The notes under the pieces were generated by a model that worked only from the letters and a program-made list of their open reading frames with translations, did not search any database and was not told the DNA's origin. A stretch of 64,000 nt of DNA from Rhodothermia bacterium (GTDB lineage: Bacteria; Bacteroidota; Rhodothermia; Rhodothermales; UBA2364), in assembly GCA_017303715.1 (NCBI GenBank), contig JAFLBZ010000005.1, positions 1-64,000 on the forward strand. Direction: 5' to 3'. The position numbers and the translations under genes are program-made. This document shows positions 1-64,000 of this stretch, in pieces. Within the stretch, counting starts at the first letter, position 1. The number at the start of each line of letters is the position of its first letter.

Positions 1-1
1 A

Positions 2-544
2 GGTGATGTAATCCGTATGCACAATGGAATGACGGTTGAGGTGCTGAATACGGACGCCGAAGGGCGTATGATTTTGGCCGATGCCTTAAGTTGGGCACAA
101 CAATATGCGCCTGAATTGGTCATTGATATTGCTACCCTTACGGGCGCACAAGTGGTTGCCTTGGGTAATTTTGTGGCAGGTGTCATGACCAATGAGGATG
201 AAAATGCGGGCGAGCGCCTAAAAAACGTACAAGAAGCGGGTTTTCGTTCGGGTGATTGGGTACACCCACTCCCAATGTTCGAGGAATACAAGGATTTACT
301 GAAAAGCCAAGTAGCTGATGTGAAAAATATTGGCGGCCCTGCGGCGGGAACCATTACCGCTGGAAAGTTCTTGGAGCATTTTACAGCCTATCCTTGGGTG
401 CATGTAGATATTGCCGGGCCAGCGTGGAATGGTTCGGGGCGGCATTATCAACCCGCAGGTGGTACTGGATTTGGCGTTAAACTCTTGGTCGAATTTCTAC
501 GAATGCGGGTAGAAAACGCTCTTAACACCAAGGAGGATGTTTAA
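2..544 (+). CDS. pepA: Leucyl aminopeptidase (M17 family), C-terminal part, cut by window start
   Basis: This cytosolic dinuclear-metal aminopeptidase removes N-terminal residues from peptides. The reading frame is already open at base 2, so the gene begins outside the window and only the last 180 residues are visible. The M17 signature NTDAEGR lies at visible residues 16-22. In this family it carries the metal-binding Glu and the bicarbonate-binding Arg. Downstream segments LVIDIATLTGA and GTITAGKFLEHF are also typical of the M17 catalytic domain, and the C-terminal GTGFGVKLLVEFL fits the family end. The lysine and aspartate ligands that precede the signature are missing only because of the window edge. 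The gene ends in TAA, and the next gene follows about 80 bp later on the same strand. Family assignment is firm. Confidence 0.95.
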   Translation, partial: GDVIRMHNGMTVEVLNTDAEGRMILADALSWAQQYAPELVIDIATLTGAQVVALGNFVAGVMTNEDENAGERLKNVQEAGFRSGDWVHPLPMFEEYKDLLKSQVADVKNIGGPAAGTITAGKFLEHFTAYPWVHVDIAGPAWNGSGRHYQPAGGTGFGVKLLVEFLRMRVENALNTKEDV

Positions 545-622
545 GAAGTTTCCTTCTCGTAACCCAATGGCGCTATGCTGCGGCATCCTTTGAAACTGAT
601 TGACCCCAAAACGTGTGTCCAA

Positions 623-2017
623 ATGCGAAAATTCTTTCGATTAAGTCAACTTCTTTTACTGCCGATCGTTGTGGTGGCGCAGCAACCAAACCGTGCGGCT
701 TTGCTCGTGTCAAGCAATAGCCAGATTTTTAATGAAGCCATCGTTTATCCTACCGAAAACAAAACAGGTTTGGCCATTTTCTTTCGCTTGCCCTACGACC
801 GCTTGGTCTTTTCCCGCAACCGAGAAGGGGAAGGAAGTGATTCTTTTGTGGCGGAAGTTAAGGTAACGATCGAGTTGTACAAAGATGGACGAAGGATTAC
901 AGACCAAAATTGGAATGTCCGTAAATTCGCGGCTTCTTTCGAAGAAACCAAGAACAAACAAAAAGACCTAACAGGAGTGGTGCATTTTCAGTCTGATCCC
1001 GGAGTCTATGCGTGGCGGATGACGCTGAATGAACAACCCGGAATGTGGCGCTCCATCCAACTGCCAAATTTTTCGCAGGAAAACCAGATCGGGAGGCCTT
1101 TTGTCCTCACGAACACGACCGCAAACGCATTGATGGTGCAAAATCTAGCTGGAAATGTTGCCTTTGGGGCAGATGGCTTGATGGCTGCATTTGTAAATGC
1201 GGAAGCAGTAAAATGGCATTTGCTTAAAATTCCTGACCGAGAAGTTCAGAAAATGCAGGAAAGAACGGCGCGTGAACAACAAATGGGACGCGAAAGAGCC
1301 GGAGGACGATTAGGCATCCCCAACATTCAAGAAAGGGATAATCCTGAAAACATAAAACCCATCCCCGACCGTGCCGATATACCAATCCCAGAAAATGCGG
1401 TGGAAGTCGCTAAGGGCGATGTCACCAAATGGCTAAATATCGGTAAAATTAGCCCCAATGAAACTGGATTGGGGACGGAAAAAGGCGACCATAAGCTTGC
1501 GCTAATCCCGCTGGAAACCCAGTTCTTGGAAGATGGGCACTATGCAATCGTTTTAGAAGCGGGTGACAAAAAGCGCCATTATCTCTTTTCAACCCTCTGG
1601 CGTGATATGCCTATGTCTTTGTTAAATTTGGATATGGCTATAGAGAGTATGAAGTTTATTGTGGAGAAAGATGAGCTAAGACAACTGCGCAAAGGGAAAG
1701 CCAATGAGCGTGCGGAGCGGTTCAGGGCGTGGTGGAAAGCCAAAGACCCCACCCCCAATACCCCTTTTAACGAATTAATGGCCGAGTATTTTGCGCGTGT
1801 AGATTATGCGGCAATGGCCTTCCAAACCGGTACTCGCGGTATGGATGGTCTGCTCACCGACCGTGCACGGATTTACATTACACAAGGCGCTCCCGAAAAA
1901 ACCTCGCGCCTTTTGCCCGATAGTGGTGGGGTTCGTGAAATTTGGGAATACCAAAGTGGTCAAAAATTTGTTTTTGAAGCAGCCTCTAGTCTCGACCCAT
2001 TTGTCTTAGTAAAGTAA
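623..2017 (+). CDS. Secreted GWxTD domain-containing protein
   Basis: This is a 464-residue exported protein. The ATG at 623 is chosen because it gives a clean signal peptide (MRKFF, then a Leu-rich stretch, then VVVAQQ). A longer reading from 575 would put 16 polar residues in front of it. The C-terminal part carries a GWxTD-like core at about residue 405-420: GLLTDRARIYI followed by GAPE. The canonical form is GWxTDRGR, so the Trp is replaced here. The following segment VREIWEY is also typical of the domain. The central region is rich in charged residues and prolines. The family is known mainly from Rhodothermota and relatives, and its function is undefined. The gene is followed by a terminator hairpin at 2046-2073. 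Confidence 0.75.
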   Translation: MRKFFRLSQLLLLPIVVVAQQPNRAALLVSSNSQIFNEAIVYPTENKTGLAIFFRLPYDRLVFSRNREGEGSDSFVAEVKVTIELYKDGRRITDQNWNVRKFAASFEETKNKQKDLTGVVHFQSDPGVYAWRMTLNEQPGMWRSIQLPNFSQENQIGRPFVLTNTTANALMVQNLAGNVAFGADGLMAAFVNAEAVKWHLLKIPDREVQKMQERTAREQQMGRERAGGRLGIPNIQERDNPENIKPIPDRADIPIPENAVEVAKGDVTKWLNIGKISPNETGLGTEKGDHKLALIPLETQFLEDGHYAIVLEAGDKKRHYLFSTLWRDMPMSLLNLDMAIESMKFIVEKDELRQLRKGKANERAERFRAWWKAKDPTPNTPFNELMAEYFARVDYAAMAFQTGTRGMDGLLTDRARIYITQGAPEKTSRLLPDSGGVREIWEYQSGQKFVFEAASSLDPFVLVK

Positions 2018-2045
2018 TTTACCCCGCTAAAAATCACCAGCAACT

Positions 2046-2073
2046 GCCGGACTTTACCAAATTTCCGGCTTTT
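2046..2073 (+). terminator. Intrinsic terminator after the GWxTD gene
   Basis: GCCGGA at 2046-2051 pairs with TCCGGC at 2064-2069, with a 12-base loop, and is followed by TTTT. It sits between the GWxTD gene stop and pdxA, so pdxA probably has its own promoter. Confidence 0.6.
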
Positions 2074-2116
2074 CTGTAAGGTATCACCCCGAAAATATTA
2101 TAACTGTCAATCTGCG

Positions 2117-3094
2117 ATGAACGATAATAAAATTATGCTTGCCCTCTCTGCTGGAGACCCAAACGGGATTGGGCCTGAAGTAATGCTTAAAGCTTTGGCT
2201 ACGCTTAATTTGAAGGAAGTAGATGTGGTTGTGCTTGGCCACAAAGCGATTTTGGAAGCACATGCACAACATTTTTCCTTACCTATGCCCGCCAAAGTAT
2301 ATAATTTGCCTTCGGTAGTACCTTTTATAGAGTGGGGAAAAATTAGCAAATCGGCGGGTGAATTAAGTATGAAAGCAGTTGAAATGGCGGTGGATTGGTG
2401 TATTTCAGGAAGGGCAGATGCGATGGTAACAGCGCCCATCTCGAAAGAGGCCATTGGATTGGCAGGCTATACCATTCCGGGTCACACTGAGTTTATAGCC
2501 GATAGAATTGGTGCAAAAGACTTGACAATGATGCTCGTGTGCGATGAATTGCGTATAGGCTTGGTCACAACACACATCCCCATCGCTGAGGTGGCAAAAC
2601 AGGTACAACCAAAGGCTATTTTAGACAAAGTCAGAATCATTCACCACAGCCTCATCAATGACTTCGGCATCTCGTCTCCTCGCATTGCCGTACTTGGCCT
2701 CAATCCTCATGCTGGCGATGGAGGCATGATTGGGCAGGAAGAAGAAACCATCATTCGTCCAGCGCTTTTAGAGGCACGGCGACAAGGTTTTAACGTCTCC
2801 GATCCATACGCAGCCGATGGATTTTTTGCTACACGACGTTGGAAAGATTACGATGCCGTTTTGGCCATGTATCACGACCAAGGATTAATCCCCTTTAAAA
2901 CCATTGCTTTTGAACGTGGGGTCAATTTTACGGCCGGATTGCCCCTTATTCGTACTTCACCAGATCATGGTACGGCTTTTAATATTGCAGGACATGGTAT
3001 TGCAAGCCCCGAAAGTATGAAAGATGCAATTATATTGGCTATAAATTTGGTAAAAAAAAGACGAGTATTTGCCTCCAAGAATTACAATATTTGA
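2117..3094 (+). CDS. pdxA: 4-hydroxythreonine-4-phosphate dehydrogenase
   Basis: PdxA oxidises 4-phosphohydroxy-L-threonine in the DXP-dependent pathway to pyridoxal 5'-phosphate and is a cytosolic, zinc-dependent, NAD(P)-dependent enzyme. The 325-residue length is normal. Visible family motifs are SAGDPNGIGPEV near the N-terminus, TAPISKEA followed by PGHTEF around residue 100-120, GLNPHAGDGG around 195 and MYHDQGLIPFK around 250. The histidines in GHTE and YHDQG and the aspartate in HDQG are the expected metal and substrate ligands. The final TSPDHGTAF and AGHGIA segments also fit. No other pdx gene is in the window. A hairpin at 2046-2073 separates it from the upstream gene. Confidence 0.95.
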   Translation: MNDNKIMLALSAGDPNGIGPEVMLKALATLNLKEVDVVVLGHKAILEAHAQHFSLPMPAKVYNLPSVVPFIEWGKISKSAGELSMKAVEMAVDWCISGRADAMVTAPISKEAIGLAGYTIPGHTEFIADRIGAKDLTMMLVCDELRIGLVTTHIPIAEVAKQVQPKAILDKVRIIHHSLINDFGISSPRIAVLGLNPHAGDGGMIGQEEETIIRPALLEARRQGFNVSDPYAADGFFATRRWKDYDAVLAMYHDQGLIPFKTIAFERGVNFTAGLPLIRTSPDHGTAFNIAGHGIASPESMKDAIILAINLVKKRRVFASKNYNI

Positions 3095-3395
3095 ACATAA
3101 TATTTTTTATTTAGTGTGTTTATTTTTTTAAAAATCGTTTTATTAATTTAATTTAACCTAAAATGCCGATTGCAATTTTCGTAAAATTAATCATATAAAG
3201 TAATCGCTATACTGTTTGATAAAAATCTGTTTTGGAGATGATGCCCTGATGTCATAGGGGCGCTTATGTGCTTTTCATTCATAAATTTGAATTTTACCAG
3301 TTATTTATCTGTATCTTTCAGAAGACAAAGTATGCCGTGATAAAAATGCTTCTGCCCAAAAATATCCTTTGCATAAACCATTAATAAACAAGCAT
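3095..3395. other. AT-rich intergenic gap with no gene seen
   Basis: About 300 bp of strongly A+T-rich sequence lies between pdxA and the next gene. I see no tRNA-like fold, no convincing ORF and no strong terminator. It probably holds the promoter of the downstream secreted protein, but I cannot point to one motif. Confidence 0.4.
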
Positions 3396-4385
3396 ATGCG
3401 TCGTTTCTTAAACGTACTTATTGCCATGTTATGGCCCTCACTGATTGTGAATGGTCAAACTTTTGATTATACTTTTTCCTCAAAACCCGTTCCTGCATTT
3501 GAGTCTTTTAACCTGAAACGGGTAGAGACAGGAGAAGATGCAGGCCGGATGGTCACTTTTATTCCCGCGATTTTTCCAGACAATGAGGGAGGGGTAATTC
3601 AGTTTTTAGATATCGAGATCAATCCTGATTCCGTTGTGAATATGCTCACCATTTCTAAAGGTAAAAAAGTACTTAGCCAGTTTATTTTGTCCGAATTTAG
3701 CCCAAACTATCCGGAAAATGTTGAAATGGCTGATCTGAATAAAGATGGCCGAAAAGACTTGGTTTTATCATTTGAAACTGGTGGTAATGGCTTGGCAAGC
3801 AATTGGCGTTGGGTATTTATTTTATTCCAGCGAGAAGATTTAGGTTTTGACCTTCACCGTTTTACCAATATGCTTCCCAACGAATCCTATGGCCTTTTTC
3901 GGGATTTTGATGAGGATGGCTACTTTGAATTGGTTGTGGGTAATCACACCAATGTTACTGAAAAGGGTTCTCTGAATAACCACTCGTATTGGTTTTTTAA
4001 TGTTTTTGGATGGTCGAATGAAAAGCCAATTAATATAAACGAAAAATGGGGTTTCCCTTTGGTTTATCGTCATTTGGAGACCATTAACCGAAAGCCCGAT
4101 TCCCAAATCTCGGATGTGCAAAAAAAACAATATTTTTCCTTAGACCATTTGCCTGAATATGCTTTTTCTAAAGGAGATATTGTATTTCCTTCTTTGCTCA
4201 ATGAAGCCTTTCGTGCAGAGGACTACCGTCCGGGTGAACAAGTAAAAGAATCAAACCGCCCAACATCAAATAAACCTATAAGAGACAGAAATTTAATCTT
4301 TTATATGATTGGTGGGACGGGTTTTTTTATTTTTTTCTCCCTATGGCTGCTCTGGCTAAAAGGGCGGTGGAAAAACAAAAATTGA
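3396..4385 (+). CDS. Exported protein with two FG-GAP/VCBS-like repeats and a C-terminal membrane helix
   Basis: This is a 329-residue protein of unknown function. The ATG at 3396 gives a signal peptide (MRRFLNVLIAMLWPSLIVNGQ); a start at 3369 only adds nine residues. Two acidic loops resemble calcium-binding FG-GAP/VCBS repeats: DLNKDGRKDLVLSFE at about residue 115 and DFDEDGYFELVVGN at about 170. Near the C-terminus a hydrophobic helix (IGGTGFFIFFSLWLLWL) is followed by a basic tail (KGRWKNKN), so the protein should be anchored in the inner membrane with most of its mass in the periplasm. It stands 32 bp upstream of folB on the same strand. I do not recognise a named family for the whole protein. 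Confidence 0.6.
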   Translation: MRRFLNVLIAMLWPSLIVNGQTFDYTFSSKPVPAFESFNLKRVETGEDAGRMVTFIPAIFPDNEGGVIQFLDIEINPDSVVNMLTISKGKKVLSQFILSEFSPNYPENVEMADLNKDGRKDLVLSFETGGNGLASNWRWVFILFQREDLGFDLHRFTNMLPNESYGLFRDFDEDGYFELVVGNHTNVTEKGSLNNHSYWFFNVFGWSNEKPININEKWGFPLVYRHLETINRKPDSQISDVQKKQYFSLDHLPEYAFSKGDIVFPSLLNEAFRAEDYRPGEQVKESNRPTSNKPIRDRNLIFYMIGGTGFFIFFSLWLLWLKGRWKNKN

Positions 4386-4417
4386 ACAATTGGGCGTAGA
4401 TTGTAAATATCAAAAAA

Positions 4418-4786
4418 ATGATCCATAAAGGAACTGTGCGGCTTATGAATGCCGTTTTTTATGCCCACCATGGTGTAATGCAAGAGGAGCATCGGATTGG
4501 TGGACGATACGAGGTGGATGTAATCATGCGGTTGGACTTCAAGCAAGCTGCTGAGCGAGATGAACTTAACGCGACCGTAGATTATGGAGCTGTTTATGAA
4601 GTGATCCGTACATTGGTTACGACCAATAAGTTTTACTTAATCGAGCGGCTTGCCTATTTGATTGGAGAAGCCATAATGCAACAATTTACCATAGTCCAAT
4701 CCGCCGAAGTGACCGTGCGCAAAGTCAATCCTCCTGTAGGCGGTACATGCGACAAAGCGGAAGCCGTTTTTGAAATTTTTAGATGA
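4418..4786 (+). CDS. folB: Dihydroneopterin aldolase
   Basis: FolB cleaves 7,8-dihydroneopterin to 6-hydroxymethyl-7,8-dihydropterin and glycolaldehyde in folate synthesis. The 122-residue length is normal for the small cytosolic enzyme. The N-terminal FYAHHGVMQEE matches the family pattern for substrate binding (usually FYAYHGV). The segment YGAVYEVI and the later LIERLAYLIGEAI supply the conserved Glu and Leu residues of the active site. The C-terminal VRKVNPP contains the catalytic Lys in its usual setting. folK starts 4 bp after the stop, so the two successive folate enzymes are almost certainly co-transcribed. Confidence 0.93.
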   Translation: MIHKGTVRLMNAVFYAHHGVMQEEHRIGGRYEVDVIMRLDFKQAAERDELNATVDYGAVYEVIRTLVTTNKFYLIERLAYLIGEAIMQQFTIVQSAEVTVRKVNPPVGGTCDKAEAVFEIFR

Positions 4787-4790
4787 GGTG

Positions 4791-5330
4791 ATGGAAAACA
4801 AGGCTTGGTTCCCCGCTTATATTGGTGTTGGCTCCAATTTGGGCAAAAGAATTGCATACCTGCAAAATGCACTTAATGCCTTCGGAGAATGCCCAGAAAT
4901 TGGGGACGTAGTTGCCTCACCTGTATATCAGACCAAGGCGCACACCTTAGAAGATACCACCCAGCCGGACTATTTCAACGCTGTTTTTTATATACAAACC
5001 TCGTTTAAGCCTGCTGAATTACTTGCGTTCTGTTTGGCATTAGAATTGGAAAATGACCGCGTTCGTTCCAAAAAATGGGCGTCAAGAACCTTAGACCTTG
5101 ATGTCCTTTTACACGGAGATACGCAATCCAATGACAAAAACCTTATACTGCCACACCCAAGGATGGCAGAACGGAGATTCGTTTTAAAACCATTAAACGA
5201 CCTTGCACCTGCGTTACTTCTACCCTTACCTTTTAACAAAACCGTAGCCCAACTTCTGGCGGAGTGCCCAGACGAAACTCTGCCCCAAGTCCTGCCTTTT
5301 CGCTTGAACCCAATAGGTAAAAATCTTTAA
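4791..5330 (+). CDS. folK: 2-amino-4-hydroxy-6-hydroxymethyldihydropteridine pyrophosphokinase
   Basis: FolK transfers pyrophosphate from ATP to the product of FolB. The ATG at 4791 (MENKAWFPAYIG) is preferred because it starts just after the folB stop and places the conserved YIGVGSNLG at the usual N-terminal position; the 4770 start overlaps folB. The protein has 179 residues. Motifs are GVGSNLG at residue 10-16, PVYQTKAH around 42, and ASRTLDLDVLLHG near residue 97, which holds the Asp pair that binds magnesium. LILPHPRMAERRFVLKPL follows. The downstream kinase gene starts 1 bp after the stop. Confidence 0.93.
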   Translation: MENKAWFPAYIGVGSNLGKRIAYLQNALNAFGECPEIGDVVASPVYQTKAHTLEDTTQPDYFNAVFYIQTSFKPAELLAFCLALELENDRVRSKKWASRTLDLDVLLHGDTQSNDKNLILPHPRMAERRFVLKPLNDLAPALLLPLPFNKTVAQLLAECPDETLPQVLPFRLNPIGKNL

Positions 5331-5331
5331 T

Positions 5332-6015
5332 ATGCCCATAATGCCATTGCAAATACCGGAAAATTTGCGTTATATCGCCATCGAAGGCGTCATAGGAGTC
5401 GGAAAAACCACCTTGGCCAATTTTATCACCCAACAATTTGGGGCAAAAATGGTGCTGGAACAGTTCGAGGAAAACCCCTTTTTAGAACGGTTTTATGGCG
5501 ATCGTTCCCGATGGGGATTTCATACACAACTCAACTTCTTGGCCAGTCGGTTTAGACAACAGAAAGCCTTGGAAAACCGCGATCTCTTCCAACAAGTTGT
5601 GGTGAGTGATTATATCTTCGACAAAGACAGAATTTTCGCCCATGTAAATCTTAACGGCGATGAGTTACAACTGTACGAGTCCTTATATGGCATCATGGAA
5701 CAATCGGTGGCGGTTCCGGATTTGGTGGTCTATCTGCAATCCACGAACGAACGCTTGCTTCACAACATCGCGCTCCGAGGTCGCTCGTATGAACAAGCAA
5801 TTGAACCAGCATACATCGCAGCACTAAACGAAGCCTATAACCGTTATTTCTATCATTTTACGAAGTGTCCTTTGCTTGTGGTCAGTGCTACACGACTCGA
5901 TTTTGTGAAGTACCCACATCATTTAGAGGAACTTATACGGCAAATTGTATTTGAACACCATACTGGAACCCGCTTTTTTAATCCCAACTTAGAAGCTGAA
6001 CCTTCCTTGTTCTGA
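5332..6015 (+). CDS. Deoxynucleoside kinase (dAdo/dGuo kinase type)
   Basis: This 227-residue enzyme salvages deoxynucleosides by phosphorylating the 5' hydroxyl using ATP. The P-loop GVIGVGKT is at residues 19-26, preceded by IAIEG as in the dNK/TK2 family. The segment EQFEENPFLERFY follows, with the conserved Glu that contacts the sugar. VVSDYIFDKDRIFA around residue 88-100 occupies the place of the usual ERS/DRS motif, and LRGRSYE near 160 is the Arg-rich LID. It is the third gene of a tight folB-folK-dNK cluster; the same neighbour pair is common in Bacteroidota, so I infer one transcript. Substrate specificity cannot be read from the sequence. Confidence 0.88.
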   Translation: MPIMPLQIPENLRYIAIEGVIGVGKTTLANFITQQFGAKMVLEQFEENPFLERFYGDRSRWGFHTQLNFLASRFRQQKALENRDLFQQVVVSDYIFDKDRIFAHVNLNGDELQLYESLYGIMEQSVAVPDLVVYLQSTNERLLHNIALRGRSYEQAIEPAYIAALNEAYNRYFYHFTKCPLLVVSATRLDFVKYPHHLEELIRQIVFEHHTGTRFFNPNLEAEPSLF

Positions 6016-6027
6016 CTCAGTTTGACC

Positions 6028-6246
6028 ATGTTTAAGTATCTTATTTTCCTGATAATTCTCTGGTTTGTGTATAAAACTGTGCGCAATTTGGTTCGCGTTA
6101 TTTTTATTCCCACTTCAAGACCAAAAGCACCTTCTTTCCAAGAACACCACTCTAATCTTGGCGAAACCATCATTGAGTCCAAAACAAGCCACCAAGCTTC
6201 CCGCTTTCAAGGAATAGAAGACGCAAAATGGAAGGAAATTGACTAA
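6028..6246 (+). CDS. Small single-pass membrane protein, DUF4834-like
   Basis: This is a 72-residue protein starting at the ATG at 6028; the in-frame TTG at 6022 is less likely. One N-terminal membrane helix (YLIFLIILWFVYKTVRNLV) is followed by a short hydrophilic tail containing GETIIE and ending KWKEID. This arrangement resembles the small Bacteroidota proteins called DUF4834, but that assignment is from memory of the pattern and is weak. It lies 12 bp after the deoxynucleoside kinase gene, on the same strand, so it probably belongs to the same transcript. Confidence 0.5.
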   Translation: MFKYLIFLIILWFVYKTVRNLVRVIFIPTSRPKAPSFQEHHSNLGETIIESKTSHQASRFQGIEDAKWKEID

Positions 6247-6335
6247 CGCCCATTTTCCATTCTCAATTCTCCATTCCGTATAAGACGAGAGTCGTACATT
6301 GCTTAAATTAATAAACTAAAAGAATACAAGATCAA

Positions 6336-7826
6336 ATGCGTGTACGATTCGCCCCCAGTCCGACTGGGTATTTACACATTGGCGGGCTACGGACGGCCCT
6401 CTACAACTTCCTCATGGCCAAGCGTTACAACGGCCAATTTCTGCTCCGTATAGAAGACACAGACCAAGCGCGGTTCGTCCCTGAAGCGGAAGCCGACATC
6501 ATGACCTCGCTCCGTTGGGCAGGCTTAGACTACGACGAGGGACCCGATAAAGATGGCAGCAATGGTCCATATTATCAATCGAAGCGGACGGCAGTTTACC
6601 AGAAAATGGTACAAAAACTCTTGGAAAATGGTCATGCGTATTATGCTTTCGATACGCCGGCGGCCTTGGAAGACATGCGCGAACGCCTCAAAACTCCTGA
6701 AAATCCACAGCCCAAGTACGATGCCGCTACCCGTTTACATATGCAAAACAGCTTCACCATGACCAAAGAAGCAGTTGCGGAAGCCATTACGTCTGGAATA
6801 CCTTATGTGATCCGTATGGCGTTACCGGCGCACACCACTGTTCATTTCCACGACCAAGTGCGGGGCGAGGTGGAAATCAGTACCGACCAACTGGATGATC
6901 AAGTATTGATGAAGTCGGATGGATTACCTACCTACCATTTGGCGAATGTGGTGGACGACCACTTGATGGGCATCACGCATGTTATTCGAGGAGAAGAATG
7001 GCTGCCTTCTACACCGAAGCATCTTTTGCTCTACCATTTTTTTGGTTGGAAAGCGCCAGAATTTGCACATTTACCCTTAATTTTGAGTCCAAGCGGTGGC
7101 AAACTATCCAAACGCAAAGCCGAGGAAGCGGGCATTCCGGTCTCGGTAAAAGAATACATCCAGGCAGGATATGAACCGGATGCGCTCCTCAACTTCTTGG
7201 CACTTTTGGGGTGGAATCCGGGAACCGATCAGGAAATTTTTTCCGTATCCGAGTTGGCTGAAGTGTTTTCTGTAGCCCGTATTGGACAATCTGGCGTACA
7301 ATTTAGCATGGATAAGCTCAAGTGGTACAATGCACACTATCTGCGGATGCGGAGTGTTGCGGAATTGGCAGAACGGATCCGCCCGTTTGCACTTGCCGCC
7401 GGACACGACCTAAGCGAATCGTCGCTACAGGTCATCGCACGAATGATGCAAGAGCGCATCCATTTTGCATCTGAGGCCATTACCCACGCCCCGTTCTTGT
7501 TCGAGGAGCCGCAACAATACGAGGCAAAGCCCTTGAAAAAAGCGTGGAAAACTGCCACCGCCGATCTGCTGACTGCATTTGTACAGGAACTACAAGCCCA
7601 AAACGACTTTACGGCAGAACGTCTCCATGATAGCTTACAGCAGTTTGCCGAGCAACAGAAAATCGGCTTGGGAGCCATAATGTTACCCGTTCGATTGGCA
7701 TTGACGGGAATGGGAGGCGGTCCGAATTTGTTTGAAATCATGGCGTTTATCGGTAAAGAGGCGGCCATCAGTCGAATCGAAATTGCTGTCCAAAAAATGC
7801 CAGAACAATTAGCCACTTCGGGATAG
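6336..7826 (+). CDS. gltX: Glutamyl-tRNA synthetase
   Basis: GltX is a class I aminoacyl-tRNA synthetase that charges tRNA-Glu with glutamate. The HIGH-type motif is RFAPSPTGYLHIGGLRTALYN at residues 4-24, with LHIG standing in for HIGH. The second signature is the KMSKS counterpart KLSKRK at about residue 252-257. Between them sit the expected IEDTDQARF and GEEWLPSTPKH segments. The 496 residues match the usual length, with a complete helical anticodon-binding domain in the last 150 residues. The upstream region is A-rich with no Shine-Dalgarno sequence, as for most genes here. Whether it also mischarges tRNA-Gln cannot be told from this sequence. Confidence 0.97.
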   Translation: MRVRFAPSPTGYLHIGGLRTALYNFLMAKRYNGQFLLRIEDTDQARFVPEAEADIMTSLRWAGLDYDEGPDKDGSNGPYYQSKRTAVYQKMVQKLLENGHAYYAFDTPAALEDMRERLKTPENPQPKYDAATRLHMQNSFTMTKEAVAEAITSGIPYVIRMALPAHTTVHFHDQVRGEVEISTDQLDDQVLMKSDGLPTYHLANVVDDHLMGITHVIRGEEWLPSTPKHLLLYHFFGWKAPEFAHLPLILSPSGGKLSKRKAEEAGIPVSVKEYIQAGYEPDALLNFLALLGWNPGTDQEIFSVSELAEVFSVARIGQSGVQFSMDKLKWYNAHYLRMRSVAELAERIRPFALAAGHDLSESSLQVIARMMQERIHFASEAITHAPFLFEEPQQYEAKPLKKAWKTATADLLTAFVQELQAQNDFTAERLHDSLQQFAEQQKIGLGAIMLPVRLALTGMGGGPNLFEIMAFIGKEAAISRIEIAVQKMPEQLATSG

Positions 7827-7898
7827 ATTTGGGATTTGATTGGCACTTTTTTTGTTTGTACATTCATCTTTTAGTCTCTCATTTAAACAAACAATACC

Positions 7899-8324
7899 AT
7901 GAAAAAAATTTTGTATCTGTTCCCTATGCTCATGCTAACATTTTTGGTGCAAAGTGCATTGGCCCAAAGTCCGGTTGGCAAATGGCGTACCATAGACGAT
8001 GAAGAACAAGGAAAAGAAAAATCTATCGTTAAGCTATACGAAAAAGAAGGCGTCATCTATGGTGTCGTCGAAAAGTTGACAGACCCTAAAGCCAAGCGGG
8101 TTTGTGATTCGTGTTCAGGCGAGAAAAAGAACAAGCCCATCGAAGGGATGCAAATTTTGTGGGGGCTGAAAAAAACGGGGAAAGATTGGGGTGATGGCTA
8201 TATTCTTGACCCTAAAAATGGGAAGGTTTATAAGGCCAAAGTATGGGTAGAAGGCCAAAACCTGAAGGTTCGTGGATATATTGGACCATTCTTCCGTACC
8301 CAAACTTGGTATCCGGTGAAGTAA
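7899..8324 (+). CDS. Secreted DUF2147 family protein
   Basis: This is a 141-residue exported protein with a clear signal peptide (MKKILYLFPML, ending ALAQ). The mature part begins SPVGKWRTID, then has a Cys pair CDSC near residue 70 and the segments MQILWGLKK and GDGYILDP. WKT/WRT near the start and a GGxIxDPxxGKxY-type motif (here GYILDPKNGKVYKAK) are the standard DUF2147 signatures. The fold is lipocalin-like and the function is unknown. It is followed by a strong hairpin at 8338-8369. Confidence 0.85.
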   Translation: MKKILYLFPMLMLTFLVQSALAQSPVGKWRTIDDEEQGKEKSIVKLYEKEGVIYGVVEKLTDPKAKRVCDSCSGEKKNKPIEGMQILWGLKKTGKDWGDGYILDPKNGKVYKAKVWVEGQNLKVRGYIGPFFRTQTWYPVK

Positions 8325-8337
8325 TTTATACCAAGAC

Positions 8338-8369
8338 AAAGCCCTGATTTTCTAATTAGGGCTTTAGTT
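8338..8369 (+). terminator. Intrinsic terminator after the DUF2147 gene
   Basis: AAAGCCCT at 8338-8345 pairs with AGGGCTTT at 8358-8365 around a 12-base loop. The sequence runs on into AGTTTTT, which gives a U-rich tail on the + strand. Confidence 0.7.
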
Positions 8370-8437
8370 TTTGGATGTGATGCTATAGGTTTATTGTGTC
8401 AATATTAGATATATTTCAATTAAAAATAATATAAAAA

Positions 8438-8803
8438 ATGAAAAAAAATTATTTTCAAATCATAGCTGTTTTGGGATTCATGCTCTTAACTGGTGGTACG
8501 CTTTTACATAATGACCACCACATTGATGAGCCAAGAGTAATTCAGGTGACTGCACTCGCGAATGGCTATGACCCTGCAAAAATTACCTTGAAAAAAGGAG
8601 AAACGGTAAAACTAGTGGTTACCCGAAAAACGGACTCGATGTGTGCCGCCAAGATCAAGTTTCCCGATTTTGGTATCGCTACTACAGACCTTCCGAAAGA
8701 CAAACCCGTTACATTTACTATCAAGGCCGATAAAAAAGGTACTTTTAAATTTACCTGTGGGATGAATATGCTTAAAGGAACCATCGTCGTTTCTGAAAAG
8801 TGA
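8438..8803 (+). CDS. Exported cupredoxin-like protein
   Basis: This 121-residue protein begins with a signal or signal-anchor (MKKNYFQIIAVLGFMLLTGG). The rest is one plastocyanin-like beta domain: VIQVTALANGYDPAKITLKKGETV is the usual first half of a Cupredoxin_1 domain. DSMCAAK at about residue 70 and FTCGMNMLKG at about 107 contribute candidate copper ligands: two Cys and the Met residues. The classical His-Cys-His-Met set is not complete, because CGMNM replaces the CxxHxxM loop. This suggests Cu(I) binding or copper handling rather than electron transfer. It converges with the multihaem cytochrome gene across a perfect stem-loop. Confidence 0.75.
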   Translation: MKKNYFQIIAVLGFMLLTGGTLLHNDHHIDEPRVIQVTALANGYDPAKITLKKGETVKLVVTRKTDSMCAAKIKFPDFGIATTDLPKDKPVTFTIKADKKGTFKFTCGMNMLKGTIVVSEK

Positions 8804-8833
8804 GAAAAGCAGTTCCATTTGGGTTTCTCACTT
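8798..8833. terminator. Stem-loop between convergent genes
   Basis: AAGTGAGAAA at 8798-8807 is an exact reverse complement of TTTCTCACTT at 8824-8833. The stem overlaps the stop codon of the cupredoxin gene and ends just before the stop of the cytochrome gene. It has no long T-run, so it is likely a bidirectional, not strictly intrinsic, terminator. Confidence 0.5.
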
Positions 8834-8835
8834 GG

Positions 8836-10911
8836 TTACATTTGACGAAGGTAAGCCTGCGCCTGTTGGTCATTCGGATTTAGCCGCAAGACTTTTTGGA
8901 ACATCTCTTTGGCCTTGTTTTTTTGCCCTTTTTTGAGGTAAATATAACCCATATTGCCAAAAATACTGGGGTTTTCGGCATCAACACGAGCCGCACGTTC
9001 TAGATAGGTTAAAGCTGCGTCTGGCTTTTGCTGAAGAATAAGCGCTCCACCAAGGTTGACCAAGGCTTTTGTGTGGTTAGGGTCTAATTGCACGGCTTTT
9101 GTCAAAGCCTGTACGGCAGCCGAATAGTTTTGTTTTTGCATGTGGAGGAAGCCGAGATTGTTCCATAAATCTGTAAAATGGACGGGATTTTTCTGGAGTG
9201 CTTTTTGGATCACGCCTATGGCGGCGTCTAAATCACCAGAGCGTGCAAGCGAATTTGCGTATTTTCTTTGCGCTTCTATAAACAACGGCTGTAGCGTTGC
9301 TGCTTTTCGGTAAGCGGTAAGCGCTCCTTGGGTGTCATTTTGTTGCTCTTTGGCCACCCCTATCCAATACATCATATAGGCATTTTGCGGCTCTTCCTGC
9401 ATCCCTTTTTCTAGTGTGGTAATTGCCTCTTGCAGTTTGCCTTGTTCTAAATATGCCCTTCCTAAAGAAATTCGCGCTTCTGGGAACGAAGCACCGGCCC
9501 GGAAGCCATCATTAGCATATTGTATTACGATCGGTAAATAATCCTTCAAGCGGTGTTTAAGATCGTAATATTTAAAGTAGGCCACTGCGGCTTCTAAGTT
9601 CGCTTGCCCTTCGTTCGGTTGAATGTCTTTTGGATCGTTGTTCTCAATCTTAATGAGTTTGAAGGGTGTGGTGCGTTGTTTACTTTCCTCCATTTCCGCA
9701 ACCGATAGGTTTTTCTTTTCTTTGGGCAATGTTTTTCGTATCCAATGATCGGTAAAGGTGACGTGCGGAATGTCTGAAGTGCCGGATTTTTGCATATGAC
9801 AAGAGATGCAATTTCCCGACATGGCCATTTTTTGGTCTTTTCTGCTCTCTGGGCGCTCACAAACCACATCGGTTTGGTGGCAAGAAATACATTTTTTATT
9901 GAAATAATCCGTTTCTAACTCCCGAACTGGGATATGAGGGTCATGACAAGTGGTACACGTCATCGAACTTTTGTCGTAACAAGCACTTTGGGCAAGCCTT
10001 GAACCGTGAGACGCAATTCCGAAGGTTTCAGGGTCTTTAACCTGTTCTTCGGCCACAAAAATACTCCGGTGAGCGGCGAGCGTCATTCCAGCCCTAAAGG
10101 TCATGGGAGAGTGGTCTCCTTTGAAAACGGCTGTTCCATCCACATGACATTGCTGGCAGACCGAAAGTTGTTCTATACGACTAAGTTCTGGGCCATTCAC
10201 AATTGTGGGGTCTGGCTTTCCTTTTGGTGGCTCGAATCCAGCCAAGCGGTCTTCAACGTGTTTGCTCCCCGGGCCATGGCAGCGCTCGCAGCCAATCCCA
10301 AGGGCAACATCTTTAAAGTGATTTTGGGTATAGGTTGTGCCCGTAGAAAAATTGTTGTGACAGGTCATACATTCTAAGTTGATGGGTCGCTCGAAACGTT
10401 CATTCCTTTGGGTATAACCCGGACTCAAGTCCCATTTGCCCCGTTTTACATACCATGTCAAGGGCATTTCGGTAAGATATCCGCCTACCTCCATCATATA
10501 AGAACGGGTTGCATTTCCGGAACCTACTACATAATCCACACGGTGAATGCGGTCGTGGATGATCTTGCCATTTTGATCTTTTTGGTATTCGCGCTGAAAA
10601 AGCGAATCGCTCCGGACGAAGGCTTCATAAAAAAGATTGTTTTTTGAATCGAAAATGGGCGGGCCACCAAATTTTTCCGGTGCGGTTTTGGGATCAAAGA
10701 TCGAAACAGATTGCCCCATCCCCGTTCTTTTGTAGGAGGCGTACAAATCTTCGTGACAACTTTCGCACGCTTTATCTCCCACAAATTCGGCCTCGATACT
10801 GATGGTTCCAATAGGGTCTTTTGTGGGCTTTTGGCAACCTGCTAAGGCACCAAAAAACAGAACAAGCATCCCGCCAAGGGGGATAATTTTACTTTTAATC
10901 GTTTGTTGCAT
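8836..10911 (-). CDS. Seven-haem cytochrome c lipoprotein with C-terminal TPR domain
   Basis: This 691-residue protein starts with a lipoprotein signal (lipobox LAGC at about residue 23-26), so it should be tethered to a membrane in the periplasm. Seven CxxCH haem-attachment motifs follow in the first half: CESCH, CMTCH, CERCH, CQQCH, CTTCH, CISCH and CISCH. The layout (ACESCH near the start, GCERCHGPGSKH, then CTTCHDPH) resembles the cytochrome c554/doubled-CXXCH group. From about residue 430 to the end there are tandem TPR units such as LYLEQGKLQEAITTLEKG and NLGFLHMQKQNYSAAVQAL. The join of a multihaem domain to a TPR scaffold suggests an electron carrier that docks a partner. The substrate is unknown. 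It is convergent with the cupredoxin gene. Confidence 0.88.
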   Translation of the reverse strand: MQQTIKSKIIPLGGMLVLFFGALAGCQKPTKDPIGTISIEAEFVGDKACESCHEDLYASYKRTGMGQSVSIFDPKTAPEKFGGPPIFDSKNNLFYEAFVRSDSLFQREYQKDQNGKIIHDRIHRVDYVVGSGNATRSYMMEVGGYLTEMPLTWYVKRGKWDLSPGYTQRNERFERPINLECMTCHNNFSTGTTYTQNHFKDVALGIGCERCHGPGSKHVEDRLAGFEPPKGKPDPTIVNGPELSRIEQLSVCQQCHVDGTAVFKGDHSPMTFRAGMTLAAHRSIFVAEEQVKDPETFGIASHGSRLAQSACYDKSSMTCTTCHDPHIPVRELETDYFNKKCISCHQTDVVCERPESRKDQKMAMSGNCISCHMQKSGTSDIPHVTFTDHWIRKTLPKEKKNLSVAEMEESKQRTTPFKLIKIENNDPKDIQPNEGQANLEAAVAYFKYYDLKHRLKDYLPIVIQYANDGFRAGASFPEARISLGRAYLEQGKLQEAITTLEKGMQEEPQNAYMMYWIGVAKEQQNDTQGALTAYRKAATLQPLFIEAQRKYANSLARSGDLDAAIGVIQKALQKNPVHFTDLWNNLGFLHMQKQNYSAAVQALTKAVQLDPNHTKALVNLGGALILQQKPDAALTYLERAARVDAENPSIFGNMGYIYLKKGQKNKAKEMFQKVLRLNPNDQQAQAYLRQM

Positions 10912-10959
10912 CTATTACAAGGAATAAAAATGGCAATTTGTCGAAATATAGGCTTCTGC

Positions 10960-11610
10960 ATGTTTGAACTCAACGAAATTCCGCCATATAGTTTGCCAAT
11001 TGTTTCTTTTTTTCTTGGTTTACTGCTTAGTTCAATTGGCTTCTTCTGGCTTAAAAAGTCTAGATGGGATCGGTTTTATGTTTCAAAGGCGGCGGTTTCA
11101 CAGGAAATTACAACCTACCAAAACCAAATCTTGCAGTTGCAACAAGCCGAAAAACCCAAACACAAGCCCATGCGTTTGGGCATACCCAACGAGGAAAGAA
11201 GCAAAAACACGCTCATGGACTCCCAGCGTCCGGATCGTGATTGGTCTGAATATATGAAAACGCTACCTTCACAATTAGAAACTTTTAAAATGGAGCCTGA
11301 CATGCCTCCTGAAACAATACCCCCACCTCCGTTTTTACCCCTTTCAACCCTGAGCATCAGTCCAGAACTGTGCCAGTTAAATGGGGATAACCTTACGCTA
11401 ATTCAGGGAATCACTGCCGAATTGGCCTTGCAACTGAATCGAATTGGTATTACTTCTTTTCGCCAGATTGCAGAATGGTCGAGTTTGGATGTGCGCCGTG
11501 TGTCTGCAGTACTAAAATTGGAAAATCGCATTTTCCATGAAAATTGGATTGTTCAAGCACAATCACTCTTTTTTGAGCGGACGTACAACGGCTTTAAGTT
11601 TGGAAAATAA
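10960..11610 (+). CDS. Membrane protein with C-terminal helix-hairpin-helix domain
   Basis: This is a 216-residue protein. The ATG at 10960 (MFELNEIPPYSL) is preferred because the membrane helix IVSFFLGLLLSSIGFFWL then falls at residues 13-30; starts at 10903 or 10930 overlap or abut the divergent cytochrome gene. A basic coiled region follows, then a Pro-rich linker. The last 70 residues (LTLIQGITAELALQLNRIG, then ITSFRQIAEWS) match the helix-hairpin-helix type often annotated as predicted flap-endonuclease-like 5' DNA nuclease. I see only the HhH fold and no nuclease active site. The role is unknown. A hairpin at 11638-11673 ends the gene. Confidence 0.65.
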   Translation: MFELNEIPPYSLPIVSFFLGLLLSSIGFFWLKKSRWDRFYVSKAAVSQEITTYQNQILQLQQAEKPKHKPMRLGIPNEERSKNTLMDSQRPDRDWSEYMKTLPSQLETFKMEPDMPPETIPPPPFLPLSTLSISPELCQLNGDNLTLIQGITAELALQLNRIGITSFRQIAEWSSLDVRRVSAVLKLENRIFHENWIVQAQSLFFERTYNGFKFGK

Positions 11611-11637
11611 TGTTTGGTGTTTAGGAAAAGGAAAGAG

Positions 11638-11673
11638 AAAGCCCGAAATCAGGATCCTGAAATCGGGCTTTTT
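11638..11673. terminator. Bidirectional intrinsic terminator
   Basis: AAAGCCCGA at 11638-11646 pairs with TCGGGCTTT at 11663-11671, followed by TT, and preceded by A-rich sequence. It lies between convergent genes and can serve both strands. Confidence 0.75.
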
Positions 11674-11703
11674 CGTTGTTTCCAAATGGATTCAGCACAG
11701 CAT

Positions 11704-12633
11704 TTAAATCGCTTCAAAGACCTCTTCCGGGATTGCGCCTAACATCCTAAAACGGTCTGCTCTACGTGCGATTTCCGAACGGGTTAGGTGTAATAACCGC
11801 TCTGGGCCAAAAGCTTCCACATTAAAAGAGGCCATTGTGGAACCATAGATTACCGCGAGTTTGAGGGATTCAAAGTCGTATTGTTCTACCGATGCCAAAT
11901 ACCCAACGAAGCCTCCGGCGAAAGAATCGCCCGCCCCAGTTGGATCTACCACGTCTTCAATTGGCAAGGCTGGTGCAGAGAAAATTTGATCTTCCCCAAA
12001 AAGCAATGCACCATGCTCACCTTTTTTAATCACCAAATATCTTGGCCCCATTGCTTGAATGATGCGAGCCGCTTTAATCAAATTGGGTACTTTTGCCAAC
12101 TGGCGAGCCTCGGCATCATTAATAATCAATACATCAGCACGTTTGAGCACCTTGTCAAGTTCAGCCGGTGTGCGCTCAATCCAATAATTCATGGTGTCCA
12201 AAACCACCAATTCCGGTTGGTGCAATTGGTCTAAAACGGCCAACTGGATGCTGGGGTCTAAGTTGCCAAGACAAATAATTTCGCTATCCAAATAACTTTC
12301 GGGTAACTTGGGGTCGAAGGTGGCTAAGACATTCAAGTCCGTCCGCAGGGTGTCTCTGTTGTTCAGGTCCATATGGTATTTTCCAGACCAAAAGAACGTC
12401 TTGCCACTGAGGTCCATAATCAAACCGTCGGTATTAATGCCATTTTTATGAAACAGGTCGAGGTCTGAAGATGGAAAGTCATGCCCTACAACCGCAGAGA
12501 GCCGAAGATCTTCCGCGAAATAACGTGCAGCAAGGGTGATGTAGGTGGCACTACCGCCTAAGATGCGATCTACTTTTCCGAAAGGAGTCTCAATCGCGTC
12601 GAATGCAACCGTGCCGATAGCCAAAATGCTCAT
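11704..12633 (-). CDS. PfkB-family carbohydrate/nucleoside kinase
   Basis: This is a 309-residue ribokinase-fold enzyme. The C-terminal PfkB signature DPTGAGDSFAGGF lies around residue 230-242, with the catalytic Asp in GAGD. The N-terminal half has GGSATYITLAARYF, the usual sugar-binding segment, and VVGHDFP. The sequence DVLIINDAEARQL matches the substrate-lid end of the family. The family covers ribokinase, adenosine kinase and fructokinase, and I cannot pick the substrate from motifs alone. It converges on the HhH gene and shares its terminator. The start at 12633 (MSILAIGTVAFD) is the only sensible one. Confidence 0.85.
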   Translation of the reverse strand: MSILAIGTVAFDAIETPFGKVDRILGGSATYITLAARYFAEDLRLSAVVGHDFPSSDLDLFHKNGINTDGLIMDLSGKTFFWSGKYHMDLNNRDTLRTDLNVLATFDPKLPESYLDSEIICLGNLDPSIQLAVLDQLHQPELVVLDTMNYWIERTPAELDKVLKRADVLIINDAEARQLAKVPNLIKAARIIQAMGPRYLVIKKGEHGALLFGEDQIFSAPALPIEDVVDPTGAGDSFAGGFVGYLASVEQYDFESLKLAVIYGSTMASFNVEAFGPERLLHLTRSEIARRADRFRMLGAIPEEVFEAI

Positions 12634-12763
12634 TAGGAAGCAGAAATGAAAAGGTTATTGTTAAGACGTTGGCACCGAGTTGTGCCTGTTAAATCTAAGG
12701 TGCTTTTTAGACAACAATGAACAAGTTTAGGTAAAAAAGAGTATGTGCACCATTTAGATGCCG

Positions 12764-12810
12764 AATTTTTGCATGAAAGACCAAATTTTTGCATGAAAGT
12801 TTGCATGAAG
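12764..12810. repeat. Short tandem direct repeats upstream of icd
   Basis: The block AATTTTTGCATGAAAG occurs at 12764-12779 and again at 12784-12799, exactly 20 bp apart. A third partial copy, TTTGCATGAAG, abuts it at 12800-12810. Two helical turns between copies puts them on one DNA face, as expected for a regulator binding cooperatively. They end about 65 bp before the chosen icd start. Confidence 0.5.
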
Positions 12811-12875
12811 TCCGGTGTTTCTTTAGTACTTTATCCCATTGCCTTGTTTCTATTAACAGCTTATTCATCCACGAT

Positions 12876-14111
12876 ATGTTTCAAAACTTAACACCGCCTT
12901 CGAGTGGTTCCAAAATTACAATCTCGAATGGCGTACTTAATGTGCCTAACGACCCCATTATCCCTTTTATCGAAGGGGACGGGACTGGGCGAGATATTTG
13001 GCGGGCTTCTCAATATGTTTTTGATAAAACGGTAGAGAGGGTGTATGGCGGTACACGCAAAATTAACTGGTTTGAAGTGTATGCTGGCGAAAAAGCCTTT
13101 AACACTTTCAATAATTGGATGCCCGAAGATACCCTAAATGCGGTTCGGGAGTACCTTGTCGCCATTAAAGGCCCGCTTACAACACCCGTTGGCGGTGGAA
13201 TCCGTTCTTTGAATGTGGCACTTCGTCAAGAATTGGACCTGTATGCCTGTGTGCGTCCAGTACAATATTTTACTGGCGTCCCTTCGCCCGTCAAACAACC
13301 GGAATTGGTGGACATGATCATTTTCCGCGAAAACTCCGAAGACATTTACGCCGGAATTGAATATCAGGCCGGAACAGATGAAGTCCAAAAGGTGATTGAT
13401 TTTCTGCAAAATGAAATGGGTGTGAAGAAAATTCGATTCCCTAAAACCAGTGGGATTGGAATCAAGCCCGTTTCAAAAGAGGGTACTTACCGTTTGGTGC
13501 GTTCAGCCATAGATTATGCCGTTAAAAACAACCGCAAATCCGTTACACTGGTTCATAAAGGCAACATCATGAAGTTTACCGAAGGTGGCTTCCGTGATTG
13601 GGGCTACCAGATTGCCAAAGAAGAATTTGGTGCTGTGGATTTAGATGGTGGGCCTTGGCAAGTTCTCCCCAATGGTCTCGTGATTAAGGATGCCATTGCT
13701 GATGCGTTTTTGCAACAAATCTTGCTCCGTCCGGCTGAATATGATGTCATTGCAACTTTGAACCTGAATGGTGATTATCTTTCGGATGCCTTGGCTGCAC
13801 AAGTTGGTGGCATTGGTATTGCACCGGGGGCGAACATCAACTATGTTACCGGACATGCCATCTTTGAAGCCACCCACGGAACTGCTCCAAAATACGCCGA
13901 TCAAGACAAGGTGAATCCGGGTTCTGTGATTTTATCTGGCGAAATGATGTTCCGGTATATGGGTTGGGACGAAGCGGCGGATGCCATCTTGGCGTCACTC
14001 TCCAAAACCATCGGCCAAAAAACAGTCACCTATGACTTCCACAGATTGATGGAAGGCGCTACCTTGCTTAAATGTTCCGAGTTCGGAAAAGCAATGGTGG
14101 CCAATCTTTAA
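12876..14111 (+). CDS. icd: Isocitrate dehydrogenase (NADP-type)
   Basis: This TCA-cycle enzyme converts isocitrate to 2-oxoglutarate and CO2. The ATG at 12876 ([11 protein letters not shown]) gives 411 residues, the normal size; the upstream start at 12789 adds an implausible tail that runs through the direct repeats. Visible motifs are [14 protein letters not shown] near residue 25, [18 protein letters not shown] around 110 (the isocitrate-binding Ser and Arg residues), [15 protein letters not shown] around 150, [19 protein letters not shown] around 295-315 (metal-binding Asp residues) and [11 protein letters not shown] around 335. A terminator follows at 14141-14169. The coenzyme is inferred from overall similarity to the E. 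coli type. Confidence 0.95.
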
Positions 14112-14140
14112 TAGGTCTCTTTTTGCAAATATGTGCATTG

Positions 14141-14169
14141 ACCCCACTTCTCACAAGAGGTGGGGTTTT
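14141..14169 (+). terminator. Intrinsic terminator after icd
   Basis: ACCCCAC at 14141-14147 pairs with GTGGGGT at 14160-14166, followed by a TTT tract. Confidence 0.75.
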
Positions 14170-14366
14170 CTTTGATCGGCTTTTGTCTGAAATTAATTGA
14201 AAATGGTGTTTGGATTTCTATTAAAGTGTTGTCTCTGTGAGTTTTGCCTTTCGGCACGGGTGAAGCAAGGTTTGTATCTTTTCAAGGGCTTGATTAACCC
14301 CAAAATGCCACATTACCTTAAAAACGACACGCTTGGATCAAAACTTTCACTTTGTGCCCTCTCTGT

Positions 14367-15194
14367 CTATTGTCCATTCTCGCGGACAAATTCTGCCAGG
14401 CAGGTTTCTTTTTTCAGGCCACATCCCAAGACCTTTTCAACGTCTTTGTTGCGGAGTTGGACTTTCTTCCCATCTGCATATTCAAATTCAACACGGGTAA
14501 TTTTGGCATCTTTTGGGTTTTTTCCGGCAGGAATGGCCATGAACTTAAACTCGGAAGTCGCACAGGCGGGATCAAATGGCCCTTTTACGGTCATGGTTTT
14601 GGTTACCGCTGTTAAGGTTTTATTTTTATGATCAATGGGCGTAATCCAGAGTTTAAGGTTCTTAACTGGTAGTTTAGGGTGACAATTAAGGGTATTGAAA
14701 TACAGGTTCAGGGTATTCGCTTTATCCCCCGGATACACCTTCATTTCCTGAATAATAGGCATCCCATCCGTCAAGTATTTATTCCAAACAAAAGACAAAT
14801 AATGGTCTAAAAGCGGAATCTCTGTATTGTTACGTGCCGCCAAATCCGCCTCCACCTTGGGCTGCTCGAAGTCATAGACCGCCTGCGCCAAGCGTTGAAA
14901 GGGGCGACATTCTAACTTTGAGCCTCTTTCTGGCGAAATGGTTTTTACCGAAACGTAGCCAAATTTCCCTTCCCATTGCGTCCAAACCCACTGAGAATCG
15001 TCATTCGGATTTGTTTGCACACAGTCCAAAATCGGGAGTTTTTGTTTTTTGGGAATGTTTGAAATTATCGTTCGAGTCGTAAGGTCACGTACCAAATCCG
15101 TTGCTTCATTGGTACGAATTTGGCCAGTGGTTAGTGGGGTGGATTGGGCCATTACCCAAAATGGTAGGAGAAAAATAATTATTGTTAAGCGCAT
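14367..15194 (-). CDS. Exported protein of unknown function with SH3-like N-terminal segment
   Basis: This is a 275-residue exported protein. The ATG at 15194 gives a signal peptide (MRLTIIIFLLPFWVMAQS); a start at 15275 would overlap the upstream receptor gene by 50 bp and lack a signal. The first 80 mature residues contain LPILDCVQTNP and then WEGKFGYVSVKTISP, a pattern like a bacterial SH3 domain (W-G-Y-V-x-x-x-x-I). Six cysteines are spread along the chain (for example LNCHPK, PACATSE, GCGLKKETC), so disulfides are likely in the periplasm or outside the cell. It follows the TonB receptor on the same strand with a 31-bp gap. I do not recognise a named family. Confidence 0.55.
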   Translation of the reverse strand: MRLTIIIFLLPFWVMAQSTPLTTGQIRTNEATDLVRDLTTRTIISNIPKKQKLPILDCVQTNPNDDSQWVWTQWEGKFGYVSVKTISPERGSKLECRPFQRLAQAVYDFEQPKVEADLAARNNTEIPLLDHYLSFVWNKYLTDGMPIIQEMKVYPGDKANTLNLYFNTLNCHPKLPVKNLKLWITPIDHKNKTLTAVTKTMTVKGPFDPACATSEFKFMAIPAGKNPKDAKITRVEFEYADGKKVQLRNKDVEKVLGCGLKKETCLAEFVRENGQ

Positions 15195-15225
15195 GGAAAA
15201 AAAGGGGTTAGGTTGATCATTTTGT

Positions 15226-17118
15226 TTAATACTGAATACCAAACAAGAACCATCGGCGGGGCATCGGGGCATCAAAAATTTCGGTATATCGTGTATCGGT
15301 CAAATTTCTGATTTCTCCATAGAGCCGTAATCCGAACAACCGAAAGGGCTTTAGCTCCGCTCGGACATTGGTCACCGCATATACTTCTCCGATTAAGGGT
15401 TCTTTCCAAAGTTGTTGTAAAGAATAGGTCATGCGGTTTTGGGTATAAAGGGCTTGGGCTTGGAAAATTTGGCGTGCGTTGCTTAGGGCATATTTATAAG
15501 AAACACCAACTTCCTTTTCAAAAGCAGCATCCAAAAAGGAATAACTTCCATTTATCTGGAGATTGCTTCTACGGGAAATCTTTTTTTGATAGAGGGCATC
15601 CAGTTCGAAGCCTGTTGTTTGGACGGAAACGATGTTACGGGCCATCCAATTGAGGTCTCCGGTCGTAATTTTTGCATAATCTATCAAATCTTTGGTATCA
15701 CGGTAAAATCCAGTTACTTGCAGGGTGAGAACAGGACTTGCAAAAAAATCCGCCCCAACTTCGTAAGACCATGCCACTTCTGGTTTAAGGTCGGGGTTTC
15801 CAACATTGCGACCGATTGGATTGGTTAGTTTACTGTTTAAGAACCTTTCGGTATATCCCGGCGCTCTGATGGCACGTCCTGCACTACCTCTGAGGGTTAC
15901 TTTGTTCAAAACATATGCCATGCTGGCCGAGGGAGAGGTTTCCAAGCCGTAGTTGGGGTCGTAATCAGTACGGCCACCCAAGGTAAGGCTAAAAAGATCG
16001 TCGGATTTGTATAAAATTGAGGCAAATGCGCCGCCTAAGTAGTCTTTGTGGTTACCCAAGCTATTGCTCGCAATGCTACGTTGCTCGCCTGTCACGCCGC
16101 CAAAAACGGTAAGGTTGTCGCCGATTGGCTGCAACACCGTCCAGTTTAGTACCCATTGCCGGCTGGTGCTTTCATTGGCGGGGCTTATGGGATTAAACAC
16201 ATAGCTATCCCAATGCTTACGAAATGCGCCTGAGAGCATCCATGATCCTTCGCCCAATTCTCGTGAAAGACTGGCTTGGTTCCACCATGTTTTTGTGGCT
16301 TCACGCGCACTGTCAGCGGGTGAGGCCGAGTAGAAATGCCAAGCACTAAAGTCTCGGTTATCGTAAGCTGTTCTAAAGTTGAGGGTGCTGTTTTCGGATT
16401 GGTGTCGGACGGCAAAGGTGGTCGCCCGTTGCTCAAAGTCCGTCCGAAGTGGTACGCCTTTGCGCATAACTTGTGCTCCATCCCCTCGTTCGATGATTTG
16501 ACCATCGCTGCTTTGGCGTTGATGTGCGCCGCCAAAGCGGGTTCGGAAGAGTTTGTAGCTGTAAAAACCTCCATAGCTCCGGTAGTCGTTGCTGCCATAG
16601 GCGGCATGGGCTTTGGCCTTTGGCTTTGGATTTGAAGCGGTTTTGGTGATGATGTGTACAACCCCACCAAGCGCATCTGGTCCGTAAAGTGCCGAAGCTG
16701 GGCCACGAAGAACCTCAATCCGCTCAATTTCGGAGAGCGGCACTGGAAGATCAGAGGCAAAATGTCCCGTTTGTGGGTCGTTGAACCGCACGCCGTCTAT
16801 CAAGATCAACACCCCATTAAAGCCTGAACCGCGAATGGTAAAATCACTCTGCACCCCAAATCCACCACGAGATTGGATTTCAACCCCACCAACCGTGCGC
16901 AAAACCTCGTCCACCGTTGCAGCAGGTAGGGTGCGGAGTTGTTCGGCCGTAATGACCTCTACCCGCCGGCCCGTTAGTCGCTTGTCAACAGGATAGCGCG
17001 TTGCCGTGATTACTACGGTATCTGGCCAAACCGGACTTTGGGCTTGGACTGGCACGTGGAGCAATACGAAGAACACGGCCAAAAAAAATCCTTTTTTCAA
17101 TGCAAGTACGTATTTCAT
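15226..17118 (-). CDS. TonB-dependent outer-membrane receptor (BtuB/FepA-like)
   Basis: This is a 630-residue outer-membrane barrel with N-terminal plug. The ATG at 17118 (MKYVLALKKG) gives a signal peptide ending VQAQ; the in-frame TTG at 17124 is rejected. The TonB box region TVVITATR is at about residue 33-40. The plug carries LRTVGGVEIQSRGGFGVQ, DFTIRGSGFNGVLILIDGV and IERIEVLRGPASALYGPDALGG, all classic. The C-terminal segment ends FLFGIQY, with the terminal aromatic expected for BAM recognition. At about 630 residues it is in the size range of vitamin or small-siderophore receptors and lacks a CarboxypepD extension, so it is not a SusC type. The ligand is not readable. Confidence 0.92.
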   Translation of the reverse strand: MKYVLALKKGFFLAVFFVLLHVPVQAQSPVWPDTVVITATRYPVDKRLTGRRVEVITAEQLRTLPAATVDEVLRTVGGVEIQSRGGFGVQSDFTIRGSGFNGVLILIDGVRFNDPQTGHFASDLPVPLSEIERIEVLRGPASALYGPDALGGVVHIITKTASNPKPKAKAHAAYGSNDYRSYGGFYSYKLFRTRFGGAHQRQSSDGQIIERGDGAQVMRKGVPLRTDFEQRATTFAVRHQSENSTLNFRTAYDNRDFSAWHFYSASPADSAREATKTWWNQASLSRELGEGSWMLSGAFRKHWDSYVFNPISPANESTSRQWVLNWTVLQPIGDNLTVFGGVTGEQRSIASNSLGNHKDYLGGAFASILYKSDDLFSLTLGGRTDYDPNYGLETSPSASMAYVLNKVTLRGSAGRAIRAPGYTERFLNSKLTNPIGRNVGNPDLKPEVAWSYEVGADFFASPVLTLQVTGFYRDTKDLIDYAKITTGDLNWMARNIVSVQTTGFELDALYQKKISRRSNLQINGSYSFLDAAFEKEVGVSYKYALSNARQIFQAQALYTQNRMTYSLQQLWKEPLIGEVYAVTNVRAELKPFRLFGLRLYGEIRNLTDTRYTEIFDAPMPRRWFLFGIQY

Positions 17119-17142
17119 GGTCAAAACAGAATGGTTGGGGAA

Positions 17143-17164
17143 AGGTGTACCAAGCGATACACCT
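17143..17164. promoter_or_regulatory. Inverted repeat in the 5' region of the TonB receptor gene
   Basis: AGGTGTA at 17143-17149 and TACACCT at 17158-17164 are exact reverse complements with an 8-base loop. The repeat lies about 25 bp upstream of the receptor start at 17118. It could be a 5'-UTR hairpin or a repressor site. I looked for a cobalamin riboswitch here and did not find its conserved boxes. Confidence 0.35.
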
Positions 17165-17424
17165 GCAAAAATAAGCTCTGGTGCTTTATGGCATGATTAA
17201 GTTCTTGTGGTGCAAAGGCAATGGGGTGTTTTTTCAAAGAGGCTTGCCCGAAATGGGGATTTGATTTCTAAGGAGACGATAGGTCAATATGAATGTTGAA
17301 CTTGTAAACTTCTGATATGTCCTAATAATACTTACACAGTCCTAAAATAATTTTATTCCATCTTTTATCTTGCAATTATTTGACTTATTTTGCACACGCC
17401 CTGAAAAAAAGATTTACAACATAC

Positions 17425-17465
17425 AACGTTAGACAAACATTGAATTCAACGGTCTAACGTTTGTC
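17425..17465. promoter_or_regulatory. Palindromic operator candidate upstream of the WYL regulator and cas operon
   Basis: AACGTTAGAC at 17425-17434 and GTCTAACGTT at 17452-17461 are exact 10-bp inverted repeats, 27 bp from start to start. Interleaved with them, GACAAAC (17432-17438) and GTTTGTC (17459-17465) form a second inverted pair with the same spacing. The site lies 64 bp upstream of the WYL gene start, in a 410-bp gap (17119-17528) that otherwise holds A+T-rich promoter-like sequence. WYL regulators often bind palindromes near their own gene, so autoregulation is a reasonable inference. Confidence 0.5.
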
Positions 17466-17528
17466 ACCTCCAAAGATTATCTTGTTCAAAAAATGAGCGG
17501 AATACAGTCTATAAGCCCCAAATAAAAT

Positions 17529-18500
17529 ATGTGTGATCGCGATGAAACGGCAAAAATCATTATTCGTGAGGAACGAATTTCTCGGCAAGACCTGATCGGG
17601 CATCTGGACTGCTCTTCCAGACAAGTTGATCGCTTCATCCAGTATTTTTTGAGGGAAGACATGATTAAAAAAGAAAAAGTGGGCAAAGAGGTGTATTATG
17701 TATTAAATCCAGACCAACGACAACCAGCATTGTCTCTAATCCGTGCCACCCAAAATGAGCAATTGGTTTTGTTAATGGCCCTGAATGCCGCAAGGCAACA
17801 ATTAATGCGCACGCCATTGGCGAAGGACGCAAATCGGCTATTACATGCGGTGAACCAGCAACTGGAAATAGAAGAAGCGGAAATAGAGGATTTGCAAGAA
17901 GACCTTGTTGGTTTCCGATTGGGCGATCCTCCATTAGAGGAAATGCATCCCGATGTTTTCTTTGCTGTACATAAGGCCAAAAAAGAAAATAAAACCCTTA
18001 CCATTACCTATCAAACCGGAAGAAGTGGGCTGATTACTCGAAACCGTAAAGTGGATCCCGTTTTAATCAACTTGTCTTCATGGACGTTTGTGGCATGGTG
18101 CCATAAAAAGGGTAAACATTTAGACTTTAAGTTTTCGAGGGTGTTGGAGGTATCGCCGGAGATGGAACAGGCACGCCTGCGCCCTTTTAATCCTCAAAAA
18201 CACTTCCAAGATCGCTTTAGCCATTTGGCCGGAAATACACGCTATACCCTGACCTTGATCGTGGCTCCAGAGGTGGCTACGTATTTCAAAACCAAAAAAT
18301 ACCACGTCTCGCAAAACATCCTCGCCGAACATGAGGATGGCAGTCTAACGGTGCGTTTTGTGGTGATAAACGATGACGAAGTCGCGTCCTTTCTCCGCTC
18401 CTGGGGACCTAAAGTTGAGGTGGTAGCACCACTCAAAATGCGGAAAAGGCTATTGGAGGAGGCCGAAGCTGTTGCAGAGAAGTACAAAAAACTGCATTAA
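17529..18500 (+). CDS. WYL-domain transcriptional regulator of the CRISPR locus
   Basis: This is a 323-residue DNA-binding regulator. Residues 1-60 form a winged helix-turn-helix (ISRQDLIGHLDCSSRQVDRFIQYFL is the recognition part). A WYL ligand-binding domain covers about 150-230: LTITYQTGRSG, then SSWTFVAWCHKKG in the position of the name-giving W-Y-L, then LDFKFSRVLEV. The Y is replaced by T. The last 90 residues (YTLTLIVAPEVATYF through SFLRSWGPKVEVVAP) form the C-terminal WCX extension. WYL proteins sense ligands, often nucleotides or single-stranded nucleic acid, and several control CRISPR operons. Its position 88 bp upstream of cas6, same strand, and the palindrome at 17425-17465 support that role. 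Confidence 0.85.
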   Translation: MCDRDETAKIIIREERISRQDLIGHLDCSSRQVDRFIQYFLREDMIKKEKVGKEVYYVLNPDQRQPALSLIRATQNEQLVLLMALNAARQQLMRTPLAKDANRLLHAVNQQLEIEEAEIEDLQEDLVGFRLGDPPLEEMHPDVFFAVHKAKKENKTLTITYQTGRSGLITRNRKVDPVLINLSSWTFVAWCHKKGKHLDFKFSRVLEVSPEMEQARLRPFNPQKHFQDRFSHLAGNTRYTLTLIVAPEVATYFKTKKYHVSQNILAEHEDGSLTVRFVVINDDEVASFLRSWGPKVEVVAPLKMRKRLLEEAEAVAEKYKKLH

Positions 18501-18588
18501 AACAATGACTTAGGCAAAATCTTCTGCGGAAGTTTTTCCTATGCCCTATACACAACCAAAAACTTTAATTGAACCAAGAGGTATCCGC

Positions 18589-19278
18589 ATGAGAATCGAA
18601 ATTAAAGCGACTGTTCCGCGTGGCGGGATAGAATTTAACTATGTTTATAAGCTAAAAGGTGTGCTCCATAAATGGACAGGAAGGGATGAAAACCTACATG
18701 ATGCCCAATCTTTTTATAGCTTCGGGACGCTTAACAATAGCCGTATTGTAGATGATAAACTGATGTTTAATGGCTATGTGATGTGGCAACTGAGCTTTTG
18801 GGATATCGAGGTGGCGAAACGGGCCTTGCTCGGTATGATGCGCGATCCGAGGATGTTTGACGGCATTATGGTCATCGAGGCACGCGAATGCCCAACCCCC
18901 AACTTCGGTACGTCTTTCCGGTTTTGGGCGGATAGCCCCATTTTGGTGCGTGAAAAAAATGAACAAGGAAAACCAGTATATCTCACATGGGACAACCCAC
19001 ATACCGACGACGTGCTCACCACCTCTTTCCGCCGGAAATTAGCAAATGCTGGCTTCACCGGGGAAGACTTGGAAGCCGTTGTAACTTTTGATCGCGAATA
19101 CCCTAAGGCCAAAACCCGCCTGATACAATATAAAAACCTGCAACATAAAGCCAATGCCTGCCCCGTCTGGGTGCATGGCTCGCCCGAGGTCTTGAAATTT
19201 GCTTGGCTCGCAGGCTTGGGCGACCTCACTGGCAGTGGGTTCGGGGCCGTTAAAAGCAATGTTACCACAAAAGACTAA
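18589..19278 (+). CDS. cas6: CRISPR pre-crRNA endonuclease Cas6
   Basis: Cas6 cleaves the array transcript within each repeat to release crRNAs. The ATG at 18589 (MRIEIKATV) is chosen: it is preceded by AAGAGG at 7-bp spacing and gives the normal RRM-type beta start, while 18541 adds 16 unlikely residues. The protein has 229 residues. ENLHDAQSFYSFGTL near residue 35-48 places His37 where the family has its general acid His. The C-terminal LAGLGDLTGSGFGAVK is the glycine-rich loop diagnostic of Cas6. It is the first gene of the cas operon; cas5 starts 16 bp after its stop. A weak CTTC/GAAG hairpin with T-run (18516-18537) lies between it and the WYL gene. Confidence 0.9.
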   Translation: MRIEIKATVPRGGIEFNYVYKLKGVLHKWTGRDENLHDAQSFYSFGTLNNSRIVDDKLMFNGYVMWQLSFWDIEVAKRALLGMMRDPRMFDGIMVIEARECPTPNFGTSFRFWADSPILVREKNEQGKPVYLTWDNPHTDDVLTTSFRRKLANAGFTGEDLEAVVTFDREYPKAKTRLIQYKNLQHKANACPVWVHGSPEVLKFAWLAGLGDLTGSGFGAVKSNVTTKD

Positions 19279-19294
19279 CGGTCTGGAGATAATT

Positions 19295-20164
19295 ATGCAA
19301 CACACTCTTTTTGATGCCATTGATGAACCAACAATTGGCCAATCGGCACATTCTACATCAAAGGTCGCAGATTTCCCAAATATTGATCTTTCATTTTTTT
19401 TAGAACCGCCTGACCTAACTAAACATGCGATTTTAAAAGTTACCCCCGTCGCTCCTATCTCTTTGAATAGCGAACAGCCGGGTACGTATTACCAAAGCTT
19501 GTATAAGCCCACTTACAACATGCTCTATGGGCTTTTAGAAAATGCTTTGGGCATACATCTCCACAACCAAGATCGAAAAGAGATCATTACCTCTTTGAGA
19601 AAGAAAATAGACAAGCGTATTCGTACTTCTGATCGATGGAAAGAAAGCGCTTGGATCAAACAGAATCCTTCGGAAGAATCTTCTAAATCAGGATTCTTCA
19701 GCATCTTACAATTCCATATCGGATTTCGAGAACCCCATGTCATACCTCCATACCTCCGTTTTACAGACCTATGGGCACGGCATGTCCACTCCAATGACAC
19801 CATGTTTCCTAACGGAAGCCGAAATCACGACTACACAATGGATCGTATTCAATCTCTTAAAAGAAGTAAACAAATTAATTTTAGCGATTTAAAAAATGTC
19901 AGCATTAAAACTGCTGAACAATTGCAATCCGTACAATCAGGGGATAGTATTCACCCCAATGCAGTTCGCCCTTGGTATCCGGCCTATTACACGAGTCCTA
20001 CCCCTCGCGAATACATAGATGCCACAGGCGCTTACCAATTCCCATTTGCAAGTACACCTAAAGTGATTCAACAGCTTAAAAACGCCCTACAAGACCCCCA
20101 AGCACCCCTCTATTTGGGTAGTAATGACGGCTGGGTGGAGGTAACTTTGGAGAAACTGACATGA
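19295..20164 (+). CDS. cas5: Cascade subunit Cas5 with N-terminal extension
   Basis: Cas5 binds the 5' handle of the crRNA and caps the Cascade backbone. The ATG at 19295 (MQHTLFDAI) follows a CTGGAG sequence and gives 289 residues; the open frame back to 19199 lies inside cas6. The Cas5 core starts only at about residue 48: ILKVTPVAPISLN, then KPTYNMLYGLLENALGIHL, the standard PTxxxLYGLLxxALG signature. The C-terminal APLYLGSNDGWVEV is also typical. The first 45 residues, rich in Asp, Pro and Ser, have no counterpart in ordinary Cas5 and are longer than usual. The stop overlaps the cas8 start as ATGA, indicating translational coupling. Confidence 0.85.
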   Translation: MQHTLFDAIDEPTIGQSAHSTSKVADFPNIDLSFFLEPPDLTKHAILKVTPVAPISLNSEQPGTYYQSLYKPTYNMLYGLLENALGIHLHNQDRKEIITSLRKKIDKRIRTSDRWKESAWIKQNPSEESSKSGFFSILQFHIGFREPHVIPPYLRFTDLWARHVHSNDTMFPNGSRNHDYTMDRIQSLKRSKQINFSDLKNVSIKTAEQLQSVQSGDSIHPNAVRPWYPAYYTSPTPREYIDATGAYQFPFASTPKVIQQLKNALQDPQAPLYLGSNDGWVEVTLEKLT

Positions 20165-21669
20165 TAAACATTGAACATCCCTATACTCGATACGGTTTGG
20201 CAGTAGCCTTATTCAAAAACCGAATGCATGACATTCCTTCCTCTGAAAAGGAGCTTTGTCAACTTGTTGCCACTTCTTTAAGTGATGCCCTAAATAAAGT
20301 AAAGGTACATACCAAAGACAAGGTTTCCTCTGAAGGGGAGTCCATTTTACGATATGAATTTGTCCCTCGTGAAGCTTTAGGAGAAGGAAAACAAGACTCC
20401 AAAAACTTCTACTTTTTATCTCCCCACGTCATAACAAGTGACAAATCAACAGGCGATTTAATTAAAAGTATTGCAATACTTATGGATAACCTTGAAAGAG
20501 GTTTGGGGAATTTCAACACCAAATTGCAGCGTTCATTTTCTCCATTTACTTCAAAACTTAACCAAGGCAAATCCAGCCTAAGTGAGCCGGTTACAGATTT
20601 AATCTCGGCATCTTTAACGGCACTTGCTACAATTACGCCTTCAAAACCAGCGATGCAGATTGAGTTTAAGAATCAAGGTATGATACCGGATATCAGCTTA
20701 GAGGGAATGATTCTCTTTATTGACTTATTTGAGCGAATGGTATTTAACCAGACGGAAGGGTTGAAAATTGCTACTGTTAAGCCCAAGAGCAAGTACTTTC
20801 GACCTAAAATGCATCGAGGGAATTTTCCAAACGCTCCTTATAGCCCACTTTTTGGACCAATCAGTCTATTGGCGGCAATGGCATCTTGGGCTAAAGAAGC
20901 AGATGCTCTTCATGATTTTGAAAAAGTTCTTGCTGAGATTGTTAAGAACTCAATATATCTGGTTAGTTACGAAGGCAATCTCATGAGCCAACAAAAAATT
21001 GGCTCTCATGTTTATCGTCTTGCCCTGAGGTACAACCTTACGAATATTATTCAAGGGTTATCTCAGGTAAGTTTATACAATGAAGACGACAACAAACCCG
21101 ACAATCCCAAGCGCCAACTCTTCTTTATGATGGCAGGTCGCTTCCTCCAGTTGTATTCACCCGCTGCCTTTCAGGACTTTTTGGCTTTTCGAGGGCAGTA
21201 TCATAACAATTTTACACCTATCCTTGAGGATTACTTTATGAATGAGCATAGCATCACCCCAGAATTAGTACAGTCAGCAAGAGCATTTGGAGCTTTTCTG
21301 AATCGAGTAGCCTACCATGCTGCAAAAGCGGAAACCGATGAAAGAAAAACCAAGCGAACGCTTCATGAAGCAAAATCCAGATTCTTGGCTGAGCTAGAAA
21401 GCGTCGTCATGAACGCAAAGCAAACTTCCGAAATTTTTGCTCTGGTCAATATTCGAGCGGGTCGGATGTCTGAAATGGATGGCCCCAATGCGGCGTATCC
21501 ATTTATGGAGGCTGCACTGACGGGTCTTATTGACAAAAAGACTACACAAAATATGGTATTGGCCTTTATGCGACTGCGTAGCTCTACAGAAAGTCAGGAT
21601 GTGAAAGGTCAAGATGAATCACTTAGCGAAGATGCCTCAGAGTCCTCTTTTGAAGACCCTGAAGAATAA
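20161..21669 (+). CDS. cas8: Divergent Cascade large subunit Cas8
   Basis: This 502-residue protein is called Cas8 mainly from position (coupled to cas5, followed by cas7 and cas3) and size. In Cascade, Cas8 recognises the PAM and recruits Cas3. The N-terminal two thirds is alpha/beta with KFYFLSPHVI-like segments (here KNFYFLSPHVIT near residue 80). It has almost no cysteine and no CxxC pairs, so the zinc finger seen in many Cas8a/b proteins is absent. Residues from about 360 to 475 are purely helical and look like a small-subunit (Cas11) module; residues 476-502 are an acidic Ser/Glu-rich tail. The subtype is closest to I-B/I-A in gene content. I do not recognise a precise Cas8 family. Confidence 0.75.
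   Translation: MINIEHPYTRYGLAVALFKNRMHDIPSSEKELCQLVATSLSDALNKVKVHTKDKVSSEGESILRYEFVPREALGEGKQDSKNFYFLSPHVITSDKSTGDLIKSIAILMDNLERGLGNFNTKLQRSFSPFTSKLNQGKSSLSEPVTDLISASLTALATITPSKPAMQIEFKNQGMIPDISLEGMILFIDLFERMVFNQTEGLKIATVKPKSKYFRPKMHRGNFPNAPYSPLFGPISLLAAMASWAKEADALHDFEKVLAEIVKNSIYLVSYEGNLMSQQKIGSHVYRLALRYNLTNIIQGLSQVSLYNEDDNKPDNPKRQLFFMMAGRFLQLYSPAAFQDFLAFRGQYHNNFTPILEDYFMNEHSITPELVQSARAFGAFLNRVAYHAAKAETDERKTKRTLHEAKSRFLAELESVVMNAKQTSEIFALVNIRAGRMSEMDGPNAAYPFMEAALTGLIDKKTTQNMVLAFMRLRSSTESQDVKGQDESLSEDASESSFEDPEE
21238..21669 (+). CDS. Candidate small subunit Cas11 from an internal start in cas8
   Basis: An in-frame ATG at 21238 (Met360 of Cas8) is preceded by GAGGA at 21226-21230, leaving a 7-base spacer. 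Translation from it would give a 143-residue all-helical protein beginning MNEHSITPELVQ, ending with the acidic tail of Cas8. Length and fold class match Cas11, which is known to be produced by internal translation within cas8 or cas10d genes in types I-B, I-C and I-D. No separate cas11 gene is present in this operon. The purine-rich site stands out because most genes in this window lack one. This is inference; no expression evidence is available. Confidence 0.5.
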   Translation: MNEHSITPELVQSARAFGAFLNRVAYHAAKAETDERKTKRTLHEAKSRFLAELESVVMNAKQTSEIFALVNIRAGRMSEMDGPNAAYPFMEAALTGLIDKKTTQNMVLAFMRLRSSTESQDVKGQDESLSEDASESSFEDPEE

Positions 21670-21698
21670 TTAATAAACCTCATAAAACAATTAAAAGC

Positions 21699-22610
21699 AT
21701 GAAAAACATTAAAGGTATCTCCATTGTACTCTTGGCTAAAATGGAAAACCATATTGCCAATGGCGGAGAAAAGCTACTCGGAAATGCTTCTTCCATTAAG
21801 CGTCGTCCTGATGGTCGTGTTTATATCTCAGGGCAAATGCAACGTCAAGCACTATTTCGTGCTGTGGAGCGGTTAAACCTCGAAAGTGAAGATCGAGGCG
21901 ATACGTATGTTTCAAATGGTGACGGCATTACCAACCAGATTGAAAAAGATTTACGTGCAGATATGGGCGGCTGGATGCACCCTTCTGGTGGTAACTATTC
22001 TGGAAGAAGAACGGCTCCTATATCAGCTACTTTTGCTGTAGCGCTTGAAGAAAGTGAGCTTGGGCGGGATTTACTTATTCGGCTTAAGCAAAATCCCGAT
22101 ACGGATTCTACCAAGGATCAGGCACTTGCCACACGTGAGTTTAGCCAATCTGATGACATGCAAATGGCTTTTCATTTAGATGTATCTGCGCTTAGTATTA
22201 GCCGCCGATTTAGTTATGCAAACGAACTACATGTAAAGACTGACTTCATCAAACATGTTGATGAAAATGAACGCAACAGACGTGCTAAACTATTCATTAA
22301 TGCAACTCGCTACATCACAGACTACGCTAATCAAGCGCGGAATGCTTCTACGGGCGAACCAATCAAGGTTTTAATTGTCTTGGACACCAAATTGAGCAGA
22401 AAATGTGCCCGATATTTCAGTATGGATGCCATTGAGCAGGAAAATCTAATGGCTGAATTAGAAGATCGCGGTGCGCTCGTTTTTGTTGGGGATGACAAAC
22501 AAACAGGGAAACCTGTTTACAAAGCTTATCAGGAAGCTTTGGCAGCCATTGAAAGTTTGTATGACCCATCTGGGGATGCAGAACCAACACCTTTCTCTGA
22601 AAGCGCATAA
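21699..22610 (+). CDS. cas7: Cascade backbone subunit Cas7 (DevR/Csa2/Cst2 type)
   Basis: Cas7 polymerises along the crRNA spacer to form the Cascade backbone. It has 303 residues. The N-terminal ISIVLLAKMENHIANGGE followed by KRRPDGRVYISGQMQRQALFRAVE matches the DevR-type Cas7 signature (basic residues, then xISGQxxRxALFRA). The segment APISATFAVALEES near residue 105 and DVSALSISRRFSY near 165 are further family marks. It starts 29 bp after cas8 and ends about 90 bp before cas3. The DevR-type Cas7 points to subtype I-B or I-A. The C-terminal tail is acidic and probably disordered. Confidence 0.88.
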   Translation: MKNIKGISIVLLAKMENHIANGGEKLLGNASSIKRRPDGRVYISGQMQRQALFRAVERLNLESEDRGDTYVSNGDGITNQIEKDLRADMGGWMHPSGGNYSGRRTAPISATFAVALEESELGRDLLIRLKQNPDTDSTKDQALATREFSQSDDMQMAFHLDVSALSISRRFSYANELHVKTDFIKHVDENERNRRAKLFINATRYITDYANQARNASTGEPIKVLIVLDTKLSRKCARYFSMDAIEQENLMAELEDRGALVFVGDDKQTGKPVYKAYQEALAAIESLYDPSGDAEPTPFSESA

Positions 22611-22703
22611 CAATAACGATAAAGGGCGTTGGGTTTAAAGAATGCTCAATGCCCTTTCTACACTTCAACGCTCTTTATACATTTTCTTTTCTCCTAAAAT
22701 ACG

Positions 22704-25031
22704 ATGAGCACACTTGCCAAATCATCCGGAATTACCCTACGCCAGCATACAAACCACGTTATTGAAGAAGTTTTGCATATTTTAGATTGTTTCCCATTTA
22801 TAGAAAATAAATATAAACAATTAACGACACTTGACCTTCGAGCCATGTCCTTAAACTGTGCAGAATATCATGACAAAGGAAAAGCCCACAAGACTTGGCA
22901 ATCTGCATGTAAAGCAGACTATGAACAATATGAACGATGGTGTAAACAAACTGATATATCGCCGACGATTGATGCCTATCATCAATATGAGCAATATGCC
23001 CATAAAAATAAAATAGGCAGTAAGCTACTTAGTACAAGGCTTCGTCATGAATTTGCCTCATTAGAATGGCTGGATGCGCAAAAGATAACCTTGTCATGGA
23101 TTGAGCGTGCAGCAATTGCAGCCCATCATGGTAAGCTTGGATATAAATTTGAAGAACGGTGGCTTAATGATGGAAAGTCTTTAAACAAATCTGAAGGACC
23201 TTATAAAAAATTCTGGAATGAGTTTAGAAACCATCAAAATACTGCAAGAACTAAAGATTCATTTATTGAAGCATTAAATAAGCGTTACCAACTTAGCGCT
23301 GTTAGATCACTACTCCAATTAGCTGATACGCGAGCGAGCAGAAAAGAGTCAGGAGGATGGCTCCCTCCTTTCACCCCCTTTCAATACAACTTCCCTCATT
23401 GCGACCAAAATGGAAACCCGTCTTATCGTGGCGTGCAAGCTGTTGTTCAACAGTATTGGGATGAGCCTACCTTAATTCTTAGAGCACCCACAGGTAGTGG
23501 GAAAACGGATGCAAGTTTGTTATGGGCAAAACATCAAATACAAAAGAATCGGGCAGATCGTTTAGTTATTGCGATGCCAACTCGCTTTACTTCAAATGCT
23601 TTATCAATAAACATTAATGAAAGTGTAAGCGATACAGGATTGTACCATTCAAGTGCTTGGTATTCAAGGTTCCAAAAAACAGCGAAGGAGCAAAAGACTG
23701 ATCTAAATAATGCCAAAGAAGTCCACAAATTAGCGCGTCTTTTAAATACCCCAGTAACCGTAAGTACAATAGATCATCTGCTCATCTCACTAACAGGAAC
23801 GAGAGAAGATCACCACGCGATCTTCTTTAATCTTATGAATGCTTGTGTTGTGATTGATGAAGCAGACTTCTATGACCCTTTTGTACAAGCTAATATGGTA
23901 GTTTTGCTGAACGTACTTAAATATTTTCATGTTCCGGTTCTTATCATGAGCGCGACTGTTCCTGCATCCGCAAAAAAATTATACGCAATACCTGTAATTG
24001 CAGAAGATACTAGTCAGATTTATCACGCTAAAGCATCAATTAAGGTCTATGACCATATGTATTCTTTAGATGATCTGAATGAACTGTTAAAATTGGCAAT
24101 GGAACAACCATCTATTATATATGCCAATACGGTTGAGAGGGCTGTTCAGTATTATGATTGGTTTACAGAGCGGGGATTTTTATTCACAAAACTTTACCAT
24201 AGCCGGTTTACAGAACCAGATAAAGCAAGAATTGAAGCCGAACTCATTGAGATGCTTGGAAAAAAAGCTTGGGTAGAAGGTAGTGCAAAAGGTATTGCCA
24301 TCATGACACAAATTGGGGAAATGAGTATCAATATTAGTGCACCATTCATGATAAGCGACCTATGTCCATATGACCGTTTAGCACAGAGAGCAGGGCGCCT
24401 TAACCGTTTTACAGATGATCCCGGACATCTCCATGTTGTCATCCCTTATAAAAACAGTGAACTTTACCCTGCCCCATATGGGTCATATGATTTGAGCCAT
24501 AAAGTTTGGATCGCAGGAAAGGCATTTCAAGCTACTCAGGCAACCATCAAGAACAAGTCCTATGCCCCCGCAGATTTTGTGGACGAGGTCAATAAACTTT
24601 ATCCTATGCCTGAACCGATGTCCGGAAAAATTGAACTCAATGTTAATGCCTTAAATAACCACCTTGAGAATCACTGGATGATTATACCCTTGGCTAAGTT
24701 AGAAGAAGATGCGGAAGAAACGGGGCATTGGAAGAGCAGAGACATTGATCCTCAGTGCAAGGTCTTTGTTAATATTGATGATAATGATGAAATTTATGAT
24801 GAAACAAAAGAGAAATATCGAGTACGTTCATGGGGGGATTTTAGAGGTCTTGAATTAGAATGCGCAATTAGCATTCCTATTTATGAGCGGGATAAAGGTG
24901 CAAAGTCCGATAGAATTATAGCAAGAACCATCCTAATTGATGACGTTGAACTACCGTTTTGGTACGCACCTTATTATGATAAAAACCGTGGATTGTACTT
25001 CGATCATGAACAAAAATCAAACATATACTAA
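22704..25031 (+). CDS. cas3: CRISPR effector nuclease-helicase Cas3
   Basis: Cas3 is recruited by target-bound Cascade, nicks the displaced strand and degrades DNA processively. The 775 residues begin with an HD nuclease domain: QHTNHV near residue 15, EYHDKGKAH near 52 (the HD pair), RHEFAS near 110 and AAHHGKLG near 140. The SF2 helicase follows: APTGSGKTDASL (Walker A) near 260, VVIDEADFYDP (DExD box) near 385, IMSATVP (motif III) near 420 and DRLAQRAGRLNRF (motif VI) near 565. All catalytic motifs are intact. Its base composition is distinctly A+T-richer than cas4, which follows after 1 bp. Confidence 0.95.
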   Translation: MSTLAKSSGITLRQHTNHVIEEVLHILDCFPFIENKYKQLTTLDLRAMSLNCAEYHDKGKAHKTWQSACKADYEQYERWCKQTDISPTIDAYHQYEQYAHKNKIGSKLLSTRLRHEFASLEWLDAQKITLSWIERAAIAAHHGKLGYKFEERWLNDGKSLNKSEGPYKKFWNEFRNHQNTARTKDSFIEALNKRYQLSAVRSLLQLADTRASRKESGGWLPPFTPFQYNFPHCDQNGNPSYRGVQAVVQQYWDEPTLILRAPTGSGKTDASLLWAKHQIQKNRADRLVIAMPTRFTSNALSININESVSDTGLYHSSAWYSRFQKTAKEQKTDLNNAKEVHKLARLLNTPVTVSTIDHLLISLTGTREDHHAIFFNLMNACVVIDEADFYDPFVQANMVVLLNVLKYFHVPVLIMSATVPASAKKLYAIPVIAEDTSQIYHAKASIKVYDHMYSLDDLNELLKLAMEQPSIIYANTVERAVQYYDWFTERGFLFTKLYHSRFTEPDKARIEAELIEMLGKKAWVEGSAKGIAIMTQIGEMSINISAPFMISDLCPYDRLAQRAGRLNRFTDDPGHLHVVIPYKNSELYPAPYGSYDLSHKVWIAGKAFQATQATIKNKSYAPADFVDEVNKLYPMPEPMSGKIELNVNALNNHLENHWMIIPLAKLEEDAEETGHWKSRDIDPQCKVFVNIDDNDEIYDETKEKYRVRSWGDFRGLELECAISIPIYERDKGAKSDRIIARTILIDDVELPFWYAPYYDKNRGLYFDHEQKSNIY

Positions 25032-25032
25032 T

Positions 25033-25548
25033 ATGCAAATTGGTGGTATGCTTTTGGGGTACTACAACCTCTGCCCGAGAAAAGCTTGGTTATCGGCCAG
25101 CGGTATCGAGATGGAGCAGGAGTCCGAGGCGGTGGCATTGGGTCGGTTGTTACATGAGACGTCTTATGAGCGGACGGATAAAGAGGTGCTTTTGGAGGCG
25201 GTTTATCAGGGGGTGACCTTGGTGGGGAAGTTGGATGGGGCAAATCTAAGAGACAAAGTTCTCTATGAAGTCAAGAAAAGCAAATCGGCGGAGGAGTCAC
25301 ATATTTGGCAGATCAAGTTTTATCTGTGGTTATTGGCTTTGTCCGGAAAACCCGAATTTACGGCGGAAATCCGTTATCCTTTGCTACGCAAGACCCAAGA
25401 AGTGGTTTTGGAGGAAGGCGATGCCGAGAAGTTGGGGGAGATGGTGTTGCGGCTTGCCGAGTTGCTACGTGCCGAAACCCCGCCAGACCGGATTCTGCAA
25501 AGGAAGTTCTGTGCCAAGTGTGCTTATGAAGAGTACTGTTATGCGTAA
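25033..25548 (+). CDS. cas4: CRISPR adaptation exonuclease Cas4
   Basis: Cas4 trims prespacers and helps select the PAM end during adaptation. The ATG at 25033 (MQIGGMLLGYYN) starts 1 bp after the cas3 stop and aligns with the short N-terminus usual in Cas4; 25006 would add nine residues overlapping cas3. The protein has 171 residues. One cluster-ligand Cys is in YYNLCPRKAWL and three more are in CAKCAYEEYC at the end, making a complete 4Fe-4S set. The RecB-type nuclease core is visible as LGRLLHE, GKLDG, LYEVKKSKS and HIWQIKFYLWLL (QxxxY). It lies directly before cas1 and cas2. It is visibly G+C-richer than cas3. Confidence 0.92.
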   Translation: MQIGGMLLGYYNLCPRKAWLSASGIEMEQESEAVALGRLLHETSYERTDKEVLLEAVYQGVTLVGKLDGANLRDKVLYEVKKSKSAEESHIWQIKFYLWLLALSGKPEFTAEIRYPLLRKTQEVVLEEGDAEKLGEMVLRLAELLRAETPPDRILQRKFCAKCAYEEYCYA

Positions 25549-25569
25549 ATATTAATAACCATTATTGCA

Positions 25570-26655
25570 ATGAAAAGACCTTATTATATATTCTCAAGTG
25601 GGCGGCTTAAACGAAAGGATAATACGCTTTATCTGTATAAAATGGAGGGAGAGCGACAACCAGATGATAGCCCAGAGGCCGACGGTGCGCCCTCGGGAGC
25701 TGTCTTATCTGATAAATCGGTTTTGCCAATAGAGCAAGTAGAAGCGTTGTATTGTTTCGGAGAAATAGACCTGAACTCTAAGCTCATTACCTTTTTGGGC
25801 CAGCATCAAACTCCGGTTTTTTTCTTTGATTATTATGGCAACTTCACCGCAGCATTGTACCCGCGAGAGGCGCTGCTCTCTGGAAGGCTACATGTGGCAC
25901 AGGCGCGGCATTACCTAAAGCCTGCTTGGCGTATAAAACTGGCGCGTGCCTTTGTGGAAGCGGCGGCATATAACATCTTGCGTGTGCTTAAATATTACCA
26001 AACCCGTGTTACAGATGCACAGCAAACGGGCTTACAAGCAGGAATAGCACGGATTGAGATGTTGCGTGGACAGACGACCGCGTTTAACGAGGTGCAAGCA
26101 CTGATGGGCATCGAAGGTAACATCCGAGACACTTATTATTCGATGTGGGCCCACATTTTGGGAGAGGATGTCGCCAAAAAATTCCCTTTCGAGCGCAGAG
26201 AGAAAAACCCGCCCTCGAACGAAATGAATGCGCTTATCAGTTTTGGCAATGCTTTGTGTTATGGAACGGTACTTCGGCAAATTTATAGAACACCATTAGA
26301 CCCAACCATTAGTTATTTGCATGAGCCGGGAGACCGCCGTTTTTCATTGGCTTTGGATTTGAGCGAGGTGTTTAAGCCGTTATTGGTGGATCGTGCCATT
26401 TTTAAAATGCTCAAAACCAATGTCATTCAGCCCAAACATTTTGAGCCGAGGCTGGGAGGCGTATATCTAAAAGAAAGTGGCAGGCAAATTTTTGTGCAAC
26501 ATTGGGATGAGCGGCTAAGGACGGTCATTCAACACCGATCGCTTAACAGAAAGGTGAGCTACGAACGGCTGATCCGGTTAGATTGTTACGCCTTGATGAG
26601 GCACTTAATTGACCCAGACAAAGAGCCTTATACAGGTTTTAAAATGTGGTGGTAA
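25570..26655 (+). CDS. cas1: CRISPR integrase Cas1 with acidic N-terminal insertion
   Basis: Cas1 is the metal-dependent integrase that inserts new spacers with Cas2. It has 361 residues, about 25-30 more than most type I-B Cas1 proteins. The excess is visible at residues 24-52: after the conserved YYIFSSGRLKRKDNTLYLYK comes an acidic, Pro/Gly/Ser-rich stretch (GERQPDDSPEADGAPS) before the usual IPIEQVEALYCFGE-like segment (here LPIEQVEALYCFGEIDLN). The metal ligands are present: Glu in ALMGIEGNIRDTYY, His in SYLHEPGDRRFSLA, and the acidic residue in LDLSEVFKP. It ends GFKMWW, a common Cas1 terminus. The cas2 start is 6 bp downstream. Confidence 0.95.
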   Translation: MKRPYYIFSSGRLKRKDNTLYLYKMEGERQPDDSPEADGAPSGAVLSDKSVLPIEQVEALYCFGEIDLNSKLITFLGQHQTPVFFFDYYGNFTAALYPREALLSGRLHVAQARHYLKPAWRIKLARAFVEAAAYNILRVLKYYQTRVTDAQQTGLQAGIARIEMLRGQTTAFNEVQALMGIEGNIRDTYYSMWAHILGEDVAKKFPFERREKNPPSNEMNALISFGNALCYGTVLRQIYRTPLDPTISYLHEPGDRRFSLALDLSEVFKPLLVDRAIFKMLKTNVIQPKHFEPRLGGVYLKESGRQIFVQHWDERLRTVIQHRSLNRKVSYERLIRLDCYALMRHLIDPDKEPYTGFKMWW

Positions 26656-26661
26656 AAGAGC

Positions 26662-26925
26662 ATGTTTGTTATTGCTGTTTATGATGTAGAAGCAAAGCGC
26701 TGTGCCAAAATGCTGAAACTTTTCAGGCAGTATTTGGTTTGGGTGCAAAATTCCGTCTTTGAGGGCGAATTAACGGAGTCGCAGTACAAAGCTTTGCAAC
26801 AACGCGCCCTTAAGCTTATGGATCCTTTGACGGATAGTGTGGTCTTTTATCAATTGGGCCACGAAAAATATGTTCGACGACATGCCTTAGGTATTGAAAA
26901 AGAAGAACATAGCCGCTTTATCTAA
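26662..26925 (+). CDS. cas2: CRISPR adaptation protein Cas2
   Basis: Cas2 dimerises and bridges two Cas1 dimers in the integrase complex. It has 87 residues, the normal size. The N-terminal MFVIAVYDVEAKRCAKMLK gives the ferredoxin-fold first strand with the conserved Asp. The pattern LFRQYLVWVQNSVFEGELTE is the usual second part, and DSVVFYQL is the third strand. It is the last gene of the cas operon and is followed by the array leader. The tail (RRHALGIEKEEHSRFI) ends with a Phe-Ile pair as often seen in type I-B. Confidence 0.95.
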   Translation: MFVIAVYDVEAKRCAKMLKLFRQYLVWVQNSVFEGELTESQYKALQQRALKLMDPLTDSVVFYQLGHEKYVRRHALGIEKEEHSRFI

Positions 26926-27131
26926 TCGTCGGGCTAATGAAATTTTATATTTATGTTGCTTCTTTGCAGCATTTATGCCCTTGTTTTCGAGGTAAGTCAT
27001 TGTTATTTAAGAGTCGTCGTATGGCGGGGATTTTTACAGCATCCCCACCTGACGACTTTTAGGGGTTGCTTTCAAAACCATAATCGCTTAAATTGAGTCA
27101 AATTCAACGGTTTACCCCGTTTTTTTCGCGG
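26926..27131 (+). promoter_or_regulatory. CRISPR leader with two inverted repeats
   Basis: This 206-bp region between cas2 and the first repeat is the expected leader, carrying the array promoter and the integration signals. It has a long hairpin: AGTCGTC (27012-27018) with GACGACT (27051-27057), and inside it GGGGA (27026-27030) with TCCCC (27042-27046). A second stem, AACGG (27106-27110) with CCGTT (27117-27121), is followed by six Ts and ends 5 bp before repeat 1. The first could terminate the cas operon; the second is terminator-like but sits where the promoter-proximal transcript must pass, so a recognition role in adaptation is possible. Confidence 0.65.
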
Positions 27132-30100
27132 CTTTTAATCGCACCTTCGGGTATTGAAATTACAAAGTAGTGCTTTCGACGTCGAACATAAATATGTCTT
27201 TTAATCGCACCTTCGGGTATTGAAATTAAGACCCAGAAATTTCATTCCGTTTCCAGACCCCTTTTAATCGCACCTTCGGGTATTGAAATGCGGTTTTTAG
27301 TGATCTTTCACGGTGTGAGTTAACCTTTTAATCGCACCTTCGGGTATTGAAATATTTTGAACCCATCAACATAATCTGAAGTCATCTCCACTTTTAATCG
27401 CACCTTCGGGTATTGAAATTTCTGCACTTGCCCAGCCGCAATCGCCGTCGTCCACTTTTAATCGCACCTTCGGGTATTGAAATCAGTGCCGCTTTTTGGG
27501 ATGAAACGGCATGGGATGACTTTTAATCGCACCTTCGGGTATTGAAATTTTTGTTTGTTTTCCAAATAAGTTTAATTGGTTATGCTTTTAATCGCACCTT
27601 CGGGTATTGAAATATCGAAGCCAAAAACCGTTCATACGCCGCCGCCACTTCTTTTAATCGCACCTTCGGGTATTGAAATTTCATACGCCGCCGCCACTTC
27701 AGGTATTGATTTAATCTTTTAATCGCACCTTCGGGTATTGAAATCTGAAAAAGCCCGGGCAACGCTTTTGGCGTTGAATGCTTTTAATCGCACCTTCGGG
27801 TATTGAAATTTCTAGTTTCTTCGTTATATTTAGGTTTAGCACCCGCTTTTAATCGCACCTTCGGGTATTGAAATTAGCTATCGTTTCCGTGCCCGTCCTT
27901 CCATTGTAAGCCTTTTAATCGCACCTTCGGGTATTGAAATGCGTTTGTCAGGTTCGCACCTTTGAAGTTTGCCCCCCCTTTTAATCGCACCTTCGGGTAT
28001 TGAAATGTGGGTAAAACCATTCTGGTTTCTCCATTTCATCCACTTTTAATCGCACCTTCGGGTATTGAAATTCGTGTATTCATGATGTCGGATATTACGA
28101 TCTTTAGTCTTTTAATCGCACCTTCGGGTATTGAAATAAGTTGGGCGGTCAATTATCTGGCCATCAATCCCAGCTTTTAATCGCACCTTCGGGTATTGAA
28201 ATTTTCTTGCCTTCTGCTCTATTAAGCGAAGGTATCCTCTTTTAATCGCACCTTCGGGTATTGAAATTCACAATGCTTGTGAATGGAACCCTTTTACATT
28301 CAACTTTTAATCGCACCTTCGGGTATTGAAATCTTCTATATACATCAATGTCCCCAACCCCATCGTGGCTTTTAATCGCACCTTCGGGTATTGAAATGCG
28401 TTTATGATTTTATTAAAATATGCGCGTCACTGCTTTTAATCGCACCTTCGGGTATTGAAATTTCCAAAACGCACCTGAGTGGCGAAGTAGCCAAGGTGCT
28501 TTTAATCGCACCTTCGGGTATTGAAATTTATCCGTTTCAGGATTCTCTTTTTGCCCAAGATGCTTTTAATCGCACCTTCGGGTATTGAAATTTTTGTTTG
28601 TTTTTTAACTTGAACACAATATAGAACACTTTTAATCGCACCTTCGGGTATTGAAATTTACCCTGAACTCTAGGTAGGCGGAATAGCGTACCCTTTTAAT
28701 CGCACCTTCGGGTATTGAAATGAATTTGGAGAATTGAAGCCTGTCCCAGATCAAAAGGCTTTTAATCGCACCTTCGGGTATTGAAATAAATCGTTGTGGC
28801 TATCAATTACACCACTCAGAACCTTTTAATCGCACCTTCGGGTATTGAAATCTTGTATTGTCGGCAATTATTGCGATAATGACGGACTTTTAATCGCACC
28901 TTCGGGTATTGAAATTTTTCGGTTCCGGTGCTGGTGGCATCGCATTTTTTACTTTTAATCGCACCTTCGGGTATTGAAATGAAACTATCCATCGCATGAT
29001 CATTCATTTTCAGCGCTTTTAATCGCACCTTCGGGTATTGAAATACTTCCACACGCCTAAACCCAATCCTTGCCCCTAACTTTTAATCGCACCTTCGGGT
29101 ATTGAAATTCAGGATTGTAAACGGGGTCTTTTAGTTGACCTTCGCTTTTAATCGCACCTTCGGGTATTGAAATGAAAGCGATGGAGTATTTGCCCGTCGA
29201 ATCTTGACCCTTTTAATCGCACCTTCGGGTATTGAAATATCGCTTGTGCTACATCCTCAGTGCTTGCCTGTGTCTTTTAATCGCACCTTCGGGTATTGAA
29301 ATTTCCTTTCAGGTATTTCACAAGTTTGTCTTTGTCCCCTTTTAATCGCACCTTCGGGTATTGAAATCTCATTTGCCAAAGAAAAGACCGATACAGCCTT
29401 TTCTCTTTTAATCGCACCTTCGGGTATTGAAATTTCAATGTCTTTGAAACAGCATTTAACGAGGTTTTACTTTTAATCGCACCTTCGGGTATTGAAATGA
29501 CGATCCAAAAATGGATTTCATACCCATCAACACCCTTTTAATCGCACCTTCGGGTATTGAAATTTCATGCGCCGCCGCCACTTCAGGTATTGATTTAATA
29601 CTTTTAATCGCACCTTCGGGTATTGAAATTAGAATACTACTGTGGTGGTTATAACTGTCGTCACGCTTTTAATCGCACCTTCGGGTATTGAAATTTTCTA
29701 CAAAGACGCATCAGGAGTTGGTCTCACGCTTTTAATCGCACCTTCGGGTATTGAAATAATACACGTAAATCCAATAAATCTCAACCCTAAACACTTTTAA
29801 TCGCACCTTCGGGTATTGAAATCAAATTCGGCCTCAAACATTGGGGAACCTGACTTCTTTTAATCGCACCTTCGGGTATTGAAATTCGGATTTTGGTTCA
29901 TCGTTTGACACCACGACCGTTCTTTTAATCGCACCTTCGGGTATTGAAATGAAATGCAACACAGTTGTTTTTTGATAAACTTTATGTCTTTTAATCGCAC
30001 CTTCGGGTATTGAAATTTCACATTTATCGGGATGTTTATAATTGGGTTGTTACTTTTAATCGCACCTTCGGGTATTGAAATTTGGATGAACTCGGCGGTC

Positions 30101-33100
30101 TGGCACGGCTTGGTTTTCCTTTTAATCGCACCTTCGGGTATTGAAATAAGATTTGCCAAACTACAAGATGCTAACCTTGAAGCTTTTAATCGCACCTTCG
30201 GGTATTGAAATATTTTTAAACTTATTCAAGCGCCAATCGGATGATACTTTTAATCGCACCTTCGGGTATTGAAATCTTTGAATTACTATCGAAGGAAGGC
30301 ATGGCTCTTTGTCTTTTAATCGCACCTTCGGGTATTGAAATAAGTCGGGTTTTCACCTGCGGCAAGTAGTAACCCAGCCTTTTAATCGCACCTTCGGGTA
30401 TTGAAATTTATTTCCAAAGATTGTTCTGGAAATATTACAGGTCTTTTAATCGCACCTTCGGGTATTGAAATTGTAAAAGAGTGCGGGATAGAGGGTTTGC
30501 GGAAGCCTTTTAATCGCACCTTCGGGTATTGAAATTTTCATCCCAAAAAGCGGCACTGCCGGAAAAACGCTTTTAATCGCACCTTCGGGTATTGAAATCG
30601 AGCATTGACGTGGGATCAAGGAACCTTGAAATGACTTTTAATCGCACCTTCGGGTATTGAAATATCCAAACTTTGGGCAAGCGGACAAGCGATCATCGCC
30701 TTTTAATCGCACCTTCGGGTATTGAAATAAAACAATAGCCCCCCCAATGATGGAAACAAGCCCACTTTTAATCGCACCTTCGGGTATTGAAATTCGTCAT
30801 TAAAAACGAGCTTTATTTAGCTGGTGAGACTTTTAATCGCACCTTCGGGTATTGAAATGCGGGTAACACGGTAACTTCGGCATTGACAACGGCGCTTTTA
30901 ATCGCACCTTCGGGTATTGAAATTTTCTTTGGCGGGAGAAATCGTTTCTCTTGTGAAAACCTTTTAATCGCACCTTCGGGTATTGAAATCGAAATTTTTT
31001 AGAGGCTTGTTCCGGTTTGTCAACACTTTTAATCGCACCTTCGGGTATTGAAATTTCACACTTTTCTCAAAATGCCCTAACAATTCCCCTTTTAATCGCA
31101 CCTTCGGGTATTGAAATACGTTTCCCGTGATAACATAGCCGCCCGAAGCAAGCTCTTTTAATCGCACCTTCGGGTATTGAAATGCCTTATAGCTCATTCA
31201 ATGAGACTACCAAATTGACACTTTTAATCGCACCTTCGGGTATTGAAATTAACGTTCACTGCTGTACTGACACCGACCGACCAAGCTTTTAATCGCACCT
31301 TCGGGTATTGAAATATTGAACCCTGAAATGATATTTGACGTGTTACGGACTTTTAATCGCACCTTCGGGTATTGAAATCCTCATGCCCCGCAATTTGATA
31401 ATCGCGGAGGGCAAACTTTTAATCGCACCTTCGGGTATTGAAATGAATTGAGGAGGTGATGAATGCACATGACGAATCGTCTTTTAATCGCACCTTCGGG
31501 TATTGAAATCAAACTCATAGGCATGAAGGTGTTCTTCATGATTGCCCCTTTTAATCGCACCTTCGGGTATTGAAATTTTTTTTTAATAGCGCAATTTGGG
31601 AATCGGTAGCCGCCTTTTAATCGCACCTTCGGGTATTGAAATCTTTGTCGATGCTAACTTAACGTTGGCACGTTTTACTTTTAATCGCACCTTCGGGTAT
31701 TGAAATTTGACCTCAAATCTACAATCGCTTATTAGTGGATACTTTTAATCGCACCTTCGGGTATTGAAATTCCCATCGGCAAAAGCCGCGTGAACGGCGC
31801 TTGTGCTTTTAATCGCACCTTCGGGTATTGAAATACAAATAAGGATTTATTTGTTTGATTTTGGCGGCGCTTTTAATCGCACCTTCGGGTATTGAAATAT
31901 GGGATGTTCGTGGCTTCCTGAGTGACATCAAGTCTTTTAATCGCACCTTCGGGTATTGAAATTTGTTTATTAATAATTGATTTAGGTACACCTTGACACT
32001 TTTAATCGCACCTTCGGGTATTGAAATACAACGCTTTAACCAATTCTTTATTCGCCTGTATCCTTTTAATCGCACCTTCGGGTATTGAAATAACGCTCAC
32101 GGGATCATCACGGGTGGTATCGAAATCTTTTAATCGCACCTTCGGGTATTGAAATCATTTAAAAATTTGTCTGGACAATATCAATCTGGGGCACTTTTAA
32201 TCGCACCTTCGGGTATTGAAATAAAAATATTTACTTCTTTGCGGCTAAGGTCGCTCCCTTTTAATCGCACCTTCGGGTATTGAAATGTCTTGAGGAACGT
32301 CGCTTTCCAAACGGGAACAAACGCTTTTAATCGCACCTTCGGGTATTGAAATTTGCATTGGGTGTACCGAACGCTTTCGTAAATGGTTCTTTTAATCGCA
32401 CCTTCGGGTATTGAAATTCCTTAGCGATTAGCCAATTTATTAGGGCAATAGGGCTTTTAATCGCACCTTCGGGTATTGAAATTTTGTTCATCAAATTATT
32501 ATACCATAATAAATTTTCTTTTAATCGCACCTTCGGGTATTGAAATAAAGCACAGGACAGCAGATGTGCGGAAACGGACAGGCTTTTAATCGCACCTTCG
32601 GGTATTGAAATTTCTATCGGCCTCTGCGATGGCCTCCTTAAAACTGACTTTTAATCGCACCTTCGGGTATTGAAATTTCGGCCTTATAATGTGATTCGCT
32701 GATTCTGCGAACTTTTAATCGCACCTTCGGGTATTGAAATTCCCAAGCCCGTCTTTAAAGAACCTGCATAACTGGCTTTTAATCGCACCTTCGGGTATTG
32801 AAATTTCCTTTCAGGTATTTCACAAGTTTGTCTTTGTCCCTTTTAATCGCACCTTCGGGTATTGAAATAGATCGCATAGCACGCGACAGAGAAATGGAAG
32901 AGGCTTTTAATCGCACCTTCGGGTATTGAAATTTCTGTGTTTCAGGTATATCAAATTAGCCTCTGTCACTTTTAATCGCACCTTCGGGTATTGAAATCTC
33001 CTTGTTCTTGTTTCGGTATTGTCCACGAGATGCTTTTAATCGCACCTTCGGGTATTGAAATTTTTTAGCTCCATGATGGTATTTTCCCATGTGTCCCCTT

Positions 33101-36100
33101 TTAATCGCACCTTCGGGTATTGAAATATAGGCTTGATCCCAGCGGCGTTGAACAACCAAAACACTTTTAATCGCACCTTCGGGTATTGAAATCCGCATAC
33201 GCAAGATGCGGATGTGTCCGGTAGGGCGGCTTTTAATCGCACCTTCGGGTATTGAAATCTTGGTTATCAATCATGATCAAGGAACGAACGATGCTTTTAA
33301 TCGCACCTTCGGGTATTGAAATGAAAGTTCACTTTCAAGGCTCCCAATGTATTCACTACTTTTAATCGCACCTTCGGGTATTGAAATTGGCCAAGGCGCT
33401 GAAGGGTGACCATGGCGGGTTTCTTTTAATCGCACCTTCGGGTATTGAAATCAGCATGATACAAATACTGCGTATCGTCAGCGTCTTCTTTTAATCGCAC
33501 CTTCGGGTATTGAAATTCTTGGTGTCCCTCAGATATAGAAACCCGTGATCACTTTTAATCGCACCTTCGGGTATTGAAATTCGGCACAGAACAGCCACAA
33601 AAAGCGCCCTAAATCATCTTTTAATCGCACCTTCGGGTATTGAAATAAATTGGGCTGGTTCTCAAGGCTGAGATGAAATCGCACTTTTAATCGCACCTTC
33701 GGGTATTGAAATTTGTGGTTTGGCAGGCATGGCATTGGATGGTTCCCGCTTTTAATCGCACCTTCGGGTATTGAAATGTCAATAACCTCGCTTAGTAACG
33801 GGTCGTTAAGCGCTTTTAATCGCACCTTCGGGTATTGAAATCAGACCATTACGATGGTGCGCGCGTGCTGGGGAATCCTTTTAATCGCACCTTCGGGTAT
33901 TGAAATGAACGACGGGAGCGCTCGGCGAGCATCTTGTTCACCTCTTTTAATCGCACCTTCGGGTATTGAAATCCAGCAGGCTTTGCGTTGGGCACGGTTG
34001 ATCCTGCTTTTAATCGCACCTTCGGGTATTGAAATTTTTTTTCTCCGTTTTGGTTATTGTTTAGTTCCTTCTTTTAATCGCACCTTCGGGTATTGAAATT
34101 TGTATTTTTCCTGCTCTTTTTGAATCACCTTCGCACTTTTAATCGCACCTTCGGGTATTGAAATTCTGGCGTTTTGTCTTCAAGAGACATCACGTCAAAC
34201 TTTTAATCGCACCTTCGGGTATTGAAATGAACATTCTTTTGTCCACCAGATAGATACCAGCAGGCTTTTAATCGCACCTTCGGGTATTGAAATTAGTTCT
34301 GAAGCCTCAGATTTTAAATCTTCGGCCTTCTTTTAATCGCACCTTCGGGTATTGAAATCGTGCCATAACTTATCCTATCGGTGTCAAATGTTTCTTTTAA
34401 TCGCACCTTCGGGTATTGAAATGAATCTGTTGTGAACTGGACAGAACGTGATGGGGCTATACTTTTAATCGCACCTTCGGGTATTGAAATTTGATAAAGA
34501 AGGGAATGCAATCTTAGTTACACACTTTTAATCGCACCTTCGGGTATTGAAATGCCAATATATTGCCCTGTGAACCCAAATTCCCGTCCCTTTTAATCGC
34601 ACCTTCGGGTATTGAAATTATGGTTCGATGCAATGTGATTGGGATAAGGCCGTGCTTTTAATCGCACCTTCGGGTATTGAAATTGCTTTGCGATGTGGCG
34701 GTTCCAAGGCACTTACTTTCTTTTAATCGCACCTTCGGGTATTGAAATCGATGGTTGAGTTTTATTCAATTTATCCTTCCCCACTTTTAATCGCACCTTC
34801 GGGTATTGAAATTTTTTGTCAGGAACTGGCCTCAACTCGCCAAACTCCTTTTAATCGCACCTTCGGGTATTGAAATTCAATGGCTATTTCTGTATAACGA
34901 GTATCAAAATGCTTTTAATCGCACCTTCGGGTATTGAAATCCTACTTTGATGGTAGTTTCACCTGCTTTGCTTCCGCTTTTAATCGCACCTTCGGGTATT
35001 GAAATACTTCCCGATAAGATGGTTTGCATAAGTCGGTATCCCTTTTAATCGCACCTTCGGGTATTGAAATGCTATGGTAGGTGCATATCCACTTAGGACT
35101 TTCTGTGCTTTTAATCGCACCTTCGGGTATTGAAATTGTTATCCACATGGTGTAAAAGAGCCTGCGTCTGACGCTTTTAATCGCACCTTCGGGTATTGAA
35201 ATGACTGGTATAGATTAAACATTGAAGGCTCAAGTGCCCTTTTAATCGCACCTTCGGGTATTGAAATCACCGCAACACGTTGCCCAAACTGGTCAATAGA
35301 CCCTTTTAATCGCACCTTCGGGTATTGAAATTTATTGATCCTTCTTTTCTTCTCTTCTTCACTCTTACTTTTAATCGCACCTTCGGGTATTGAAATTTCT
35401 TCTTGAGTATCAAGAAGGAGCTTGGAAGATGTCTTTTAATCGCACCTTCGGGTATTGAAATTTGTTTTCTTTCGTCAAAATCAACCATTACACCCCACTT
35501 TTAATCGCACCTTCGGGTATTGAAATACGATAGGAGGTGTTAGGGTTAAATCAAATTGCTTTCTTTTAATCGCACCTTCGGGTATTGAAATTAAGGTAAA
35601 TCTGCAAGGATTAACTGAACTGATTTACTTTTAATCGCACCTTCGGGTATTGAAATACATTTAATAAACGAAATTGAAGCGCAAATTAGGGAGCTTTTAA
35701 TCGCACCTTCGGGTATTGAAATACAGCACAAATTTCAACTCATTTGCCATTACACCTCCTTTTAATCGCACCTTCGGGTATTGAAATTTGTTTTTTTATA
35801 CGTTTTTTATAAGCCATCCGGTCCTTTTAATCGCACCTTCGGGTATTGAAATTTGGGATACGGTTCCTAAAGGCAACCGCTTAACTTACTTTTAATCGCA
35901 CCTTCGGGTATTGAAATTCAAATTTCGCAAATACTGCTCTGCCAGTGGTGCAACTTTTAATCGCACCTTCGGGTATTGAAATAAGGGGGGACTCTGGAAT
36001 ACACCGCCCCTCATTGTGCCTTTTAATCGCACCTTCGGGTATTGAAATAATTTTCCAGTTCTCGTCGGTACAATCTCCAAATACCCACTTTTAATCGCAC

Positions 36101-36828
36101 CTTCGGGTATTGAAATGTCAATTAATTTCGAGTCAATCATTGAGAACCTCGCTTTTAATCGCACCTTCGGGTATTGAAATGACGATCAAACATGCGGTTG
36201 ATCTGGCAGAGGTTTCTTTTAATCGCACCTTCGGGTATTGAAATGCAATTCTCTAACAGATGAAGTCGCCCGCTTTCCAACTTTTAATCGCACCTTCGGG
36301 TATTGAAATGCGGAATGGTACGTTGAAGGGATGGCGGTTCATGTTCTTTTAATCGCACCTTCGGGTATTGAAATTCGGGATAGCCCTGTCTCCGCGCTCG
36401 TAATTTGCCCACTTTTAATCGCACTTTCGGGTATTGAAATCAAAGAGGGGTACGTCCACCCGCGTTCCGCTTGGAACCTTTTAATCGCACCTTCGGGTAT
36501 TGAAATGTCGCAAGTACTGACAGAATCAAATATAAAAATGCTTTTAATCGCACCTTCGGGTATTGAAATCCAAAACTGACAAACAACCGTGCGACTGCCG
36601 AGAAACTTTTAATCGCACCTTCGGGTATTGAAATTATGATATTACATATGACTTTTTGCGTAGGGCAATACTTTTAATCGCACCTTCGGGTATTGAAATT
36701 TTAGGCGCACGCCGTCTGGGCGTATAAATTGCGCACTTTTAATCGCACCTTCGGGTATTGAAATGATTCATACTGATGCCTCCAATATTTTACCACGCAC
36801 TTTTAATCGCACCTTCGGGTATTGAAAT
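27132..36828 (+). CRISPR. Type I CRISPR array, 150 repeats of 29 bp
   Basis: I counted 150 repeats by hand, from 27132-27160 to 36800-36828, with a mean period of 64.9 bp. Spacers are 34 to 39 bp, mostly 35-37. The repeat starts CTTTTAATCG, has ACCTTCGGGT in the middle and ends ATTGAAAT. All copies are identical as far as I can read except repeat 144 (36412-36440), where CACCTT is CACTTT. The last eight bases match the AUUGAAA(N) handle left by Cas6 in types I-A/I-B, so crRNAs are read on the + strand, away from cas2. The centre ACC-TTCG-GGT can form a short stem with a cUUCGg tetraloop. The only repeat variant lies at the far end, which agrees with leader-proximal growth. Several spacers are related to one another. 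Confidence 0.99.
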
Positions 36829-37156
36829 CTCGTTATTGCATCATCAATCAGTACCACACTCCCATATTTAATTGCACCATATGCAAGGCCAAGTTTCGTA
36901 ATCTAGCTCAGCATCTGCTTCACCGTCCGTATTTTTTTACCTAATATGCAAAGCGTATTCCATTAGAAATTTACGACATTAAATTGCATCATTAATAAAT
37001 CGAGTAAATTATTATAAGTCAATAATGTGGTTTTTTTGTAGAAATGGTACTAAATACTTAGGTTGGATTGATTTTAAGTGTAAGGCAAGTAAGTGATTTG
37101 CGAAATCAAATTCAGGGTTTCGATTTATCTACATTTTACAAGATTAAATATGGCAA
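36829..37156. other. Array trailer and A+T-rich gap
   Basis: This stretch holds the last spacer-sized segment, the decayed repeat at 36865-36893 and then about 260 bp of A+T-rich sequence without an ORF. I see no second leader, no inverted repeat of an insertion sequence and no attachment-site duplication. Confidence 0.5.
36865..36893 (+). repeat. Degenerate terminal CRISPR repeat
   Basis: After repeat 150 and a further 36 bp (a normal spacer length) the sequence ATTTAATTGCACC appears at 36866-36878. It matches 11 of 13 bases of the repeat start TTTTAATCGCACC in the right place. The second half of the repeat is unrecognisable. This looks like the decayed oldest repeat at the trailer end. Confidence 0.6.
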
Positions 37157-38092
37157 TTACTGTCCAATATCTGCTTTACCGGCTTCTTTTCGCAAATAGA
37201 TCATGGTGGTATCAAAAGTACCGTGCCGCATCCTCTTTTTGAGTTCCTCGACCGTCATCCCCTGACGAAGCCAAATGAGGGCTGCTGTATGGGTAAGGCT
37301 ATGTGGTGTAATTCCGGCACGCTTAATGCCTGCCAAATCCAACCAATGGTTAATCCTTCCGCGAACAGAACGGGTATTTAGGCGCTCACCTTCTGAACGA
37401 TGTCCGTGAGAAACAAAGATGGGTTCTTCGGGACGAATCCGGCCTCTGGTGTCCAAATAAAGTCTGATTTTATCCATAACCGGCGGATCAATCGGAACCA
37501 ATTGGTCTTTATCGGAACGACCTTTTCCCTGAACCCGCAAATACCAAGTTCCAGACTCGTATTGGTTCAAATCCTCTAAATCTGCTCGCACAATTTCAAT
37601 TTCCCCCAAGCCTGCATAAAGCATCATGTACATCATGGCTTGGTCGCGCTTCCCCATTTGCGTCACTTGGTCGAAGGATGAGGCCAGTTGTTCTACTTCT
37701 ACTTCGTTAAGAACTGCGCGGGTGTGCTCCGTGGGTCTGCGGTTTCCTTTTACCTGTTTTGCTGGATTTTCTGGAAGCTGACCCGTAGCAACCATAAAAT
37801 CACAAAGGCGACGAAGGGCGGTTAAATAGGTTGAAACAGAGACTTGAGACAACTTGCGATCAGTCATGAGGTAGGTTTTATATGCCTCAATATCCTGAAC
37901 ACGAAACCTAAAATCGCTACGTGGGTGAGCAAACCATCGGACAAACTCGTTTAACGATCTACGGTAAGTACCAACCGTTTCTACTCCTTTATCATGAAGA
38001 TACTCGTCTAAAAATGAGGTAAGGGTCGTTTCTAATCCATCCAAAGTCAGGTTAATCCCTTGGAATGTTTCTGAAGTAAAATTATCCGCCAT
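37157..38092 (-). CDS. Tyrosine recombinase-fold protein lacking both catalytic arginines
   Basis: This 311-residue protein has the XerC/D layout: an N-terminal SAM-like core-binding domain (residues 15-105, including VETVGTYRRSLNEFVRWF) and a C-terminal catalytic domain. Of the six catalytic residues, the beta-hairpin Lys (VQGKGRSDK), the His of MRHGTFDTT and the Tyr of TTMIYLRK are present. The first Arg, normally in GLRxSE, is replaced: YAGLGEIEIV. The second Arg, normally in HxLRH, is replaced: HSLTHTAA. Without either Arg normal strand cleavage is not expected. It may be a DNA-binding remnant or an accessory partner of an active recombinase. It is 52 bp upstream, in direction of transcription, of nothing obvious: it follows the E2 gene on the same strand. 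Confidence 0.8.
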   Translation of the reverse strand: MADNFTSETFQGINLTLDGLETTLTSFLDEYLHDKGVETVGTYRRSLNEFVRWFAHPRSDFRFRVQDIEAYKTYLMTDRKLSQVSVSTYLTALRRLCDFMVATGQLPENPAKQVKGNRRPTEHTRAVLNEVEVEQLASSFDQVTQMGKRDQAMMYMMLYAGLGEIEIVRADLEDLNQYESGTWYLRVQGKGRSDKDQLVPIDPPVMDKIRLYLDTRGRIRPEEPIFVSHGHRSEGERLNTRSVRGRINHWLDLAGIKRAGITPHSLTHTAALIWLRQGMTVEELKKRMRHGTFDTTMIYLRKEAGKADIGQ

Positions 38093-38144
38093 TTGGGTTC
38101 TGGGTTAGTGAAAAAAGGGTCTGGACGAATCCAAACCCATGCGT

Positions 38145-39833
38145 TCAAAGGGTTGCATTTGGATCAATGTTTTCAAGAACTTCGGTTACTTTTCTTAAGA
38201 AGGCAGTCCCCATTGCTCCATCTACAATCCGATGGTCATAGGTCAGTGACAAATAGACCATGTGGCGAATGGCAATCACATCACCCATATCCGGTGTTTC
38301 CACCACAACCGGACGTTTTTTAATGGCGCCCGTGGCCAAAATCCCAACTTGTGGTTGATTGATAATAGGCGTTCCCATAATAGAGCCAAGCGAACCAACA
38401 TTGGTTACGGTAAAAGTCCCTCCTTGGAGTTCATCAGGAAGCAATTGTTTATTTCTGGCCCGATCTGCCAGCTGTGCCACCGAGTGTGCCAAACCAACAA
38501 GATTCATGGTTCCGGCATTTCGGATACAGGGCACGATCAATCCGGCATTTTCGAGCGCTACCGCAATACCAATATGGTAATCTTTTTTGAGGATAACTTT
38601 TTTGCCCTCAACCGAGGCATTCAGCCAAGGATATGCTTTTAAGGCTTCGATGGCTGCATAGACAAAAAATGGGGTATAAGTTAGCCCAACGCCCTCGCGT
38701 GCCATAAAGGCTTTTTTGTTCTTTTCCCGCAGCTTGACCAAATTGGTTACGTCCACTTCAGCAAAAGAGGTGACATGCGCAGAAGTCGCTTTTGAACGCA
38801 CCATATGATCTGCAATAATTTGCCGCATCCGATCCATCTCAACAATTTCCGTTCTTCCTCCAGAACTCGATGCGGGTGCTGCTGAAAATGCAGGTGCAAC
38901 GATTGTAGGCTTAGTCGGTCCAACTGGGGCTGGGGTTGGGGCAGCTGCTTTTTGGTGCAAGTATTGTCTAAGGTCTTTTTTGGTTACACGGCCTTCGTGT
39001 CCAGAACCCGGTAAGGCCGCTAACTCTTGTGCTGACAAGCCCTCAACTTTGGCCATTTCTCTGACGAGGGGGGAATAAAACCGACCATCTGCGCCAATAC
39101 GTGCAATTTCTGCTTTGTGTGTGGTTGTAGGATCCACATTTGGCGCAGTTTCTGCAATAGGCGTGTTGGTTGATGGTGCTGGCGAAGAAGGTGCTGGTGT
39201 TGTGGAAACAGTTGCGCCGTCGCCGGTCGCAATAATGGCCAAAAGTGTACCCACCTCAACAGTTTCGCCTTCTGGGACAACAATTTGTGCGAGAATACCA
39301 GCAACAGGCGATGGAATTTCGGAGTCCACTTTATCTGTCCCAATTTCCAAGAGGGTCTCGTCAGCCTCAATGCGTTCACCTACTTTTTTATGCCACGTGA
39401 GAACCGTACCCTCCATAACACTTTCCCCCATTTTAGGCATTACTACCGGCGAGGTGTCTCCGCCAGAAACCGTAACACTTTCTGTGGGTGGGGCCGCTTC
39501 AACAGGTGCCATGGTTATGTGAACATCAACCGAGGAAGGTTCAAGTGCAGATGGAGCAGAGACTGGTACTGGGGCACTAATTTGAACGTTTACATCTGTC
39601 TCGATGATGGCGATGGGTGTTCCCACTTCGACGGTTTCTCCTTCTGGAACCAAAATGGTTGCGAGCTTTCCACCTACAGGCGATGGGATTTCGGAATCCA
39701 CTTTGTCTGTTCCAATTTCCAAAAGGATTTCATCGGCTTCGATGTTTTCGCCAATTTGCTTGTGCCAAGTGAGCACAGTGCCTTCCATTACACTTTCGCC
39801 CATTTTGGGCATCACGACTTCGACTTGTGCCAT
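38145..39833 (-). CDS. Dihydrolipoamide acyltransferase (E2) with two lipoyl domains
   Basis: This is the E2 core of a 2-oxoacid dehydrogenase complex, 562 residues. Two lipoyl domains are nearly identical: lysine in EIGTDKVDSEIPSP at residue 44 and again at residue 168. They are separated by Ala/Pro/Ser/Thr-rich flexible linkers. A peripheral subunit-binding domain lies at about 250-292 (YSPLVREMAKVEGL, then GSGHEGRVTKKDL). The acyltransferase domain ends with YDHRIVDGAMG near 535, holding the catalytic His and Asp. The family covers pyruvate, 2-oxoglutarate and branched-chain complexes; KMGESVMEGTV resembles branched-chain/2-oxoglutarate E2. A fused E1 gene at 52740-54848 is a possible partner. 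The downstream neighbour is the defective recombinase. Confidence 0.92.
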   Translation of the reverse strand: MAQVEVVMPKMGESVMEGTVLTWHKQIGENIEADEILLEIGTDKVDSEIPSPVGGKLATILVPEGETVEVGTPIAIIETDVNVQISAPVPVSAPSALEPSSVDVHITMAPVEAAPPTESVTVSGGDTSPVVMPKMGESVMEGTVLTWHKKVGERIEADETLLEIGTDKVDSEIPSPVAGILAQIVVPEGETVEVGTLLAIIATGDGATVSTTPAPSSPAPSTNTPIAETAPNVDPTTTHKAEIARIGADGRFYSPLVREMAKVEGLSAQELAALPGSGHEGRVTKKDLRQYLHQKAAAPTPAPVGPTKPTIVAPAFSAAPASSSGGRTEIVEMDRMRQIIADHMVRSKATSAHVTSFAEVDVTNLVKLREKNKKAFMAREGVGLTYTPFFVYAAIEALKAYPWLNASVEGKKVILKKDYHIGIAVALENAGLIVPCIRNAGTMNLVGLAHSVAQLADRARNKQLLPDELQGGTFTVTNVGSLGSIMGTPIINQPQVGILATGAIKKRPVVVETPDMGDVIAIRHMVYLSLTYDHRIVDGAMGTAFLRKVTEVLENIDPNATL

Positions 39834-40231
39834 AAAGGTTTGGTTTCTGTAGGTTATATGACAGGCAGGGTTTAAACATCCTAAAGTACGAAATAATATT
39901 GGAACTTGGTTTTTTGAAAGCGCTTCCGAAGCAAAAATCCGGTAAATAATTGGCCGATCGTCTTGATTTTTACATCAAAACAGATCAACGATGTCCGCCA
40001 CGTACCAAGTACCGATAATCAGAAGCCAAATTTCGGGAGTTGTTGCTTGTTTGGACAGACCATCTGGTGACCTAAGCGTAAGTATGTCCTTTATGAGCAT
40101 TGAGGACAGTTAATTGTTTTATGTAAGTAATTGTTATTCATTTATTTAAAATGGTAATTTGACTCCAAATTATTCGCAGTTCCTATGATTTCGGCAAGGT
40201 ATGTGAGGAAATGAGAAAGTCTTGATGTCCG
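39834..40231. other. Non-coding gap of about 400 bp
   Basis: I see no supported gene here. A 40-codon ORF (39991-40113) lacks any recognisable motif and is not called. The part next to 39834 should hold the promoter of the E2 gene; the rest is A+T-rich. Confidence 0.4.
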
Positions 40232-41206
40232 TTATTGCAAATCAAAAGGTGGGCGCAATAAGAAAATATGATGGCTATTTGGTAGGGTAATGGCCCAGAA
40301 ATGTTTCGTAAGGGCTGCCGTACTGGCATTGGGGAAGGAGCGAATCCGCAATCGCTTGTTACCGATTTCAAGAATCCCCGGATCGACCAGCGTTTTGGAA
40401 CCCGGCCAAGCGCCTTCAAACTTCACAAATTGCTGTCCATAACAGTCCGCATAGACTTCCCAAATGTTTTCGGAGTCTTTGGCTAAAAGCACATTTTGTA
40501 AGGTTGTGATCTCAGGTGGATTGAGAAATTGTCCATCAAAACCTGAAAATCCTCCGAGGTTCCAATGTTCATCATATTGTCCGGTTTCGCTTCTGAACCA
40601 AACCGAACGTTTGAGGTTTTCAAGGATGAAAGCAAGGCTATGTGCTTCTGGCACTTCGAGCAATGCCCGTGCAACCGATTCGGGCAATTCCGCTACGGCT
40701 GCTAAAGCTGTTTCCCGATACCAAACGATTCCTGAACGCCAAGCCATGACTACAATGGCGGTTTCTAAGGTTTTCAGGTCATGTACCTCATGTGCGGTTC
40801 GTTGTATTCCTAATAACCAAAGTGAAGTATTTAACTTTTCAAAACTTAGGTTGTATGCCGCATTGACCAATTTCTGGAGGGCTTCATGAGGATATTGGTC
40901 AAAGAGAGATAAATTTGGAAGGACAAAGTTCCAGATTTTTGCAAAAATGGGGTATTTATCCCAGAGACCACGACCCATAAGGCTTAAGCCTGTTTGATAG
41001 AGGACATACAAACCATTTGTGTGTTGCTCGGTGTTTATTTCTGTTTTTTTTAGGGCATAGGATTGTAGCTGGTTCTGAATAAGATCGAGAACCTTCTCTT
41101 GATCTAAAGAAGGGAAAAGGGCTTTTTGCACCTCAAACAGCTTGTTTAGCGTGCTACGGTGCGTTTCCAACCAAGACTTAAAAGTAGGCGTTAGAGGTGC
41201 TCGCAT
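40232..41206 (-). CDS. Conserved-looking cytosolic protein of unknown function
   Basis: This 324-residue protein has no signal peptide and no membrane helix. The first 200 residues are mainly helical (for example SWLETHRSTLNKLFEVQKAL and EALQKLVNAAYNLSFEKLN). A Gly/Phe-rich segment, GGFSGFDGQFLNPPE, near residue 220 is followed by a beta-rich end with NIWEVYADCYGQQFVKFEG and NSHHIFLLRPP. I do not recognise the family. Its start overlaps the end of the upstream oxidoreductase gene by 16 bp (41191-41206), so the two are probably co-transcribed with the sugar isomerase gene before them. Confidence 0.65.
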   Translation of the reverse strand: MRAPLTPTFKSWLETHRSTLNKLFEVQKALFPSLDQEKVLDLIQNQLQSYALKKTEINTEQHTNGLYVLYQTGLSLMGRGLWDKYPIFAKIWNFVLPNLSLFDQYPHEALQKLVNAAYNLSFEKLNTSLWLLGIQRTAHEVHDLKTLETAIVVMAWRSGIVWYRETALAAVAELPESVARALLEVPEAHSLAFILENLKRSVWFRSETGQYDEHWNLGGFSGFDGQFLNPPEITTLQNVLLAKDSENIWEVYADCYGQQFVKFEGAWPGSKTLVDPGILEIGNKRLRIRSFPNASTAALTKHFWAITLPNSHHIFLLRPPFDLQ

Positions 41207-42246
41207 GACTGTTTATAGTCCGACATATAGGCAGCATCCAAAACTCTTTGAATTTCGGCTCCGCGCCAAAAATCTGGCTCTCCGTTTTCACCATTTAGAA
41301 TAGCCGAGATAAATCGCTGGTAATTTTCTGGAACGGGTTTACATTTCTTCCGCCGCCATTTTGCTTTTAGGAGGTCTTCGCCTTTGCAGACTTCCAGCAC
41401 ATCCCAACGATCCTTTTCGTCCAAAACCAACCTTAGTGCCCCGTATTCACCATGAATTTGTAAACGCAAGGTATTTACGAATCCAGTTGCCCATCGGGAA
41501 GCCTGAACCGTTCCAAGAGCACCATTATCCATCTCGACAATGGCAGTAAAAGAATCATTGGCATCTAATTTATAGGCTCCAATCTGGTCATTTTCTGCTT
41601 TAGGGAATGTTTTAAGGACGCACTGAACACTTTCATATGTCCCGATGGGGAAGCCCGCGAGATCAAAAATATGAACGCCAATGTCACCTAAAACACCTTT
41701 GCTGCCGTGGTCGGTAGAGAGTCTCCACAACCAAGCGTCGTTTTCGCGCCAATCACCCCAAGCGGGTTGTGCCAGCCAGCTTTGCAAATAGTCTGCCTCG
41801 AAGTGCATGATTCGCCCAATTTGGCCTTCCTCGATCATTCGCTTGGCCTCATACAGTGCCGCAGAGCGGCGATAGGAAAGGTTCACCATATGCACCACAT
41901 TGGCTTCTTCCGCAGCTTCGGCCAGCATTCGGGCATCTTGGAAGGTCTCAGCAAGTGGCTTTTCGGAAAGGAGGTGGATTTTCTTGTCTAAAACCTTGAG
42001 TCCTATCGGCAAGTGAAAACGATCTGGTGTTACGTTTGTTACGGCGTGAATATCAACGGTAGAGAGCATTTCATCCACATCTGTAAAGACGAAGGGGATG
42101 CTGTGGATGGCGGCAAATTCTTCAGCGCGTTCGCGAACAACATCACAACATGCGACCAAATTGGCTTCTTTGATCGCAGAAAAAGCCCGCGCATGGGTAT
42201 GTGCCATGCCACCTGTTCCAATAATGGCCAACTTAACCTGATCCAT
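41191..42246 (-). CDS. Gfo/Idh/MocA family NAD(P)-dependent oxidoreductase
   Basis: This 351-residue dehydrogenase probably acts on a sugar or inositol derivative. The ATG at 42246 (MDQVKLAIIGTGGMAHTHARAF) is used because it puts the Rossmann motif GTGGMA at residues 10-15; the upstream frame to 42402 lies inside the isomerase gene. The motif LLSEKPLAET near residue 95 carries the EKP signature that binds coenzyme. The C-terminal domain has GDIGVHIFDLAGF near 190, with the conserved Asp and His of the active site. It follows a TIM-barrel isomerase gene by 10 bp, a common pairing in sugar catabolism. The substrate is not identifiable. Confidence 0.9.
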   Translation of the reverse strand: MDQVKLAIIGTGGMAHTHARAFSAIKEANLVACCDVVRERAEEFAAIHSIPFVFTDVDEMLSTVDIHAVTNVTPDRFHLPIGLKVLDKKIHLLSEKPLAETFQDARMLAEAAEEANVVHMVNLSYRRSAALYEAKRMIEEGQIGRIMHFEADYLQSWLAQPAWGDWRENDAWLWRLSTDHGSKGVLGDIGVHIFDLAGFPIGTYESVQCVLKTFPKAENDQIGAYKLDANDSFTAIVEMDNGALGTVQASRWATGFVNTLRLQIHGEYGALRLVLDEKDRWDVLEVCKGEDLLKAKWRRKKCKPVPENYQRFISAILNGENGEPDFWRGAEIQRVLDAAYMSDYKQSCEHL

Positions 42247-42256
42247 AGTCTTGTAT

Positions 42257-43258
42257 TTAGGCTTCGGAAAACGCAGCATCGAAGGCGCGGTTTGAGGATG
42301 GGAAATCCTTTGCACGAATAAAAGCACAAGCTTCTTTTGCCCCGTGTTCTCTGTCCATCCCACTGTCTTCCCATTCAATTGAAAGGGGGCCTTGATAGCC
42401 AATCCGGTTCAAAGCCCGAATGACCTCTTCAAAATTGATACTGCCCCGTCCGGGAGAACGGAAATCCCAAAAACGTCTGGCGTCGCCAAAATTCACATGT
42501 CCACCAAAAACACCTACTGGTTTTGCAATACTAGACCACCAGACGTCTTTCATGTGTGCATGGTAAATCCGATCGCCAAATTGCTCGATGAAGGCCACAT
42601 AATCCACACCTTGATAACCAAAATGGCTGGGATCGTAGTTGAATCCAAATGCTTTTCGACCATCTAGGGCTTCAACCGCGCGTTGGGCAGAGGCGAGGTC
42701 GAAGGCGATTTCGGTTGGGTGGACTTCTAATCCAAACCTGACGTCCACTTCGTCAAATACGTCTAAAATGGGATTCCAGCGTGTTGCAAAATCTGCATAC
42801 CCGGCCTCAATCATGGCATCTGTTACTGGCGGGAACGAATACAAAAGATGCCAGATGGAACTTCCCGTAAAGCCATTCACAACGGATACGCCTAATTTAG
42901 CGGCGGCACGCGCCGTGTTTTTCATTTCCTCGGCAGCACGTTGCCGCACGCCTTCTGGATCGCCATCGCCCCAAATTTCGGGTGAAAGGATGCTTTGGTG
43001 ACGTTCATCTATCCGATCGCAGACTGCCTGACCAACCAAGTGATTGCTGATGGCAAAGACTTTAAGTCCATATTGTGCCAATAGATTCTTCACATTTTGG
43101 CAATAATCTGGCTCGGTAAGTGCTCTATGGGTCTCAAAATGATCTCCCCAGCAGGCCAGTTCAAGGCCATCAAAGCCCCAAGAAGCAGCTTTTTTCGCCA
43201 ATTTCTCTAAGGGAAGGTCTGCCCATTGGCCTGTAAACAAGGTAATTGGTCGCGACAT
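42257..43258 (-). CDS. Sugar phosphate isomerase/epimerase, AP endonuclease 2 family TIM barrel
   Basis: This is a 333-residue TIM-barrel protein of the xylose-isomerase-like family. [15 protein letters not shown] near residue 28, then [11 protein letters not shown] near 190, [14 protein letters not shown] near 218 and [10 protein letters not shown] near 243 provide the Glu, Asp and His residues that bind a divalent metal in this fold. [14 protein letters not shown] and [12 protein letters not shown] near the end are also typical. It heads a three-gene cluster on the minus strand with the Gfo/Idh/MocA enzyme and the unknown protein. Members isomerise or epimerise sugars or inositols; no more specific call is possible. 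Confidence 0.88.
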
Positions 43259-43436
43259 ATTTTTTTATATAAGTTGCTGTGAGGTAAACTTTACAATACG
43301 GTTTTCAGGTCAATAGATCAAGTACCACATGTTATTTTGTTGTAAGAATGTGGGCTATCGGTATGGAAATCGTGTTTATGCTGCCACACCCATATTGGAT
43401 TGAGCGCTTTTAGGCCAAATGTTGCGGCAACAGTGG

Positions 43437-44528
43437 CTATTTTCTCGCCAGAATCATCAATCCAAAACCGATTAAGAGAAAAAAAGCGTGAGGTAAAAGC
43501 GTTGCAATCATTGGATCCAACTCGCCAGAGTAGCCAAATGGTTCTATGGTTTTGATCATGGCCAAATAGACAAAGGCCACCATGATACCAATCGAAAGCT
43601 GGGCTGCTTGTCCGCCTTTTCTTCGCGTACTTGCGAGGGAAAAGCCCAACAAAATTACAATGAGGTTGGTAAATGGATAAGTGAACTTGGCGTAGTAGGC
43701 AACCAAGGGCTTACCCAATTCAGAAACCCCGCTGTTTCGCAGTTCGTTCAGATAAGCTTCGGCTTCGGGAATGTTTAGGAGGTCTATATCGTTTGCTGTA
43801 CGACTCAAGTCTTCTGGTTTCAGGTCTAAAGGAATGGTTATTGAACCGGAGGACTTTGCTCGCCTTATGGTACTATCGGCCTTAAATTCATGGGTTATTG
43901 GGTTTAAGAAAGACCATTTTTGTGTTTTATCAGACCAGATCATTTGCTCGGAATCTATGCGTCTGGTCATCTGCTTTTCGGCATTATACGTTTGAAGCGA
44001 AACAGAAATAGCGGTTTTTTGTTCACGGCTAAATGATCCGACCTGAAGAATGCGATTTCCCCCCAATTGGCGGAAGATGTTGTTTGATGTTTCTAATTGC
44101 TCGCGGCCTTTGTTTAGGTATTTAGATTCCAAACCAATCCTAATTTGCTCCGTTTTTGGCAATATCCAGCCACTGATGTAAAACATACAGAGGGAAAAGA
44201 AAACACCGAATAGAAACAGTGGCCATAGTATCCGGTAAAAAGACACACCTGCGGTATAGATTGCTGTAAGCTGAAGTTCTTGCGCGAGTTTACCTGTCAG
44301 ATAAATACACGCTAAGAACAACGCTGCTGGCATGATTTGGTGGAGGATAAATGGTAAAGCATTGGGATAATAAGACTGGAGGATCAAGGCTTCTGTTGCA
44401 CCGCGATCAATAAAGTCGTCTATATATTCTAGATAGTGGAGCAGAATAAAAAAGGAGGCCAACATTACCACCAGAACCATGGTTGTTGCAAGAAGCCTCC
44501 TCAGGACGTGTAGGTCAAATGTTTTCAT
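43437..44528 (-). CDS. LptF/LptG family lipopolysaccharide export permease
   Basis: This 363-residue inner-membrane protein is a component of the ABC transporter that extracts LPS. The ATG at 44528 (MKTFDLHVLRRLL) fits the family's short cytoplasmic N-terminus; earlier in-frame codons add 45 residues without a function. TM helices are at about 14-36 and 55-80 (ALPFILHQIMPAALFLACIYL), about 98-120, and three near the C-terminus (LIVILLGFSLAST, IGIMVAFVYLAMI, LLPHAFFLLIGFGLMIL). A periplasmic beta-jellyroll lies between. LELTAIYTAGVS-type wording (here LQLTAIYTAGVSFYRIL) is the coupling-helix signature. It is divergent from sucC. Confidence 0.88.
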   Translation of the reverse strand: MKTFDLHVLRRLLATTMVLVVMLASFFILLHYLEYIDDFIDRGATEALILQSYYPNALPFILHQIMPAALFLACIYLTGKLAQELQLTAIYTAGVSFYRILWPLFLFGVFFSLCMFYISGWILPKTEQIRIGLESKYLNKGREQLETSNNIFRQLGGNRILQVGSFSREQKTAISVSLQTYNAEKQMTRRIDSEQMIWSDKTQKWSFLNPITHEFKADSTIRRAKSSGSITIPLDLKPEDLSRTANDIDLLNIPEAEAYLNELRNSGVSELGKPLVAYYAKFTYPFTNLIVILLGFSLASTRRKGGQAAQLSIGIMVAFVYLAMIKTIEPFGYSGELDPMIATLLPHAFFLLIGFGLMILARK

Positions 44529-44697
44529 GCGTTGCGAAGGATTATGGACGCAAAACGGATAAGCAAGCAAGTAGTTCCTGAAATTTAAATCCGTTATTGC
44601 AAATAAAAATTCAATTTTAAACCATAAAGACTTAGCATTATTGCACGTAGCTTTAATTGGCAACGAAAACCCTCAAAAAACTTTTACGGAAAATCTC

Positions 44698-45870
44698 ATG
44701 AAAGTACATGAATATCAGGCCAAAGAAGTGCTTGCACAATTCGGCGTAGCAACCCAAGGTGGTTATGTGGCAACCACTGTAGAAGAAGCAATTGCTGGAG
44801 CCGAAAAATTGCAAGCCGCTGGCGCAACTCTTTTTGTGGTAAAAGCCCAAATCCATGCTGGTGGACGTGGCAAAGGTGGTGGTGTGAAATTGGCAAGAAC
44901 CCTTGAGGAGGTGCGCGATAAGTCCGAAGCGATGTTGGGCATGATGCTCAAAACCCATCAAACTGGTCCCGAAGGTCAAAAGGTAAAAAAAATCCTCATC
45001 ACCGATGGGGTGGACATCGAGAAAGAATATTATCTCGGTATTACATTAGACCGTAGCCGCAACATGAACGTCATTATGGCCTCGACCGAAGGTGGCGTTG
45101 AAATTGAAAAGGTGGCAGAAGAAACGCCAGAACTTATTCATAAAACGTGGATTGACCCGACAATCGGTATCCAAGGCTATCAGGCACGACAAATCGCTTT
45201 TGCACTTGGCTTCCGTGGAGACTTGTTTAAGCAATGTGTGGGCTTTGTGCTAAAATTATACAAAGCCTATGAAGAAACCGACTGCTCTTTGGCCGAAATT
45301 AACCCTTTGGTGACAACCAAAGACGGAAAATTGATGGCCTTGGATGGGAAAATCAACTTCGACGACAACGCATTATTCCGACATGCGGACTTGGCAACCC
45401 TGCGCGATACCGACGAGGAAGACCCCTTAGAAGTCGAGGCCAGTGAGTTCCACCTCAATTACATTAAATTGGATGGTAACGTGGGTTGCATGGTTAATGG
45501 TGCCGGTTTGGCAATGGGGACGATGGACATCATTAAAATTGCAGGGGGTGAACCTGCAAACTTCTTGGACGTGGGTGGATCGGCGAATCCCCAGACTGTA
45601 GAAGCGGGCTTCCGAATCATTCTGAAAGACCCAAATGTAAAAGCGATTTTGATAAATGTTTTCGGCGGAATTGTACGGTGCGATCGGGTTGCACTTGGTG
45701 TGGTAGAAGCAGCTAAAAATGTGAACATCAATATTCCTTTGATTGTCCGCCTACAAGGAACCAATGCGGAAGAAGGCCAAGAAATTCTCAAAAACAGTGG
45801 TCTTAAAATTGAAACGGCCATTTTATTGAAAGAAGCTGCCGAAAAAGTAACCCAAGCACTTGGGGGTTAA
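44698..45870 (+). CDS. sucC: Succinyl-CoA synthetase, beta subunit
   Basis: SucC carries the nucleotide-binding half of the TCA-cycle enzyme that makes ATP or GTP from succinyl-CoA. The ATG at 44698 (MKVHEYQAKEVLAQFGV) gives the normal 390 residues; the in-frame TTG at 44641 is rejected. Motifs are KAQIHAGGRGKGGGVK near residue 46-60 (ATP-grasp), EKEYYLGITLDR near 110, EINPLV near 200, GCMVNGAGLAM near 265 and LINVFGGIVRCD near 320. sucD, the alpha subunit, is not in the window. A strong terminator follows immediately. Confidence 0.96.
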   Translation: MKVHEYQAKEVLAQFGVATQGGYVATTVEEAIAGAEKLQAAGATLFVVKAQIHAGGRGKGGGVKLARTLEEVRDKSEAMLGMMLKTHQTGPEGQKVKKILITDGVDIEKEYYLGITLDRSRNMNVIMASTEGGVEIEKVAEETPELIHKTWIDPTIGIQGYQARQIAFALGFRGDLFKQCVGFVLKLYKAYEETDCSLAEINPLVTTKDGKLMALDGKINFDDNALFRHADLATLRDTDEEDPLEVEASEFHLNYIKLDGNVGCMVNGAGLAMGTMDIIKIAGGEPANFLDVGGSANPQTVEAGFRIILKDPNVKAILINVFGGIVRCDRVALGVVEAAKNVNINIPLIVRLQGTNAEEGQEILKNSGLKIETAILLKEAAEKVTQALGG

Positions 45871-45889
45871 ATTCCTTTACGCTTTGTCT

Positions 45890-45918
45890 AAGCCCGTCTT
45901 GGTACGGGCTTTTTTTTA
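45890..45918. terminator. Intrinsic terminator after sucC
   Basis: AAGCCCGT at 45890-45897 pairs with ACGGGCTT at 45904-45911, with a 6-base loop and a run of eight Ts. It overlaps the last bases of the convergent OmpA-like gene. Confidence 0.85.
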
Positions 45919-47364
45919 TTCACACGGCGTAGCTACAATTTCCACTCGGCGACACTGCGCACTTGGCTTGTTAACACATCCGCTTTCTGGTTTTTCGGCG
46001 GCCAAGGTCGTTTGTATTCTGGAAGGGTCAACCCCACGTGCTGTTAGAAAATGAGCTGTTTGCCGTGCCCGTTGTCCCGCACGTTGTGCTGTGGGTTCAT
46101 TGCCATCTCCAAAGCCCTTAATTGCCAAACAAACAGATGGGCATAGGATCAATTGGTCTAATGAATCTTCTAAGGAAAGTTGGGCCTTAGCATCAAGTTC
46201 CACATTTCCAGACGAAAATTGGATAGCTGGAATACGTCTTATGGTTTTACACATTTGATTTCTTGTAACAAAAACGCGGGTAGATCGGGAGGTTTTGCCA
46301 CATTCATTCTCTGCTGTAACGCGCAGCGTCTGAAAGTCCGCTGGCAAGCGTGCCACTAAGTTTGCCGTCCTGGAGGCTGTGACGAGGGGAAATTCCCAGC
46401 GGAATTGTAATGGATCGGTTCCATTCCCTTTGGCCGAGAAAGAGGCTTCTTTACCTTCTATAATGTTTCCGGGTACTTGGATGGCGGTGATCAGGGGTGG
46501 GATGCAATCAGGCATGGGTTCAACAACTTTTACATCAAAGGTCTCGGAGGATTTTCGTTTTTTATGGACAACCTCGATGGTTACACTAACATTGCCAACT
46601 TCATTAAAGGTACGCACGACCTCTTGTCCGGAAGAAGTTTGACCGTCGCTAAACTTCCAAATGACCATTGCAAGGCTGTCTTCGGGGGCAAGACGTATGC
46701 TGAAGGAAACTGGCTCGTTCGTCTGTGCAACTGAAGGGATTTCTCGGTCCAAAATGACCATAGATTTTTTTCCTGCATTACGCCGATCTGAGGTGTTACT
46801 TTTGAAGTGTAACGCTAACCCAACGACATAATAGTTTTGATAAACGCCTTTTTGAGCTGAATTTGTGGCATAGGGCAAATATCGGAATTGTGCTTTTCCG
46901 ACGAGAACAAGCGCGGGGTGGAACTTTATCTTGATACCCCATCCCGCAAAAGGAGCGGTTTTCTGCCTTTGTTCCGTCGTTCCTAAAAGATAGGCAGTGC
47001 CCACATGTAAGAAGGGCGAAAGTACACTCCGTGGGAACGCAGAAAACTGTGCTTCGGCAGCAATTTCCTCAAGCGCCAATTTATTCGAGGTCGCCCGTTT
47101 TTCCATATTACCACCAATACCTACATTGAACCATGATAGAATAGAATGGCGGAGCGATAAGCCAACTCCGGAAAACTGCATTTCTTTCTGCGCCAATAAG
47201 AGGCTTCCTAAGTGGGGCTTAATGGTTGTTCTGCCATCACTCCAACGGGGTGTGAGTTCCAAAAATGGTGCTTTTTGGGCGTATAATGGACTGTTGAACG
47301 GCAGCAGCGCGCCGAGGCAGATTAAGATGCGCCGAAAAGACATAGAAAAAACAAGACGAGACAT
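45916..47364 (-). CDS. Outer-membrane protein with PKD repeats and OmpA C-terminal domain
   Basis: This is a 482-residue exported protein. The signal peptide (RRILICLGALLPF, ending LYAQ) works from either 47364 or the ATG at 47343. The first 190 mature residues look like a small beta-barrel (LHVGTAYLLG, then YYVVGLALHFK). Two Ig-like PKD domains follow: SLAMVIWKFSDGQTSSG near 225, and FRWEFPLVTAS near 325. The C-terminal 95 residues are OmpA-like (IQFSSGNVELDAKAQLSLEDSL, RQTAHFLTARGV, RRVEI). The peptidoglycan motif is degenerate. A role in anchoring the envelope is likely. The gene converges on sucC and shares its terminator. Confidence 0.78.
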   Translation of the reverse strand: MSRLVFSMSFRRILICLGALLPFNSPLYAQKAPFLELTPRWSDGRTTIKPHLGSLLLAQKEMQFSGVGLSLRHSILSWFNVGIGGNMEKRATSNKLALEEIAAEAQFSAFPRSVLSPFLHVGTAYLLGTTEQRQKTAPFAGWGIKIKFHPALVLVGKAQFRYLPYATNSAQKGVYQNYYVVGLALHFKSNTSDRRNAGKKSMVILDREIPSVAQTNEPVSFSIRLAPEDSLAMVIWKFSDGQTSSGQEVVRTFNEVGNVSVTIEVVHKKRKSSETFDVKVVEPMPDCIPPLITAIQVPGNIIEGKEASFSAKGNGTDPLQFRWEFPLVTASRTANLVARLPADFQTLRVTAENECGKTSRSTRVFVTRNQMCKTIRRIPAIQFSSGNVELDAKAQLSLEDSLDQLILCPSVCLAIKGFGDGNEPTAQRAGQRARQTAHFLTARGVDPSRIQTTLAAEKPESGCVNKPSAQCRRVEIVATPCE

Positions 47365-47494
47365 TGGATCGCCATTTAAGGTAAAAAGAGATGGTGATGG
47401 GCAGTGCGGGGCGGGTAAGAAGGCTTTTTACAAAGATTTATACATCCAGCATATCCTTAAACGTATTTTGGTGATGCTCTAAACAGTCTTATAA

Positions 47495-48580
47495 ATGGAT
47501 AATTTATCACCAACAAAGGCTATTATCAAGTTAAACAATATACGGCATAACCTGAAACTGCTCAGTCGCTATACGGATCATTCAGAAATGATGGCCGTCA
47601 TCAAGGCAAATGCGTATGGACATGGCGCAGTAACAGTGGCAAAGTGTTTGGAAAGCGAAGGCATTACATGGTTTGCCGTTGCAACCGTTCCCGAAGCGAT
47701 AGAACTGCGGCAAAACGGTATTAAAGGCAGAATCTTGGTCCTTGGAGCGCTCATTCCAGAGGCTCTTCCGGCTTATGAAACATATCAGTTAGACCTAAAC
47801 CTACATGACAAATCCCTTGTAAATCGTCTTATTAATGTTCCATACCACCTTAATATCCATGTAAAGGTAGATACTGGGATGACGCGACTGGGGATTTTGC
47901 CAGCAGAATTTGAAGAAGTGGCAGCAGCCTTGGCCCAATACCCTCATCTCAATGTAGTGGCTAATTGGACGCATTATGCTTGCGCCGACGACCTTGCCCA
48001 AGATGCCTTTACCCAATCACAAAAAGACTTATTTTCCGTTATTGCAATACAAAAAAATCATTTACAAAACACCGGAGGAATCCTAAACCCAACAGGACAC
48101 TCGGAAAAAATTTCCCCCCACTTGGTACGGATCGGTGTCGGATTATGGGGCTTTGATCCTTGCGAACCACAGCAACTAACCGGATTACGTCCGGCAATGT
48201 TGTTCCAAAGTAGAGTTGCACAGGTAAAGCGGATCACAAAGGGAAGCAGTGTCTCCTATGGAAGAACATGGTTTGCCCCTGAAGATACCTTCGTTGCAAC
48301 CGTGGCCGCAGGCTATGCGGATGGTTACACACGGAGTCTAAGCAACAAAGGGTGGGTAGAAGTAAACCACCGACGTTACCCAGTTGTTGGACGAATTTGT
48401 ATGGATATGTTTATGATCCATGTCGGTAACAAACAAACCGTAGTGGAAGGTGATGAGGTCATCCTCTGGGGAAGTGACACCTTGGGTGCTACCGAAGTAG
48501 CAAGATGGGCAGAGACGATTCCTTACACACTCGTGACGGGTGTTTCGAATCGCGTACCAAGATTTTTTGTTGAGGAATAA
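47495..48580 (+). CDS. alr: Alanine racemase
   Basis: This PLP enzyme interconverts L- and D-alanine for peptidoglycan. It has 361 residues, normal length. The PLP lysine is Lys37 in MAVIKANAYGHG. VKVDTGMTRLG near residue 128 is the canonical middle motif. The second-domain base Tyr is in AGYADGYTRSLS near 270, and RICMDMFMIHV near 308 completes the active site. Here it is a stand-alone racemase, not fused to MurF as in many Bacteroidetes. It ends 60 bp before the glycosidase start. Confidence 0.95.
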   Translation: MDNLSPTKAIIKLNNIRHNLKLLSRYTDHSEMMAVIKANAYGHGAVTVAKCLESEGITWFAVATVPEAIELRQNGIKGRILVLGALIPEALPAYETYQLDLNLHDKSLVNRLINVPYHLNIHVKVDTGMTRLGILPAEFEEVAAALAQYPHLNVVANWTHYACADDLAQDAFTQSQKDLFSVIAIQKNHLQNTGGILNPTGHSEKISPHLVRIGVGLWGFDPCEPQQLTGLRPAMLFQSRVAQVKRITKGSSVSYGRTWFAPEDTFVATVAAGYADGYTRSLSNKGWVEVNHRRYPVVGRICMDMFMIHVGNKQTVVEGDEVILWGSDTLGATEVARWAETIPYTLVTGVSNRVPRFFVEE

Positions 48581-48643
48581 TGCTTGTTAATATCTTCAGG
48601 GATGCTTATCTTTCAAAACCTATTAACTAAATTAACATTTAAT

Positions 48644-50284
48644 ATGCGCTCCACGTTAACGCTAATTTTATGTTGCTTCTTGATCCAGACGGCATCCGCA
48701 CAGTTTGCGGCCACCTGGTCTGAACGCGCAGACTTAAATACAACACTGCCCACTTCTATCCGTGTTTTTGAAGACAAGGCCATTCCAGCCTATTATGTGC
48801 GTATTGACTTGGCGGATACAAGCAGTTTTGTAATCAAGAGTTTACTTTCCTCATCGGGATCCGAAACCGTTTCATCCTTTGCCACAACAAACAAGGCATT
48901 TGTTACCATCAATGGCGGTTATTTTGGTGGAACCAGTTCTTATAGCTTAATCGCACAAAATGGTAAAGTTTTAGTGCCAAATATCAAACAACTAAACAGA
49001 AGTGGCCTGCCATATTTCCCAACTCGGTCTGCTTTTGGGATTATGGATCGCAAAAAGAGAACACCTGATATTGCTTGGACATATGAAGTAAATGGAGCTA
49101 TATATGCCTATCCTGCTCCTTCTCCAAACAAACAAGGTACTCCGCAGCCCCAACCAACCGAAACCACTCCTGCAGGTGGGGCAATATGGAATGTATATGA
49201 AGGAATAGGTGGAGGTCCCGTCTTGGTAGAAAATGGCGTCCAAAAAGTTACTTGGGAGGAAGAAGTCTTTTTTGGTTCCGGCGTTGAGTCTAATAACCAA
49301 GACCCCCGTTCGGCGATAGGTTATACCGCTGATGGTACATTGATTTTGATGGTGGTTGATGGCAGAGGCTCCGGTCGTGGGGCAACACTACCAGAAATGG
49401 CCAAGTTGATGATAGACTTGGGTGCTGTAGAAGCCATGAACTTAGACGGTGGTGGTTCCTCTACGATGGCCATCGGGCAAACCGTCATCAACAAACCTAG
49501 TGATGGTGTAGAACGTAAAATCCCGACCGCGCTTGCGATTATGCCAAAACCAAAACCTCCTGCACCTTCGGCAGATACGATTATTGATACTGGAGATGCT
49601 TGTTGCTACAAAGAAAGTGGACCGAATGGCTGGTTCGAAAGCGCCAATACCCCTTTCCATGGAACCACCAAAGCACGCTTAAATGAAACCGGCTCCGGTT
49701 CCGATAGAGCTACGTTTTACCTTAAAAACCTCCCAAAAGAAGGTGATTATGATGTCTCGGCATGGTGGATTCCTTCTTTTAATCGGGCTAAAGATACTCC
49801 CTTTACCATTTACCAAAATGGCGTAGGAACGACCATAAAAACGGACCAGTCTGTCCCCACAACGGCTGGACTGTGGAATAAACTCGGAACCTTTAAGCTT
49901 GCACCGACCGATTCCGTTGTGGTTTCAGATAATGCAAAAGGTGATAGTGCCCCAAGCTATGTTGTGACCGATGGCCTAAAACTCACCCTGAAAAACACTA
50001 CACCCACAGAGCGTGAATCCTTACCGGCTCAATTTAGTACCTTTACCGTCTTCCCGAATCCAACACAAAACCGCTTTTGGGTAGAAATCTCTAATCCAAA
50101 AATGGAAAACGTGACCCTAGAGGTCTTTGATGTTTTAGGGCGTCAAATTTTGTTCGATACCTCACGATTTTATGGAACCGAAAAACGCTCTCTCTCGCTC
50201 GCAGGTAAAGCAAATGGCATTTATTATGTACGTGCAACAATCGCCAACAAAACCATTACACGGTCTATTTTGTTGAAGGAATAA
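48644..50284 (+). CDS. T9SS-secreted phosphodiester glycosidase with golvesin-like domain
   Basis: This is a 546-residue secreted enzyme. The ATG at 48644 gives a signal peptide (MRSTLTLILCCFLIQTASAQ). Residues 20-290 form a phosphodiester glycosidase (NAGPA) domain: FVTINGGYFGG near 85, and MNLDGGGSSTMA near 264 with its conserved Asp and Gly cluster. A golvesin/xly-type CBD-like domain follows at about 300-455 (DTGDACCYKESGPNGWFES, then YDVSAWWIPSFNRA). The last 75 residues are a T9SS type A sorting domain (FTVFPNPTQNRFWVEI, VFDVLGRQIL, GIYYVRATI). The architecture suggests a cell-surface enzyme that removes sugar caps or remodels extracellular polymer. The natural substrate is unknown. Confidence 0.88.
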   Translation: MRSTLTLILCCFLIQTASAQFAATWSERADLNTTLPTSIRVFEDKAIPAYYVRIDLADTSSFVIKSLLSSSGSETVSSFATTNKAFVTINGGYFGGTSSYSLIAQNGKVLVPNIKQLNRSGLPYFPTRSAFGIMDRKKRTPDIAWTYEVNGAIYAYPAPSPNKQGTPQPQPTETTPAGGAIWNVYEGIGGGPVLVENGVQKVTWEEEVFFGSGVESNNQDPRSAIGYTADGTLILMVVDGRGSGRGATLPEMAKLMIDLGAVEAMNLDGGGSSTMAIGQTVINKPSDGVERKIPTALAIMPKPKPPAPSADTIIDTGDACCYKESGPNGWFESANTPFHGTTKARLNETGSGSDRATFYLKNLPKEGDYDVSAWWIPSFNRAKDTPFTIYQNGVGTTIKTDQSVPTTAGLWNKLGTFKLAPTDSVVVSDNAKGDSAPSYVVTDGLKLTLKNTTPTERESLPAQFSTFTVFPNPTQNRFWVEISNPKMENVTLEVFDVLGRQILFDTSRFYGTEKRSLSLAGKANGIYYVRATIANKTITRSILLKE

Positions 50285-50305
50285 GGATGAAATGTGTTGT
50301 TTTTA

Positions 50306-50349
50306 TGAAGACAATCCATCGTCTTCACAATATTTGTATCTTGTCTTCA
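50306..50349. promoter_or_regulatory. GTCTTCA repeats upstream of the two-component system
   Basis: TGAAGAC (50306-50312) and GTCTTCA (50321-50327) are exact inverted repeats; a further GTCTTCA occurs at 50343-50349, 22 bp downstream of the second. They lie 60-100 bp before the response regulator start and could be its own binding site, or the first pair could be a weak terminator for the upstream gene. Confidence 0.35.
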
Positions 50350-50409
50350 TAATTCGATTTTGTTTCCATAACTCACCGGGCTGCGTAAAGCCTGATAAAT
50401 AAAACATTT

Positions 50410-51120
50410 ATGGTTAAGACAACCAATACTTCTCATCTTACCATTCTCGTCGTGGATGATGAGGAAGATGTAAATGACGTCATAACCCTTTTCTTGTCTC
50501 AAGAGGGTTACAATGTGATCAACGCCTTTGACGGGGAAGAAGCCATCGCAAAAGCCACTACGGAAGTAGATTTAATTGTATTGGACATAATGTTGCCCAA
50601 AATTGATGGCTTCGAGGTTTGTCGTAGGCTTCGTTCTCGCGTTGAGACTGAGACCATTCCAATCGTTTTCTTAAGTGCGAAAGGCGAAGAAGAAGACCAT
50701 GTACGGGGCTTAATGCTGGGTGCAGATGCTTATTTGACCAAGCCCGTTGCGCCACAAGTCCTTATCGCAAACGTTAAAGCAGTCATTCGTAGAACCGGTA
50801 TTGAAGAAAGCCGTACCCTTTCTGTTCGTGACCTAACCATCTTCGAGGAAGAATATCGTGCAGAGTACGAGGGCAAAGATTTGGGTCTTACACTGACCGA
50901 GTTCGAGTTGTTGATGTTTTTAGTACGTCACCCACGTAAGGCATTTACCCGCCAACAACTCCTCGAAACCATCTGGAAAGATGCCATGATGGTGACCGAG
51001 CGCACAGTTGATGCGCACATTAAAAACCTACGCGAAAAGTTAGGTAAATTTGCTGTCTATATCCAAACCGTTCGTGGCGTAGGCTATCGTTTCGTAGAAG
51101 AGGACGTGGACAAAGAATGA
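50410..51120 (+). CDS. OmpR/PhoB-type response regulator
   Basis: This is a 236-residue DNA-binding response regulator. The receiver domain covers 1-125: acidic pair DDEED at 16-20, phosphoacceptor Asp59 in LIVLDIMLPKIDG, Ser89 in IVFLSAK, and Lys111 in AYLTKPVAP. The C-terminal winged helix spans 135-230 with LTLTEFELLMFLVRHP and the recognition part TVDAHIKNLREKLG, ending in VRGVGYRF. Its stop overlaps the start of the kinase gene as ATGA, so the pair is translationally coupled and surely cognate. Overall it is closest to PhoB/KdpE-type regulators; the stimulus is unknown. Confidence 0.95.
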   Translation: MVKTTNTSHLTILVVDDEEDVNDVITLFLSQEGYNVINAFDGEEAIAKATTEVDLIVLDIMLPKIDGFEVCRRLRSRVETETIPIVFLSAKGEEEDHVRGLMLGADAYLTKPVAPQVLIANVKAVIRRTGIEESRTLSVRDLTIFEEEYRAEYEGKDLGLTLTEFELLMFLVRHPRKAFTRQQLLETIWKDAMMVTERTVDAHIKNLREKLGKFAVYIQTVRGVGYRFVEEDVDKE

Positions 51121-52574
51121 TGTTGCATTCGAAAGGGAACACCCCAAAAAAAAGGAATTCCTTCGATAAAAAAAAACTGCCTAAAGTGCTGGCCTGGTAC
51201 GTCAATTCATTTTTGAGACGGGCCAGCACACAATCATGGCTAATTGCGACTAATCTACTCTTCTTAGCGGTTATTTCAATCTCTATTGCGCTCTTTATCC
51301 AGTTTTATAGCAGTCCGCGACTCAATCGTTTAGAATCTCAAGAAACAGAACGCCAAATCGGCCTCTTGTCTAAATTGCTCCAAAGCAGCAAAGGTATCGA
51401 GGAGGTCAAATTACAGCTAACAACCTTTTCATCGCTTTCTGGAACAAATTTCGGCCTTTTTTTTCCCGATGGAACTGCGATAACAACACCTGGTTTTCGG
51501 GTCGAAAGCAAGATCACGGCTAAAAAAAACATCTCACTTAATCAGCTTAAGGAACATACGCAAGGAACCCTCATTGCCAATTATGGACATTCTTCCTTTC
51601 TCAATGAGATGAATAGGAATGGAACGTATATCCTGCTCTTTTCGATTGTCACTGCAATTTGCTTTATTTGGTTGGCAAGTTGGCTGGCATCCAGAAAGAT
51701 CACCCAGCCTTTACAAAAGATCACCCAAACTGCTAAACGCATAAATAGTGGCCAATTAGACGAAGAAATAAAAATTAAATCCCAAGCGGCTGAAATTCAA
51801 GACCTCGCAGAAAGCCTAACCTTAATGTCACGTCGCTTCCGGCTTGATATTCGAGAACTTAAGCGCTTAACAAGTTTCCAAAATGAATTTCTGGGAAATG
51901 TAAGCCATGAAGTCCGTAACCCCATTTTTGCTATAGGTGGATATATTGAGGCCCTAGGTGCTGATAATCTGACCCCAAAAATGAGGCAAATATACGTGGG
52001 TAAAGGCTTAAATAATGTACAGCGGCTAAATGGTCTATTCTCAGACCTTCTTGAAATTGCCAGATTGGAGTATCGAGAGGAAACGATAAAGCCTGAATCC
52101 TTTGACCTAAAAGCACTCTTAGATGAAGTCGCAGACGAGTTGGACTATCTGGCGCAAGAGAAATCGTTAGAATTGGTGGTGGATAACGAGCCTCAAAAAG
52201 TCTATGCCGATCGTAGCAGGGTTCGACAGGTATTGACCAACCTCCTTCAAAATGGACTTAAATATACCGATGTTGCACATGGCGTTGTCCGCGTAAGGTA
52301 TCGCAAAAATGGCAATAAAGTACGCATCGAAGTCTTGGATAACGGGCGGGGCATCCCCGAAGAACATTTGGATCATATCTTTGAACGCTTTTACCGTGTT
52401 GATGCCGCACGTTCTAGGGCAATGGGTGGAACAGGACTAGGTCTAAGTATTGTCAAGCAGATATTAAATGCACATGGTGAACAGATCTATGTTGAAAGCA
52501 CAGAAGGTAGGGGGTCTCGGTTTTGGTTTGAATTACCCATCTCTGCACCTGTTCCGTCTGCAAATTCAATTTAG
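51117..52574 (+). CDS. Membrane sensor histidine kinase, partner of the upstream regulator
   Basis: This is a 485-residue kinase. Membrane helices at 41-63 and 171-192 flank a sensor loop of about 105 residues, which lies outside the cytoplasm and has no recognised fold. A HAMP segment follows (193-250). The H-box FLGNVSHEVRNP has His264. ATP-binding motifs are the N-box LLQNGLKYTD near 375, G1 DNGRGIPEEH near 405, F-box FERFYR near 421 and G2 GGTGLGLSIVKQ near 435. The layout is that of PhoR-like kinases. The 26 N-terminal residues are very basic. It ends about 165 bp before the E1 gene. Confidence 0.93.
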   Translation: MMLHSKGNTPKKRNSFDKKKLPKVLAWYVNSFLRRASTQSWLIATNLLFLAVISISIALFIQFYSSPRLNRLESQETERQIGLLSKLLQSSKGIEEVKLQLTTFSSLSGTNFGLFFPDGTAITTPGFRVESKITAKKNISLNQLKEHTQGTLIANYGHSSFLNEMNRNGTYILLFSIVTAICFIWLASWLASRKITQPLQKITQTAKRINSGQLDEEIKIKSQAAEIQDLAESLTLMSRRFRLDIRELKRLTSFQNEFLGNVSHEVRNPIFAIGGYIEALGADNLTPKMRQIYVGKGLNNVQRLNGLFSDLLEIARLEYREETIKPESFDLKALLDEVADELDYLAQEKSLELVVDNEPQKVYADRSRVRQVLTNLLQNGLKYTDVAHGVVRVRYRKNGNKVRIEVLDNGRGIPEEHLDHIFERFYRVDAARSRAMGGTGLGLSIVKQILNAHGEQIYVESTEGRGSRFWFELPISAPVPSANSI

Positions 52575-52605
52575 ACCATTCCTTAAAGGGGCTATTTTTT
52601 GTATA

Positions 52606-52625
52606 TTAGACCTTAGTCTAACGTT
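52606..52625. promoter_or_regulatory. Palindrome sharing a 10-mer with the WYL/cas operator
   Basis: TTAGAC (52606-52611) and GTCTAA (52616-52621) form a 6-bp inverted repeat with a CTTA loop. The right arm extends to GTCTAACGTT (52616-52625), identical to the right arm of the palindrome upstream of the WYL regulator (17452-17461). It sits 115 bp upstream of the E1 start and about 30 bp after the kinase stop. It may be an operator or a weak terminator; the match may be chance. Confidence 0.3.
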
Positions 52626-52739
52626 CCCCTGCGCATTGAATGACCTACGCATAATTTGACTACATGTTCAATTAGTGGGATAGGTTGTGGAGCGTTTAGA
52701 GACCAAACGACCTTTATCATCGTTTCTTGCTCATTCTTT

Positions 52740-54848
52740 ATGCTACAAACTTCTCCTTTAGCAATGGAAGTTGCTTCAGATTTGCAAACACAAATTAACT
52801 TGCCAACCATTGGGCACTGCGTTGATTTGGCTCCCCAAACGGTTACCCTGACTGATTTCTCCAAGGATATAGCCTTGAATGCGTATCGGACAATGTACAC
52901 CGCGCGCCGATTAGACGAAAAGATGCTCATGCTTCTAAAACAGAACAAGGGCTTTTTTCATATTGGTGGAGCGGGTCACGAAGCCATCCAAATGGCACTG
53001 GGTATGCAAATGGAAATTGGTGAAGATTGGGCACATATCTATTACCGAGATCTCTGCCTAAGTTTGGCTATGGGAATTACCCCACGCGAGGTTTTACTTC
53101 ACCACTTGGCCAAAGCCGATGACCCCTTTTCGGGTGGCCGCCAAATGTCCGAGCATTTTTGTAGTAAATCATTAAATATCGTTGTCCCATCGGCAGAAGT
53201 AGGTTCGCAGTTTTTACCTGCAGCCGGACTTGGTTTGGCATTAAAACACAAAAAAGAAAAGGGTATAGTTTATGTTGGATGTGGCGACGGTGCAACCTCT
53301 CAGGGTTCTTTTTTTGAAGCCCTCAATTGGGCCTCCCGCGACCGTGCACCAGTCCTTTTTGTAGTGCAGAACAATGGCATTGCGATTTCTGTGCCTGTAA
53401 CGGATCAAACTGCGGGTGGAACGGCATTTAAACTCGCTGCCGGCTTTGAAGGTCTTGCACGTATTGAGGTGGATGGAACCGATTTGGCCAAGAGTTATGC
53501 GGCTGTTGCGGCTGCACGGAAATACATTCTTAAGGGCAACGGCCCCGTCATGCTCGTGGCCCATACCGTTCGTCTTCTACCGCATTCATCCTCGGACAAC
53601 CACGCTAAATACCGCCCCAAAGCCATTTTAGAAGCAGAAAAGAAACAAGATCCTTTGGCACGTCTCGAAATTCAGTTGATCGAAGCCGGATACGCCACAG
53701 AGGACTACCTGCACGAGATTAAAAAGCAAATCAATAAAGACATTGATCACGAAGCGCATTGGGCTGCCAAACAGCCAGATCCTGACCCCGCTAACCTGAA
53801 TAGCCATGTTTTGTTTGATGGCGACTTGGGCTTAGAATATGAAAAATCTGTACCAAATGGCCCGGATATTGTGGTGGTGGATGCCATTAACAATGCCCTT
53901 AAAGAGGAAATGGCAAACGATAAAAACGTGATTGTTTACGGCGAAGATGTCGCTGATGGCAAAGGAGGCGTCTTTACGGCCACCCGTGACCTATCAAAAA
54001 TGTTTGGCCACGATAGATGCTTTAATTCGCCACTGGCGGAAAATTCTATCATTGGGACAGCTGTTGGCTTCAGTCTTTTGGGATACAAGCCCGTTGTTGA
54101 GATTCAGTTTGCCGATTATGTTTGGCCGGGTCTTCAAGCCATTCGTAATATGGTTTCTACGTTTCGTTGGCGTTCCAATAACCTCTTTGAATGCCCGATG
54201 GTGATCCGAATCCCAACGGGTGGCTATATTCATGGCGGCCTATGTCATTCACAAAATATTGAAGCATTTTTTGCCCATATGCCCGGCTTGGTTATTGTAA
54301 TGCCCTCTAATGCAGCCGACGCAAAAGGATTGCTAAAAACGGCTATTCGGTCAAAAGACCCAATTTTGTTCTTAGAACATAAATTCTTGTATCGGCAACC
54401 AGTGGCTAAAACACCAGAGCCAGACGAGAACTACTTGGTGCCTATTGGTAAAGCCAAAGTCGTACAAAAAGGAAAAGACTTGACGATTGTAACGTATGGT
54501 GCACTTGTTTATAAAGCCATGAACGTCGCACGTGCCTTAGAAAAACAAGGTACTTCGGTTGAAATTATAGACATACGCACCATTTTGCCATTCGACGCTG
54601 AAACCGTCATCGAATCGGTTAAGAAAACCAATCGTGTGATGGTTCTTCATGAAGACCATGAGTTTATGGGCTTTGGAGCCGAAATTTCTGCACAAATCAC
54701 CCAAAATGCCTTCCGACATTTAGATGCACCCGTAAAACGGGTTGCAGGAACTTTTACCCCAACACCATTCTCTGATGTTTTAGAACGTGCAGCATTGCCA
54801 CAAGACCAAGAAATCCTTGAGGCAGCAAAAGAACTGTTGGCTTTTTAA
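52740..54848 (+). CDS. 2-oxoacid dehydrogenase E1, alpha and beta subunits fused
   Basis: This 702-residue protein joins the alpha and beta chains of a thiamine-diphosphate E1 in one polypeptide. The ATG at 52740 (MLQTSPLAMEV) is used; 52764 is also possible, and the TTG at 52656 is rejected. The alpha part (1-370) has GGAGHEAIQMALG near 80, YYRDLCLSLAMG near 103, and the ThDP/Mg motif GCGDGATSQG near 180 running to VVQNNGIAIS near 210. The beta part starts near 380 (INNALKEEMANDKNVIVYGEDVADGKGG), with the conserved Glu in GEDV, and ends with the ligand domain (RTILPFDAETVIESVKKTNR). The sequence type is branched-chain or pyruvate E1. An E2 gene lies at 38145-39833, not adjacent. Confidence 0.92.
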   Translation: MLQTSPLAMEVASDLQTQINLPTIGHCVDLAPQTVTLTDFSKDIALNAYRTMYTARRLDEKMLMLLKQNKGFFHIGGAGHEAIQMALGMQMEIGEDWAHIYYRDLCLSLAMGITPREVLLHHLAKADDPFSGGRQMSEHFCSKSLNIVVPSAEVGSQFLPAAGLGLALKHKKEKGIVYVGCGDGATSQGSFFEALNWASRDRAPVLFVVQNNGIAISVPVTDQTAGGTAFKLAAGFEGLARIEVDGTDLAKSYAAVAAARKYILKGNGPVMLVAHTVRLLPHSSSDNHAKYRPKAILEAEKKQDPLARLEIQLIEAGYATEDYLHEIKKQINKDIDHEAHWAAKQPDPDPANLNSHVLFDGDLGLEYEKSVPNGPDIVVVDAINNALKEEMANDKNVIVYGEDVADGKGGVFTATRDLSKMFGHDRCFNSPLAENSIIGTAVGFSLLGYKPVVEIQFADYVWPGLQAIRNMVSTFRWRSNNLFECPMVIRIPTGGYIHGGLCHSQNIEAFFAHMPGLVIVMPSNAADAKGLLKTAIRSKDPILFLEHKFLYRQPVAKTPEPDENYLVPIGKAKVVQKGKDLTIVTYGALVYKAMNVARALEKQGTSVEIIDIRTILPFDAETVIESVKKTNRVMVLHEDHEFMGFGAEISAQITQNAFRHLDAPVKRVAGTFTPTPFSDVLERAALPQDQEILEAAKELLAF

Positions 54849-54859
54849 ATCCTAAATCC

Positions 54860-55573
54860 ATGCGCCATATTTTTTGCACCTTTTTCCTCCTGCTTTTGGG
54901 TATCTCTTCGCCTACCTTCGGCCAAACAATCGAAGTAACGCAACCAAGCCACGTTTTCGGGAACATTACGGAAGGCACAAAAGCCAGCCATGTTTTTCGG
55001 TTTGTAAACCGAGCCAAGTCGCCATTGAGTATCCGCGATGTACGGGCATCTTGCGGGTGTACAACGCCAGAATGGACCAAAAAGGAAATACGACCAGATA
55101 GTACCGGTTACATAAAAGTGGTATATGACTCCACGGGACGTCCCGGGCCGTTTTCAAAATCTGTCGTTATGACCACTACTTTGGGTGAGGATGTTTTTTT
55201 GGGAATTTCGGGTAATGTAGTCCCCGTCTCCTTGAGCGATAAGCCGCGACAGGGCGCATTAGCCTTTGAACATGAACGGATTGAATTAGGGCTTCTCCGG
55301 ACGTTAGACACAGTAGAAATCACCTACTTGTTCCAAAATTTAGGATCAAAGCCGGTAAAAGTCCTTAATGTATGGGCTGCCGGAAATCAGGCTATTGGCA
55401 ACTGGGAGAAACAACCAATATTCCCCCAAGAACTATCCAAAGTTGTTATAAAACTTTCAAATGCTTTGGTGTCAAAAAGCGGAAAATTTGAGATTCCCGT
55501 ACTCATTGACACAAATGATGCAGAACAGCAAAAAAAATCCCTTCTCATTGTCGGGGAACTTGAAGGGATCTAA
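54860..55573 (+). CDS. Exported DUF1573 protein
   Basis: This 237-residue protein has a signal peptide (MRHIFCTFFLLLLGISS, ending FGQ). The mature N-terminal half is a DUF1573 domain: IEVTQPSHVFGNITEG, then HVFRFVNRAKSPLSI and the signature RASCGCTTPEW, with the conserved Cys pair. The second half is a related Ig-like beta domain (ITYLFQNLGSKPVKVL). DUF1573 proteins are common in Bacteroidota and Planctomycetes and their function is unknown. It starts 11 bp after the E1 gene, so it may share that transcript, though no functional tie is evident. Confidence 0.85.
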   Translation: MRHIFCTFFLLLLGISSPTFGQTIEVTQPSHVFGNITEGTKASHVFRFVNRAKSPLSIRDVRASCGCTTPEWTKKEIRPDSTGYIKVVYDSTGRPGPFSKSVVMTTTLGEDVFLGISGNVVPVSLSDKPRQGALAFEHERIELGLLRTLDTVEITYLFQNLGSKPVKVLNVWAAGNQAIGNWEKQPIFPQELSKVVIKLSNALVSKSGKFEIPVLIDTNDAEQQKKSLLIVGELEGI

Positions 55574-55590
55574 AATTACAGAAAAACAGG

Positions 55591-56370
55591 CTATTTGATG
55601 CCTGCAAGGTCTGGATGTTCATCCACCAAGTATTTCTCAAAGCTATTGGGAAAGCCCATATCTATTAATTGCATTTTTGCAAGAGTAGCTTCTTCTTTTC
55701 GGTCATACTTGCCATACAAAACGCGATACATTATTACGCCTTGTGCGGTCTGGATACTTCGGATCGTCGCTTCAGATCCTAATTTTGCAACCACTTTTTC
55801 AGCTAAAGCACGCTCTTTAGATGCTGACACTTGTATGGCCCAAGCCTCAAAGTCTTTTGGAACACGGGACACGTAAGCCGGAACTTGGGAAAGAATATAA
55901 ATTCTTACGGGGACTACACCCGGATTTATCATGCCAATCTCTTGTGCAGCACCAAATGAAAGGTCAATGATGTTGTTGGAACCATACAAAAAAGGCCCTC
56001 TGTCATTGATTCTTACAACCACTTCCTTTTGGTTATTCAGGTTGATCACGGAAACCATCGTACCAAAGGGTAGGTATCTATGTGCGGCAGTTTTCGCACT
56101 TGCATCGAAAACCTCTCCAGAGGCAGTAAGCCTTCCCGAATACGAATGGGCATAATAGGTAGCCCAGCCTGCAGCAAAGGCATTGCCGATCGGTACTGCG
56201 GGGCGCCCTCGGCTGTAACTTGTTACGACACTTGTTCCGACATTGGTTGTGTAATAACCTGCATTATTAGACGTTGCCGTTGGAATGGGGGCAGCGCTTT
56301 TGGGTTGAGCAAAGACGCTCATCTGTATTGTGTAGTACAATACGATCGTAAGGAAGTAGATTTTTTTCAT
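55591..56370 (-). CDS. rlpA: RlpA-like protein with double-psi beta-barrel and SPOR domain
   Basis: RlpA proteins are periplasmic septal-ring lytic transglycosylases that cut peptidoglycan lacking stem peptides. This one has 259 residues with a signal peptide ([16 protein letters not shown]). The double-psi barrel spans about 65-150: [34 protein letters not shown], and RINDRGPF, with the catalytic Glu and Asp candidates in SGEVFD and NDRGPF. The C-terminal SPOR-like region ([18 protein letters not shown] to YRVLYGKY) should bind denuded glycan at the division site. It converges on the DUF1573 gene. Confidence 0.85.
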
Positions 56371-56485
56371 TGATTCAATTTTGTTGCGGAAAGGATAAGG
56401 GTATTGATTTCCCCAACAAAATTCATTCCAAATCCAGTAATACTTATTCTAAATAGTAAATTGACGATTAAGATGTTTGGGTATT

Positions 56486-57640
56486 CTAAACATTGTACAA
56501 CGCCCGATCTAAGTCCTCAATCAAGTCATTTACATGCTCAATCCCAACAGAAAGCCGGATTAGTGAGTCGTGAAGTCCAGAAGCATGTCTAATATCGGCT
56601 GGGATAGAGGCATGGGTCATGGTTGCGGGATGATTTACCAAACTTTCCACTCCGCCTAAACTTTCCGCTAGGGAAAATAATTTCGTGGAAGACATGAACT
56701 GAATGGCCTTGTCTATGACATCGTTTTTAAGTATAAAACTTAACATCCCACCAAAATTTCGCATCTGCCGTTGGGCCAAAGCATGGCCTTCGTGTGTTTC
56801 AAGACCCGGATAATACACCTCACCAACTTTTGGATGGTTCTTCAAAAAATGGGCGATTTGTTGGGCATTTTCGCCATGACGATCCATGCGAACGGCCAAG
56901 GTCTTTATACCTCTTAGCGTCAAGAAGCAATCCATAGGCCCCGGAACCGCACCAGCAGATTTGACTTGGAAGCGGAGACGTTCGATCCATGTTTCGTCAT
57001 TTGTACATATAGCACCGCCAATAACATCAGAGTGGCCGCCGAGATATTTGGTGGTAGAATGTAAAACCATTGTCGCCCCCAAGCGCAGTGGTTGCTGTAA
57101 ATAGGGCGAAGCAAAAGTATTGTCCACTACGACATCAATCCCAAATTGAGTCCCTATTTTTGCAATGGCTGCTATGTCCAATATTCGGATTAACGGATTG
57201 GTTGGGGTTTCGACCCATAAAATGCGCGTTTGTGGCCGGATAGCTTCTTCAATTTCGGAAAGGTTGCGCATGTCCACAAAGCTAAAGGCGAGACCAAACC
57301 GCTCGAAGGTTTGCGTAAATAGGCGATAAGTTCCGCCGTAGAGATCGCTGGTAGCAATGATGTGATCTCCGGGCGATAAGGAACGCATAATGGCATCGGT
57401 AGCGGCCACACCTGAGGCAAATGTTATTCCAGTTTTGGCTGCTTCTAATGCTGCCAAGTTTTCTTCTAAGGCGGTACGGGTGGGGTTGTGAACCCGTGCA
57501 TATTCGTAACCCTTGTGGTCTCCGGGAGTAGCCTGCACAAAGGTTGAGGTCTGATAAATGGGCGTCATGATTGCACCCGTTGTGGGATCCGGTTGCTGGC
57601 CTGCATGGATGGCTAACGTTTCGGCGTGGTAGGTATTCAT
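56486..57640 (-). CDS. Cystathionine gamma-synthase / gamma-lyase family PLP enzyme
   Basis: This 384-residue Cys/Met-metabolism enzyme binds PLP through Lys198 in LHSTTKYLGGHSDV. Other family motifs are YARVHNPTRTALEENLAALE near 47-66, FASGVAATDAIM near 74, PTNPLIRILDI near 147 and VVDNTFASPYLQQP near 171. The end ends LIRLSVGIEHVNDLIEDL, with the substrate-binding Arg. Members carry out gamma-synthase, gamma-lyase or O-acetylhomoserine reactions and motifs alone do not separate them. It is a single gene with no operon partner; the TPR lipoprotein gene lies upstream on the same strand with an 87-bp gap. Confidence 0.9.
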   Translation of the reverse strand: MNTYHAETLAIHAGQQPDPTTGAIMTPIYQTSTFVQATPGDHKGYEYARVHNPTRTALEENLAALEAAKTGITFASGVAATDAIMRSLSPGDHIIATSDLYGGTYRLFTQTFERFGLAFSFVDMRNLSEIEEAIRPQTRILWVETPTNPLIRILDIAAIAKIGTQFGIDVVVDNTFASPYLQQPLRLGATMVLHSTTKYLGGHSDVIGGAICTNDETWIERLRFQVKSAGAVPGPMDCFLTLRGIKTLAVRMDRHGENAQQIAHFLKNHPKVGEVYYPGLETHEGHALAQRQMRNFGGMLSFILKNDVIDKAIQFMSSTKLFSLAESLGGVESLVNHPATMTHASIPADIRHASGLHDSLIRLSVGIEHVNDLIEDLDRALYNV

Positions 57641-57727
57641 GTTTTTTAAGAAGGTTAATTTGAATAAAATAGGCCAGACCTATAAAAGATCTGACCCAAA
57701 ATACATCAACAACTCTATAAAGAGGCC

Positions 57728-58891
57728 CTAATTTCCTGCACAACTATAAGCTTCAGTCGTTTTTGGATCTTTAGTACCCAAAATCTGTGCGTAGATGCTA
57801 AACAACGACTGGCAAATTTGCTTATTGTCCCGTTTGGCTGCTGTGTTCTGTGCCCGAACTTTTTCCAACAAAGGCATTGCTTTTCGGAAGAAATTGTCTC
57901 GTTCTCCTTTAAGCGTATTGAATTTCTGTATTTCGTCCGACTTTAATTCAATCATTAGTTTGTTGACAGCAGCAGCTTTGTTAAAGTATGCGATACCAAT
58001 ATTATAGACCACATTTTCGTCTTCACCGTTCAGGGAAAGCGCACGTTCCAAAATAGGCATGGCTTCATCAAACTTATCCAATTGTAGCAGAAGGTTGCCC
58101 CAACGGAGGAGGTTGTCAAAGTCCCTAGGGTTTTTTTCATCCTGTGCTTTGTAATTGGCTAAGGCCTGATCTGCTTGTCCTGATTTACGGTAAGCATCTG
58201 TCAACATCGCCGAAATCTGCTCGTTGGCTGGGAACTTGGTCGCCGCTGGTTCTAAGATACGAAGGGCATCGTTTGCCCGATCTTTGAGGAGATATAAGTA
58301 TATATTGCCAAGAAGTACATACGAATCCTCTTTTGCACGGCCCGTTTTAATGGCTTGCTCGTATGGATCAGCGGCCTGCTCATATTTTTCCATTTTATAG
58401 TAACTCCGACCCAATAATTCAAACGCATAGGTAGAATCCGGCAAAAGGGTTGTGGCATTTTTAAAGTGTCCGGCTGCTTTTTCTGCCATACCCGCTTGCG
58501 TACTATTAAACGCATTTACGCCGTCGTTTATCTCTAATGCCCACGAACTGAGTGCAATTCGTCCAAGATCAGCAACTTGTTTGGGGTCTAATTCCTTTGC
58601 TTTTCCAACGGCTGTAGCCATTTCAGCATATTTAGTAGCACGCACGAGGGGGTCTGTCGCTCCTTTTGCAATCTCAGCCAAGGCCATTGCCTTATACTTC
58701 CATGCTTCCGCGTTGTTTGGGTTTGTTTCAATGGCCTTCTCGAATTTGGTAAGGGCTGTTGCATAGTCTTTGCTGTTCATATTGAGCTTGCCCCCCTCGA
58801 CATTGGGGTCACTCGAACAACCAGCACCCATCGTAAACAAGCCTGCTACAACAAATGCCAAAAGCAGGTATGGGTTTATTCTTTTGTACAT
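57728..58891 (-). CDS. TPR-repeat lipoprotein
   Basis: This 387-residue protein is a predicted lipoprotein: the ATG at 58891 (MYKRINPYLLLAFVV) gives a lipobox ending GAGC at residue 22-25. A start at 58975 would add 28 residues before the signal and is rejected. Tandem TPR units run through most of the chain: DYATALTKFEKAIETNPNNA near 40, AFELLGRSYYKMEKYEQAAD near 155, and NLLLQLDKFDEAMPILERAL near 265. The final 60 residues are helical with a Cys near the end (YSCAGN). It is probably an envelope scaffold for protein complexes; no partner is indicated by context. Confidence 0.82.
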   Translation of the reverse strand: MYKRINPYLLLAFVVAGLFTMGAGCSSDPNVEGGKLNMNSKDYATALTKFEKAIETNPNNAEAWKYKAMALAEIAKGATDPLVRATKYAEMATAVGKAKELDPKQVADLGRIALSSWALEINDGVNAFNSTQAGMAEKAAGHFKNATTLLPDSTYAFELLGRSYYKMEKYEQAADPYEQAIKTGRAKEDSYVLLGNIYLYLLKDRANDALRILEPAATKFPANEQISAMLTDAYRKSGQADQALANYKAQDEKNPRDFDNLLRWGNLLLQLDKFDEAMPILERALSLNGEDENVVYNIGIAYFNKAAAVNKLMIELKSDEIQKFNTLKGERDNFFRKAMPLLEKVRAQNTAAKRDNKQICQSLFSIYAQILGTKDPKTTEAYSCAGN

Positions 58892-59072
58892 GTTCAAAAA
58901 GTTTAATGGATAGGAAAAGGAACGGAAAAGGCTCTCCGTTGTGGAATATTGAAGAAGGTAACAACAAAAATCCAATAGAACAATGATCCTAGTTCAACAT
59001 CGGCGGATTACCTTCAATCTTAAAAAACATTACACCGAAATAACATTAAAAAATGTAGGGGATTCACCGAAG

Positions 59073-60317
59073 ATGCAGTCATTTATCCATGTACCTCAAT
59101 TTCACCCTTTCCCAATCCAAAACCTGCCATATGGAGTTTTTTCGTTGGACGACGCATCAGAGAGACACGTCGGAGTGGCGATAGGGGATTATGTTTTAGA
59201 TCTGACACTTTGTGAGCGGATGGGCTTTTTAACACTTTCGGACGCGGCTGGATATTTTCAAGATGGCGTCCTTAACACCCTTATGGGTAAATCTCCAGAC
59301 GTTTGGTCTGATGTAAGAAAGCAAATTGTTAACCTTTTGTTAAGAAATTCAGTTTTGGAAAAAGAAGGCCGCGAAATTTGGCAAAAAGTGATTTTTCCAC
59401 AAGAAAATATTTTAATGTATGTACCTGTAAATATAGGAGATTACACAGACTTCTATGCATCCATCAATCATGCAAGCAATGTAGGGAAAATTTTCCGTGA
59501 CAAAGAGAACCCTCTTTTATTAAACTGGACAAAAATGCCCATAGGTTACCATGGGCGGTCAAGCAGTATTCGGGAATCGGGCGCGCCTCTTTATCGGCCC
59601 AAAGGACAATATCAAAATCTTCAGACTGGGGACGTCATTTTTGGCCCCAGTCTTCAGTTGGATTTTGAGTTGGAAATGGGGGCATACATCGGAACTGGAA
59701 ATGTACTTGGCGAACCAATATCGGTTCTTGAGGCGTCACGGTACATCTTTGGGTTCAGTTTGCTAAACGATTGGAGCGCACGAGACATCCAACGCTTTGA
59801 GTACCAACCACTCGGACCTTTTTTGGGGAAGAACTTTGCTACCTTCATTTCCCCGTGGGTAGTTCCGATGGAAGCTTTGGAACCGTTTATCGCTTTTTAC
59901 CCAAAACAAATGGGAATTTCCGGTTATCTGGAACAAGAATTGTTGCCAAAGATAGAAGTAACGCTTCAGGTTTTTCTAAAAACCAAATTTAGCAACAATT
60001 CTGTTCTTCTCAGCCAAACCAATACGAATGAGGTGTATTGGTCGTTTGAGCAGATGATCGCCCACCACACCATTAACGGTTGTAACCTTCGTCCCGGAGA
60101 CCTCCTTGCTAGCGGGACAATCAGTGGTTCGTCACCCGATGCTTATGGCAGTCTATTGGAAATGACTTTCGGAGGACAAGTTCCAATTGCTGTTGGAGCA
60201 GAAGAACGAACTTGGTTACAAGATGGCGATACTGTTACCTTCAAGGCTTTTGCAAAGCATACAGAATATTGCATCGGCTTTGGTGAGGTGACGGGTACAA
60301 TACTCCCACCGAGATAA
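59073..60317 (+). CDS. fahA: Fumarylacetoacetase
   Basis: This enzyme hydrolyses 4-fumarylacetoacetate to fumarate and acetoacetate, the last step of tyrosine breakdown. The ATG at 59073 (MQSFIHVPQFHPF) gives 414 residues, the usual length; 58983 adds 30 unsupported residues. The motif DYTDFYASINHASNVGKIFR near residue 127 contains the metal-binding Asp and the catalytic His. MPIGYHGRSSSI near 160, LDFELEMGAYIG near 195 (Glu ligands), LLNDWSARDIQ near 230 (Asp ligand) and LGKNFATFISPWV near 250 complete the site. No other tyrosine catabolism gene is in the window. Confidence 0.95.
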   Translation: MQSFIHVPQFHPFPIQNLPYGVFSLDDASERHVGVAIGDYVLDLTLCERMGFLTLSDAAGYFQDGVLNTLMGKSPDVWSDVRKQIVNLLLRNSVLEKEGREIWQKVIFPQENILMYVPVNIGDYTDFYASINHASNVGKIFRDKENPLLLNWTKMPIGYHGRSSSIRESGAPLYRPKGQYQNLQTGDVIFGPSLQLDFELEMGAYIGTGNVLGEPISVLEASRYIFGFSLLNDWSARDIQRFEYQPLGPFLGKNFATFISPWVVPMEALEPFIAFYPKQMGISGYLEQELLPKIEVTLQVFLKTKFSNNSVLLSQTNTNEVYWSFEQMIAHHTINGCNLRPGDLLASGTISGSSPDAYGSLLEMTFGGQVPIAVGAEERTWLQDGDTVTFKAFAKHTEYCIGFGEVTGTILPPR

Positions 60318-60361
60318 GTTTTTCACCACCAATCTTTTTCACATATAAACTGGAGTACAAA

Positions 60362-62542
60362 ATGCTTCGGAAAGGTGTATTGGTGGGCATAAGTTTGCTC
60401 ATTTTAAGTATTGTCGTTGTCAAAGCGCAATGTGCATTTCTTCAAAAAGTTCCTCTTGAAGATCGCATTCGTGACGCAGCATTTATTGTTGAAGGTGAAG
60501 TAATTGAGAAGAGATCTTATTGGGATGACCAAAAGGAGATGATTTATACAGCCTATGAGGTTTCTGTACGACAAGTCCTAAAAGGCTTGCCTTACACCGG
60601 AAAAGTAACTGTCATAACACAAGGCGGGCAAGTTGGAGCGATAGGGGTGGATGTACATCCTTCGCCAGGACTGGAAGTGGGTGCTTTAGGAATGTTTTTA
60701 CCAGTACAACCGAACCCCAAGAGTCTTTCTAAAAAGAATTCCTTTGAAGGACCTATTGGGTATGTTGGCCCTTTGGAATACATCACCTACGACCCAACAG
60801 ACTTCACCCCAGCCGATCCCTTGTTTCGTTACACTTCTCTACAAACTTTGTATCAAGGCATCCGTGCAGTAACCGGAGAACAGTCAGTATTTGTACGGGA
60901 ATTACCGAAATTCCAAATTCCGGTATTGAATAAGAACGCAGCTACACCTTCGATCACAAGCCTTTCGCCATCTACAATTGCCGCCGGAGCAGATCAACAA
61001 CTCACCATATCAGGCTCGAATTTTGGTTCATACAATGCCAGCAACTCTAAAGTTTATTTTAAAAATGTGGATAATGGCGGCTCAACGTATATCGAAGCGC
61101 ATTCAAGCCTGATTGTTTCTTGGACAAATACCCAAATTGTGGTTAAAGTGCCTGCAAAGGCTGGTTCTGGGACTGTTAGGGTGCAAAATAGTGACCCCGC
61201 AACGGGCACTTCTTCCTCCGTGATCTACATCCCTTATGCCCACGCGACGCATACGCATGGATATACAGGAAACATCACCCGTAGAAGATTAATTGACAAC
61301 AATGCTGAGGGTGGATATACCTTCTCTTATAGCACGGAGACTTCTGGAAATGGTGTCAATTTTTACACCCATGCCGCGAAAGCCGCTTTTGAACGTGCAA
61401 TAAGTACTTGGAAAACGAATACGGGCTTTAATGTCCTTAGTGGAGGAAGTTCGAACCTAAATGTGAAGGCTTTCGACGATGTAAACCTTGTTCGTTTTGA
61501 CAACGACAACAACCCGATCACTTCAGGTGTGTTGGGTATAGCAAGTTCATGGTATTCCGATTTTAATCCATCACCGGGGGATACTTACGATATCTCCGTC
61601 GTTCTTGAACTTGATGTGGTTTTCAGAAGGACAGGTACTGGGGGAATTACATGGAATTTTGGTCCTGGGGCAACGCCCGGCTCCCCAACGCAATACGATT
61701 TTGAGTCGGTCGCTCTGCACGAATTGGGGCATACCCACCAGCTCAACCATGTGATTAATTTGGCAAATGCTAACTCTGCTCCAAATGATGGTGGACACTT
61801 TATACAAACACCTGACATGGTCACGTCAATTATGCACTATAGCATCTTCAACAACACTGATTTAAGAACGCTGTATAGTGGCGATATTGATGGTGGGGAA
61901 GAGATGGTTGCCATTTGCACACCACAGTTCGAGATTGAATCTAGGAAGTCTTGTATGGCTCCCGCATCATTACCCATCTCAATGGTTAGTTTTGATGCAA
62001 ATATTGCTCAAAAAGACATCATGCTGAATTGGGTTACCATTAGCGAGTACGAGAATTACGGATTTGATATCGAGCATAAAGAAGGAAATGACCCTAACAC
62101 TCCTTTCGAAGTGATTGGATTTGTAGAAGGAAATGGAACGACCAGTGAACAAAAACAATACCAATTTCTAACGAATGGCTTGTTACCCGGCCTACACACC
62201 TTCCGGCTAAAGCAGCGGGATATAGGATTTGGTTTTTCTTACACGCCTGCCATTGAGGTCGTCTTACCCGGTGAAAAGCCTTTTGCGGTTTCTGGCTTGT
62301 ACCCCAACCCGTTTTCAGAACAGAGTAGCTTCAGGATGTCGGTACAGAAAAAGCAATTGGTACAGATAACCGTTTATGATCTTTTGGGAAGAAAAATAAC
62401 AGAAATTTTCCGTGACGAAGTTCCCGAAAACAATATTCGCACGTTTACCTTTTCCTCCACAAATTTGCCTTCCGGCTCCTATTTAGTTCGGGTACAAGGA
62501 GAAAATTTTGGCCACACCTTTAAAGCAATCTTGAAAAAATAA
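60362..62542 (+). CDS. T9SS-secreted zinc metalloprotease with IPT/TIG domain
   Basis: This is a 726-residue secreted protease. The signal peptide is MLRKGVLVGISLLILSIVVVKAQ. Residues 30-150 hold a beta-rich region with two Gly-rich loops. An IPT/TIG domain covers about 200-290 (PSITSLSPSTIAAGADQQLTI, then GSNFGSYNASNSKVYF). The catalytic domain follows with the metzincin motif HELGHTHQLNH near 452, where Gln replaces the usual Gly at position 8, and the Met-turn candidate SIMHYSI near 490. The C-terminal 75 residues are a type A sorting domain (GLYPNPFSEQSSFRMSV, VYDLLGRKIT, GSYLVRVQG). It is exported through T9SS and probably attached to the surface or released. Confidence 0.88.
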   Translation: MLRKGVLVGISLLILSIVVVKAQCAFLQKVPLEDRIRDAAFIVEGEVIEKRSYWDDQKEMIYTAYEVSVRQVLKGLPYTGKVTVITQGGQVGAIGVDVHPSPGLEVGALGMFLPVQPNPKSLSKKNSFEGPIGYVGPLEYITYDPTDFTPADPLFRYTSLQTLYQGIRAVTGEQSVFVRELPKFQIPVLNKNAATPSITSLSPSTIAAGADQQLTISGSNFGSYNASNSKVYFKNVDNGGSTYIEAHSSLIVSWTNTQIVVKVPAKAGSGTVRVQNSDPATGTSSSVIYIPYAHATHTHGYTGNITRRRLIDNNAEGGYTFSYSTETSGNGVNFYTHAAKAAFERAISTWKTNTGFNVLSGGSSNLNVKAFDDVNLVRFDNDNNPITSGVLGIASSWYSDFNPSPGDTYDISVVLELDVVFRRTGTGGITWNFGPGATPGSPTQYDFESVALHELGHTHQLNHVINLANANSAPNDGGHFIQTPDMVTSIMHYSIFNNTDLRTLYSGDIDGGEEMVAICTPQFEIESRKSCMAPASLPISMVSFDANIAQKDIMLNWVTISEYENYGFDIEHKEGNDPNTPFEVIGFVEGNGTTSEQKQYQFLTNGLLPGLHTFRLKQRDIGFGFSYTPAIEVVLPGEKPFAVSGLYPNPFSEQSSFRMSVQKKQLVQITVYDLLGRKITEIFRDEVPENNIRTFTFSSTNLPSGSYLVRVQGENFGHTFKAILKK

Positions 62543-62630
62543 GCCATCTGGGATACAGTTCGGACAAAATTTGTTTATTGGTGGGGGATTTGTATTATGC
62601 TGAATCCTCCACCGCCCTACTGAATCCATC

Positions 62631-64000
62631 ATGCGCTTTTTTAGTACAATATTTTTATTTTTATACGTTGGGAACACTGTTCCTGTTTTTGGCCAATATC
62701 TAGTACAGGATACATTACAAGTAAAGGTAAATGGTTTATACCAACTTAGACCCTTTATTGAGCGCAATTCCTTTAGACTTTTTTCTGGACAGAGGTCTCT
62801 TGATACCACTTGGTATCGTTTGAATGCAAAAACAGGTGGCCTTAGACTTCTCAAAGACCTTGATTCTAAGCAGCTCTTGGTAGCACAATACCGTGCTTTT
62901 CCTCTTGCTGTCCGGCAAACCTATTATCGGTATTTACCGCCTAATTTCAAACCAGATACCACGCTATTGCGCGATTTAAGCGCCTTTCGTCCGCCTCCCC
63001 CTAAAAACTATAACCCTTTTGAAGGCAGTAATTTGCAAAGAAGCGGCTCGATTACGCGAGGAATCATTGCTGGAAATAGAAGAGACGTGACCATTGCATC
63101 GGGATTTAAAATGCAACTTAACGGAGAAATTGCACCGGGAATACAACTCAATGCCAGTTTAACGGACGAAAACACACCCATCCAGCCAGAAGGAACCACC
63201 CAACGAATTAGTGATGTAGATCGAATTGTCATTGGGCTGTCGAGCAAAAATGCCAACTTGAATTTAGGAGACTTTGACCTTGCGATGAACCAAGGCCATT
63301 TTGCCAGAATAAACCGGAAATTGCAAGGCATCTCTGTTAAAAGTACGTTTCAACCAGCCTCAACATTGGTGGGTGAACAAAATGTCCGTATCTCGGCAGC
63401 AACTTCAAGGGGAATTTACCATAGTATGCAATTTAATGGACAAGAGGGGGTTCAAGGACCTTATCGGCTCTATGGAAAACAAGGGGAATCTTTCATTATT
63501 GTTATTGCAGGCTCAGAGCGTGTGTATATGGATGGTCAATTATTGGCACGCGGCGAATCGTTAGATTATGTAATTGACTATGCGTCGGGCGAGATCATGT
63601 TTAGTGCAAAAATAATGATGACGTCTGTAAAGCGCATTCAAGTAGAGTTTGAATATACCACCAACAGGTTTTCCAGGAGCCTTGTCGGTGCTCATGCCAC
63701 ATCCGCTTTTTTAAAGGACCGACATGCACCTTCCGGACGTATTTCCTTAGGGGTTAATGCCTTGAGAGAAGCAGACGCCATAGCTTTTACGGAGGAACTT
63801 AATGTATCTGACTTAGAATTGGAAGTACTTAAAAATGCTGGAGATGACCCCTTGGCTGCTACTGTTTCAGGTGCAACTTTAGTCCAGTTCGATCCAAAGG
63901 CTACCTATACGCAATATGTAAAACGGGATACGGTGATTGCAGGGATTTATCAAACTTTTTACAGGGTGATGCGGAGTTCATCCGAATCTTCTGAGGTTTA
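62631..64000 (+). CDS. Large surface protein of unknown function, cut by window end
   Basis: The frame from the ATG at 62631 stays open through the last base, so at least 456 residues are encoded and the gene continues outside the window. The signal peptide is MRFFSTIFLFLYVGNTVPVF. The pattern GSITRGIIAGNRRDVTIASG near residue 145, then LNASLTDENTPIQPEGTTQ near 182 and LNLGDFDLAMNQGHFARI near 215, recurs in large Bacteroidota/Chlorobi envelope proteins that I know only as conserved hypothetical. YMDGQLLARGESLDYVIDY near 305 and EFEYTTNRFSRS near 345 look like repeats of an extracellular beta domain. It could be an outer-membrane barrel, but the C-terminus is not visible. Confidence 0.7.
   Translation, partial: MRFFSTIFLFLYVGNTVPVFGQYLVQDTLQVKVNGLYQLRPFIERNSFRLFSGQRSLDTTWYRLNAKTGGLRLLKDLDSKQLLVAQYRAFPLAVRQTYYRYLPPNFKPDTTLLRDLSAFRPPPPKNYNPFEGSNLQRSGSITRGIIAGNRRDVTIASGFKMQLNGEIAPGIQLNASLTDENTPIQPEGTTQRISDVDRIVIGLSSKNANLNLGDFDLAMNQGHFARINRKLQGISVKSTFQPASTLVGEQNVRISAATSRGIYHSMQFNGQEGVQGPYRLYGKQGESFIIVIAGSERVYMDGQLLARGESLDYVIDYASGEIMFSAKIMMTSVKRIQVEFEYTTNRFSRSLVGAHATSAFLKDRHAPSGRISLGVNALREADAIAFTEELNVSDLELEVLKNAGDDPLAATVSGATLVQFDPKATYTQYVKRDTVIAGIYQTFYRVMRSSSESSEV

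Follow-up and report, generated by a model that had tools for sequence, protein, structure and literature searches.

The question raised by this locus is which short motif beside a target the resident CRISPR-Cas system recognizes, and on which side of the protospacer that motif lies. The window, meaning the whole stretch of 64,000 nucleotides analysed here (Rhodothermia bacterium, contig JAFLBZ010000005.1), carries on its + strand a WYL regulator, cas6, cas5, cas8b, cas7, cas3, cas4, cas1 and cas2, in this order, then a long array. The regulator, with a WYL/WCX domain (17529..18500), lies upstream of the cas operon, which begins with cas6 (18541..19278; PF01881; Cas6b 1.2e-64) and cas5 (19199..20164; PF09704; Cas5c PGING 6.8e-31, Cas5b 5.9e-26), the listed reading frame of cas5 overlapping cas6 with its start unrefined. 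These are followed by cas8b (Csp2, PGING variant; 20161..21669; Cas8b 8.6e-89), cas7 (Csp1; 21699..22610; PF01905; Cas7 PGING 1.5e-124, Cas7b 2.8e-122), cas3 with HD and helicase parts (22704..25031; Cas3b 2.2e-73), cas4 (24937..25548; PF01930 3.4e-39; Cas4b; start unrefined), cas1 (25570..26655; PF01867 4.1e-85; Cas1b) and cas2 (26662..26925; PF09827 5.7e-22). The type I-B effector set is entirely present (Cas8b large subunit, Cas7, Cas5, Cas6 and Cas3), together with the adaptation module (Cas4, Cas1 and Cas2). For Cas7 and Cas8, matches were obtained to the PGING models (Csp1, Csp2) as well as to the I-B models, and the strength of the PGING matches is what the locus shares with the PGING I-B variant (Porphyromonas gingivalis type). 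We identify the locus as a type I-B CRISPR-Cas system of the PGING (Csp1/Csp2) variant, complete and encoded by a Bacteroidota genome; the closest named relative of its Cas1 is that of Bacteroidetes bacterium UBA2364 (82%).

The array (27132..36828, + strand) consists of 150 repeats of 29 nt and 149 spacers of 34-39 nt, the latter spanning 27161-36799. Its repeat, CTTTTAATCGCACCTTCGGGTATTGAAAT, is identical in 149 of the 150 copies, and the odd copy, which lies towards the distal end (36412-36440), carries one change. Since this changed repeat lies near the right end and cas2 just to the left, we placed the leader on the left and read the + strand as the crRNA sense. Every spacer of the window array is preceded by a repeat ending in AAT, the final base being always T; the last repeat base varies (C, G or T) within single arrays of Pontibacter, Rufibacter and one order relative (L012, L016 and L089). 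Just past the distal end of the array, a tyrosine recombinase of the phage integrase family is encoded on the - strand (37157-38092).

Overlaps between spacers of the same array allow the flank of one protospacer to be read from another spacer. An earlier, sequence-only reading had used two such overlaps to derive the 5' flanks of protospacers 9, 53 and 6. On recheck, spacers 6 (27484..27519), 8 (27614..27650), 9 (27680..27715) and 53 (30536..30569), all on the + strand, matched exactly at these coordinates; the final 20 nt of spacer 8 are the initial 20 of spacer 9, the initial 23 nt of spacer 6 are the reverse complement of the initial 23 nt of spacer 53, and the three derived flanks were recovered as first written. 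Spacer 8 thus gives the 5' flank ...AAAAACCG of protospacer 9, which ends in ...CCAAAAACCG, spacer 6 gives the 5' flank TCATCCCATGCCG of protospacer 53, and spacer 53 gives the 5' flank CGTTTTTCCGG (TTTCCGG) of protospacer 6. Two further cases had been overlooked: spacer 38 (29564..29600, + strand) is a near-copy of spacer 9, in which protospacer 9 was re-acquired with an identical start, one base changed and one base more in length, and spacer 34 (29303..29338, + strand) is also present as spacer 88 (32805-32839), the two sharing 35 nt and an identical start with lengths of 36 and 35. Exact shared runs of at least 20 nt were found in four pairs among the 149 spacers, and 30 shuffles gave none of at least 16 nt; spacer overlaps of such length are not due to chance.

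Further flanks were obtained from related genomes. The family comprises three genomes in the genome set used, all of one genus, and the two sister genomes, G001 and G002, share the repeat of the window array, with one base changed in G001. The pool of these three same-genus genomes amounts to 512 spacers (149 from the window, 107 and 256 usable ones from G001 and G002, respectively). The array of G002 on contig C18 (57379-74050) is longer, with 257 repeats, and several of its spacers are present two to three times. Spacer 42 of the window (29823..29856, + strand) receives from the sister-genome spacer G1a16 the 5' flank TTATCAACCG (ACCG), spacer 45 (30017..30052, + strand) receives from G1b4 the 5' flank CGATAAACCA (ACCA), and spacer 45 in turn gives the 5' flank TAACAACCCA (CCCA) of G1b4. 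The six independent flanks of the genus are therefore ACCG for spacer 9, GCCG for spacer 53, ACCG for spacer 42, ACCA for spacer 45, CCCA for G1b4 and CCGG for spacer 6, that is, five of six are CCR (CCG three times, CCA twice), with spacer 6 as the exception. Two order relatives with the same repeat family gave ACCA and GCCT. Taken together, CC occupies positions -3/-2 in 7/8 overlap flanks (six of the genus, two of the order; binomial 6.5e-9), and a value of 7 was reached by no column pair when eight 8-base flanks were simulated 20000 times. The sample is small, with six genus overlaps, two order overlaps and the nine diverged prophage sites described below; the arrays of Dyadobacter, Pontibacter, Rufibacter, Botryobacter and one Bacteroidota MAG held no informative overlaps.

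The side on which acquisition is anchored was indicated by spacers acquired twice. Nine re-acquired pairs were found whose members are of unequal length or carry substitutions (34/88, 9/38, 111 with G2_5, G1a8 with G2_3, and G2 163/188, 96/183, 59/60, 18/23 and 23/27), and the 5' start is common to all nine; most of them vary by 1-2 bases at the 3' end and the rest by substitutions. A constant 5' start in re-acquired spacers argues for an anchor at the 5' end, as expected from a PAM on that side. A duplication followed by an indel may have given rise to some of the pairs, an origin that does not easily account for the pairs with substitutions or those in different genomes. The fixed start also bears on the idea that the CC signal is a by-product of phage codon context or base composition instead of a PAM. 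The prophage protospacers do sit in coding DNA, as this idea would have it, but CC makes up only about 5% of dinucleotides at these compositions, seven of eight in one register has a probability of 6.5e-9, and the constant 5' start requires an anchor on that side; we consider this idea very improbable.

A third set of flanks came from a Mu-like prophage resident in the same genome (contig C2, approximately 34000-63000; L081 and L082), with genes for a transposase, a transposition protein, a terminase, a portal, a head protease, a major head protein and a tape measure. In a stretch of 39 kb it holds nine diverged protospacers, matched at 77-91% identity by spacers from each of the three genus genomes, and a control with reversed spacers gave no match on this stretch. 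The other stretches scanned gave no protospacer except for one weak match of a G002 spacer (28/36, near 1887 of G001 contig C116, L085, flank CTA); this contig of 25 kb may be another mobile element. No match of the spacers was found in the related prophage of G003 or in the remainder of the window. The prophage sites lie in coding DNA, and at each site the mismatches concentrate in a single codon phase (44 of 57 in total), which indicates that they are real homologues that have drifted at synonymous bases. CCG itself is found in two of the nine flanks, five others (TCG, CGG, CTG, CTG and GCG) depart from CCG only where their own reading frame has its wobble base, and the last two (CAA and TCA) depart from CCR at a non-wobble base. 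With the wobble base masked, 7/9 flanks are compatible with CCG, the background probability being 0.068 (p 2e-7, a generous value since the masking was devised after the flanks had been seen), and CCG ranks first of the 64 triplets. The array is in this way tied to the resident prophage. Spacer 143 (36375..36411, + strand) matches it at 32/37 (contig C2, 43639; flank CTCGG), with all five mismatches in one codon phase and two of them within the first five bases; together with the CGG flank, these mismatches would explain how spacer and prophage share one cell. A relative of the prophage terminase (55%) is encoded on contig C83 of G003, and a protein scan of IMG/VR with this terminase gave nothing.

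The flank of spacer 6 had been explained in the sequence-only reading by a slip, in which acquisition missed the motif by one base and left a G between CCG and the spacer. TTTCCGG does hold CCG one base further out, but a shift of the start is seen in none of the nine re-acquired pairs, the flank is read from spacer 53, possibly from a variant phage with a different PAM, and CGG is also found at the prophage site matched by spacer 143, its -2 position falling on a wobble base. A PAM that drifted from one source phage to the other accounts for this flank as well as a slip does, and we give the slip an even chance.

The same earlier reading had placed a PAM of CCG or CCN on the 5' side. The side and the CC at -3/-2 were upheld by the overlap flanks and by the prophage, and CCG alone proved too narrow and was rejected because CCA occurs. 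A CCN motif with no preference at -1, the purine bias then being a matter of small sample or a property of the targeted phages, is known in other I-B systems (PMC8406132 and PMC8482600) and agrees with the T found at -1 in one order relative (CCT). Against it, the base at -1 is A or G in 15/15 flanks of the genus (six overlaps and nine prophage sites), for which the chance is about 3e-5 at even odds, and this broader motif appears to us possible but the less probable form. The best statement is CCR with G preferred at the third base. We propose with high confidence that the PAM of this complete PGING-variant I-B system is 5'-CCR (mostly CCG or CCA), occupying positions -3 to -1, immediately 5' of the protospacer in the crRNA sense, that Cas4-Cas1-Cas2 prespacers would be measured from this motif, and that the same motif is to be expected for interference by Cas8b. 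Flanks, fixed starts and prophage sites all point to a short PAM lying 5' of the protospacer, as in type I-B; the motif, its side and the fixed spacer start are all shown by comparison of sequences.

In the mechanism that we propose by analogy with known I-B and other type I systems, Cas4-Cas1-Cas2 would measure the prespacer from the CCR motif, so that the 5' end of the spacer would be fixed and its 3' end would vary by 1-2 bases, Cas4 being the likely reader of the PAM in acquisition. In Cascade, Cas8b would be the likely reader, and the same motif is expected to be necessary for interference. Since the AAT at the end of the repeat mismatches the motif, the array itself would be spared.

Exact targets were also searched for in sequence collections. 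A blastn search of the whole window array and the arrays of G002 and G001 (contig C57) against 50,697 phage records gave no usable protospacer. One hit, H1 in Escherichia phage BUCT618, was set aside, its 52-base match (83%) crossing a repeat, and the sole plasmid match, obtained in a search with the first half of the array, was to a Salinibacter plasmid and was also discarded as a many-piece match resembling a CRISPR array. Pattern scans of IMG/VR with the shared spacers gave no exact target, and the window array searched against 114 genomes of the order gave, outside the genus, only matches resembling related arrays. As no exact protospacer outside spacers was found in the collections searched, none of the flanks comes from the very phage that the spacer was taken from.

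PAMs given for I-B by Vink et al. 2021 (PMC8482600) are CCA, CCN and CCT, and in the I-B system of Clostridioides difficile CCN serves both acquisition and interference, AAT having been tested and found inactive (PMC8406132). With a CCN-type PAM already known for I-B, that of the window system is ordinary for its class. The likeness to C. difficile extends to the 5' position (CCN in acquisition, YCN in interference; PMC8406132) and to a repeat end, AAT, that is a non-working PAM, whereas C. difficile belongs to another phylum and has multiple arrays, and only CCR has been seen so far in the genus studied here. The I-B repeat clusters in the available text of PMC8482600 agree with the window system in the class and side of the PAM but derive their PAMs from mapping of spacers to targets, whereas ours comes from overlap between spacers; that text names no representative of the window lineage, and it gives the CCN of Porphyromonas under I-C. 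In the open-licence papers searched, we found no published PAM for the PGING variant of I-B and none for the window lineage. Our data provide a usable target rule for type I-B in a little-known lineage of Bacteroidota, the phages of which are absent from the collections searched, and show that, given long arrays and sister genomes, spacers by themselves are enough to derive a PAM.

A more speculative and, in our view, rather unlikely proposal is that in I-B systems of Bacteroidota sequence governs the choice of both prespacer ends, with CCR setting the 5' end, a weak preference (a final A, and A or C two bases beyond) setting the variable 3' end, and with G avoided at +2 and A/T preferred at +6. 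For the 19 protospacers whose 3' flank could be read (from overlaps and prophage), the second base past the spacer is A or C in 17/19 and the fourth is G in 11/19; with many columns compared, this bias may be due to chance, or else reflect a weak second motif. The ends of the 512 spacers are non-random, with a bias against G and towards T at position +2 (p 2e-8), towards A/T at position +6 (7e-7) and towards A at the last base (4e-8). Position +6 is the base flipped out by type I complexes, and its bias is seen again among 427 spacers of the order and among 292 of other Bacteroidota relatives.
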